DNA from: Dehalococcoidia bacterium
GTDB taxonomy: Bacteria > Chloroflexota > Dehalococcoidia > Tepidiformales > Tepidiformaceae
Assembly (NCBI GenBank): GCA_020432045.1
Contig: JAGQHB010000047.1
Location: 1-39,141 of the forward strand
Direction: 5' to 3'
DNA length: 39,141 bases
Made by a program: the position numbers and the translations under genes. Under the pieces are notes generated by a model. That model was not told the DNA's origin, searched no databases, and saw only the letters and a program-made list of their open reading frames with translations. The stretch's first letter is position 1. Every line of letters begins with the position of its first letter. Of the stretch, positions 1-39,141 are shown piece after piece.

Positions 1-374
1 GGTTTCTGGATGATGTAGAGCATGTTGCCGTCGGGGTCGTGGAAGCCCCGGAAGCGGAATTCGCCCGGCGCGCCGACGGCGGGGCCGAGGAACGCGATGC
101 CACGCGTTTCGAGTTCAGCGGCAGCAGCATCAATGTCGTCGACTTCGAAGGCGAGGTGGTCGAGGCCGACGGGGTTTTCGTAGTAGGAATCCGTGCGGGC
201 CGTCGCCGGTGCTGGTGATTTGGACTCGAAGATGTAGAGCGAGATGTCGCCGAGGCTGACAGCGCCTTCTCCGTCGGTGACTTCACCCTGGAATCCGAGC
301 TTGGATGTGTAGAACTCGAGTGCGCGGCGGGCATCCGTGACGGCGATGCCGATGTTATCCAGGCGCTTGAGCAT
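1..374 (-). CDS. VOC (glyoxalase/bleomycin-resistance fold) family protein, 3' part cut by window edge
   Basis: The reading frame starts at ATG 374 after a clear GAGGAGG ribosome-binding site and is open to the window edge, so about 124 residues are visible. The N-terminus (MLKRLDNIGIAVTDARRA) followed by a beta-strand, a GLDHLAFEV second metal-side strand, and the terminal FHDPDGNMLYIIQ strand are the usual layout of one VOC module with paired beta-alpha-beta-beta-beta units. Family members are metal-dependent lyases, epimerases or resistance proteins; nothing visible fixes the substrate. The visible part is nearly a whole module, so only a few residues are missing. A methylmalonyl-CoA epimerase or lactoylglutathione lyase role is possible but not shown. 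Confidence 0.85.
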   Translation of the reverse strand, partial: MLKRLDNIGIAVTDARRALEFYTSKLGFQGEVTDGEGAVSLGDISLYIFESKSPAPATARTDSYYENPVGLDHLAFEVDDIDAAAAELETRGIAFLGPAVGAPGEFRFRGFHDPDGNMLYIIQK

Positions 375-406
375 GACCGGCCTCCTCGGGAGTGATGCGC
401 GGGATT

Positions 407-1630
407 CTAACCCAGCGCGGCGTAGACCATCGCGCGCAATTCGCGGCGGATGTTGTATGTGCTCGATGGCATGAGCTGCGTCATGAAGATGACGATCAAG
501 TCCTCGGCAGGGTCGATCCAGAAGGCTGTGCTGGCAGCACCGCCCCATGCGAACTCGCCGGGAGTCCCGGAGACCTGGCTGGTCGCGGGGTCGAGCGTGA
601 CGGAAAAGCCAAGGCCAAAGCCAACACCTGCAAACGCGGATTCGGACCAGCGCCCGAGAGCGTGAGCGGCGAGGTCGCGGCCTTCATAGAGATGGTTCGA
701 CGTCATGAGTTCGACGGTCTTACGGCCAAGGATGCGGACGCCTTCACGGGCGCCGTCACCGAGGATCGCCTGGCAGAAGCGGAGGTAATCGGCCGTCGTG
801 CTGACGAGGCCGCCTCCTCCAGAAAGGAAGGTGACGTCGCCCGCATACTTGCTGGTCGTGGGATCGTCGACGAGCTCAAGGCCGTTTGTCCCGGGGCGGT
901 AGTTGGCAGCGAAGCGGCTGAGCTTTTCGGGCGGCACGGTGAAGCCGGAGTCGGTCATGCCAAGTGGCTGGAAGATGTTTCGAGAGAGGTATTCGTCGAA
1001 GGGCAGGCCGGAGATGATCTGCACGAGGTAACCGCAGACGTCGGTTGAAACGGAGTAGTTCCAGCGGTCGCCGGGCGAGAATTCGAGGGGAATGCTGGCA
1101 AGGGTTTCGGCCATGATTTCGAACGTCGTATCGCTGTTGCTGCCTTCGATGCCTAGCAGGCGGTAAGCAGCATCGACGTTGCCACGGTTGTTGAAACCGT
1201 AGGTGAGACCGGACTGGTGGGAGAGCAGGTCACGGATGGTCATGGGCCGGGCGCAGGGGCGGGTCTCCCAAACGGGATGGTTACCGTTGACAAAGACGCG
1301 TAGATCCTTCCAGGCCGGAATATATTTGTGGACGGGGTCATCGAGCTGAAAGAGGCCCTGTTCGTAGAGCTGCATGAGCGCGACGGATGTGATGGGCTTC
1401 GACATCGAATAGATGCGGAAGATCGTGTCCTCGGTCATGGGGAGGTCGCGTTCGATGTCGCGCTTGCCAAAAGAGGCAAAGTGGCCGATGTCGCTGCCGC
1501 GGGCGATAAGGATGTGGGCGCCGGGAAAGCGGCCGCTCTCGATGTATTCGCCGATGTGGCGATCGATGTGGGCGAGCTGCGAGCGATCAAGGTCGGCGGC
1601 AGCGGGATCGGCGGATTCGAGCAGCGACAC
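407..1630 (-). CDS. Serine hydrolase of the beta-lactamase / esterase EstB family
   Basis: The protein has the serine beta-lactamase-like fold: SMSK (SxxK, about residues 75-78), a YSVS tyrosine motif near residue 192, and a C-terminal GGAAST segment in the place of the KTG/HxG strand. This set is typical of EstB-type esterases and D-aminopeptidase-like hydrolases rather than true resistance enzymes. I chose GTG 1630 because it gives a normal N-terminus (about 407 aa), and because a good -10 (TACAAT, minus strand, 1683-1678) lies inside the longer frame that would begin at 1723. No signal peptide is evident, so a cytoplasmic location is likely. It diverges from the GNAT gene at 1756. Substrate unknown; the start is uncertain. 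Confidence 0.85.
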   Translation of the reverse strand: MSLLESADPAAADLDRSQLAHIDRHIGEYIESGRFPGAHILIARGSDIGHFASFGKRDIERDLPMTEDTIFRIYSMSKPITSVALMQLYEQGLFQLDDPVHKYIPAWKDLRVFVNGNHPVWETRPCARPMTIRDLLSHQSGLTYGFNNRGNVDAAYRLLGIEGSNSDTTFEIMAETLASIPLEFSPGDRWNYSVSTDVCGYLVQIISGLPFDEYLSRNIFQPLGMTDSGFTVPPEKLSRFAANYRPGTNGLELVDDPTTSKYAGDVTFLSGGGGLVSTTADYLRFCQAILGDGAREGVRILGRKTVELMTSNHLYEGRDLAAHALGRWSESAFAGVGFGLGFSVTLDPATSQVSGTPGEFAWGGAASTAFWIDPAEDLIVIFMTQLMPSSTYNIRRELRAMVYAALG

Positions 1631-1742
1631 GGGCAGAACCTGGGGCGGGGCTCCGGCGGGAGCAACCGGGCGGCGGCATTGTATCGCGCAAGGCTCGCAA
1701 GGACGCCGGGGGCGTTGAAACATCCCCGAAACACCGCGGCCT

Positions 1743-1748
1743 TACGGT
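1743..1748 (+). promoter_or_regulatory. Probable -10 element (TACGGT) for leaderless GNAT mRNA
   Basis: TACGGT ends 7 nt before the GTG start at 1756, so transcription would begin at or next to the start codon. No ribosome-binding site is present. The same arrangement recurs at several genes in the window. Confidence 0.45.
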
Positions 1749-1755
1749 CTGGCAC

Positions 1756-2271
1756 GTGGAAGAGGCAATCATCCGGCCTGCTCGTGAATCGGACCTGCCG
1801 CAGATCCATGCGATCTACAACGACGCCGTCCTGACGACCACCGCGACCTGGGACTACGAGCCGTGGCCATGGGAGACCCGGTTGGCATGGTGGCAGGAGC
1901 ACGAGGCAGATCCAACGTGCCCGGTGTTCGTGTCGGAGGTGGCGGGAGATGTGGCGGGGTTCGCGTATCTGTCGTGGTTCCGGTCGAAGATCGGCTACCG
2001 GTTCACGCGAGAGGACACCATCTACATTGACCCGGCGTACCAGGGGAAGGGGTTGGCGCGACCGCTATTAAGCCGGGCGGTGGAGACAGCACGGGCGGAC
2101 GGCATGCGCGCGGTGCTGGGCGTGATCGAGGCATCGAACGAACGAAGCATCCGCCTGCACAAGGGGCTCGGATTCGTGGAAACCGCGCGCCTGCCTGCGA
2201 CGGGGTTCAAGTTTGGGCGGTGGTTGGACTGCGTCTATCTCCAGTTGTTGTTCCCGGAGCCGGGCGCGTAA
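1756..2271 (+). CDS. GNAT N-acetyltransferase, phosphinothricin-acetyltransferase-like
   Basis: A 171-residue single-domain GNAT protein. It begins IRPARESDLPQIHAIYNDAV and carries the acetyl-CoA loop in YQGKGLARPLL (about residues 98-108), followed by the SNERSIRLHKGLGF motif of the PAT/MnaT subgroup, which acetylates phosphinothricin or methionine sulfone-like amino acids. The length matches the subgroup (about 165-185 aa). The start is GTG with no ribosome-binding site but with a -10-like TACGGT 7 nt upstream, suggesting a leaderless transcript. The physiological substrate cannot be told from sequence; many relatives act on amino acid analogues or have general detoxifying roles. Confidence 0.88.
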   Translation: MEEAIIRPARESDLPQIHAIYNDAVLTTTATWDYEPWPWETRLAWWQEHEADPTCPVFVSEVAGDVAGFAYLSWFRSKIGYRFTREDTIYIDPAYQGKGLARPLLSRAVETARADGMRAVLGVIEASNERSIRLHKGLGFVETARLPATGFKFGRWLDCVYLQLLFPEPGA

Positions 2272-2287
2272 GTGCCGGCGACGGACG

Positions 2288-2293
2288 TATGCT
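2288..2293 (+). promoter_or_regulatory. Probable -10 element (TATGCT) for leaderless mRNA
   Basis: TATGCT ends exactly 6 nt before the ATG at 2300, which has no ribosome-binding site. This fits a transcript starting at the A of the start codon. Confidence 0.5.
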
Positions 2294-2299
2294 CTGGGC

Positions 2300-2683
2300 A
2301 TGAGAAAGCAGTACCACTTCTGGCCGGGCGAGGCCGGGGTCGACGCCTGGGACGTGGGCCGGCTGGTCGAATTGAGCAAGGACCTACCGATCGAGGAGGT
2401 GCCACTGGCTTCGATCAGCGAGATCGACAGCGTCTACTGGTTCGATGGGGGGCGGGAGCGGCCAACGGTGCGAAAGGTCATCGACCATCTGCGGTTAGTA
2501 CAGGAGGTTGACCCGTCCTACCCGATCATCCTGGGGGTCGACGGGCGGGTAATGGACGGGATGCACCGCATCGCGCGGGCACTGCTCGAAGGGCGGACGA
2601 CGATCGCGGCACGGCGGTTCGTCGCGCACCCGGAGCCCGACTACAGGAACTGCAACGCGGAGGAGCTGCCCTACGACGACTGA
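2300..2683 (+). CDS. ParB/sulfiredoxin-like domain protein of unknown role
   Basis: A 127-residue protein. Its central part (SYPIILGVDGRVMDGMHRIARALLEG, residues about 74-100) resembles the ParB/Srx nuclease-like fold, in which a G-x-H-R motif after a strand binds a nucleotide or phosphate. It lacks the HTH and dimer domains of real ParB partition proteins, so a partition role is unlikely. Stand-alone proteins of this type are usually unannotated. The start is chosen at ATG 2300 because a TATGCT -10 element sits 6 nt upstream; reading further upstream would overlap the GNAT gene. The exact activity is unknown. Confidence 0.7.
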   Translation: MRKQYHFWPGEAGVDAWDVGRLVELSKDLPIEEVPLASISEIDSVYWFDGGRERPTVRKVIDHLRLVQEVDPSYPIILGVDGRVMDGMHRIARALLEGRTTIAARRFVAHPEPDYRNCNAEELPYDD

Positions 2684-2705
2684 TGCACGCGGGCGAGACG
2701 GCCAC

Positions 2706-2711
2706 TACGCT
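2706..2711 (+). promoter_or_regulatory. Probable -10 element (TACGCT) for leaderless mRNA
   Basis: TACGCT ends 6 nt before ATG 2718; no ribosome-binding site lies between. Same geometry as at 2288-2300. Confidence 0.5.
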
Positions 2712-2717
2712 TTCTGG

Positions 2718-3155
2718 ATGACGACGCCAACACCGCAGTTTCCGACGACAGCCAAAGAGTGGAACGAGCGCAGCCAGGGACGGCTGCCCGGGCACATCGG
2801 GCTGGTAGTGACGAAGATCGAGGCGGGATTGGCAGAAGGGCGCCTGGACGTGTTGCCGCACCACCTGGCGCCGAACGGCTTCCTGCACGCGGCGACGGTG
2901 ATCGCGGTCGCGGATACCCTGGCGGGCTACGGGTGCACGGTGAGTCTGCCCGAGGGGGCGAACGGGTTCACGACTATCGAACTGAAGAGTAACTTCCTTG
3001 GCACGGTTCGCGAGGGCGGCATGCGGGCGGTGGCGAAGCTGTATCACGGAGGGCGGACAACGCAGGTCTGGGACGCGGAGGTGCGCACCGAGGCGACTGA
3101 TCGAGTGATCGCGCTGTTCCGGTGCACGCAGATGGTGCTCTACCCGCGCGGTTGA
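2718..3155 (+). CDS. PaaI-type hotdog thioesterase
   Basis: A 145-residue single hotdog-fold domain. Visible elements are the LPHHLAPNGFLHAATVIAVADTLAGYG segment (the HxxxNGxxHG-like catalytic loop and the start of the central helix, about residues 50-76) and the ELKSNFLGTV strand seen in PaaI/YbgC-like acyl-CoA thioesterases. These hydrolyse aromatic or medium-chain acyl-CoA esters in the cytoplasm. The next gene downstream on the same strand is a crotonase, consistent with acyl-CoA metabolism. The start ATG has a leaderless-type -10 (TACGCT) 6 nt upstream. Substrate not determinable. Confidence 0.82.
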   Translation: MTTPTPQFPTTAKEWNERSQGRLPGHIGLVVTKIEAGLAEGRLDVLPHHLAPNGFLHAATVIAVADTLAGYGCTVSLPEGANGFTTIELKSNFLGTVREGGMRAVAKLYHGGRTTQVWDAEVRTEATDRVIALFRCTQMVLYPRG

Positions 3156-3191
3156 TTGACCTGCAAAGCGGTCCCCGGCAGACTCGCGGCC

Positions 3192-3968
3192 ATGCTGCTA
3201 ACCGCCGATGAGAACCGAGTCCGCACCCTGACTATGAACCGCCCAGACGCGCTGAACGCGTTCAACGGGCAGATGTGGGACGCCGTCACGGACGGATTGA
3301 TCGCGGCCGCAGAAGATCCCACCGTGGCCACCGTGGTGATGACGGGCGCCGGACGGGCTTATTCGGCGGGCGCGGACCTCGTTGCGATGGCGGCTGGAAA
3401 CGACGGGAACCGGCAAGCGTACGTATCGCGTCACGGGATGAACGGGTTCCTCGAAGTCCTGATGGACTATCCCAAGCCACTGATCATGGCAGTAAATGGC
3501 GTGGCGGTCGGCATTGGCGCAACGATGCTCGGGTACGCGGACCTTGTGTTCATGTCTTCGACGGCACGGATCCGTTGCCCGTTCACGTCGCTGGGGCTGG
3601 CGCCCGAGGCATCAAGCACGCTCACCTTCCCGCGGCTGATGGGGAGGCAGAACGCCGCATGGGTGCTGCTGTCGTCGGAGTTCTTTTCCGCGCAAGAGTG
3701 CAAGGAAATGGGCCTTGCCTGGAAGGTGTGCGAGCCGGAGGACCTGATGCCGACGGTGATGACATACGCGAAGAAGCTGGCGGCGCAGCCAATTTCGTCG
3801 CTGAAAGAGACGAAGAAGCTGATCTCGGACCCGCTGAAGGAGCGGGTCGTCGAGGTGCGGGAGCTGGAGAACGCGGCGCTGGCACGCGGGCTCGGGAGCC
3901 CGGCGAACCGGGAAGCGCTGGCAGCGTTCAAGGAAAAGCGGGCTCCGGACTTCACGAAGCTGGGCTAG
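3192..3968 (+). CDS. Crotonase-family enoyl-CoA isomerase/hydratase (ECI2/PECI-like)
   Basis: A 258-residue crotonase fold. The oxyanion-hole loop is GRAYSAGADL (about residues 52-61). The second loop NGVAVGIGATML follows, and the catalytic region reads LAPEASSTLTFPRLMG. The PE-x-SS-x-TFP pattern is that of delta3,delta2-enoyl-CoA isomerases of the ECI2/PECI type, where the glutamate acts as the base, rather than of bifunctional hydratases with two glutamates. It would shift double bonds during beta-oxidation of unsaturated fatty acids. ATG 3192 is preferred over a longer TTG start; a weak -10-like CAGACT lies 7 nt upstream. Acyl specificity unknown. Confidence 0.85.
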   Translation: MLLTADENRVRTLTMNRPDALNAFNGQMWDAVTDGLIAAAEDPTVATVVMTGAGRAYSAGADLVAMAAGNDGNRQAYVSRHGMNGFLEVLMDYPKPLIMAVNGVAVGIGATMLGYADLVFMSSTARIRCPFTSLGLAPEASSTLTFPRLMGRQNAAWVLLSSEFFSAQECKEMGLAWKVCEPEDLMPTVMTYAKKLAAQPISSLKETKKLISDPLKERVVEVRELENAALARGLGSPANREALAAFKEKRAPDFTKLG

Positions 3969-4047
3969 GCGACGGCGGAGCAGTTCGCGGGTCGTGGCGC
4001 CCTCATCCCTGCCTTCTCTTCTGCCGTGGGAAGAAACGTGCGTGCGA

Positions 4048-4455
4048 CTATTTGAGGCCGAGTTGGTCGTTTAATGTCGCGGCAAGCGCTTCCTGGCCGA
4101 CGACGACGGACTCGTCGATGAGCCCATTGCTCACGCGGAAGAACGCGGCGCCTTCGAAATCCACCTCCCGGTTAGTCGCCGGGCGGCCACCAAACGGTCC
4201 GGTATTGGTGGCGCGGATACGCGAGACGACGGCGAATGAATCCTCTCCGATGACGACTCGCGTGAAATCGCGCCGCCAGTCGGGGAATGCGATGCGCCAC
4301 GCGGTCTCGGCATGGCGCATCGCGTCCCGGCTGCCGTAGGCGGCGGCCGCACCCGCGTCGGAGTAGAGCGCCACCATTGCCTCCGGGTCGCTCCAGCGTT
4401 CGTTGCTGGCAATGCGGAAGGCTTCGAAGATCTGTTGGGTCTGAGCGATGGTCAC
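4048..4455 (-). CDS. SnoaL-like / NTF2-fold protein
   Basis: A 135-residue cone-shaped NTF2-fold protein. It has the alpha-helical N-terminus (EAFRIASNERWSDPEAMVALY), the DAGAAAAYGSRDAMRHAETAW segment, and the closing strands FEGAAFFRVSNGLIDESVVVG typical of SnoaL/ester cyclase-like proteins. Family members range from polyketide cyclases to proteins with no known activity. The start is GTG 4455, with a weak -10-like TAGGCC ending 6 nt upstream and no ribosome-binding site. It lies just downstream of, and on the same strand as, another NTF2-fold gene at 4490-4882, suggesting paralogues or a shared unit. Confidence 0.75.
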   Translation of the reverse strand: MTIAQTQQIFEAFRIASNERWSDPEAMVALYSDAGAAAAYGSRDAMRHAETAWRIAFPDWRRDFTRVVIGEDSFAVVSRIRATNTGPFGGRPATNREVDFEGAAFFRVSNGLIDESVVVGQEALAATLNDQLGLK

Positions 4456-4489
4456 GTGGTTGGCCTACTCGATGTTCAGTTGGCTGGAC

Positions 4490-4882
4490 TTAGCTCGTTG
4501 CTGGTGGCCGGCCTGTCCATGCGGTGACGCGGGAAAACTTACCGCCACGCACCTCGCACAACGACACCGCGTAAACGGCGACGCGAGTGCCCGGCGGGCC
4601 GAAAATCTCGTCGCCGCCGGTATTCGTGCCTTCCCAGAGTTCCTCCATCCCCATCCAATCGCCCTCGGCGGCGAAGACGCGGAGGACGCGCGTCTTTCGG
4701 TCAGGGCAGGCAGCCGTGGCGCGCCGTTCGACGGCGGCCATCGTCGCCTTGTCATGCGTCGCTCCCTGGACGGGACGATAGACGACGGCATCATCCGCGT
4801 AGATATCGCCATAGTGCTCGAAGTCATCGTTGTAGGTGGCTTCATGGCGTTTTGCCATTTTCGTCGCTTCTTCGAGATCCAT
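4490..4882 (-). CDS. NTF2-fold (SnoaL-like) protein
   Basis: A 130-residue protein with the start fixed by a strong AAAGGAGG ribosome-binding site 4 nt before ATG 4882. The pattern of helices (EEATKMAKRHEATYNDDFEHY), an acidic/aromatic pocket region (YADDAVVYRPVQGATHDKATM) and terminal strands (EVRGGKFSRVTAWTGR) fits the SnoaL-like NTF2 superfamily. No catalytic residues can be assigned with confidence. The gene precedes the related gene at 4048-4455, 34 nt apart, so co-transcription is likely. Function unknown. Confidence 0.75.
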   Translation of the reverse strand: MDLEEATKMAKRHEATYNDDFEHYGDIYADDAVVYRPVQGATHDKATMAAVERRATAACPDRKTRVLRVFAAEGDWMGMEELWEGTNTGGDEIFGPPGTRVAVYAVSLCEVRGGKFSRVTAWTGRPPATS

Positions 4883-4980
4883 CGCTCCTCCTTTCGTGGC
4901 AGGGCGCCCGCCGGTGACGCACATGGGGATCGTGCCGTTGCCTATACGCGGGCCGGTCCCGGCCTGTCAACGGGCGTGTC

Positions 4981-5439
4981 CTAATCGACGCGCACCGTCG
5001 TCGAGATGCTGTCGGCGCCCTGGCATCCGACAACAATGCGGACATCACCGGGCGGGATGGCCGGGTCGACGTGCCAGGACCAGGTGGCCCAACGCAAGCG
5101 GTCCAGGTCCTTCGCGGAGAGCGTCGCGATTGGTGTGACCGAGGCGGTTGGCGTCGCTTCGGATGGCGTGAGAACGCTGGCCGCGAAGACGCGGACGGTG
5201 CAATCCTTCGCGCCGCCAGGAAACATGACCGCAATTTCGATGGAGTGGCCTCGAAGCACCGGGGTTTCAACCTGGATCTCCGGGGGAAGGGCGCAGCAGT
5301 CTCCATCATCGTCGTCGCAGGCGATGCTGGAGAGGAGGGCGAGGAGGACGCACGGCAGGAAGAGCAGTGCACCGGAACGGAGGGGGCTTTGCGCGGCAAC
5401 GGCTGTGACTCTACTGGAGCGTTGGCCGGTGCGTTGCAT
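4981..5439 (-). CDS. Small predicted lipoprotein
   Basis: A 152-residue exported protein. A basic N-terminus and hydrophobic stretch (LLFLPCVLLALLSSIAC) end in a lipobox (SIAC, Cys41), followed by an aspartate-rich DDDDGDCC segment. The mature part has strands such as IQVETPVLRGHSIEIAVMF and a WSWHVDPAIPPGDVRIVVGC pattern, resembling a small Ig-like or DUF-type beta domain. No function is recognised. ATG 5439 has a leaderless-type -10 (TACGCT on the minus strand, 5452-5447) ending 7 nt upstream and no ribosome-binding site. It diverges from the small RNA unit at 5495. Confidence 0.72.
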   Translation of the reverse strand: MQRTGQRSSRVTAVAAQSPLRSGALLFLPCVLLALLSSIACDDDDGDCCALPPEIQVETPVLRGHSIEIAVMFPGGAKDCTVRVFAASVLTPSEATPTASVTPIATLSAKDLDRLRWATWSWHVDPAIPPGDVRIVVGCQGADSISTTVRVD

Positions 5440-5446
5440 GGCGACC

Positions 5447-5452
5447 AGCGTA
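5447..5452 (-). promoter_or_regulatory. Probable -10 element (TACGCT) for leaderless lipoprotein mRNA
   Basis: On the minus strand TACGCT lies 7 nt before ATG 5439. There is no ribosome-binding site, as at the other leaderless-type starts. Confidence 0.45.
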
Positions 5453-5494
5453 GAATCTTCAATAGGTCGCGTAAATATCAGTCATCGGTAGCGG

Positions 5495-5523
5495 TTGAAA
5501 TGGGGAGGTGGATCGGGTAATCT
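5495..5523 (+). promoter_or_regulatory. Sigma-70-type promoter of small RNA/peptide unit
   Basis: TTGAAA (5495-5500) and TAATCT (5518-5523) are separated by exactly 17 nt, one of the best housekeeping-type promoters in the window. Transcription would start near 5530, just before the GGAAGGAGG ribosome-binding site at 5537-5545. Confidence 0.7.
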
Positions 5524-5553
5524 AGGCACATTGCTGGAAGGAGGTCAGAGCGA

Positions 5554-5604
5554 ATGCAGATCAAGCTCCATGCGCTTTACGGAGTTCTTCAGGTTGACAG
5601 TTAA
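5554..5604 (+). CDS. 16-residue leader-type peptide ORF
   Basis: ATG 5554 follows a strong ribosome-binding site (GGAAGGAGG, 8 nt spacing), and the frame closes at TAA 5602-5604, giving MQIKLHALYGVLQVDS. There is no run of a single amino acid as in amino-acid attenuator peptides. The first residues faintly resemble the beginning of MoaD/ThiS-fold proteins, but the frame stops far too early to be one. A 6-bp GC hairpin (5605-5610 with 5617-5622) begins directly after the stop codon. It may be a translated leader controlling the folding of the downstream RNA, a small functional peptide, or the remnant of a longer gene. Confidence 0.5.
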   Translation: MQIKLHALYGVLQVDS

Positions 5605-5780
5605 GGCCCGTTACGGCGGGCCGGACGCAGGATCCCGTCTACGCCACGAGCCTCGTATGCGGTGGATAGCCTAAAACAGAGGCAGTCCCCGATTCGTCAA
5701 CGGACCGGCGATGTGCAGAGGTGACGTAAGATGGAAGCTCGCGGGGGCTTACAACCCCTGGATCCTGAGCACAGCATAAG
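5605..5780 (+). ncRNA. Unassigned structured RNA, candidate
   Basis: No convincing gene occupies this stretch, yet it has several complementary segments. GGCCCG/CGGGCC forms a hairpin at 5605-5622. CAGGATCC (5628-5635) pairs with GGATCCTG (5760-5767), closing a domain of about 140 nt. Inside are a CCAC/GTGG hairpin around 5642-5668, CCT/AGG, and GGGG/CCCC near 5743-5758, which competes with GTAAG/CTTAC (5726-5730 with 5748-5752). It lies between a strong promoter and an intrinsic terminator. I compared it by eye with RNase P, tmRNA, SRP, and the TPP, cobalamin, FMN, SAM, glycine, T-box and c-di-GMP consensus cores and saw no match. It may be a new sRNA or a leader whose downstream gene is absent. 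Confidence 0.5.
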
Positions 5781-5807
5781 AAAGCCCCGGAGCAATCCGG
5801 GGCTTTT
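5781..5807 (+). terminator. Intrinsic terminator, likely bidirectional
   Basis: A perfect 10-bp stem AAAGCCCCGG / CCGGGGCTTT with a 6-nt loop is followed by TTTT. It ends the small RNA unit, and the A-run on the other side lets it also serve the converging thioesterase gene at 5827-6207. Confidence 0.85.
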
Positions 5808-5826
5808 CCGTGTCCCGGAAGAAAAC

Positions 5827-6207
5827 CTAGGCGGAAGGCTGGAAGGGGACGGCATTCTGGTTGCCGCGTGCGATAAGGCGGCCCTCGTCGTCGCGGACTT
5901 CGGCTTCGCAGTAGAGGAGCTGGCGGCCGCGCTTCACGACTTCGGCCGAGACGGTAAGCGAGCCGCCTGTGGCCGGGCGGAGGAGGCTGAACTGCATCGT
6001 AGCCGTGGCGAGGCCACTGGCGGCAACGGCCATTGCGCCATCCATCATCGCGGCGACGATGCCGCCCTGGACATGTCCGCGCGGGTTGGTGAACTCCTGC
6101 ATCACGGGGAAACGGAGGACGGCGAGGTCGTCTCCTCGCGACACGACCTCGGCACCGAGGGTGCGGAGGACAGGTGGGAGACCGTTGGCGAACATGTCGG
6201 GTTGCAC
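5827..6207 (-). CDS. PaaI-family hotdog thioesterase
   Basis: A 126-residue hotdog domain with the family signature NPRGHVQGGIVAAMMDGAM (about residues 41-59), where the HxxGG loop and following helix form the acyl-CoA thioesterase active site, and the LLRPATGGSLTVSAEVVKRG and YCEAEVRDDEGRLIARG strands. It hydrolyses acyl-CoA esters, probably as a dimer or tetramer. It is only distantly similar to the thioesterase at 2718. The GTG start at 6207 has TAGGCT ending 7 nt upstream and no ribosome-binding site, so a leaderless transcript is likely. It converges on the terminator at 5781-5807. Confidence 0.87.
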   Translation of the reverse strand: MQPDMFANGLPPVLRTLGAEVVSRGDDLAVLRFPVMQEFTNPRGHVQGGIVAAMMDGAMAVAASGLATATMQFSLLRPATGGSLTVSAEVVKRGRQLLYCEAEVRDDEGRLIARGNQNAVPFQPSA

Positions 6208-6214
6208 GCGGGAC

Positions 6215-6220
6215 AGCCTA
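6215..6220 (-). promoter_or_regulatory. Probable -10 element (TAGGCT) for leaderless thioesterase mRNA
   Basis: TAGGCT on the minus strand ends 7 nt before GTG 6207; no ribosome-binding site is present. Confidence 0.45.
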
Positions 6221-6301
6221 CGAGTGCGGAGGCAGCATGGCGAGCACTGGCAGGGCTCTCAGTGATCGGTCACGATGCGCCGGAAACCAGAGGAGGCAGC
6301 G

Positions 6302-6688
6302 ATGAAGGTGACGCGCGTAAGCAGCGATGAGGAAGGCGGATCGCACTTTGAGGACCTCGATGTGCCGCTGGAGCCGAGCGGGTACGGGAGCCTCTCACAG
6401 CTGGTGCCGGCGGCCGGCGTGTACTTCCGGGAGACCCCGGTTGGTGGCGCACTCGACTTTCACAATGCGCCGCGGCGGCAGTTCATCGTGAACCTGAGCG
6501 GCTGCGTGGAGATCGAGACGACGGATGGAGAGAAGCGGCAGCTCCGAGCCGGCGACATCATGCTCGCGGACGATGTGACGGGACGAGGACACATTACCAG
6601 GGACATCGAGGGGCCGCGGCGGAGCCTGTTCCTACCGCTGCCCGAGGACTTTGACATTCGCCCGTGGCAAGCTCGTGACCGGGGATAG
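6302..6688 (+). CDS. Cupin-fold small protein
   Basis: A 128-residue protein beginning at ATG 6302, 5 nt after AGAGGAGG. The segment DFHNAPRRQFIVNLSGCVEIETTDGEKRQLRAGDIMLADDVTGRGHITRD (about residues 60-108) has the two cupin strands with G(x)5-type turns, a G-D-I strand pair and a terminal histidine, as in small cupins of the ChrR/RmlC type. The first motif has only one clear metal-ligand histidine, so metal binding is uncertain. Function unknown. The next gene starts within or just before its 3' end, so the two are translationally coupled. Confidence 0.75.
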   Translation: MKVTRVSSDEEGGSHFEDLDVPLEPSGYGSLSQLVPAAGVYFRETPVGGALDFHNAPRRQFIVNLSGCVEIETTDGEKRQLRAGDIMLADDVTGRGHITRDIEGPRRSLFLPLPEDFDIRPWQARDRG

Positions 6689-7061
6689 CGACTCGCTTGT
6701 GGCGAAGGTGCGGGAGCTGTGTATGGCCCTGCCGGCCACGACCGAGAAGCTTTCGCACGGTGAGCCAACGTGGTTCGTGGGCGGCAAGACGTTTGCTACG
6801 GTCGATAACAACCACCACAACTCAGGGCACATCGCAGCGTGGATCAAGGGTGCGCCGGGTGCACAGGAAACGCTGGTGGCGGCCGCGACCGAACGGTTCT
6901 TCCGGCCACCGTACGTTGGGCACCGGGGTTGGGTCGGGGCCCGGCTCGACGTGGAGACGGTTGATTGGGACGAGATCGCGGGACTACTGGAGGAAGCGTG
7001 GCAGATGACGGCGCCGAAGAAGGTGCTGGCGGCCTGGATGGCCGAGCGGCCTGCCGAATAG
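6675..7061 (+). CDS. MmcQ/YjbR-family protein
   Basis: About 128 residues in the YjbR (CyaY-like, double-wing) family. Recognisable pieces are VRELCMALPATTEKLSHGEPTWFVGGKTFATV near the start, the PPYVGHRGWVGARLD strand, and the helical end LLEEAWQMTAPKKVLAAW. Bacterial YjbR proteins have been linked to DNA binding and stress responses, but no precise role is established. GTG 6675 is favoured (14-nt overlap with the cupin gene); TTG 6651 and GTG 6699 are alternatives. The exact start cannot be decided without a clear ribosome-binding site. Confidence 0.8.
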   Translation: MTGDSDSLVAKVRELCMALPATTEKLSHGEPTWFVGGKTFATVDNNHHNSGHIAAWIKGAPGAQETLVAAATERFFRPPYVGHRGWVGARLDVETVDWDEIAGLLEEAWQMTAPKKVLAAWMAERPAE

Positions 7062-7074
7062 GACCCATTGCTGC

Positions 7075-7102
7075 TTGACTTTGGATCGTGAGCCTGCAGA
7101 AT
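7075..7102 (+). promoter_or_regulatory. Promoter giving a leaderless mRNA for the small CxxC protein
   Basis: TTGACT (7075-7080) and CAGAAT (7097-7102) are 16 nt apart. The predicted transcription start falls on or next to the A of ATG 7110, and there is no ribosome-binding site. Confidence 0.5.
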
Positions 7103-7109
7103 GTTCGCT

Positions 7110-7313
7110 ATGGGTGAACTATCGGCACAGTGTTCCGTCTGTCCCAAGACGACCGAGGCACGGAGCCTCTTCCGCGCGCAGCACGGGATCAGCTACTGCT
7201 TCGACTGCCCGGTGGGTTTCAAAGCTTCGAGGTTCGAAGTGCTGATGAAGCGGGGAGGCGAAGGACGGCGGGCCGTCCGGAGCTGCCGAAGGATGACGAA
7301 CGCAGGGATCTAG
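7110..7313 (+). CDS. Small protein with two CxxC pairs (zinc-ribbon-like)
   Basis: A 67-residue basic protein. CSVC and CFDC pairs (about residues 8-11 and 30-33), separated by 18 residues, form a potential zinc ribbon. The C-terminal half is arginine-rich (KRGGEGRRAVRSCRRM), which would fit nucleic-acid binding. The promoter at 7075-7102 places transcription at the ATG, supporting expression. No family was recognised. It lies 57 nt before proA on the same strand. The alternative is a chance frame in a short gap, but the spaced Cys pairs and promoter argue against that. Confidence 0.45.
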   Translation: MGELSAQCSVCPKTTEARSLFRAQHGISYCFDCPVGFKASRFEVLMKRGGEGRRAVRSCRRMTNAGI

Positions 7314-7358
7314 CGACGACAGCCCTGCGCGGGATAACGCGCGGATGGGCCGATCGGC

Positions 7359-7364
7359 TACACT
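7359..7364 (+). promoter_or_regulatory. Probable -10 element (TACACT) for leaderless proA mRNA
   Basis: TACACT ends 6 nt before ATG 7371; no ribosome-binding site is visible. Same arrangement as at 2288 and 2706. Confidence 0.5.
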
Positions 7365-7370
7365 CGCCGG

Positions 7371-8654
7371 ATGACAACGACCACTGCTTCGTACATCCGC
7401 GACCGCGCGGCGGCAGCGCGTTCTGCATCCCGTCGCCTCGCGATGCTTCCGACGGGTGCGAAAGACGCGGCCCTACTGGGGATCGCGGAGTCGCTGGAAT
7501 CGGAACAGGGACCGGTACTCGAAGCAAACTCGCGCGACCTCGCAGCGGGCCGTGAAGCGGGGCTGGACGCGTATTTCATCGAACGTCTGACATTGACTCC
7601 GGGTCGTCTCCGGGGCATCGCGGCGGATACGCGGGCCGTGGCGGCATTGCCGGACCCGGTAGGTGAAATGTTCGACACGCGCACGCTGCCGAACGGGCTG
7701 ATCATCGGCCGCCGGCGCGTACCACTGGGCGTGGTCGCCTGCATCTATGAATCGCGGCCGAACGTGACCGTGGATATTGCCGCGCTGGCGCTAAAGAGCG
7801 GCAACGCAGCGATCCTGCGGGGCGGCAAAGAGGCACAGCACAGCAACCGCGCCCTCGGAGAGTTGATAGGACGCGCACTGGCGAAGACGGATGTGCCGGC
7901 GGACGCGGTGCAGGTGGTGAGCGACCCTTCGCGGGCCCACATCGACGACCTGCTGGAAGCCAACGACCTCGTGGATGTTGTCGTGCCGCGAGGAGGGCCC
8001 GGGCTGATCGAGTCGGTGCGACGGAAGGCCACGATGCCGGTGATCGCGCACGGCGATGCGGTCGTCCAGATTTATGTCGACGCATCGGCAGACATCCCGA
8101 AGGCCGTGAACGTGGTCGACAATGCGAAGACACGGCGCTACAGCATCTGCAACGCGGTGGACACGCTGCTCGTGCATTCAGCAGTGGCGCCGCGATTCCT
8201 GGCGGCATTGTGCGAACACTGGGGCTCGACGGTGACGCTGCTGGCAGACGAACGAGCCCGGCCAATACTCGCGACCGCTGCGCCCAAAGGCACACCGATC
8301 GAGTCAGCCACGGAAGCTCACTGGCGGACCGAACATCTTGCGTTGCGCGTGGGCGTGAAGATTGTCGACAGCCTGGACGAGGCCGTTGCCCACATCGAAG
8401 AGTATGGGAGCCACCACAGCGACGCCATCCTGACCGAGGACTACACGAACGCGATGCGGTTCTTCGACGAGGTGGATTCGGCCTGCGTCTATGTGAACGC
8501 AAGCACGCAGTTCACGGATGGTGCGCAGTTCGGGCTGGGGGCGGAGGTAGGCATTTCCACGCAAAAGATGCATGCTCGCGGGCCGATGGGTCTGCGAGAG
8601 CTCACCAGCTACAAATGGACCATCTTCGGAAACGGACAGGTGCGACCGGTATGA
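7371..8654 (+). CDS. proA: Gamma-glutamyl phosphate reductase
   Basis: A full-length (427 aa) aldehyde-dehydrogenase-fold enzyme that reduces gamma-glutamyl phosphate with NADPH to glutamate semialdehyde, the second step of proline synthesis. Motifs: the NADPH/substrate region ACIYESRPNVTVDIAALALKSG (about residues 124-145), GGKEAQHSN, and the catalytic cysteine in RRYSICNAVDTLLVH, with a conserved late segment TQFTDGAQFGLGAEVGISTQK near the C-terminus. The start has no ribosome-binding site but has TACACT 6 nt upstream. The companion kinase proB is not in this window. A small acidic protein gene overlaps its stop codon. Confidence 0.97.
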   Translation: MTTTTASYIRDRAAAARSASRRLAMLPTGAKDAALLGIAESLESEQGPVLEANSRDLAAGREAGLDAYFIERLTLTPGRLRGIAADTRAVAALPDPVGEMFDTRTLPNGLIIGRRRVPLGVVACIYESRPNVTVDIAALALKSGNAAILRGGKEAQHSNRALGELIGRALAKTDVPADAVQVVSDPSRAHIDDLLEANDLVDVVVPRGGPGLIESVRRKATMPVIAHGDAVVQIYVDASADIPKAVNVVDNAKTRRYSICNAVDTLLVHSAVAPRFLAALCEHWGSTVTLLADERARPILATAAPKGTPIESATEAHWRTEHLALRVGVKIVDSLDEAVAHIEEYGSHHSDAILTEDYTNAMRFFDEVDSACVYVNASTQFTDGAQFGLGAEVGISTQKMHARGPMGLRELTSYKWTIFGNGQVRPV

Positions 8655-8971
8655 TCGACTTCGAACGCGAATGCAGGACTCCTCATTCGGAGTGCTTCAC
8701 CATCATGGAAGACGGCAGCATCATCGGCCGCATCGACCTGCACTACCAGGGCGACAACGTCTATGGGACGCTCTGCACGACAGCCGACGCGACGGATGAG
8801 CGGATCCAGGAGCTGATCGACACGACGGACGAGCGGCTGGTGATGACGGCGGCACCGTTCCGCGACGACTTCATCGTCACTGTGTGGAAGGGCTGGTCGG
8901 GCGGCGTGTATAGCGACGACGAGGAAGAAGACGACGAGGAAGAGGGCGAGGAGAAGTTCAACCTGAACTAG
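8651..8971 (+). CDS. Small acidic-tailed protein, function unknown
   Basis: A 106-residue protein whose ATG overlaps the proA stop codon (ATGA), so it is translationally coupled to proA. The N-terminal about 85 residues form a compact alpha/beta domain (ECFTIMEDGSIIGRIDLHYQGDN; TTADATDERIQELIDTTDERL; DDFIVTVWKGWSGG). The last 20 residues are almost entirely Asp/Glu (DDEEEDDEEEGEE) and likely disordered. No family was recognised. Coupling to proA does not itself imply a role in proline synthesis. Confidence 0.72.
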   Translation: MIDFERECRTPHSECFTIMEDGSIIGRIDLHYQGDNVYGTLCTTADATDERIQELIDTTDERLVMTAAPFRDDFIVTVWKGWSGGVYSDDEEEDDEEEGEEKFNLN

Positions 8972-9074
8972 CGCCGCAACAGCCGGCCACTGAGCCAGAT
9001 TGCGTCTTGCGGTGGTGCCGGGCGGCCGATACGCTTCGGGCCGGGCACCAACCTCGCAGCCGGGAGGCTCGTTC

Positions 9075-9464
9075 ATGAACCAAGGTATCATCAAGGAATT
9101 CCGCGACTTCATCACGAAGGGAAACGTGATTGAGCTGGCAGTCGCCGTGATCATGGCGGGCGCCTTCGCCCCTGTAATCACTTCACTGGTCACGGGCGTA
9201 TTCACGCCATTTCTCGCGGCCATCGTCGGTGAACCGAATTTCAACAACGTTGGCTTCGATGTGGGCGATTCACGCGTCCTCATCGGCCTGTTTATCACCG
9301 CGGTCATCAACTTCGTCCTCATTGCGGCGGGCGTGTTCTTCTTCATCGTGAAGCCGTTGAACATCCTCCAGGAGCGGCAGAAGAGCGGCGCGGAGCCACC
9401 ACCACCGACGCCCGAAGACATCGAGCTGCTTCGCGAAATTCGTGACCTGCTTCGTAGCCGCTAA
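9075..9464 (+). CDS. mscL: Large-conductance mechanosensitive channel
   Basis: A 129-residue protein with the MscL layout: an N-terminal amphipathic helix (GIIKEFRDFITKGN), TM1 (VIELAVAVIMAGAFAPVI, about residues 19-36), a periplasmic loop, TM2 (VLIGLFITAVINFVLIAAGVF, about residues 72-92), and a C-terminal cytoplasmic helix ending ELLREIRDLL. The channel opens under membrane tension to release solutes during hypo-osmotic shock. The start is fixed by GGGAGG 8 nt upstream. It uses AVIMAGAF where the E. coli pore helix has GVIIGAAF, a normal degree of variation. Confidence 0.96.
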   Translation: MNQGIIKEFRDFITKGNVIELAVAVIMAGAFAPVITSLVTGVFTPFLAAIVGEPNFNNVGFDVGDSRVLIGLFITAVINFVLIAAGVFFFIVKPLNILQERQKSGAEPPPPTPEDIELLREIRDLLRSR

Positions 9465-9520
9465 GGACTGACCAGCGAGCGGGCGGCCAGTTTCTCGCCG
9501 CCCTCACCATCGGGTACCAT

Positions 9521-9534
9521 CCCGTGCGCACGGG
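9521..9534 (+). promoter_or_regulatory. Perfect 14-bp palindrome upstream of coaX
   Basis: CCCGTGCGCACGGG reads the same on both strands. It directly follows a -10-like TACCAT (9515-9520) and lies 31 nt before the coaX ATG, so it could be a repressor site overlapping the transcription start. No regulator is assigned. Confidence 0.3.
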
Positions 9535-9565
9535 GACCTTGAGGCCCCAAGCAGGCGGTGTTTGC

Positions 9566-10363
9566 ATGCTACTGACGTTCGACATCGGAAACACATCGAT
9601 ACACATCGGCCTCTTTGAGGGGACCGAGCTAAAAGCCACGTGGCGGATCGGCGTCGAGGCAGAGAAGCTGCCCGACGAATACGGCGTGTTCCTCTGGACG
9701 CTGCTATTCACGCGGCGTGTGCGGCCGGAGGACATCGAAGCAGCGATTATCGGCTGCGACGTGCCACCACTGATCCCGACGTTCGAGCACGTCGTGCGAA
9801 AGTACTTTGACGTCGAACCGATGGTCGTCGGGCATGGCCTGCGGACCGGCGTGCGCATCCTGTACGACAACCCCAAGCAGCTCGGCGCGGACCGGATTAT
9901 CGATGCGGTGGCAGCGATCAAGCTGTATGGGGCACCGGTGATCGTCGTGGACTTCGGGACGGCGACCGTCTTCGACGCAGTCAATGCCGCAGGCGATTAC
10001 CTCGGGGGAGCGATCGCTCCTGGGATTGGCATCGCGAGCGAGGCACTGTTTTCGCGAGCGGCAATGCTGTACCGCGTGCAGCTGGAACGTCCACCGGTCG
10101 CTATCGGGAAGAACACGATCAATGCGATGCAGTCGGGCATCCTCTTCGGGTACGTGGGTTTAGTAGAAGGGCTGGTACGGCGTTTCAAGGAAGAGTTGGG
10201 AGACCCGGAGACGCGCGTCGTAGCCACAGGCGGATGGGCGAAGCAGCTCGCCGCCGAGACGGACTGCATAGACATCGTCGACCAGGAGCTGACACTCACG
10301 GGCCTGCGCCTCATCTACGAAATGAACATGGAAGAGCACCGGGCGAAGAAGCTTCAGCCATGA
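9566..10363 (+). CDS. coaX: Type III pantothenate kinase
   Basis: A 265-residue CoaX-type kinase: an ASKHA-fold enzyme that phosphorylates pantothenate in the first step of CoA synthesis, insensitive to CoA feedback and requiring a monovalent cation. Motifs: MLLTFDIGNTSIHIGLFEG (phosphate loop, residues 1-19), GADRIIDAVAAIKLYG, VVDFGTATVFDAV and GGAIAPGIGIASEALFSRAA (pantothenate side), with VVATGGWAKQLA late in the protein. The start is ATG 9566, 7 nt after AGGCGG. Its stop overlaps the start of coaBC, so the first three CoA steps sit in one unit. Confidence 0.97.
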   Translation: MLLTFDIGNTSIHIGLFEGTELKATWRIGVEAEKLPDEYGVFLWTLLFTRRVRPEDIEAAIIGCDVPPLIPTFEHVVRKYFDVEPMVVGHGLRTGVRILYDNPKQLGADRIIDAVAAIKLYGAPVIVVDFGTATVFDAVNAAGDYLGGAIAPGIGIASEALFSRAAMLYRVQLERPPVAIGKNTINAMQSGILFGYVGLVEGLVRRFKEELGDPETRVVATGGWAKQLAAETDCIDIVDQELTLTGLRLIYEMNMEEHRAKKLQP

Positions 10364-11580
10364 GCACGCCGCGGCTTCCGCTCACCGGCAAACACGTAGT
10401 GCTGGGGGTCACCGGTTCGATTGCCGCGTTCAAGGCGGCGGACCTGGCGAGCAAGCTGCGCCAGGCTGGTGCGACCGTCGAGGTGGTGATGACGCCGGCT
10501 GCGACGCAGTTCGTAACGCCACTGACGTTCCAATCTCTGACCGGGCGGGACGTCGTTGTCGATATGTTTCACACGTCCGAGGCAGAAGCGCACGTGGAGG
10601 TAGCACGGCGGGCCGAGACCTTCGTGATCGTGCCGGCGACGGCCGACTGTCTCGCCAACCTCGCCTCGGGCCGAACACCGGATATGGTGACACTGACGGC
10701 ACTCGCGACAACCGCACCGCTGATCGTGGCACCTGCGATGGACAGCCAGATGTGGGAGCACGCGGCCACGCAAGCGAACATGGCAACGCTGCGTGACCGC
10801 GGCGTCACGTTTGCCGGACCAAAGTCCGGCAGGCTGGCTACGGGGCGGGTGGGGTTCGGACGGATGGCGGAAGTTGCTGAGATCCTCGGGGCCGTGAGGG
10901 TCGTGCTGGGTGCGGCCGCAGGAGACTTGCAAGGCCGCCATATCGTAGTCACCGCGGGCGGTACGCAGGAGCCAATCGACCCGGTCCGTTATATCGGCAA
11001 CCGGTCCACGGGAAAGATGGGGATGGCGATCGCAGAAGCAGCCATCGACCGGGGGGCGAAGGTAACGGTCGTGGCAGGTCCAACGGTGACAGCCCCGGTC
11101 CCCGCGGGCGTCGAGTGCATTGAGATTGGGACGACAGTGGAGCTCCTGGCCGCCCTGGAGAAGCTGGCAGCGAAGGCAGATAGCATCGTCATGGCGGGTG
11201 CTCCAGGTGACTTCCGGGCGGCGCGGGCAGCCGGCCAGAAGATTAAGAAGGAAGAGGGCAGCGATCAGCTGCGGGTGGACCTGGTGAAGAATCCAGATGT
11301 GATCGGCACGCTCCAGGGCGGCGGCATCCGGGTGGGCTTCGCTGCTGAGACAGAGAACCTGGCAACGAACGCGGTCGAGAAGCTCGGGCGAAAGCGGCTG
11401 GACTTCATCGCCGGGAACGACGTGACGCGTGCGGGCAGCGGCTTTGGCACGGACACGAACGAGGTGACGCTGTTCCACGCAGACGGCCGCGTTGAAGTGC
11501 TACCGATGCTGAGCAAGTACGAGGTAGGGCAGGCAATCCTGGACCGGATCGCAGCGAAGCTACCACCCCTTACCGCCTGA
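10360..11580 (+). CDS. coaBC: Bifunctional phosphopantothenoylcysteine decarboxylase / synthetase
   Basis: A 406-residue CoaBC. The N-terminal CoaC (flavoprotein) half has the FMN loop VLGVTGSIAAFKAADL, the catalytic histidine in AHVEVAR (His78) and PATADCLANLASG. The C-terminal CoaB half has VVTAGGTQEPIDPVRYIGNRSTGKMG and the KK(E)EEG-NPDVIGTL nucleotide region. It makes 4'-phosphopantothenoylcysteine and decarboxylates it. Two CoaC positions differ from E. coli: PAMDSQMW has Asp128 where E. coli has Asn125, and LATGRVG has Thr161 where E. coli has Cys158. The CoaB AAVADY-type motif reads AGAPGDF. The start overlaps coaX by 4 nt. Lineage variation is likelier than loss of function. Confidence 0.95.
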   Translation: MSTPRLPLTGKHVVLGVTGSIAAFKAADLASKLRQAGATVEVVMTPAATQFVTPLTFQSLTGRDVVVDMFHTSEAEAHVEVARRAETFVIVPATADCLANLASGRTPDMVTLTALATTAPLIVAPAMDSQMWEHAATQANMATLRDRGVTFAGPKSGRLATGRVGFGRMAEVAEILGAVRVVLGAAAGDLQGRHIVVTAGGTQEPIDPVRYIGNRSTGKMGMAIAEAAIDRGAKVTVVAGPTVTAPVPAGVECIEIGTTVELLAALEKLAAKADSIVMAGAPGDFRAARAAGQKIKKEEGSDQLRVDLVKNPDVIGTLQGGGIRVGFAAETENLATNAVEKLGRKRLDFIAGNDVTRAGSGFGTDTNEVTLFHADGRVEVLPMLSKYEVGQAILDRIAAKLPPLTA

Positions 11581-11605
11581 CCCCCTTTTTCGGGCGACGA
11601 GACGA

Positions 11606-12505
11606 TCAGTCGAGGCCGGCGGAGTGAAGGGCCTGGTCCCGTTGCGCTCTCAGCGTTTCAAGTTCGGAGGGCGTAACCCAGCCCCGGCCCTCCGCGACCG
11701 CCATCTCCGTCTCGCGGGTGTAGTGCCATGCACCGAAGGCGAGGGACAAAGGATCCAGCAGGAAAACGCCGGCTTCGCGTTCGTATCCCTTGCGCCAGTA
11801 GTGGTGGAAGACGCGGCGGGCTACCTGGAATGCCGGGCGCCAGGGACTCGGTGGGAGCGGGACAAGGCGGAGCGCTGTGCTTGTGAACGCGAGATCGGCG
11901 CGGCGATCGGTGATAGCGGCACCTGCCCAATCGAGGATGGCCGTGATGCGCCCGTTGTGAGCGAGGACGTTGATGGGATGAAAGTCGAGATGGCAAAAGG
12001 TGTCGAAGCGACCATCGCGAATGAGAGCGTCACGGAGGGCTGCGTGGTCGATGGTCTCGCGGATCCAGGTCGTATCACGGACACGGAGCCCCGGCGGTGG
12101 CGGGGTAGCGTGGAGCCGAGCCTGTGCCTGGCCGAGCGCAGCCGCGACGGCGGGGAGCTGGCCTGGCCTCGATCCAGCAAGGTCTAACAGGGTCCTTCCA
12201 GGCGCCCAGGCGGTGATGAGGGCGGGACGGCCGTGCCATGCGCCTAGATATTCGACTTCGGGCACGGGGAGGGCGGCCGCACGAGCGTGGCGCATGGCCA
12301 GCGCCTCCTGTGCCGCAGCCTCAGCGTTGCGGACAATGTCTGGCTGAGCGCGGTGGAGGCGGAGCGCATGCGTGCGGCCGTCGAAGGTGGTGAAGCGGCA
12401 GGTGAGCGTGTCCCACCCACTGGTGATGCGATGGACATCACCGGACGGCGGGAAGCCGATGTCCGTGAGGACCACGACCGGATCCGCGTCCGACGGACTC
12501 ATCAT
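11606..12505 (-). CDS. Aminoglycoside-phosphotransferase-fold kinase (APH family)
   Basis: A 299-residue APH/choline-kinase-fold protein. Motifs: the Brenner-like catalytic loop HLDFHPINVL (about residues 172-181) and the Mg-binding ILDWAGAA strand (about 191-198), preceded by a substrate-binding N-lobe (VHRITSGWDTLTCRF). Such kinases phosphorylate small hydroxylated substrates; only a minority confer drug resistance, so none should be assumed. The start is ATG 12505 (or 12502). It lies 56 nt after nuoN on the same strand with no clear terminator between, so read-through from the nuo operon is possible. It converges with coaBC. Confidence 0.85.
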   Translation of the reverse strand: MMSPSDADPVVVLTDIGFPPSGDVHRITSGWDTLTCRFTTFDGRTHALRLHRAQPDIVRNAEAAAQEALAMRHARAAALPVPEVEYLGAWHGRPALITAWAPGRTLLDLAGSRPGQLPAVAAALGQAQARLHATPPPPGLRVRDTTWIRETIDHAALRDALIRDGRFDTFCHLDFHPINVLAHNGRITAILDWAGAAITDRRADLAFTSTALRLVPLPPSPWRPAFQVARRVFHHYWRKGYEREAGVFLLDPLSLAFGAWHYTRETEMAVAEGRGWVTPSELETLRAQRDQALHSAGLD

Positions 12506-12561
12506 GGTTCAGCATCCGATCCGGCAGGCCAAGGACTACCGCGTCGACACCAACTGGGATA

Positions 12562-14052
12562 TTAGCGCTGTACGAGGAGGTCAGCGCCTTGCTGATAGAG
12601 CGGTTCTGTGGCGTGCGCCGCGGCTTCAAAGAAGGGCCCCGGGTAGACGCCGATGGCAATCGTGGCACCGATGAGGGCGGCGCCCATGCACCACATGACC
12701 GGGTTCAGACGCCAGCGTGCCGCTCCTTCGGGCGGATCGAACAGGTACATCTGGCGCAGGATCATGAGGTAGTAGTAGAGGCTGACGAAGCTGTTGACGA
12801 CGGCCAGGGCGATCAGCCAGAGCAGGCCATCGGTGGTGGATGACTGGAACATGAAGAGCTTCGTCGCGAAGCCGGCGAAGAAGGGTAGCCCTGCAAAGGA
12901 GAAGAGCGATACAACGATGACGAGCGCAAGGAACGGCTGCGTTTCGGCGAGGCCACGAAGTCCCGGGATGGAGTCATCGCCCGTGCGGTTGTAGATGGCA
13001 GTGATCGCCGTGAAGAGTGCCAGAGTTGAAACGACGTACCCCACGATGTGCAGGAGCAAGGCACTGGAGGCGTCGCGGCCGACCTCAGGGTCGCCATAGC
13101 CTATGGCAGCTACGACGACGAGCATGTAACCAACCTGGCCGATTGAGCTGTACGCGACCAATCGCTTGAGGTTGGTTTGCTGGATTGCCATGAGGTTGCC
13201 GACGACCATTGTCGCAGCCGAGAGCAACGCAACGGCCCAGCGCCACTCGACGGCGTCAACCTGGATGGCGCTGGTGAAGAGGCGAAGGATAAGCGCGAAG
13301 CCGGCCGCCTTGGAGAGCGTCGAAAGGAAGGCGGTAATTGGAATTGGCGCGCCTTCATAGGCGTCTGGCGCCCACATATGGAACGGCGCGGCGGAAACTT
13401 TGAAGCCGACGCCTGTGAGGATGAGCATGAAGCCGACGACAGCGGCAGCGTCCGTGTCTCCGGAGCGGGCGAGGAGCGCATCGGCGATGCCGTCGTAGTA
13501 CGTGGTCTGCGTGATGCCGTAGATCAGGCTGATGCCGTAAAGGAGGAAGGCACTGGAGAACGCGCCGAGCAGGATGTACTTGAGGCTTGCCTCGCTGCTC
13601 AGGGCGTCCCGCTTCAGGTAGCCGACGAGGATGTAGAGGCTGAAGCTAAGCAGTTCGAGCGAGATGTACGCAGTTATGAGTTCACGAGCCGCAGCCATGT
13701 AGACCATGCCGATGCCAGCGACGAGCAAGAGCCCGTAGTACTCGGAGGCGGTCTTGGCACGATCACGCATGTAGGTAGCGGACATGATCGCCACGACGGC
13801 GATGATGCCGCCGGCGAGAATGCGGAAGAACGTGGTGAAGTTATCGACCTGGATGAGGCCCTGGAAGTTGTTGTCGCCCATGCCGATGTAGGCGAGGGAG
13901 GCGCCGATCCAGCCAAGTGAGACGAGCACGGTGAGCGTGGCAAGAATATCGCGACGGATGCGCGGCCAGATGAGCTCGAGGGCAATGATGAGCACCGCCC
14001 CGCCCGCGGCTACGAATTCAGGGATGAAGATCGTGTAATCACGCAATTCCAA
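12562..14052 (-). CDS. nuoN: NADH-quinone oxidoreductase subunit N
   Basis: A 496-residue antiporter-like membrane subunit of complex I with many hydrophobic helices. Recognisable segments are AARELITAYISLELLSFSLYILVGYLKRDALSSEASLKYILLGAFSSAFLLYG, GVGFKVSAAPFHMWAPDAYEGAPIPITAFLSTLSKAAGF and LKRLVAYSSIGQVGYML (lysines and glutamate of the proton path). It forms one of the three proton channels. The start is TTG: either 14052 or, better placed after GGGGGTGA, 14046. It overlaps the end of nuoM and is the last nuo gene. Confidence 0.96.
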   Translation of the reverse strand: MELRDYTIFIPEFVAAGGAVLIIALELIWPRIRRDILATLTVLVSLGWIGASLAYIGMGDNNFQGLIQVDNFTTFFRILAGGIIAVVAIMSATYMRDRAKTASEYYGLLLVAGIGMVYMAAARELITAYISLELLSFSLYILVGYLKRDALSSEASLKYILLGAFSSAFLLYGISLIYGITQTTYYDGIADALLARSGDTDAAAVVGFMLILTGVGFKVSAAPFHMWAPDAYEGAPIPITAFLSTLSKAAGFALILRLFTSAIQVDAVEWRWAVALLSAATMVVGNLMAIQQTNLKRLVAYSSIGQVGYMLVVVAAIGYGDPEVGRDASSALLLHIVGYVVSTLALFTAITAIYNRTGDDSIPGLRGLAETQPFLALVIVVSLFSFAGLPFFAGFATKLFMFQSSTTDGLLWLIALAVVNSFVSLYYYLMILRQMYLFDPPEGAARWRLNPVMWCMGAALIGATIAIGVYPGPFFEAAAHATEPLYQQGADLLVQR

Positions 14053-15550
14053 TCACCCCCGGGAGATGCGTCACGGTAGCGGCCACGCGGTCAGTGAACG
14101 GCGCCCACCAGACGCCCATCAGGACAATAGCGGCAAGCAGTGTGACAGCGCCCATCGCTTCGAGCGGTCTGAGGTCTTTGAGGTCGGCCCAGCGTGGGTT
14201 TGTCGGGCCGAAGAAGACGATTGAGAACATTCGCAGCATGTACCCGGCGGCGAGAGCGGCAGCGAAGATGGCAAGGCCACCGAAAAGCGGATAGCTGTGG
14301 AAGGTCCCGACAAAGATGTGGAACTCGGCGGTGAACCCGGAGAGCCCGGGAAGGCCAACGTTTGCTAGGCCCGCCACGGTATAAAAGACAACCCACGCGG
14401 GCATGATCTTAGCGATACCGCCGTAGTCCTTCAGGTCGCGGGTGTGAGCCTGGTCGTAGAGCGCGCCGATGAGAAGGAAGACGAGGGCCGTCATGACGCC
14501 ATGGCTGAACATCTGGAGGACGGCGCCGGTGACGCCGACATCGTTCATAGTTGCCAGGCCCATGATCACGTAACCCATGTGGCTGACGGAGCTATAGCCG
14601 GAGATGAGCTTGAAGTCTCGCTGGGTGAGCGCGGCAGTCGCTCCGTATACGGCGCCGATGACGCCGAGGACCATGAGGCCGGGCATCCAGAATGCAGCAC
14701 CTTCGGGAAGGAGCTGGATTCCGAGACGGATGATTCCGAACGCGCCAAGCTTCATGAGGACGCCGGCGTGGACCATCGAGACGGCGGTCGGTGCGGACAT
14801 ATGGCCGTCTGGCGACCATGTGTGGAATGGCCAGAGGGCAGCGAGGACGCCGCAACCAACAACGAAGAAGGGAAAGAACGTGCGCTGGAAGTTTGTGCTG
14901 AAGGCGCCGTTTTCGGCAGCTTCATAGAGTGCGGGGAGGCTGAACGTGCCGATGTTGGCTTCATGGAAGACGGCGAAGATGCCGATCCAGATAAGGACGG
15001 AGCCGCCAACCAGCATGAGGGTCAGCTTCATCGCGCCGTACTCTTTACGGGTAGAACCCCAGACGCCGATCAGCAGGTACAGCGGCACGACCGCGAGTTC
15101 ATAGAAGAAGAACCAGAAGAAGAGATCGAATGAGAAGAAGGTGCCGTAGACGCCACCAACCAGCACCCAGAAGAGGATGAAGAAATCCTTGGGACGGAAG
15201 TCAATCTTCCAGGAGACGATCGTGGCCGCAAACGACACGATGCCATTCAAGAGGACGAGGAGGGCAGAAATGCCATCGACCCCGAGATGGAGCGTGATGC
15301 CGTCTTCGCCGAGGAAGCCGACGTTCTCTACCCAGGGCCACTGCAGCTCCATCTGAATGCCGGCGCCAGCGACCTGGTACGCCGTGAAGATGTAGATGGA
15401 GAGGCCGAGCATCGCCGTGGCCGCAATGAGCGACACGTAGCGGATGGCCATCTTCTTCGATCCGGGGATGAAGAGGATGATGAGCGCGGCCAGGAGTGGC
15501 ATACAGAGCGTCGAGAGGACGACGTAGCCCTGTGCCTCGTCGTAATCCAT
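14039..15550 (-). CDS. nuoM: NADH-quinone oxidoreductase subunit M
   Basis: A 503-residue antiporter-like subunit with the family core: FFYELAVVPLYLLIGVWGSTRKEYGAMKLTLM (catalytic glutamate helix), LWPFHTWSPDGHMSAPTAVSMVHAGVLMKLGAFGIIRLG and KLISGYSSVSHMGYVIMGLA. It sits distally in the membrane arm and pumps one proton. ATG 15550 follows GGGG with 6 nt spacing and begins 3 nt after the end of nuoL. The normal length and motifs suggest a complete, active subunit. Confidence 0.97.
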   Translation of the reverse strand: MDYDEAQGYVVLSTLCMPLLAALIILFIPGSKKMAIRYVSLIAATAMLGLSIYIFTAYQVAGAGIQMELQWPWVENVGFLGEDGITLHLGVDGISALLVLLNGIVSFAATIVSWKIDFRPKDFFILFWVLVGGVYGTFFSFDLFFWFFFYELAVVPLYLLIGVWGSTRKEYGAMKLTLMLVGGSVLIWIGIFAVFHEANIGTFSLPALYEAAENGAFSTNFQRTFFPFFVVGCGVLAALWPFHTWSPDGHMSAPTAVSMVHAGVLMKLGAFGIIRLGIQLLPEGAAFWMPGLMVLGVIGAVYGATAALTQRDFKLISGYSSVSHMGYVIMGLATMNDVGVTGAVLQMFSHGVMTALVFLLIGALYDQAHTRDLKDYGGIAKIMPAWVVFYTVAGLANVGLPGLSGFTAEFHIFVGTFHSYPLFGGLAIFAAALAAGYMLRMFSIVFFGPTNPRWADLKDLRPLEAMGAVTLLAAIVLMGVWWAPFTDRVAATVTHLPGVIGIA

Positions 15551-15553
15551 GGA

Positions 15554-17491
15554 CTACCCCCTCACCGCGAGGCCGACGACGGCAAGGGTGATTACCCCGA
15601 TTGCTACGCCCATGGCGTAGTTCGGGACCTTGCCGGTCTGCGCGTATTTGAGCACTGAGCCCGAGTATTTCGTGATCTGGGCGGAACCATCGACTCCGGT
15701 GTCGTTGACAACGTAGCGGTCGAACCAGGAAACGATGAATGAGAAGCCGAGCAGGCCACGGTCGATACCGTACTGGTACATCTCATCGAAATAGAACTTG
15801 TTCGTGATCATGTCGTAGAGGCCGGGCTGCCATTCGGCAAGCTTTGTGGAGCGCACGGTGCTGCCGCCCCAGTACATCCAGCCAGCGGAGAAGATGCCGA
15901 TGACGCCGATCGCGATCGATGTGCCGGCGAGTGCCCAATCGATGTGGAAGACGTGCGGGTGTTCGACAAAGATGAACTCGGTGATACCCCCCGGGAAGCC
16001 GATGGCCTTACCAACGTCCTGAAAGACCACGAACCCGGAGACGATGGCGAGGAGGCAAAGGAAGAGCAGCGGGCCGGTCATCACAAAGGACGACTCGTGG
16101 GTGTGCTCGTAGATGTGCTGGTCCTTTGGCTTGCCGAGGAAGGTGCGGACGAAGAGCCGCGTCGTGTAGAAGGCGGTGAGCACGGCAGCAAAAGCGAGCA
16201 GGATGAACGCCCAGCCACCACCCCAGTCCAGGGTGGAGTGAAGGATCTCGTCCTTCGACCAGAACCCGGCCAGGGGGAAGACGCCGGCGAGGGCGAGTGA
16301 TCCGATGAGGAATGTCGTCGCGGTGATCGGCATCTTCTTCCAGAGACCGCCGAGTTCATCCATCTCCTGGTGATGGTGGGTGGCGTGGATAACGGATCCG
16401 CTGCCGAGGAAGAGGAGCGCCTTGAAGAAGGCGTGGGTCATGAGATGGAACATCGCGGCTTCAGGAGCACCTGAACCGAGGGCGACGAACATGAAGCCGA
16501 GCTGGCCGACCGTCGAGTAGGCGAGCACCTTCTTGATGTCCGTCTGTGCCAGGGCGATAAAGCCGGTGAGCAGGGCGGTAACGAGACCGACGAGCGTGAT
16601 GATCAGCATCATGTCGCCCGCGACTTCGAACGCGGGGAGCATGCGGGCGGTCAGGTAGACGCCTGCGACAACCATTGTTGCGGCGTGGATGAGCGCGGAG
16701 ACGGGCGTCGGGCCTTCCATCGCGTCTGGAAGCCAGACATGGAAGGGGACCTGCGCGCTCTTACCCATCGCACCAAGGAAGAGGAACATCATCGACACAA
16801 AAAGGTAGGTCGAACCGATGTGGCCTTCCTGAGCGGCGTGAATCACATCCTGGATGTTGAAGGTGCCCGCGGCCTTGCCGAGGAGTACGACGCCAATAAA
16901 AAGGCCGACATCCCCAACGCGTGTGGTGATGAACGCCTTCTTCGCTGCTTCGGTGGCGCTGCGCTTTTCCCAGTAGAAACCGATGAGCAGGAACGAGCAG
17001 ACGCCGACAAGCTCCCAGGAGATGAGCAGGAGCAGCAGGTTGTCGGCCAGCACCAGCATGAGCATGGAGGCGACGAAGAGCTGCAGGACCGCGAAGAACC
17101 AGTAGTAGCGTGGCTCGCCCTTCATGTAACCGATGGAAAAGATGTTCACCATCAGCGCGACCGTGGTGATGACGCCGAGCATGAGGACAGTGATCGGGTC
17201 CACGTAGATGCCCATGCGGAGGACGAAGTCGCCGACGGTGCTCCACTCGATGGAGTTGGTCCAGGCAGGAAACTCTTGCGCTTCGAGGCCGTGTTGGAAC
17301 GCTCCGCCGAGCCCGCCGCGGTTCTGCACGTAGTTGGCGACAACGGCGATCATGAGGCCGAACGAGGTGCCGGTGGCGAGGACGCCAAGGTAGTCGCCGC
17401 CGCGGGGAAGGTAGCGGCCGAGCAGCGCAAGCAGGAGGAACATGCCCGCCGGGATCGCGGCGAGCAGATAAGCGTGTTCAGTGATCGTCAT
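15554..17491 (-). CDS. nuoL: NADH-quinone oxidoreductase subunit L
   Basis: A 645-residue antiporter-like subunit. Motifs: LLLISWELVGVCSFLLIGFYWEKRSATEAAKKAFITTRVGDVGLFIGV (catalytic glutamate helix), VPFHVWLPDAMEGPTPVSALIHAATMVVAGVYL, and KKVLAYSTVGQLGFMFVALG. The C-terminal part supplies the lateral amphipathic helix that bridges the antiporter subunits and a last helix near SFIVSWFDRYVVNDTGVDG. The length is normal for NuoL. It starts at ATG 17491, 13 nt after the end of nuoK. Confidence 0.97.
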   Translation of the reverse strand: MTITEHAYLLAAIPAGMFLLLALLGRYLPRGGDYLGVLATGTSFGLMIAVVANYVQNRGGLGGAFQHGLEAQEFPAWTNSIEWSTVGDFVLRMGIYVDPITVLMLGVITTVALMVNIFSIGYMKGEPRYYWFFAVLQLFVASMLMLVLADNLLLLLISWELVGVCSFLLIGFYWEKRSATEAAKKAFITTRVGDVGLFIGVVLLGKAAGTFNIQDVIHAAQEGHIGSTYLFVSMMFLFLGAMGKSAQVPFHVWLPDAMEGPTPVSALIHAATMVVAGVYLTARMLPAFEVAGDMMLIITLVGLVTALLTGFIALAQTDIKKVLAYSTVGQLGFMFVALGSGAPEAAMFHLMTHAFFKALLFLGSGSVIHATHHHQEMDELGGLWKKMPITATTFLIGSLALAGVFPLAGFWSKDEILHSTLDWGGGWAFILLAFAAVLTAFYTTRLFVRTFLGKPKDQHIYEHTHESSFVMTGPLLFLCLLAIVSGFVVFQDVGKAIGFPGGITEFIFVEHPHVFHIDWALAGTSIAIGVIGIFSAGWMYWGGSTVRSTKLAEWQPGLYDMITNKFYFDEMYQYGIDRGLLGFSFIVSWFDRYVVNDTGVDGSAQITKYSGSVLKYAQTGKVPNYAMGVAIGVITLAVVGLAVRG

Positions 17492-17504
17492 GCGTCCGCG
17501 CCCC

Positions 17505-17813
17505 TTACCACTTCAGGATTGCCGCTTCGTCGACGTTGACCGTGGCGCGGTTGCGGAACAGGCGGATGACGATGGCGAGAGCCAGGCCGACCTCTGCAGC
17601 AGCGACGGTGATGATGAAGACAGCGAAGATCACTCCGGTGATACGCGAGGGATCGAGATACGCGGAGAAGGCGATGAAGTTCATCGAGACCGCGTTGAGC
17701 ATGAGTTCGACGCTCATGAGGACGAGCACTGCATTGCGGCGGGCGAGGACGCCGTACACGCCGAGCGAGAAGAGGATGGCACTGAGGACAAGGTAGTTCT
17801 CGAGCGGAACCAT
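17505..17813 (-). CDS. nuoK: NADH-quinone oxidoreductase subunit K
   Basis: A 102-residue three-helix membrane subunit (MrpC-like). It contains FSLGVYGVLARRNAVLVLMSVELMLNAVSMNFIAF with the conserved SVELMLNAV glutamate of the proton half-channel, and ends RLFRNRATVNVDEAAILKW. Its ATG overlaps the stop of nuoJ (TGATG), so translation is coupled. Length is normal. Confidence 0.96.
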   Translation of the reverse strand: MVPLENYLVLSAILFSLGVYGVLARRNAVLVLMSVELMLNAVSMNFIAFSAYLDPSRITGVIFAVFIITVAAAEVGLALAIVIRLFRNRATVNVDEAAILKW

Positions 17814-18316
17814 CAGTCAGCGTCCTCCTGCCGGGCGAGGATGATGGCCCCGACCAGTGCTACCAGCAAGAGCGCGGAGGCGATAACGAACGGCGCACCG
17901 AAGTCCTGGAAGAGCTTTTCACTGATCAACTCGATGGAGATGCCAGTGGGCTGGTCGTCGACATCACCGGGCCACGAGGTGGAGACGGCAACACCGACGA
18001 GGATGGCGAGGATGCCGCCACCAGCGAGCAGTGCGAACGGCATTTGTGGGCCGTCCACTTTCTGGGCAGCGCCGCCGGCACCCATGCGGGTGAGCATGAG
18101 GGCGAGCAGGATGAGGACGGTGACCGCACCGCCGTAGATGAGCAGCTGGACGATTGCGAGGAATTCGACCATGAGGAGCAGGTACATGGCTCCGACGCCG
18201 ACCATGCTGAGGATGAGAAAGATCGCCGAGTGGATGACGGAGCGTGAGAACACCACGCCAGCGGAGACGCCGACGATGGCGACCGCAAAGATCCACCACA
18301 GTACTTCGGTCGCCAC
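17813..18316 (-). CDS. nuoJ: NADH-quinone oxidoreductase subunit J
   Basis: A 167-residue membrane subunit with the signature SRSVIHSAIFLILSMVGVGAMYLLLMVEFLAIVQLLIYGGAVTVLILLALML, including the pi-bulge region near the quinone chamber. The last helix is PFVIASALLLVALVGAIILA. It starts at GTG 18316, one base after the stop of nuoI. Length and motifs are normal. Confidence 0.95.
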   Translation of the reverse strand: MATEVLWWIFAVAIVGVSAGVVFSRSVIHSAIFLILSMVGVGAMYLLLMVEFLAIVQLLIYGGAVTVLILLALMLTRMGAGGAAQKVDGPQMPFALLAGGGILAILVGVAVSTSWPGDVDDQPTGISIELISEKLFQDFGAPFVIASALLLVALVGAIILARQEDAD

Positions 18317-18317
18317 G

Positions 18318-19934
18318 TTATGCCTCCGTCGGGACGGTCCCGCCCAGTTCCTGGATAGTTGCGAGCACGTCGGTGGGGATGGCCTCGCCGGCTGCGAGGG
18401 CTTCCTTTGCCTTGCGCTCCGCGCGCATTCGTTTTGCGCGAAGTTTGCTCAGTGAGTTCGGGTCGCCTTTGCCGCCGACTTCGACGCCAGCAGGCGGCGC
18501 CCATCCACCATCGGATGAACCAGCAGTCGCTGCGACAGCCGCGCCACCACCGCCTCCGCCTCCACCAGCGCCGGCTAGCGTAGCCCAGATGGCGCCACCG
18601 GGCGCGAGGTCAGAGCCGAGGTCATAGAGTGTCTTCGCAACGTCCTCGGGGATCTCTTCCCCAGCAGCCTGGAGTTCTTTGAATTTGCGCTCGGCACGCA
18701 TGCGGCGAGCGCGAACCTTTTCGGCACTGTTGGGGTCGCCCTTGGGGCCATCGCCAACGCCGGGCGGGAAGCGCATGGAACCGTCGGCTTTTGTGCCGGT
18801 GAGGGGCTCTCCGCCACCTGCGCCACCGCCGCCGCCTGACCCAGCAAGCGTGGCCCAGATCGTGCCACCTGGGGCGAGATCAGAGCCGAGGTCGTAGAGC
18901 GTCTTCGCAATGTCCTCGGGGATCTCTTCGCCGGCCGCCTGCAGTTCTTTAAATTTGCGCTCAGCACGCATGCGGCGAGCGCGAACCTTTTCGGCACTGT
19001 TGGGGTCGCCCTTGGGGCCATCGCCAACGCCGGGCGGGTAGCGCATGGAGCCGTCGGGATTGGTACCACTGAGCAGTTCGCCGGTTCCGCCGCCACCGCC
19101 GGCAGCGCCGCCCTCCGTATAGGGGACCCCGGGCTTCATGTTCGTGTACTTGGTAATCGCAGCCTGGACCTCTTCGGGTACGGGCTCGCCGCGGTCAACA
19201 AACGCCTTGGCTTCGCGTTCGGCACGCATGCGCTTGGCGCGGATCTTCGATTCGGAGAGGATTTCGACTTCGCCCTGGGCGCTGCCAGCAGCGCCAGCGG
19301 TGGCTGCGCCAGCTTTCGGCTTCTCGGGCTCCCGTTCCTGGATAGCTGCCTGCTCGCCGCGTGCGATGCGGTCGAGCTGCGCCTGGCGGGCGGCCGGCCT
19401 CGCACCGAGGAAGGCTATTTCCGGCGGCTCCTCGCCTTTGACCTGACGTTCGATGAGTTCGATCCGATCCTGTGGGCGGAACGGTACATCGAGCCTGCCG
19501 TTGCGGCTGGAATCCAAGAGCGCGGCGATATCCATGTGGAGGTCGCGGCGGTCGAAGACGGCACGCTCGTGGCCTTCCCACGTGTTGTCCATGACGATTG
19601 CTTCGAACGGGCAAACTTCGACGCAAATGTTGCAGCGCATGCAGCGCGCGTAGTCGATCCAGAACTTCTCGACGATCTTGCGGCGGTTGCTGGTTCCTTC
19701 AGGATGCTTGGGGTTGTCCTGCATGGTCGCGGTCATGCAATCCACGGGGCAGTTTCGGACACAGACGTTGCAGCCCGTGCAGAACGGTTCGTCATGGTCG
19801 AAGTCCCAGGTGAGGACAGGGAAACTGCGCTGCCGTACGGGCAGGACGCGCCGTTCGTCGGGGTATTCGACCGTCACCGGCTTGCGGGAGAAGGTCGAGA
19901 GAGTGGTTGCGAGGCCCTTCAGGAGACCTTTCAT
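18318..19934 (-). CDS. nuoI: NADH-quinone oxidoreductase subunit I with large repeat-containing C-terminal extension
   Basis: A 538-residue protein against about 160-230 in ordinary NuoI. Residues 1-140 are a normal NuoI: two [4Fe-4S] sites, C52-C55-C58-C62 (CTGCNVCVRNCP) and C98-C101-C104-C108 (CMRCNICVEVCP), which relay electrons toward NuoB. From about residue 190 the protein becomes Ala/Glu/Gly-rich. It carries four copies of a basic helix with the core KxRAxRMRAER (starting about 230, 316, 406 and 497), each followed by an acidic/proline segment (e.g. EIPEDIAKTLYDLGSDLAPG) and joined by polyglycine linkers. The middle two copies come from a near-exact 270-bp tandem repeat. The frame is intact, and the gene overlaps nuoH. 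The extension's role is unknown. Confidence 0.93.
   Translation of the reverse strand: MKGLLKGLATTLSTFSRKPVTVEYPDERRVLPVRQRSFPVLTWDFDHDEPFCTGCNVCVRNCPVDCMTATMQDNPKHPEGTSNRRKIVEKFWIDYARCMRCNICVEVCPFEAIVMDNTWEGHERAVFDRRDLHMDIAALLDSSRNGRLDVPFRPQDRIELIERQVKGEEPPEIAFLGARPAARQAQLDRIARGEQAAIQEREPEKPKAGAATAGAAGSAQGEVEILSESKIRAKRMRAEREAKAFVDRGEPVPEEVQAAITKYTNMKPGVPYTEGGAAGGGGGTGELLSGTNPDGSMRYPPGVGDGPKGDPNSAEKVRARRMRAERKFKELQAAGEEIPEDIAKTLYDLGSDLAPGGTIWATLAGSGGGGGAGGGEPLTGTKADGSMRFPPGVGDGPKGDPNSAEKVRARRMRAERKFKELQAAGEEIPEDVAKTLYDLGSDLAPGGAIWATLAGAGGGGGGGGAAVAATAGSSDGGWAPPAGVEVGGKGDPNSLSKLRAKRMRAERKAKEALAAGEAIPTDVLATIQELGGTVPTEA
18540..19079 (-). repeat. Two-copy 270-bp tandem repeat inside nuoI
   Basis: The units 18540-18809 and 18810-19079 are nearly identical with an exact 270-nt period (90 codons), so the reading frame is preserved. 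For example, the GCATGCGGCGAGCGCGAACC segment occurs at the same phase in both. Flanking copies at about 18400 and 19200 are diverged versions of the same motif, showing older duplications. Confidence 0.92.
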
Positions 19935-21082
19935 GGGGCAGGCACCTGCAATTGCGTCCTGTACGCGCCGACCAGCGTCTTTGTGGACGACCGGCGGAAC
20001 GCCTGGCGCATGATGATGGCGACGAGCACTGCCGCGCCGAGCGAACTCGTGAGCGTGAGCAGCCAGTAGGGGCCGCCGTACACGAGGATGAAGCCATTCG
20101 CGAGAATCTGGACGAGGGACATCGGCAGGAGCACTTTCCAGCAGAAACTCATCAGCTGGTCGATGCGGAGCCTCGGGACCGTAGCCCGAACCCAGAGCAT
20201 GACAAAGATGAACGCGAGGCTCTTACCCATGGTGAGGGCAAGCTGCCAGCCCCATCCCCAGTCTTCGCCCATGGGGAACTGCCAGCCACCGAGGAAGACG
20301 ACCGCACCAAAGATGCTGAAGCCCCACATGGCAGCGTATTCGGAGAGCATGAACATGCTCCAGCGGATGCCGGAGTATTCGACGAAATAGCCACCGACGA
20401 TTTCCGACTCGGCGACGGGGATGTCGAAGGGTGCACGGTGCAGTTCCGAGAGCATGGCTGTGAAGAAGATGAGAAAGGCGAGCGGCTGGAGGATGACGTA
20501 GGGATAGCGATCCTGCTGGAGCGCCATCTGGTTGAGGTCGAGCGTGCCGGCGATCATCACGACGGCGAGCAGACTCAACACCAGGGGAATTTCGTAGCTG
20601 ATCATCTGCGCAGCAGCACGGACGGCACCGAGGAGGGCGAATTTGTTGCCGGAACCGAGTCCGGCCATCATCACGCCGACGATCTCGAGACCGAGAGCCG
20701 AAATCATGAAGAAGAGGCCGAGAGGGAGGTTGCGGACACCCCAGTCCTGCGCAAACGGCAGGATGCTGAGTGTGATGAAGACGGGGACGAATGTTGCGAA
20801 GGGCGCGAATTCGAACACCCAGCGATCGGCTCGTTTGGGGCGAAGGTCTTCCTTACCGACGAGTTTGAGCGCGTCCGCGAAGCTCTGGAGGAGCCCTGCC
20901 GGGCCAGTGCGTGTCGGGCCGAGGCGCTGCTGGAAGCGGGCGACGATCTTGCGTTCGCCATAGATCAGGTACATGACGACGACGGTCATGACCGTGACCA
21001 TGATGACGACCCGGATGATGGCGTCGAGCCAGTTCCAGATGCCGAAGATCTCGCTACCGAAGGGGTTGAGAACCTCGCTCAC
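19931..21082 (-). CDS. nuoH: NADH-quinone oxidoreductase subunit H
   Basis: A 383-residue membrane subunit that forms much of the quinone chamber. Recognisable segments: ERKIVARFQQRLGPTRTGPAGLLQSFADALKLVGKED, MISYEIPLVLSLLAVVMIAGTLDLN, and ELHRAPFDIPVAESEIVGGYFVEYSGIRWSMFMLSEYAAMW, and RATVPRLRIDQLMSFCWKVLLPMSL near the C-terminus. Start GTG 21082 overlaps the stop of nuoD. It follows nuoD directly, with no nuoE, F or G in between. Length is normal. Confidence 0.97.
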   Translation of the reverse strand: MSEVLNPFGSEIFGIWNWLDAIIRVVIMVTVMTVVVMYLIYGERKIVARFQQRLGPTRTGPAGLLQSFADALKLVGKEDLRPKRADRWVFEFAPFATFVPVFITLSILPFAQDWGVRNLPLGLFFMISALGLEIVGVMMAGLGSGNKFALLGAVRAAAQMISYEIPLVLSLLAVVMIAGTLDLNQMALQQDRYPYVILQPLAFLIFFTAMLSELHRAPFDIPVAESEIVGGYFVEYSGIRWSMFMLSEYAAMWGFSIFGAVVFLGGWQFPMGEDWGWGWQLALTMGKSLAFIFVMLWVRATVPRLRIDQLMSFCWKVLLPMSLVQILANGFILVYGGPYWLLTLTSSLGAAVLVAIIMRQAFRRSSTKTLVGAYRTQLQVPAP

Positions 21083-22224
21083 TTGTCCACCTCCCCCAGC
21101 ACGATGTCGAGTGACCCGAGGATGATGACGGCATCGGCGACGTATGAGCCAACGACCATGCGGCGCAGGGCCGAGAGATTGCAGAAGCTGGGCGAGCGGA
21201 GCTTCATGCGGTAGGCGTTGGTACCGCCTTTTGCCATCCCGAAGACGCCGTATTCGCCCTTGGTGCCTTCGTGGCGGACATAGACTTCCGCGTCGGTAAT
21301 GCGGAGCGTCTTGGGCAGGTCAGGGTTGAGCACGAGGCCGGACTTTGGCATCTCGGCAAGGCACTGCTCAATGATCCGAACGCTCTGGTACATCTCCGAG
21401 AGACGCACGAAGTAGCGGTCGAAGACATCGCCGTTGCGGCCGGTCGGGATATCGAAGTTGAGCTGGGAGTAGATGCCGTACGGCTCAGCCTTGCGGAGGT
21501 CCCATGGGATTCCGGTAGCACGAAGGACCGGCCCGGTGATGCCAAGGCCAATCGCTTCTTCGGTCGACATCGGGCTGAGGCCGCGGCAGCGTTCGACGAA
21601 GATCTCGTTGCCAGTAAGGAGGCCGTCGAGGTCTTCGATGCCCTGCTTGATGGAGGCGATTAGCCAGCGGCAGCGAGATTCGAAGTTTTCGGGCAGGTCC
21701 ATGGTGACGCCACCGACCTTGATGTAGGTCGGGAACATGCGGTCGCCTGCGACTTCTTCGAAGAGGTCGTAGATGCGCTCCCGTTCGCGCCAGCCGTAGA
21801 TGAAGCTGGTGCCGAAGGAGCCGACATCGGCGCCAAACGCGCCGAGGAACATGAAGTGGGAGTTGATCCGGGAGAGCTCGGCCATGATGACGCGGATGTA
21901 CTGCGCACGATCCGGAACTTCGAAGCCGGCGAGGCGCTCGACGGTGTCGCAGTAGGCGAACTCGCAGCACATGCCGGCGAGGTAGTCGGTGCGATCCCAC
22001 CAGCCCATGGCCTGGCGGTAGTCAGCTGTCTCGGTGAGCTTCTCGAGGCCGCGGTGGAGGTAGCCAATATAGGGTTCGCAATCGACGACGAGCTCGCCAT
22101 CAACGGTGAGGACCATGCGGAAGACGCCGTGGGTAGCCGGGTGTTGCGGGCCGATATTGATAGTCATATCGACGGTATCGAATTCGGCTTCTGTGGGAGC
22201 GAGCTGATCTGGCCAGACAGTCAT
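21079..22224 (-). CDS. nuoD: NADH-quinone oxidoreductase subunit D
   Basis: A 381-residue 49-kDa-type subunit derived from NiFe hydrogenase large subunits, lining the quinone pocket with NuoB. Motifs: INIGPQHPATHGVFRMVLTVDGE, EPYIGYLHRGLEKLTE (histidine and tyrosine of quinone binding), and FGADVGSFGTSFIYGWRERERIYDL. The C-terminal EGTKGEYGVFGMAKGGTNAYRMKLRSPSF is characteristic. Its ATG overlaps the stop of nuoC, so it is a separate gene and not a nuoCD fusion. Length is normal. Confidence 0.97.
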   Translation of the reverse strand: MTVWPDQLAPTEAEFDTVDMTINIGPQHPATHGVFRMVLTVDGELVVDCEPYIGYLHRGLEKLTETADYRQAMGWWDRTDYLAGMCCEFAYCDTVERLAGFEVPDRAQYIRVIMAELSRINSHFMFLGAFGADVGSFGTSFIYGWRERERIYDLFEEVAGDRMFPTYIKVGGVTMDLPENFESRCRWLIASIKQGIEDLDGLLTGNEIFVERCRGLSPMSTEEAIGLGITGPVLRATGIPWDLRKAEPYGIYSQLNFDIPTGRNGDVFDRYFVRLSEMYQSVRIIEQCLAEMPKSGLVLNPDLPKTLRITDAEVYVRHEGTKGEYGVFGMAKGGTNAYRMKLRSPSFCNLSALRRMVVGSYVADAVIILGSLDIVLGEVDK

Positions 22225-22772
22225 TAGAAGTTGAACCCCGCGGGACCGTCTTCGATGCCCTGCTTGATCTCCGCCTTTTGGAGCGGATGGGCCTTGAGGA
22301 GCGGATGAATGTGGAGGTCCTCTTCGAGGAGGAGGTTCTTGAGGTTGGGATGGCCTTCGAAGTGGATGCCAAACATCTCTGCGGCTTCGCGCTCATGCCA
22401 ATCGGCGGCCCCGTAGAACTCGACGAGCGACGGCACCGATGCGTGGGGGTGATTGTGCGGGGGCAGGGGGACGGTGATCTGAAGTGTATGACCGTGGCGG
22501 AAGGAGTAGAGCTGATACTTGATGGCCATGCCTTCCTCGCCAAAATCGACGCCGGCCATGTTACGCAGGTAGTCGAACTGGAAGGCGGAGCGCTCCTTCA
22601 GTGTGCGAACAAGGTCACGGAGGCGATCCGCGGGCACGTCAAGGTTCACATCGCTCTTCGTCTGGCCGAGGGTGGCGCCGAACTGCGCGGCAACGGCGCC
22701 GAGGGCGTCCGCGAGCCGTGCGTTGGGGATCTGCGGGGTGACCACGTAGGGAAGTGACGCGGCTTTGCTCAT
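22224..22772 (-). CDS. nuoC: NADH-quinone oxidoreductase subunit C
   Basis: A 182-residue 30-kDa-type subunit on the peripheral arm. The segment [37 protein letters not shown] carries the conserved ERExxDMFGIxFxGHPxLxRxLL-type signature. It starts at ATG 22772 overlapping nuoB. Length is normal for an unfused NuoC. It has the ordinary position in the A-B-C-D block. Confidence 0.95.
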
Positions 22773-23329
22773 CCGACCATCTTCCTGTCTTCCATGATCT
22801 TTTGCTGGAGCGCGAGGAAGCCATCGAGGAGGGCTTCGGGGCGCGGCGGGCAGCCGGGGACGTAGACATCGACCGGGATGATCTTGTCGACGCCCTGCAC
22901 GACGCGGTCGTATTCCGTATAGGGGCCTCCGTTGGTGGCACAGGCGCCCATCGAGATAACGTACTTGGGGTTAGGCATCTGCTCGTAGAGGAGCTTGATG
23001 GCCGGGGCCATTTTCTTGGTGACGGTGCCAGAGACGACCATGACATCGCTCTGGCGGGGGCTTGGCCAGGGGACGATTCCGAAGCGGTCGAGGTCGTGAT
23101 TGGACATGAAGGTGCCGATCATCTCGATCGCGCAGCAGGCCAGTCCAAACGTCATCGGCCAAAGGGAGCTCTTGCGGCTGACAGCAAGGAGAACGTCGGC
23201 GCCGGTCTGAATGACACCGGGCAGGACGATCTTGTAGGCAGCACGGACTTCAGGCAGCTGGACAGGAGTCAGCCGTTCGAGTTCGGCGCCAAAGTCGGGC
23301 GTGTAGGAAAAAGACGGCGTCGAAGTCAT
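22769..23329 (-). CDS. nuoB: NADH-quinone oxidoreductase subunit B
   Basis: A 186-residue PSST subunit that holds cluster N2, the last iron-sulfur centre before quinone. Conserved ligands are the tandem cysteines in GLACCAIEM, the cysteine in MGACATNGG and that in [15 protein letters not shown]. The ATG at 23329 overlaps the stop of nuoA (ATGA). The frame is open further upstream, but that region is nuoA. Length is normal. Confidence 0.96.
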
Positions 23330-23691
23330 CGGCCCCACTCCAGGACTCCACGGCGCCAGGCGTAGGCGAGGCCCAGGCCGAGGACGCCGATGAAGACAAG
23401 CATCTCGTAGAAGACGTACTTCGGGAAATCGATGAAGGTGACGGCCCACGGGAAGATGAAGACCGTTTCGACGTCGAAAATCAGGAAGAGGATCGCCAGG
23501 AGGTAGTAGCGGACGTGAACCTGGCTCCAGTTGCTGCCGATGGGCAGCATGCCGCATTCGTAAGAAACATCCTTGCCGCGTTCCCGCCCGAACGGAGCGA
23601 GCAGCTTCGCCGCGATAACCGCAGTGCCAACGAGGATAATGCCCGCGATCGTGGCGACGAGGACAGCAGAGTAGGAGTCGTAAAAGCTCAA
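23326..23691 (-). CDS. nuoA: NADH-quinone oxidoreductase subunit A
   Basis: A 121-residue three-helix subunit. Signature: [51 protein letters not shown], including the cysteine of the quinone-side loop. I chose TTG 23691 because a strong GGAAGGAG precedes it by 6 nt and the resulting N-terminus lies right before the first helix. ATG 23763, with GGAAGAG upstream, is an alternative that would add 24 residues of unlikely sequence. It is the first gene of the nuo operon, downstream of the promoter at 23818-23846. Confidence 0.95.
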
Positions 23692-23817
23692 GCCCGGCTC
23701 CTTCCATGGCCTTCGGCGCTCCCCGCAGATTGGGAAAAAGCGCGCCGTTTTGACGGCCTGCATGGTGACTCTTCCGAGCGCGCGGGGATGCGTCCGGGAT
23801 TGTGATTTCGGGGACAA

Positions 23818-23846
23818 ACTCTAGCTCGGAGGGGGTAGCAGGGCAA
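23818..23846 (-). promoter_or_regulatory. Probable nuo operon promoter
   Basis: On the minus strand TTGCCC (23846-23841) and TAGAGT (23823-23818) are exactly 17 nt apart. Transcription would start near 23811, about 120 nt before nuoA. Each box matches the housekeeping consensus at 4 of 6 bases. Confidence 0.45.
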
Positions 23847-23971
23847 GAGACGGGAAAGCCGGGGCCGGTTGCGCACAACGGCGATCGGGTTAGGTGCACG
23901 CATACGAGCGATTGGGCAAGGTGGTGGCGGGGTGTGTCTTCGCTGCATGTGACTGATGGAGTGGGTGCCTG

Positions 23972-24314
23972 GTGAAGAAGATCGAGGCGATTGTGCGGGG
24001 GTGGGAGCGGAGTGCGTGAGTGTTGGCAGCGCTTGGCGGCGCCGGCTCCGACCGGGTGACCGTTGGCGACGTATACGGACACGGGAACCAGAAGGACGTG
24101 ACGCATACGTGGCACGGCCGCGAGATCCTCGTGGAGTACCTGCCCAAGACGCTTCTCATGCTCGTTGTGCATGACGCCCAGCTGGAGCACGTGGAGGAGA
24201 CGATCTGCGACGTGGCGGCCACCGGGGGCCGAAGGCGACGGCAATATCGTTGTCTCGACGGTGGAGGAGACGGTGCGGATCAGGTCAGGGGCGCGGGGCC
24301 GGTTCGCGGTGTGA
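23972..24314 (+). pseudogene. Decayed PII nitrogen-regulatory protein gene (glnB/glnK type)
   Basis: The order of motifs is that of a complete PII protein. The frame starts at GTG 23972 with VKKIEAIVR, and [14 protein letters not shown] matches the typical VTEVKGFGRQKG strand. [26 protein letters not shown] corresponds to the FLPK-x-K strand and helix. [22 protein letters not shown] is the typical end. Two lesions break it: an in-frame TGA at 24017-24019, and a frameshift near 24228 that moves the C-terminus (through TGA 24312-24314) to another frame. The T-loop position expected for Tyr51 reads Ile. In intact form it would have sensed ATP/ADP and 2-oxoglutarate for nitrogen control. Sequencing error is possible, but two lesions make decay likelier. 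Confidence 0.82.
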
Positions 24315-24337
24315 TGGTGTGAACCGGAGGGTAATCG

Positions 24338-24916
24338 TTAGCACTCCTTGATTTCGCCGGGAATAGCGATGTCGAAGGCGACCTCGTGCGTCGTCCCGCT
24401 GCCCCTGGCATCGGCCACGACCATGGCGCCGCTGACTCGCTCGGGAGTTACGGAAAAGGGCGCGGCTGGGATTGGTTGGGCGTCCTCGTCGAACCAGTTC
24501 GTGCCATCGACGGAGTTAGCGCTGGCTGTGAACGCGCCGCCTACGGCGTTGCCCTGGATGCTGAGTTCGTGACCGACGGCCGGCGAGTTTGAGATCAGGC
24601 GGTTGATATTCACGAACACCTGTACCTGGCTGCCGATGCCGGTGAGATCGAGGTCCTCGTCACGGCCGGAGAACGGCTTGCAACGCTGTACCTGCGTGAT
24701 GGCGATGCGGGCGCCATCTACGTCGACGTACCCGAGTTCGCTCGTAGCGCCTCCACCACCACCACTGCTGGAAGCCGCCGTGGTCGCAGCGGCCGACGTC
24801 GTGGCCCCACCAGGTGGCGACACCTCGCCGCCGCCGTCGTCGTCACCGCCACAGGCAGCAAGCGGGACAAGGAAGAGCGCGACCATCGAGACGATGGCCA
24901 GAAGTTTGGCATGCAT
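24338..24916 (-). CDS. Predicted lipoprotein of unknown function
   Basis: A 192-residue exported protein. The signal peptide MHAKLLAIVSMVALFLVPLAAC ends in a LAAC lipobox (Cys22), then GGDDDGGG and an Ala/Ser/Gly/Thr linker (about 30-60). The mature domain contains YVDVDGARIAITQVQRCKPF and GSQVQVFVNINRLIS, a beta-rich Ig/PepSY-like module, with a C-terminal cysteine. No enzyme motif. ATG 24916 is 6 nt after GGGGG. It converges with the PII pseudogene. Function unknown. Confidence 0.72.
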   Translation of the reverse strand: MHAKLLAIVSMVALFLVPLAACGGDDDGGGEVSPPGGATTSAAATTAASSSGGGGGATSELGYVDVDGARIAITQVQRCKPFSGRDEDLDLTGIGSQVQVFVNINRLISNSPAVGHELSIQGNAVGGAFTASANSVDGTNWFDEDAQPIPAAPFSVTPERVSGAMVVADARGSGTTHEVAFDIAIPGEIKEC

Positions 24917-25166
24917 GAGCAACCCCCAGGATTGACCGGGCGATCCAGCCCTTTCGCGTGGACGTGTCACCTCGATCCGTGATGGCCACAGATGCACCTG
25001 GCATCAGCGGCCCACTCACACTGGCACAAGCGCCGAAGGGGCGTCAACGAAACACCAGGAACGCGAACGGCGACGCCATGCGGCGGCCGGGCACGGATCC
25101 TGGCGCATCTGGGCGATGGGCCCAGCCGTCCTCCTGCAGGAGAAAGGCTGCGGTTGACCTCCGGGA

Positions 25167-25604
25167 CTATCCTTTACCGGGCAGGGTGACCGTGGCACTG
25201 GCCGGGGTCGTGATGCCCTCGCGGTCGTTCTCGGCCCAGAGTTCGATATCGATCTCGTTAGTCTCCGGGCGCTTACCGGCGATCTTGCCTTTCACCTTCA
25301 TGGTGTCGCCGTTCATGTTCATGCGGCGCATTTCGAACCGCATCTTCTTCACCCAGCCTTCGTCGCCGACGAAATCGGTGAGGAGGCGGCCGAGGTTGGC
25401 CCGCGTCCAGCCGGTGTTATAGAAGATGTCCTTGTGGCCGCCGGCCTGGGCGAAGGCGGTGTCGTGGTGGACTTCGTAAAAGTCCTGCGAGCCGCTGACC
25501 TGCTTGACCATGCGCGTGGCATCGAGCTTCACGGTGAAACCGGGGAGTTCGTCGCCGACGTTGACGTCCTCGAAGTAGAGCTGGGTATGGGTCTTCCTGG
25601 TCAT
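25167..25604 (-). CDS. MaoC-like dehydratase subunit
   Basis: A 145-residue hotdog-fold MaoC-like protein. FEDVNVGDELPGFTV begins the fold; the MVKQVSGSQDFYEVHHDTAFAQAGGHKDIFYNTGWTRANLGRLL region carries the Asp/His pair of the R-hydratase site (D36 and H42 by rough count). Its ATG overlaps the stop of the gene at 25601-26152, so the two form a heteromeric (3R)-hydroxyacyl-CoA dehydratase-like enzyme in the style of the mycobacterial HadA/HadB or archaeal FAS1-like/MaoC pairs. Substrate unknown; lipid or fatty-acyl metabolism is likely. Confidence 0.82.
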   Translation of the reverse strand: MTRKTHTQLYFEDVNVGDELPGFTVKLDATRMVKQVSGSQDFYEVHHDTAFAQAGGHKDIFYNTGWTRANLGRLLTDFVGDEGWVKKMRFEMRRMNMNGDTMKVKGKIAGKRPETNEIDIELWAENDREGITTPASATVTLPGKG

Positions 25605-26152
25605 TTCGAGCCTCCCGTGCCATTGGGGTCGGCCGCCACTTCCTCGGGCGGACGATGGGTAAGCAGCGTGTTTCGGCCGATGGCGACGACCTTTCCCGCT
25701 TCGTCGATGATGTGGGTTTCCGAGACGATCCAGGTGGAGATGGGGTCGAGCCGTGTGGGCTTGTGGAAGATATCGGCGAGGACCTGGTAGCTGGAGAGAC
25801 GCTCGCCGATCTTGATGGGGCGGATGTACTCGAATTCGTTGATGAGGTTGACCATGCGGTCACCGGGAGTGGGGACTTCGCGGAGGAGCATGGGGCCGTC
25901 CTCCGACGGGGGCCAGATGCCCTGTCCGGCGAAGTAGTCGGCCATGACGGGCGGAGCGATGACGCCGCCGTGCCTTGTTTTCGCCGCGTAATCGGGATCG
26001 AGGAAGAGCGGGTTGTCGTCGTCGATCATGTGGCAGTGACGGCGGATGGGGTCGTATTCGACCGGGTAGCGGCCGGGGACAGGCTCGGTTTGCTTGCCGA
26101 CCCACTCCTTGCGGACCGCTTCGATGTCGTACGGGGTGCCGGTTTTCGCCAT
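25601..26152 (-). CDS. FAS1-like dehydratase subunit (hotdog)
   Basis: A 183-residue protein of the FAS1-like dehydratase (MaoC N-terminal) type. Visible are the YDIEAVRKEWVGKQTEPVPGRYPVEYDPIRRHCHMIDDDNPLFLDPDYA segment, the cap strand HGGVIAPPVMADYFAGQGIWPP and ENEFEYIRPIKIGERLSSY-type strand. In such pairs this subunit is usually non-catalytic and forms the substrate pocket with the MaoC partner at 25167-25604. The ATG at 26152 has a GGAGG ribosome-binding site 7 nt upstream. First gene of the two-gene unit. Confidence 0.83.
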   Translation of the reverse strand: MAKTGTPYDIEAVRKEWVGKQTEPVPGRYPVEYDPIRRHCHMIDDDNPLFLDPDYAAKTRHGGVIAPPVMADYFAGQGIWPPSEDGPMLLREVPTPGDRMVNLINEFEYIRPIKIGERLSSYQVLADIFHKPTRLDPISTWIVSETHIIDEAGKVVAIGRNTLLTHRPPEEVAADPNGTGGSK

Positions 26153-26224
26153 GGGCGAACCTCCGTGGGGTTGTGTTGCGAATCCTACGCGAGACCGGCG
26201 AGGATAGGATGCCGGTGCGCCCGA

Positions 26225-26628
26225 TCAGGCAGACTGTAGAACGTCTCGCAGGTTCGCTACGCTTTCTTCTGCAACCACCTTGCCGTCCCTCATCGTGAGG
26301 AACGCTGCACCAATGTGGAGAAGCGCTTACCGGATGGCGGCAGCGGCGGTCCTCCCAGTCCAAACGTCCCGGTGTATACTCCTCCGGCACGATAGAGCAC
26401 GGCAACCAGGGAACCGTTAGCGACTACACGTTCGACCTTGACTTCCACATCGGAGAAGGCCGCATTGAGGCCAGCTGCCCGCATCTGGAAGGTGGCAAGA
26501 CCCGGAGGCAGAGGATGCCCTCCGATAGCAAACGTAATCTCAGGCGCAGCAACCGCAGCAGCAGCCGCAAGGTCTCCAGTCCGGACAGCATCCATGTAGC
26601 GCTCGGCGAGTTGCGCGGGGTCGGTCAT
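26225..26628 (-). pseudogene. SnoaL-like NTF2-fold gene interrupted by a frameshift
   Basis: From ATG 26628 (AGGAGG 6 nt upstream) the frame reads MTDPAQLAERYMDAVRTGDL through GGPPLPPSGKRF, an NTF2-fold N-terminus. Continuing in that frame gives a short unnatural end (STLVQRSSR). In the other frame the natural C-terminus continues HIGAAFLTMRDGKVVAEESV and NLRDVLQSA, stopping at TGA 26227-26225. Joining the two needs a one-base insertion near 26319. It is either a recent inactivation or a missing base in the sequence. The intact protein would be about 134 residues. Its role, like that of the related genes at 4048 and 4490, is unknown. Confidence 0.7.
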
Positions 26629-26845
26629 GGTAGTCCTCCTTCGCCCGAGCATACCGTTTCCGAATAATCCTTGCGCCCGTTACATCGGCGGCGATCCGAG
26701 CCAGGGGGCGCAGATCCCAGAGCGGATTGTTGACGAAGGGGTACCACCTATCGTGTCGCCACCGTCAGCTCGCCAAGTGGCGGAATAGCACTGCCTATCC
26801 GGCGATTTACGGCAGCGCTTCACGGGTTGGGCCGGTGGGCTTTCA

Positions 26846-27406
26846 ATGGATGGGCACGCAAAGGGGGCTGGCTTGGAAGACACGCTTCGCATCATCGCCG
26901 TTTGGACGCACATTCTCGGAATCGCACTGTTCGTGGGGCCGCAGTTCTTCCTCGCGTTCGCGTGGGGGCCGGCAGCGCGGACGATCAAGGACCAGAACAC
27001 GCGCCTGGACCTGACGCGGACGCTGACACGGCGGTTCGGATGGATCGGCGGTATCGGAATCGTCCTCATCGTGATCGCGGGAAGCTTCCTCATCGCGACG
27101 TGGCGGGACTACTACGCTCAGCCAGACGTGGGCTTCACCGACATCTGGTACGGCGTGATCTTCATCGTGAAGATGAACCTGCTGATCGTGATGCTGGCGA
27201 TCCTGGCAGTGCACATGTTCTACGTGGGGCCGCGGCTGGTAAACGCGATGGACGAGCACATTAATCATGGCGGGCCGGAGTCGGCGGTACGGTCGGCGAG
27301 GATGCTATCGATGGCATTTAGCATCGCGGGGCTGTTGCTGGCGCTGGCGCTGATGGTGATGGGCGTGATGATGAACACGACGGGATTCTCATTTGAAAAC
27401 AGTTAG
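26846..27406 (+). CDS. Four-helix membrane protein (CopD/DUF2269-like)
   Basis: A 186-residue integral membrane protein with four predicted helices (around residues 16-42, 66-88, 105-130 and 153-178). The first helix WTHILGIALFVGPQFFLAFAWGPAAR resembles the first helix of CopD-like copper-resistance proteins; the loops contain few charged residues. Function unproven. ATG 26846 has GGTGGG 6 nt upstream; TTG 26873 with GGGGG is a plausible alternative that would remove nine residues. No neighbour explains its role. Confidence 0.7.
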   Translation: MDGHAKGAGLEDTLRIIAVWTHILGIALFVGPQFFLAFAWGPAARTIKDQNTRLDLTRTLTRRFGWIGGIGIVLIVIAGSFLIATWRDYYAQPDVGFTDIWYGVIFIVKMNLLIVMLAILAVHMFYVGPRLVNAMDEHINHGGPESAVRSARMLSMAFSIAGLLLALALMVMGVMMNTTGFSFENS

Positions 27407-27493
27407 CCCTTAACGGTGGCTTGAGCGGACTGGTAGAAGCTCCGGGCGGCGTGTGGCACGCTCAGCACGGCGGGCGGCGAAAGCGGAGGGTCC

Positions 27494-28294
27494 ATGCGCA
27501 ACAGCGTCTTGCTCGGACTGAGCGCGTGCCTGGCGGCCATGTCGCTCGTGGGATGTTCCGGACGGGACAGTGAAACGAACGGGACGGCAGCCGCCGCGAC
27601 GGCCAGCGCCGATGCGAGCACGCCGACTGCCACGCCCACGCTGACGCCGACGCCCGTACCGGGGAAAGCGCTGGCCGAGCGGCTGGCGCAAAGCCCGCAG
27701 TACTTCATCTATGTGATTGGGCCTGGAGATACCGTGAAGACGGTTGCGGACATGCTGGACGGCGTGAGCGACGGACTCGACGCGGACTTTGTGGACGAGA
27801 TCAAGAAAGTGAACGGGCTCTCATCGGACTCGCTGCCGGTGGGGCAGGAGCTGGCGATCCCGCTGCGGCTGCCGACGGCACAATCGTTCTTCCAGGAGAA
27901 CTCAATCGCGGCGGCAATGGCGGCCAACGACCCCAAACCAGCGGTCTCGTTCCTGCGGCCAACGACAGGGTTGCGGGATGCGACACGCGGGCTCATCGGC
28001 CTCTACAAGCTGCAGATGGACGATGGCAACGCTCCCGGTGAAACGCGGGGCTTCTACGCTGTGTACTCGACGCTGGACCGCGTGGGCGTGAAGGCCGGCG
28101 AGCTGGACGCCGAAGCGCGGGTGACGGGCGAGGCGTTTGCGGTGGCTGGCGGGTCGATGGTGGCCGCGTTCCAGGCGGAGTACCCGGACGCCTACGTGTT
28201 CCGGCGAAGCAACGTGATGTACGCGGTGGCCCTGATCTCGCTCACGGTGGATGCTCCGACGATCGCGGCGGGGATGCAGGCAGCGGCGCCGTAG
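27494..28294 (+). CDS. LysM-domain lipoprotein
   Basis: A 266-residue exported protein. The signal peptide ends in LVGC (Cys21), followed by an Ala/Thr/Pro linker (about 25-60, with TPTATPTLTPTPVPG) that suggests crossing the cell wall. A LysM-like module follows (about residues 71-121: YVIGPGDTVKTVADMLDGV, LPVGQELAIPL), which binds N-acetylglucosamine polymers. The C-terminal half has no recognised fold, with a helical FLRPTTGLRDATRGLIGLYKLQ region. GGAGGG precedes ATG 27494 by 5 nt. It probably anchors at the envelope; exact role unknown. Confidence 0.8.
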   Translation: MRNSVLLGLSACLAAMSLVGCSGRDSETNGTAAAATASADASTPTATPTLTPTPVPGKALAERLAQSPQYFIYVIGPGDTVKTVADMLDGVSDGLDADFVDEIKKVNGLSSDSLPVGQELAIPLRLPTAQSFFQENSIAAAMAANDPKPAVSFLRPTTGLRDATRGLIGLYKLQMDDGNAPGETRGFYAVYSTLDRVGVKAGELDAEARVTGEAFAVAGGSMVAAFQAEYPDAYVFRRSNVMYAVALISLTVDAPTIAAGMQAAAP

Positions 28295-28308
28295 GGATCG
28301 GGTAACGG

Positions 28309-30255
28309 CTAGGCGGGATCGCCGAGGTGACCTTTGAACCAGGCAAGGGTGCGGGCGAGCACGTCTTCGCGGTGTTCGGCCGGGCCGGTGCGCTGGAAGA
28401 GGTGTGAGCCGCCGGGGTAGCGCGCAAATTCGACTTCGCAACCAGCACGCTTGAGGGTGACAAACATCTGCTCGCCCTGGCCGACGGGGCAGCGTTCGTC
28501 GGCTTCGCCCTGGACGATGAGCGTCGGTGTGCGCGTGTTGTGGGCGAACTGCGAAGGGGAGTGGGTTGCGTACCACTCTCGCGCTTCATGCGGCGCACCG
28601 CCCCACTGGCGGACGCCGAACGTGTGAGAGATATCGCTGGTGCCGAACATCGATTCGAGGTCGAAGCAGGGTGCGCCGCAAACGGCAGCCTTGAACCGGT
28701 GGTCCTGGCCGATAGTGCGGGCAGTCATGAAGCCACCGTAGCTGTAGCCGTAGATACCCTGGCGGTCGCCATCGAGGTAGGGACGTTCGAGGGCGCGATC
28801 GAGGACGGCCATGAGATCCAGGTAGTCTTCGCCGCCCCAGTCGCCGGCGACCTGCTGGGTGAAGTCGCGGCCATAGCTGGAGCTGCCGCGCGGGTTGGAG
28901 TAGACGACGGCGAAGCCGTTGGTGGCCAGGCACTGCTGGTTCGCGTTAAAGGCATAGCCGTAGTGGCCGTTGGGGCCGCCGTGGATATCAAGGATCACGG
29001 GGTAACGCTTCGCCGGGTCGAAATCCGGGGGCAGGAGCAGCCAGGACTCGACCGTGTAGCCGCCACGGGAAATGTCGAAGCGCTCCCAGCGGGCTGGTGG
29101 CGAGACCTGGAGTACCGGCGCACTCGTCGCGGTGACGAGCTCCCGGCGCATCGCGGACAGATCGATGACGGCGACTTCTCCGGTAGCAGCAAGGCTGGCG
29201 ACGGATTGGACCGCAAACCGGTGCGCGGCGTCGGCGCTAAAGCCCGAACGGAGCTCGGATTCGCCTTCGACCTGCGCAGCAGCGCCATCGCGGACATCAA
29301 CCGTCCAGAGGCCGCTGGCGCCAGCGCGGAAGGCGTGCCAGAAAGTGCGGTGGTCATCCAGCCAGATGGGGGCCGACGGCGCGGCGATGGTCGGAAAGCC
29401 ACCATCGGGGAGGCAGGGGAGGTCAGTCGTCACCTGCCGGATGTGGCCGGTTGAGGGCGTGACGACGTAGATATCGGGCTGCCAGCTGTGGGTCGGGTCG
29501 CCGGCGAAGACGATGCGGTCGCCGGCAGGGGACCAGGCGAAGGCGGTGATGGCGCCATCGGTTGGCGTAAGCGGGCGTTCGCGGCCATCTGCGACGGTGA
29601 CGAGCGCGAGATGGCCAGTCATGCCGTTGTTGGTGGCGACCCGGCAGGCGATCGACCCGCTATCGGGGGACCACGCCGGGTTTATGTGGTCGTGGACAGC
29701 ACTGGTGAGGCGGCGGACAGCGCCAGATTGGGCGTCCGCGACGAAGAGCTGTGTGCGGTTGTCGCCAAGATAGCCGCGGTTGTCCTGTTTGTAGTCGATT
29801 CGGGACGTGACGCGGACCGGCGGGGCGGCGCCGGCGGCGGGCTTCGTCCCTTCAGGATTGGCGGGATCCCAGCTGGCGATGAAGGCGATCGAGCGGCCAT
29901 CCGGGGACCAGGCGATCTCGGAGATCGCGGTCGGATGTGCAGTGATCTCGCGGGCTTCGCCACCATCCATGGGCAGGCTGAGGAGGCTGTTTGGCTCGGT
30001 GCGGTTGGAGACGAAGGCGATAGCTTCGCCGGAGGGCGACCAGCGAGCAGTGTGATTGCGCGAGCCGGTCCAGGTGAGGCGCCGTGCGTTGGAACCATCG
30101 CGGTCCGAAACCCAGAGGTGCGTAGACGACTGACTCGCTTCGCGGGCGGTCTGTGTGCGGGCATAGACGATGCGTTCGCCATCGGGGGAGATCTGCGGAT
30201 CTCCGGCGGGTTCGAACCCGTAGACAAGCGTTTCCGGGGTCAGCGGATGGGCCAC
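28309..30255 (-). CDS. S9-family serine peptidase (prolyl oligopeptidase/acylaminoacyl-peptidase type)
   Basis: A 648-residue two-domain protein. The N-terminal about 390 residues form a beta-propeller of repeated WSPDG/WSPAG strands (e.g. EIAWSPDGRSIAFIASWD). The C-terminal alpha/beta hydrolase has the oxyanion/strand DIHGGPNG, the nucleophile elbow GYSYGGFM (Ser505), the acid in QGEADERCPV (Asp586) and the base in GGSHLF (His618). It would cleave short or N-acylated peptides inside the cell. No signal peptide. GTG 30255 is preceded by GGAGG with 7 nt spacing. It converges with the LysM gene. Confidence 0.94.
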   Translation of the reverse strand: MAHPLTPETLVYGFEPAGDPQISPDGERIVYARTQTAREASQSSTHLWVSDRDGSNARRLTWTGSRNHTARWSPSGEAIAFVSNRTEPNSLLSLPMDGGEAREITAHPTAISEIAWSPDGRSIAFIASWDPANPEGTKPAAGAAPPVRVTSRIDYKQDNRGYLGDNRTQLFVADAQSGAVRRLTSAVHDHINPAWSPDSGSIACRVATNNGMTGHLALVTVADGRERPLTPTDGAITAFAWSPAGDRIVFAGDPTHSWQPDIYVVTPSTGHIRQVTTDLPCLPDGGFPTIAAPSAPIWLDDHRTFWHAFRAGASGLWTVDVRDGAAAQVEGESELRSGFSADAAHRFAVQSVASLAATGEVAVIDLSAMRRELVTATSAPVLQVSPPARWERFDISRGGYTVESWLLLPPDFDPAKRYPVILDIHGGPNGHYGYAFNANQQCLATNGFAVVYSNPRGSSSYGRDFTQQVAGDWGGEDYLDLMAVLDRALERPYLDGDRQGIYGYSYGGFMTARTIGQDHRFKAAVCGAPCFDLESMFGTSDISHTFGVRQWGGAPHEAREWYATHSPSQFAHNTRTPTLIVQGEADERCPVGQGEQMFVTLKRAGCEVEFARYPGGSHLFQRTGPAEHREDVLARTLAWFKGHLGDPA

Positions 30256-30278
30256 GGCGACACCTCCAAAGAGGAACG

Positions 30279-30284
30279 AGTATA
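30279..30284 (-). promoter_or_regulatory. Probable -10 element (TATACT) of the S9 peptidase gene
   Basis: TATACT on the minus strand is a 5/6 match to consensus and lies 24 nt before GTG 30255, leaving room for a leader with GGAGG. No good -35 is visible. Confidence 0.45.
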
Positions 30285-30325
30285 CGGCCCGACAGACCGC
30301 GAAGCGGAGGTCCCGCTGCGGGCAC

Positions 30326-30349
30326 GCACTCTGGCGGGAGTGCTAGGAT
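30326..30349 (+). promoter_or_regulatory. Inverted repeat GCACTC-N6-GAGTGC next to -10 TAGGAT
   Basis: GCACTC (30326-30331) and GAGTGC (30338-30343) are the core arms of the HrcA-type CIRCE element but with a 6-nt rather than the canonical 9-nt spacer. The -10 (TAGGAT, 30344-30349) follows directly and ends 7 nt before GTG 30357. A repressor at the repeat would block this promoter. HrcA itself is encoded at 38379 onward. Confidence 0.4.
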
Positions 30350-30356
30350 CGGGGGC

Positions 30357-31064
30357 GTGACTGATCCGTACGCCGTGCTAGGTCTGCCGCCAGACGCGCA
30401 CGAACCGGACGTAAACCGCGTGTTCCGGGCGCTGGCGCGTGACCTGCATCCGGAGCGCTACGTGGGGGCGCCGGAGGAGGAGCGAGCGGCGGCCGAGGAA
30501 CGTTTCAAAGAAGTCTCGGCCGCCTATTCGGCGATCAAGGAACGACGCGAGGAACGGCGCAGCTGGGGACCGCTGAAGCCCGAAAACAGCCTCGTGCTGG
30601 TCATGGTCGCGATGCTCCTCACGCTGGGACTGGTGCTCGCCGGGGTTATCAGCACGGCATTGACGCACATGGACCAGGCAGAGCCCGAAGTGCAGCTATC
30701 CGAAAACGCGCTCGCGACGATCAGCCTGATGCACGACGGCGTGCCCGTGCCGCACTCGGCAGTGCTGTCTGTCCGGCGCCTGGGCGATTATGTCGTACTC
30801 CAGCTTGATTCGAACGAAGTGTTGGCGCCGGGTGACCTGGCAGCTTCGTGTATCCACGACGGCGCGCACGCGTGGCGCAGCGACTCGATCCAGCAGATGT
30901 CAGCGTCGTACATCGTCCGGTACCAGGTGCCGCTGGACGCGGACCATGAAGTCGGTGTGCCCGGCGGGAGCAGCGCGGGTGGCGGAGAGACGCTTTCGTT
31001 CCTGTATGCCTGCGATGCCAATTACACGCCGGCGCCACTGGCTGCTGCGTTGTTCGCGCCGTAG
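30357..31064 (+). CDS. Membrane-anchored J-domain-like protein with HPE instead of HPD
   Basis: A 235-residue protein. Residues 3-68 form a J domain (DPYAVLGLPPDAHEPDVNRVFRALARDL, then HPERY, and the FKEVSAAYSAI helix). The invariant HPD tripeptide reads HPE (residues 31-33). In known J proteins the Asp is needed to stimulate DnaK ATPase, so activity may be changed or lost. A single TM helix lies at about residues 79-100, followed by a C-terminal domain with two cysteines (SCIHDGAH, YACDANY). GTG 30357 has -10 TAGGAT 7 nt upstream and no ribosome-binding site (leaderless). C-terminal function unknown. Confidence 0.72.
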   Translation: MTDPYAVLGLPPDAHEPDVNRVFRALARDLHPERYVGAPEEERAAAEERFKEVSAAYSAIKERREERRSWGPLKPENSLVLVMVAMLLTLGLVLAGVISTALTHMDQAEPEVQLSENALATISLMHDGVPVPHSAVLSVRRLGDYVVLQLDSNEVLAPGDLAASCIHDGAHAWRSDSIQQMSASYIVRYQVPLDADHEVGVPGGSSAGGGETLSFLYACDANYTPAPLAAALFAP

Positions 31065-31115
31065 GTGAACCGCAAGCCTCCTTTGTAAACTGTTCTGAAA
31101 TCGCGTTAAGGACCG

Positions 31116-31146
31116 TTGTTAAAGCTCCGGGGGGGGGGGGTAATGT
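31116..31146 (+). promoter_or_regulatory. Promoter with a 12-G tract in its spacer (possible phase-variable)
   Basis: TTGTTA (31116-31121) and TAATGT (31141-31146) flank a 19-nt spacer containing an uninterrupted run of 12 G (31129-31140). Gain or loss of G by slippage would move the spacing; 17 nt needs 10 G. It lies upstream of the secreted-protein gene at 31187, whose ribosome-binding site follows the predicted start. Confidence 0.6.
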
Positions 31147-31186
31147 GCTGTTGTCGGGCCCGAACCTTCTCAGGAGCTGCAAAGAT

Positions 31187-31627
31187 ATGAATCCGCGACG
31201 CCCCTCTCGGGGAACCAAGAACCCCGGTGTTCTTCGGCTGACCCAGAGCCTGATGGCGATTACCATCCTCGCGATGGTAGCCCTGGCACTCCCGTCCACG
31301 GCCTCAGCGTGGGCAGGGCAGACCTGTGTTGGGGGCAGCACCGGTAGCTACTACACCTATGGGTCAGTCACGACCTGCACTCCGCTTCCGGCAGGAACGA
31401 TTGCGACGACGGCCAGCCTTTACGGCTACTCCGAACACTCAGGAAGCTACGTATTCATCGCCTCGACGTTCAGCGCATGCGCGGGCTGCGGTTACGATGC
31501 GGCGTTCGCTGCGAATCCTTCTCCGGGTGGGAGCATGTACACCGCGGGCACGCACTTTGTCTGCATGCCGCCGCCGTTTTCTCCGTCCTGCAAGACCGCG
31601 TTTTCCGTGTGGTTCTTTAGCACCTAA
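31187..31627 (+). CDS. Small secreted cysteine-rich protein
   Basis: A 146-residue exported protein. A signal peptide (LTQSLMAITILAMVALALPSTASA, cleavage likely after TASA) is followed by a mature domain with six cysteines (QTC, TTC, SAC, AGC, FVC, PSC), several Tyr/Gly/Ser strands and no enzyme motif, suggesting a disulfide-stabilised small beta domain on the cell surface. ATG 31187 has AGGAG 10 nt upstream. It is the first gene after the poly-G promoter, with the second secreted gene 14 nt downstream. No family recognised. Confidence 0.68.
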   Translation: MNPRRPSRGTKNPGVLRLTQSLMAITILAMVALALPSTASAWAGQTCVGGSTGSYYTYGSVTTCTPLPAGTIATTASLYGYSEHSGSYVFIASTFSACAGCGYDAAFAANPSPGGSMYTAGTHFVCMPPPFSPSCKTAFSVWFFST

Positions 31628-31641
31628 CCAAGGAGGGAGTC

Positions 31642-32115
31642 ATGCATCGATCATTCAGATTCCCAAGCATGGGAATCAGCGTCATCGCAAGCGTTGTCGC
31701 TATCGGAGCGACGGCAGCAATACTCACAACAGCCATACCGGCTCTCGGCGGCGACGAGCCGACAGTGCGCTTCGCGGAGGCAAGGCCAGATGGCGCGCCG
31801 GATCCGCTAAGCCCGGAGCAATGCCGACAAGCCGAAGCCGCCCTCCTAAGCACCCGTGCCAATCTCTCGACAGCGATGGATCGGGCTCTGGATCCGGTAG
31901 CCGCGGCTAACGCGAAGTCGAGTCTGAACCAAGAGGTTGACAGGAGTCTGGCGTGGGTCGCGGCAGGATGTCCGCCGGATCCGATTCGGGGATTCATCCC
32001 GAATCCGACGGGCGAAGGCGGGTCGCTCCGCCTCATGGAACACCAGAACTTCTCGTCAGATGGCGTAATCGTCTGGGACGAACCCGGGGCGGCGAAGCCG
32101 GTTGGCCAGCCGTAG
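31642..32115 (+). CDS. Secreted protein of unknown function
   Basis: A 157-residue protein with an N-terminal hydrophobic segment (ISVIASVVAIGATAAILTTAIPALGG) that is a signal peptide or anchor. It then has a helical region with two cysteines (EQCRQAEAALLSTRANLSTAMDRAL and VAAGCPPDP) and a C-terminal extended tail. The ribosome-binding site AAGGAGGGAG is 4 nt before ATG 31642, which follows the previous gene by 14 nt, so the two form an operon under the poly-G promoter. Family not recognised. Confidence 0.65.
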   Translation: MHRSFRFPSMGISVIASVVAIGATAAILTTAIPALGGDEPTVRFAEARPDGAPDPLSPEQCRQAEAALLSTRANLSTAMDRALDPVAAANAKSSLNQEVDRSLAWVAAGCPPDPIRGFIPNPTGEGGSLRLMEHQNFSSDGVIVWDEPGAAKPVGQP

Positions 32116-32136
32116 ACCCGGACGGGATCTGAGTTC

Positions 32137-32172
32137 ACCGGGGGGCGGTGCGATCGACGTACCGCCCCCGGT
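32137..32172 (+). terminator. GC-rich hairpin, possible factor-independent stop
   Basis: The 13-nt arm ACCGGGGGGCGGT (32137-32149) and the 12-nt arm ACCGCCCCCGGT (32161-32172) form a stem with an 11-nt loop and one bulge. There is no T-run, so it may pause RNA polymerase or protect the mRNA end rather than act as a classical terminator. Confidence 0.35.
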
Positions 32173-32179
32173 CGTGCGA

Positions 32180-33334
32180 TCACCGCCCACTCCCGCTGAT
32201 CGCACCGCGGGCAATGTCCCAATATCGCCAGTCGTCGAACAGGTCTACGCGGTAGAGCCACCATTCGGCGCCCCAGAGGTAGACGCGGGAAGCACCGGAC
32301 CGGCGCGCGTATTCGATTGACTGGCGCAGGCGGCCAGGGGTGATGTCGCGTGGGGTGGCCGGATCTGCGAGTTCGGGAAAGCCGGCCCAGGGCTCGGCCT
32401 GCATCTCGGTGATCCAGAAGCCCTTTCCAGCTTCGCGAGCTGTCTCTCCGCGCCAGGGATAGTTAGGGATGAGCGGGCCGATCTCGAGAATCGGAGCGAT
32501 GAGCGAGATGCCGATGAAGGAAACACGGCGGAACGGGTAGATATCGAGCGCCATGACGTCCGCATCTTCGACAGCCGGGCGCCAGGAGTCGTCGTCTGAC
32601 AGATAGCCGGCATGGTTGATCACGACCGGGCGAGCGAGTGGGTCAGCAGCGCGGATAGTGCGGACCTCCTCCTGGACGAAGTCGCGGCCGATCGTCCAGT
32701 TGTGGGCGCGAGGCGAGGCGATGTACGGCTCGTTATCGGCCTGCCAGGCGGTGACTGCCGGGTTTTCGGCGACGTGGCGGACGACGGCTTCGACCATCGC
32801 CAGGGCGGCGGAACGGATCGCCGGGTCGTCGCTAATCACGGCGCCGTCGGCACGGAGCGCGGGATCGCCGGAGTCGTCTCGAAGGATGCGGCGCGGGATG
32901 TAGAACTCAGGGTGGCGCTGACTCTTGATGCCGACGGTGAGGAGGACGTCGACATGGTGGGTGTTGGCGACGGCGAGGAGGGCGTCGAGGCCGGAGAAGT
33001 CGTAGCGACCACGGCGCTCCACCTCGTCCCAGTACACCGAGAGCCGCACGTGTTCGACGGAGAGGCCGGTGATGATCCGGTCGAACTGGCTGGCGCACCA
33101 TTCGTGACGATTGACACCGGGAGGGAGCCCTTGCAGGTACTCCATCTGGCGGCAGCTGAAGTTGATGCCCCATTCCGGGTTTCCCGGTGGCTGTTGCTGT
33201 GGCCAGGCGAGCCACCAGAGCAGCCATCCGACCGTCGTGAGCAGCCCGGCAGAAAGTACGCCCCCGCCGATTACTGCAAGTGCGAGAAGGGGATGTGCAG
33301 GAAAGCGGAGCGGATGGCGCTGCATTGAGTTCAC
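32180..33334 (-). CDS. Membrane-anchored glycoside hydrolase-like protein (clan A type)
   Basis: A 384-residue protein. One TM helix at residues 16-44 anchors a (beta/alpha)8 domain. Sequence order fits clan GH-A: an early strand segment (VEHVRLSVYWDEVE), acid/base Glu202 in WQADNEPYI and nucleophile Glu310 in WITEMQAEPW, separated by about 108 residues, with late strand-like YLWGAEWWLY. It is close in style to beta-galactosidase/cellulase-type families; substrate unknown. GTG 33334 is the start, with ATG 33325 a possible alternative. The terminator at 33349-33381 separates it from the Xre gene upstream. Confidence 0.75.
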   Translation of the reverse strand: MNSMQRHPLRFPAHPLLALAVIGGGVLSAGLLTTVGWLLWWLAWPQQQPPGNPEWGINFSCRQMEYLQGLPPGVNRHEWCASQFDRIITGLSVEHVRLSVYWDEVERRGRYDFSGLDALLAVANTHHVDVLLTVGIKSQRHPEFYIPRRILRDDSGDPALRADGAVISDDPAIRSAALAMVEAVVRHVAENPAVTAWQADNEPYIASPRAHNWTIGRDFVQEEVRTIRAADPLARPVVINHAGYLSDDDSWRPAVEDADVMALDIYPFRRVSFIGISLIAPILEIGPLIPNYPWRGETAREAGKGFWITEMQAEPWAGFPELADPATPRDITPGRLRQSIEYARRSGASRVYLWGAEWWLYRVDLFDDWRYWDIARGAISGSGR

Positions 33335-33348
33335 GGTTGGGGCAAGAG

Positions 33349-33381
33349 AAAAAACACGGGCGGCAGAAGTTCTGCCGCCCG
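33349..33381 (-). terminator. Strong intrinsic terminator
   Basis: On the minus strand CGGGCGGCAG/CTGCCGCCCG forms a 10-bp stem with a short loop (AACTT), followed by GTG and a run of six T (33354-33349). It ends the transcript of the Xre-type regulator before the glycosidase gene. Confidence 0.92.
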
Positions 33382-33484
33382 CGCCCCCAGGATGGAACGC
33401 CTCTCAGCGCTCCTTTGTACACAATATCAAAGGCGGCCCGTAGCGGATTGCGGTGCTTAACCGGGCCTTGGCGAAGGCGGCCAA

Positions 33485-34351
33485 TCAACCCGCGAGGGGC
33501 ACCCGGAAGTCCTGGTATTCGTCCGCCGCCAAACGGAGGGCATCGATGGCTGCCGCGGTGACCGCATCAACCGGCGCCCAGTCGTTAAACGCCGCGGAAT
33601 TCAGCTCATCGCAGGGGCTGACCGTGACGTGGAACGAGAGGACATCACCATTGCTTCTTTGCCAGCGGATCGGATAGCTCCAACGGTACTTCTCCTCACG
33701 CGGCGGCACGGTCATCCAGAGCGCAAGGAAGCGTTGGACGTAGGGTGGATCACCCGCGAGGAGGTGTTCAACGGCGCCAGCGAAGTAGGGGTTGGCGTCC
33801 CGCATGGCGGCGACGTCGCCCCCGTAATGACCCTTTGCGATGCGGATCGGGATCGTCATCGCCTCATCCCAGTTCAGCAGATGGTCAGCTACGGAACGCC
33901 TGGTAAGCATCGCAAGGAAGGAACGCTCGTAGTGGCCTGTCCTGGAATGATTCAGGTCCTCTTCCAGGACCCGTTGGAGGAGCCCGTTGGCGGCAACGAG
34001 TTCCATAAACTGATTCGTGAGACAGGACGGGATCGGAGTCTGGAAGCAGACCGCTGCCGCCTCGTCGAAGGTGTGCCAGGGGCTGAGGCGCTGGCTCGCT
34101 GAAATCTCACCGTCACGGGCGAACCCGGCCCCTTCGAGGACTCCAGCACGGGTGAGAGGATCGGCCTGGAGCGCCGTGAGCAGCGCGGCGAGCGACTCCC
34201 TCGATGGGTTACGCGTGCCGAGTTCATATGCCTTGAGCGTGATCGGGCTGACGTTCGCGCGCGCGGCGGCGTCGATGCGGGAAAGGCCGACGCTCTCACG
34301 GAGGTGACGAAGGGTTTGGTGCCATGCCTTGGGCTGACTGCCACCCGCCAT
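33485..34351 (-). CDS. Xre-family regulator with MmyB-like ligand-binding domain
   Basis: A 288-residue regulator. Residues about 10-66 form an Xre-type helix-turn-helix (RHLRESVGLSRIDAAARANVSPITLKAYELGTRNPS). The C-terminal part matches the MmyB-like domain (VCFQTPIPSCLTNQFMELVAANGLLQRVL, NWDEAMTIPI, FLALWMTVPPREEKYRWSYPIR), proposed in actinobacteria to bind fatty-acid-like ligands. ATG 34351 has -10 TAGACT (34363-34358) ending 6 nt upstream and no ribosome-binding site: a leaderless start. It diverges from the Calx-beta gene, whose leader lies 65 nt away, so it may control that gene. Ligand unknown. Confidence 0.85.
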   Translation of the reverse strand: MAGGSQPKAWHQTLRHLRESVGLSRIDAAARANVSPITLKAYELGTRNPSRESLAALLTALQADPLTRAGVLEGAGFARDGEISASQRLSPWHTFDEAAAVCFQTPIPSCLTNQFMELVAANGLLQRVLEEDLNHSRTGHYERSFLAMLTRRSVADHLLNWDEAMTIPIRIAKGHYGGDVAAMRDANPYFAGAVEHLLAGDPPYVQRFLALWMTVPPREEKYRWSYPIRWQRSNGDVLSFHVTVSPCDELNSAAFNDWAPVDAVTAAAIDALRLAADEYQDFRVPLAG

Positions 34352-34357
34352 CGCGCA

Positions 34358-34363
34358 AGTCTA
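34358..34363 (-). promoter_or_regulatory. Probable -10 element (TAGACT) for leaderless Xre-regulator mRNA
   Basis: TAGACT on the minus strand ends 6 nt before ATG 34351; no ribosome-binding site intervenes. Confidence 0.5.
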
Positions 34364-34415
34364 GGGCTGCCCCTATGTGAGCGAAACAACGCAAAACACG
34401 GCGTGTATCTCCGCC

Positions 34416-34497
34416 GGACACAGGGTGTGTCCGAAAAAGCATCGCCGGCCGGTATCGAGCGGCAGGACTATGCCGATGCCCGCAGAACGGGCGGAGG
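34416..34497 (+). promoter_or_regulatory. Structured leader upstream of the Calx-beta gene
   Basis: Three stems lie before ATG 34507. GGACAC/GTGTCC is at 34416-34421/34427-34432 and GCATCG/CGATGC at 34439-34444/34474-34479 (enclosing GGCA/TGCC). GCCC/GGGC is at 34478-34481/34489-34492, just before GGAGG 34493-34497. The last stem could hide the ribosome-binding site. It does not match the c-di-GMP-I core I know. Confidence 0.35.
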
Positions 34498-34506
34498 AAA
34501 CATGAC

Positions 34507-35703
34507 ATGCAAAGCCACTTTTCACTCGTGCGACGCGGGACCGCGGTACTGGCGATGGTGATCGCGTTCTCGCTGATTGGGGGCCTGTCCGGCGCGGCGC
34601 CGGCATACGCAGCAGGCGTTTCGGTCGGGAACGTTGCTGTGACGGAGGGCGATGCGGGAGTCACGATCGCCCAGGTGCCCTACGCGTGGGCGCTGCCGGG
34701 CGGATCGATGGCAGTGGTCCACATCGTAGTGACGCCTACCTTGCCGGCCAACGCGGCGGACATCGCCCCGACGACTATTTCCCGGACCGTGCGCGGTTCT
34801 GGTAGCGCGACCCTTGGCGTACCCGTGTTCGGAGACCTCGATCGAGAGCCCGTGCAGGTCGCGCTGATCACGCTGACGTACGACGGGATCATCGATGGGG
34901 GGAACGCGGCGTTGTTGACGGTCTTCGACAACGATGCTCCGAACGTGACGATCAGCGACGGCAGCGGCGCCGAAAACATCGCTGCCGTGACACACACGAT
35001 CTCGCTCTCGAAGGCGATCAACCAGGAGACGCGATTACGCGTCCGGACGTTCGCAGGAACCGCCAGCGCGGGCGCGGACTTCGCTTCGCTGGACCAGGTG
35101 GTGATCATCCCGCCAGGCGCTACCTCGACCCCGGTCGTCGTCCCGGTGGTCGATGACCGGCTCATCGAACTGACCCCGTCAGAAACCTACTCGGTCCAGG
35201 TATCAGCGGTCACCGCAACGGATATCAGCGCGGGATTCCCCAGCGACCTGCTGGCTACAGGGACCATCCTGGACTTCCGTGCCGGCAACACATCGGCGGC
35301 GGGCAAGTTCCAGCTGGCAATTGACCCCTCGTCCTTTACGTGTCGCGACGACCTGCCGACGACCGAAGCGTTCCTCGTCCCGGGGAGCGTATCTATCCGG
35401 CTTGAACTTACTCACGCGATGAGCCTGCCGTTCGAATTCCGGCTCGAAGTTGGTGCCGCCGACGGAGTAACGCCGACGGCTACCCCCGGAAGCGACTTCG
35501 TCGCATCGAACCGGGTGCTGGTCTTCCCCGCCAATACGAGGACCTTTGTCTTCAACGTCACGATTAACGATGACAGTGTCACGGAGGGCGATGAGTTCAT
35601 CGGGCTGCTGGCGACGGGCAGCATGATCCAGAACTCCCAGCCCTGCAACCAGAACCTCGGCGGAGCGAACAACCAGATCAAGATCATTGCGAACATCTCC
35701 TAG
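34507..35703 (+). CDS. Secreted protein with Calx-beta-like repeats
   Basis: A 398-residue exported protein: signal peptide about residues 1-36 (GTAVLAMVIAFSLIGG to AYAA), then three Calx-beta-like beta-sandwich repeats. The repeats are marked by strands such as VSVGNVAVTEGDAGV and the late acidic turns TASAGADF, DRLIELTPSE and PGSDFVASNRVLVFPANT with DDSVTEGDEF, where Ca2+ ligands sit. It has no catalytic domain and is probably a surface or adhesion protein. ATG 34507 is 9 nt after GGAGG. It lies between the structured leader and the bidirectional terminator at 35727. Function inferred from fold only. Confidence 0.82.
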   Translation: MQSHFSLVRRGTAVLAMVIAFSLIGGLSGAAPAYAAGVSVGNVAVTEGDAGVTIAQVPYAWALPGGSMAVVHIVVTPTLPANAADIAPTTISRTVRGSGSATLGVPVFGDLDREPVQVALITLTYDGIIDGGNAALLTVFDNDAPNVTISDGSGAENIAAVTHTISLSKAINQETRLRVRTFAGTASAGADFASLDQVVIIPPGATSTPVVVPVVDDRLIELTPSETYSVQVSAVTATDISAGFPSDLLATGTILDFRAGNTSAAGKFQLAIDPSSFTCRDDLPTTEAFLVPGSVSIRLELTHAMSLPFEFRLEVGAADGVTPTATPGSDFVASNRVLVFPANTRTFVFNVTINDDSVTEGDEFIGLLATGSMIQNSQPCNQNLGGANNQIKIIANIS

Positions 35704-35726
35704 GTCGGCCCGCCAGCAAGGCGTTT

Positions 35727-35766
35727 AAAAAAGGGCCGGCTCTTGCGAGCCGGCCCTGTGCTTTTT
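35727..35766. terminator. Bidirectional intrinsic terminator
   Basis: AGGGCCGGCTC/GAGCCGGCCCT forms an 11-bp stem (35732-35742 with 35747-35757). T-rich tails lie on both strands: TTTTT after the stem on the plus strand and a six-A run at 35727-35732 on the other. It ends the Calx-beta gene and dnaK. Confidence 0.92.
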
Positions 35767-35785
35767 CTGGTGGCGGAGCCGAAGC

Positions 35786-37684
<1,899 letters not shown>

Positions 37685-37759
37685 TTGTTTCTTTCCCTTT
37701 GTCCCTTGTGATTCGTTCGTGATGCATGGCCGGGGAGCGGGTGCTTCCCGGGGAGGTTG

Positions 37760-38344
37760 CTACTGGCCGCCTTCGCCAACGATGACCATGGCGGGTCGGA
37801 CGACTTTGTCGCCAAGGCGGTAGCCCTTCTGGACGACGTGGAGGATGCGGCCCTCTTCGCCGGGCTGGCGGGCGATTGCTTCGTGGAGAGCCGGGTCGAA
37901 CAGTTCGCCGGCGGCCGGGATCTCGGTCACGCCAAGCGCTTCGATGACGCCCTGGAACTTGCGCTGGATGGCGACGACGCCCTGTGCCCAGTTGAGGCCG
38001 GCCAGGTGCGCGTCCATCGTTTCGATCGCGCGCTGGAGGTCGTCATAGACGGGCAGGATGTTGATGACGGTGGCGGCGTTGGCGAAACGGGCCTGTTCGC
38101 CGCGCTCCTGTTCGACGCGCCGCTTGTAGTTAACGAAGTCGGCGGCGCTTCGCTGCCAGTTCTTGTAGTACTGGTCGGCCTGTTCGCGTGCGGCGGCGAG
38201 CTCGGCGCCAGTGGCATCTTCGCTGCCTGCCGTGGTCTCCACGACCACCTCCTCTTCCACTATGGCCTCGACCGAGGCCGGGTCGTCGTTCATGCGCGCG
38301 GACGCCCGCCGGTCAACGATCGGTTCGCGTTCGGTATCGCTCAT
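37760..38344 (-). CDS. grpE: Nucleotide exchange factor GrpE
   Basis: A 194-residue GrpE. It has an acidic disordered N-terminus, a long coiled coil (ADQYYKNWQRSAADFVNYKRRVEQERGEQARFANAATVINILPVYDDLQRAIE) and the C-terminal beta domain signature ILHVVQKGYRLGDKVVRPAMVIV. It releases ADP from DnaK. ATG 38344 follows AAGGAG with 7 nt spacing. It lies 34 nt after hrcA and 75 nt before dnaK, in the usual Gram-positive-like order. Confidence 0.97.
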   Translation of the reverse strand: MSDTEREPIVDRRASARMNDDPASVEAIVEEEVVVETTAGSEDATGAELAAAREQADQYYKNWQRSAADFVNYKRRVEQERGEQARFANAATVINILPVYDDLQRAIETMDAHLAGLNWAQGVVAIQRKFQGVIEALGVTEIPAAGELFDPALHEAIARQPGEEGRILHVVQKGYRLGDKVVRPAMVIVGEGGQ

Positions 38345-38378
38345 GTCTGCTCCTTCCTGGCGGCGGGCGGCCGCCTCG

Positions 38379-39141
38379 CTATTGGTCTTCGTCGCCGTAG
38401 TAGCGGCGCGTGAGTTCGGTCAGTAGTTCGCCGACGTAGCGGACGTGGGCGACGGCATCGCCATAGGCAAGGCGGGTGGGCCCGAGGACGCCGAGGACGC
38501 CGGTAGCGCCGCCGGGGAGCCCGTAGCGGGCAAGGACGAAGCTCATGTCCTGGTAGGGGCCGTCGCGGTTTTCGTCGCCGATGACGATGGCGACGCTGCC
38601 ACTATCGACGGCGGTGGAGGGGATAGCTTCGCGGAGCTTGCGTTCGTCGACGGCATCGAGGGCATCGAGGACGCGGTCGCTGCCTTCGAATTCGGGCTGG
38701 CGAAGCATCTCGCGGATGCCTTCGACGATGGGCGCGTCGGCCACAGCCTGCTCTTTGAGGAGGAGCTCGGTGACGGCGGCGATGACGACGGCTTCGACCT
38801 GGTCGAGCGGTTCGGCGCGGTCGCGAAGGGGGAGTTCAGAGGCCATGCGCCCGCCGAACTCAGCGTTGAGGCGGTTTGCGAGCCGGGCAAGCTGCTCCTG
38901 CGTGGCCGCGACGGGGAATTCGAGCGTGTGCTGGTGGACCTGCGCGTCGGATGTGACGACGACGAGGAGGGCGCGGTTATCGGAGAGTTCGACGAGCTGA
39001 AGCTGTTTGAAGCGGACGTCGTTGATGCGCGGCTGGGTGGCGAGAGCGACGTTGTGGAGGGAGCGGGCGAGGACGCTGGCGGCGAGGCCGACCCATTCTT
39101 CGAGGTCGCGGGTGGACTGGCCGAACTGGTGGAGGATGGCA
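38379..39141 (-). CDS. hrcA: Heat-inducible transcription repressor HrcA, 5' part cut by window edge
   Basis: The frame is open to the edge; about 254 C-terminal residues are visible. The sequence matches HrcA's central and C-terminal regions: SLHNVALATQPRINDVRFKQLQLVEL, then VVTSDAQVHQHTLEFPV, and FVLARYGLPGGATGVLGVLGPTRLAYGDAVAHVRYVGELLTELTRRYYG at the end. HrcA represses heat-shock genes by binding CIRCE and is regulated by chaperones. The DNA-binding N-terminus, and probably the CIRCE element, lie beyond the window. It is the first visible gene of the cluster with grpE and dnaK. Confidence 0.95.
   Translation of the reverse strand, partial: AILHQFGQSTRDLEEWVGLAASVLARSLHNVALATQPRINDVRFKQLQLVELSDNRALLVVVTSDAQVHQHTLEFPVAATQEQLARLANRLNAEFGGRMASELPLRDRAEPLDQVEAVVIAAVTELLLKEQAVADAPIVEGIREMLRQPEFEGSDRVLDALDAVDERKLREAIPSTAVDSGSVAIVIGDENRDGPYQDMSFVLARYGLPGGATGVLGVLGPTRLAYGDAVAHVRYVGELLTELTRRYYGDEDQ

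Follow-up and report, generated by a model that had tools for sequence, protein, structure and literature searches.

The locus raises the question of whether a run of 12 G between two candidate promoter boxes could switch the genes behind it. The window, meaning the whole stretch of DNA analysed (39,141 nt), is one contig of the source genome G000, which comprises 3.48 Mb in 115 contigs, and the NuoL that it encodes is 68–80% identical to that of Chloroflexota Dehalococcoidia MAGs, which assigns the genome to this class. The G12 tract (31129..31140, + strand) is one of six G/C runs of at least 10 nt in the genome and the only one longer than 6 in the window, where the next longest is 6. Upstream of it a DnaJ-domain gene ends at 31064, and 46 nt downstream of it the A-B operon begins with the ATG of gene A at 31187; the gap between these two genes measures 122 nt. 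As the first-pass annotation had described, the 12 G stand exactly between the candidate −35 box TTGTTA (31116..31121, + strand) and the candidate −10 box TAATGT (31141..31146, + strand), inside a spacer of 19 nt.

Gene A (31187..31627, + strand) encodes a 146-aa secreted protein rich in Gly, Ser and Tyr, of no known family, with a signal peptide ending in STASA. Its start is the ATG at 31187, preceded by the ribosome binding site AGGAG (31172..31176, + strand), which replaces the GTG at 31145 of the longest open reading frame. Gene B (31642..32115, + strand) encodes a 157-aa exported or anchored protein, whose N-terminus is a hydrophobic export segment and which is weakly similar to the B proteins of loci C72 and C47 described below. 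As gene B begins only 14 nt downstream of gene A, with its own ribosome binding site AAGGAGGGAG (31630..31639, + strand), the two genes are taken to form an operon. A G + C-rich hairpin 3′ of gene B (32141..32169, + strand), with 12-nt arms, a 5-nt loop and no T run, is a possible transcript end. Both genes look real. Neither protein has a match in Pfam or NCBIfam, and each carries an N-terminal export signal or anchor, so that the earlier description of two exported, unrecognised proteins behind the tract was correct. A close search of the genome contigs gave no relatives of the window A protein, a search of solved structures gave no match, and for two A proteins the predicted structures reached pLDDT values of only 51 and 48, too poor for a fold search. 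Our guess is that the pair acts on the surroundings, by release or by attack, and that B is anchored.

The two boxes match the sigma-70 consensus at four of six (−35) and three of six (−10) positions, i.e., weakly, at 7 of 12 together, and the promoter consensus scan called none at this locus; therefore, the window boxes taken alone are no evidence. The search of 60 genomes found no DNA relatives of the locus, and there was no Rfam match in the region. The case for the putative window promoter is carried by the comparison with other loci.

Genome-wide, 658 G/C runs of at least 6 nt were found, with 11 of at least 8 and six of at least 10, the latter against 0.04–0.18 expected by geometric extrapolation (P between 5e-8 and 4e-12). 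The four runs of exactly 8 all lie within ordinary coding sequence, while the single run of 9 is a C9 at C82 (L021), 5′ of an exported protein. All six runs of at least 10 are located 5′ of exported proteins and five of them at A-B pairs, for which the probability by chance is about 1e-10 or less. The claim that such tracts accompany exported proteins is thus supported: of the six long tracts, five stand before a similar pair, namely a small secreted A followed in tandem by an exported B (loci C30, C47, C72, C104 and C108, the last being that of the window). The sixth, at C66 (L005), is a C10 immediately 5′ of a lipoprotein start codon; this run and that of C82 are possible further switches.

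The five A proteins are very diverged, with about 20–27% identity in an alignment of the window A with its four paralogs, and their common descent is no more than plausible. A profile of the five, built from these same sequences, gave significant matches in the genome only at the same five places. At least two sorts of B protein occur in the genome. The B proteins of C47 and C72 are homologs of each other (E 2e-8) and members of a wide family, marked by the motif DGxVTxxEY, that is present in related genera. At least one A-B pair, at C91 (L132), is without a tract, which counts against the switch reading and provides a useful control locus.

The tracts of the five pairs differ in position. In three of them, C108, C72 and C30, a candidate promoter directly before gene A contains the tract: TTGTTA-19-TAATGT in the window, TTGACA-20-TACGGT (TTGACA-N9-G11-TACGGT) at C72 and TTGCCA-14-TAACGT at C30. 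At C47 and C104 the tract is separated from the pair by a small gene for a LuxR-type HTH protein (Pfam GerE). The C11 of C47 precedes the LuxR-type gene within the candidate promoter TTGCCC-18-TACCTT, and the C11 of C104 lies a few codons past the possible starts of its gene. There, reading from an ATG beside GGAGG keeps the HTH frame open with 10 or 13 C, and reading from a GTG a few bases further does so with 11 C; with either start, the tract length sets the frame. Switching would act through the promoter spacer at three loci and through the regulator gene at two, by way of its candidate promoter at C47 and of the frame set near its start codon at C104.

The same layout was found in other genera of the family. 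The equivalent of the −35 box is TTGACA at C72 of the source genome and in three other genera and TTGAAA in a fourth, while the −10 equivalents at related promoters are TAACGT, TACGGT or TATATT, directly after the tract or 2 nt on. TTGACA-TG-C15-G-CATAAA precedes an A-B pair (G022:C95), TTGACA-TTC-G11-A-CAGAAT a secreted protein (G021), and TTGACA-N8-G10-TAACGT (G005) and TTGAAA-N8-G11-TATATT (G018) small secreted proteins. A homopolymer between −35 and −10 boxes, as in phase-variable loci of the promoter-spacer type, is therefore present with weak boxes in the window and with strong ones in the homologous layouts. LuxR-type genes with tracts occur in G003 and G007 and at two places in G017. 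In G022:C80 a secreted protein has a C10 close to its start, the assembled length being out of frame from the likely ATG. By manual reading, about 19 of the 31 tracts of at least 10 nt in the family precede exported proteins or LuxR-type genes, G011, G012 and the two artefact-rich genomes G020 and G024 not being counted. Small secreted metzincin-type proteases are encoded at the tract loci of G018, G005 and G022, with HExxHxxGxxH in L046 and L057 and a related HExxH in L062, and the full motif is absent from gene A of the window; as only some of the secreted proteins are such proteases, the common theme of the tracts is secretion and not one enzyme. In other genera an adaptor-like protein often comes after the B gene (L108, L134, L136 and L147; MacA-like by eye, with only a sub-threshold Pfam biotin_lipoyl match in L108). 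In L108 an ABC ATPase comes after the adaptor-like protein, and an A gene stands before B.

In G011, three secreted paralogs (L065, L068 and L079) have tracts of C13, C14 and C17 that either immediately precede the start codon or coincide with it, behind a promoter resembling TTGACA-17-TACAAC; in a fourth copy, L248, tract and ATG are both absent there. The same genome has tracts near the frame start of paralogous membrane proteins that appear glycosyltransferase-like by eye, a G18 in L073 (1493–1510) and a G17 in L075 (1502–1518), for which translational phase variation is likely. No orthologs of the G011 tract genes were found in its genus.

The association with promoters was also analysed in 393 genomes of the class, using as control the same pattern reversed, so that the composition was unchanged. 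TTGACA-N2-12-G9 occurs in 36 genomes against 4 for the reversed pattern, and TTGACA with C9 in 17 against 2. A −10 hexamer (at least four of six matches, with A2 and T6) was present at 15–20 nt in 25 of the 50 sites read out, compared with a mean of 4.3 and a maximum of 12 in 2000 shuffles of the sequence downstream of the tract. The excess of upstream TTGACA and that of −10 hexamers over the shuffles argue that the tract sits in promoter spacers, with either base. Occupation of the spacer by both G and C runs points to independence from the base, as a length switch predicts, and the spacers found vary from 14 to 21 nt, which would fit a mixture of on and off states. The proposal that the tract is a promoter spacer is strengthened by these statistics and by the recurrence of the layout with near-consensus boxes in other genera, although the window −10 box is weak by itself.

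Differences in tract length were observed among relatives. In five genomes of a single genus, a homolog of the secreted protein of G021 is preceded by the promoter TTGA-Cn-AATTTGTGGC-TAGCAT, with n = 9, 8, 8, 8 and 7; over the surrounding sequence of about 370 nt the only other difference is one small upstream indel in G032. In the duplicated LuxR locus of G017, C10 versus C11 is the sole gap in 723 nt at 94% identity. The three secreted paralogs of G011 likewise differ in length, with C13, C14 and C17. Several of the length-variable relatives have few contigs and may be long-read assemblies, in which homopolymer lengths are error-prone, and in G032 a frameshift interrupts the gene; some of the differences may be errors. 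The comparison with related genomes, which the first-pass annotation had named as a check, thus gave length differences at the promoters of relatives, but partly in apparent long-read assemblies and with no relatives of the window locus itself.

These data have to be weighed against explanations without a switch. The G-rich spacer could be a fixed promoter element of the class, acting through DNA shape or as a binding site. Five genomes from five families (L158, L162, L176, L171 and L164) share TTGACAG...-G9-TGATATA with always exactly 9 G, followed by a conserved leader (...TTTTGGA.AAACTAAAC...TTAC) that has no Rfam match, and a cluster of tRNA-Phe/Leu/Gln/Asn genes, for which phase variation would not be expected, has a G9 spacer in front of it. 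The G run at these exact-G9 sites looks fixed. However, the 17 genomes with C runs at the same place, against 2 in the control, do not fit such an element, and the tracts of the window's family are 10–15 nt long and differ between near-identical copies. Those in gene start regions (C104, G022:C80 and G011) would make no sense for a promoter element, and we regard a fixed element as unlikely for the window. The G9 sites and the switches may be different things, or the switches may have arisen from a G-rich spacer that was already an old feature of promoters in the class.

That the tract is a neutral intergenic homopolymer flanked by coincidental boxes would agree with the weakness of the window boxes and with the better tolerance of G/C runs outside genes, but is quite improbable in view of the excess over the run-length background, the location of five of the six runs at the same rare gene pair and the strong tendency of the runs to lie between −35 and −10 boxes. 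The tract could also be a sequencing or assembly artefact; the many poly-G runs of the relatives G020 and G024, a good part of them at contig ends, are probably products of two-colour chemistry. In contrast, the source genome has only six such runs, none less than 900 bases from a contig end; half of them are C on the strand of the gene, their flanks are intact and their places meaningful, which makes an artefact very hard to credit here.

Thus, we consider the G12 tract to be probably a slipped-strand (contingency) tract in the promoter spacer of the A-B operon and one of a set. This reading starts from direct observations: the tract, its excess over chance, the association with A-B pairs, the box-flanked position at many sites of homologous layout and the length differences in relatives. 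From these we infer slippage, an effect of length on transcription and reversibility. The optimal spacer for sigma-70 is 17 nt. Replication slippage would add or remove G in the tract; 10 G would give the optimal 17-nt spacer, and the 12 G of the assembly would give 19 nt and a weak promoter. A population would then hold cells with differing A-B output, and the window locus would be one of at least five in the genome that vary independently.

Phase variation of transcription through homopolymers that lie in promoter spacers is described for porA, fetA and opc of Neisseria (PMC5320596; PMC3960869), and the transcription of fetA and porA changes with spacer length (PMC5320596). As there, a G or C run lies between −35 and −10 boxes, its length alters their spacing, and the products are exported or surface proteins. 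Unlike Neisseria, the host of the window belongs to Chloroflexota and is apparently free-living, the products are small secreted proteins that belong to no known family and share an operon with an exported partner, the boxes are weaker, and the length effect is a predicted one. Translational contingency loci with poly-G/C are known from Campylobacter, Helicobacter and Neisseria. G022:C80, G000:C104 and the GT39-like genes of G011 resemble them, as a tract near the start codon sets the frame, whereas the window tract is not of the start-codon type. The gene pair also recalls loci of the lactococcin 972 type, in which a small secreted aromatic-rich protein is followed by an exported partner, as do the adaptor-like proteins after B in relatives, once with an ABC ATPase next. 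The A proteins differ in having no bacteriocin match in Pfam or NCBIfam, and neither an ABC transporter nor a membrane immunity gene lies beside the window pair. The label of a lactococcin 972-type bacteriocin for A was dropped, as no profile matched.

The literature search, which had partial coverage, found no account of phase variation by homopolymers in this phylum, Chloroflexota. The mechanism is already known, and the host group and the gene-pair family appear to be new; as far as the literature was searched, the novelty would lie in the use of the mechanism by Chloroflexota, and there in a set of several loci directed at pairs of small secreted proteins. More tentatively, we propose that free-living Dehalococcoidia may carry a phase-variable secretome, in which several A-B pairs, each with its own tract at a promoter spacer, a LuxR-type switch gene or a start codon, would provide a clone with many combinations of secreted, possibly antagonistic proteins.

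Slipped-strand contingency loci are known mainly from host-adapted bacteria and are there usually explained by immune evasion. If the proposal is true, a contingency set in uncultured Chloroflexota, aimed at small secreted proteins, would point to other drivers, such as phage, predators or competitors, and the tracts would be a handle on proteins of unknown function. The results suggest that secreted proteins of these free-living bacteria are switched on and off at random by slippage, like those of some pathogens.
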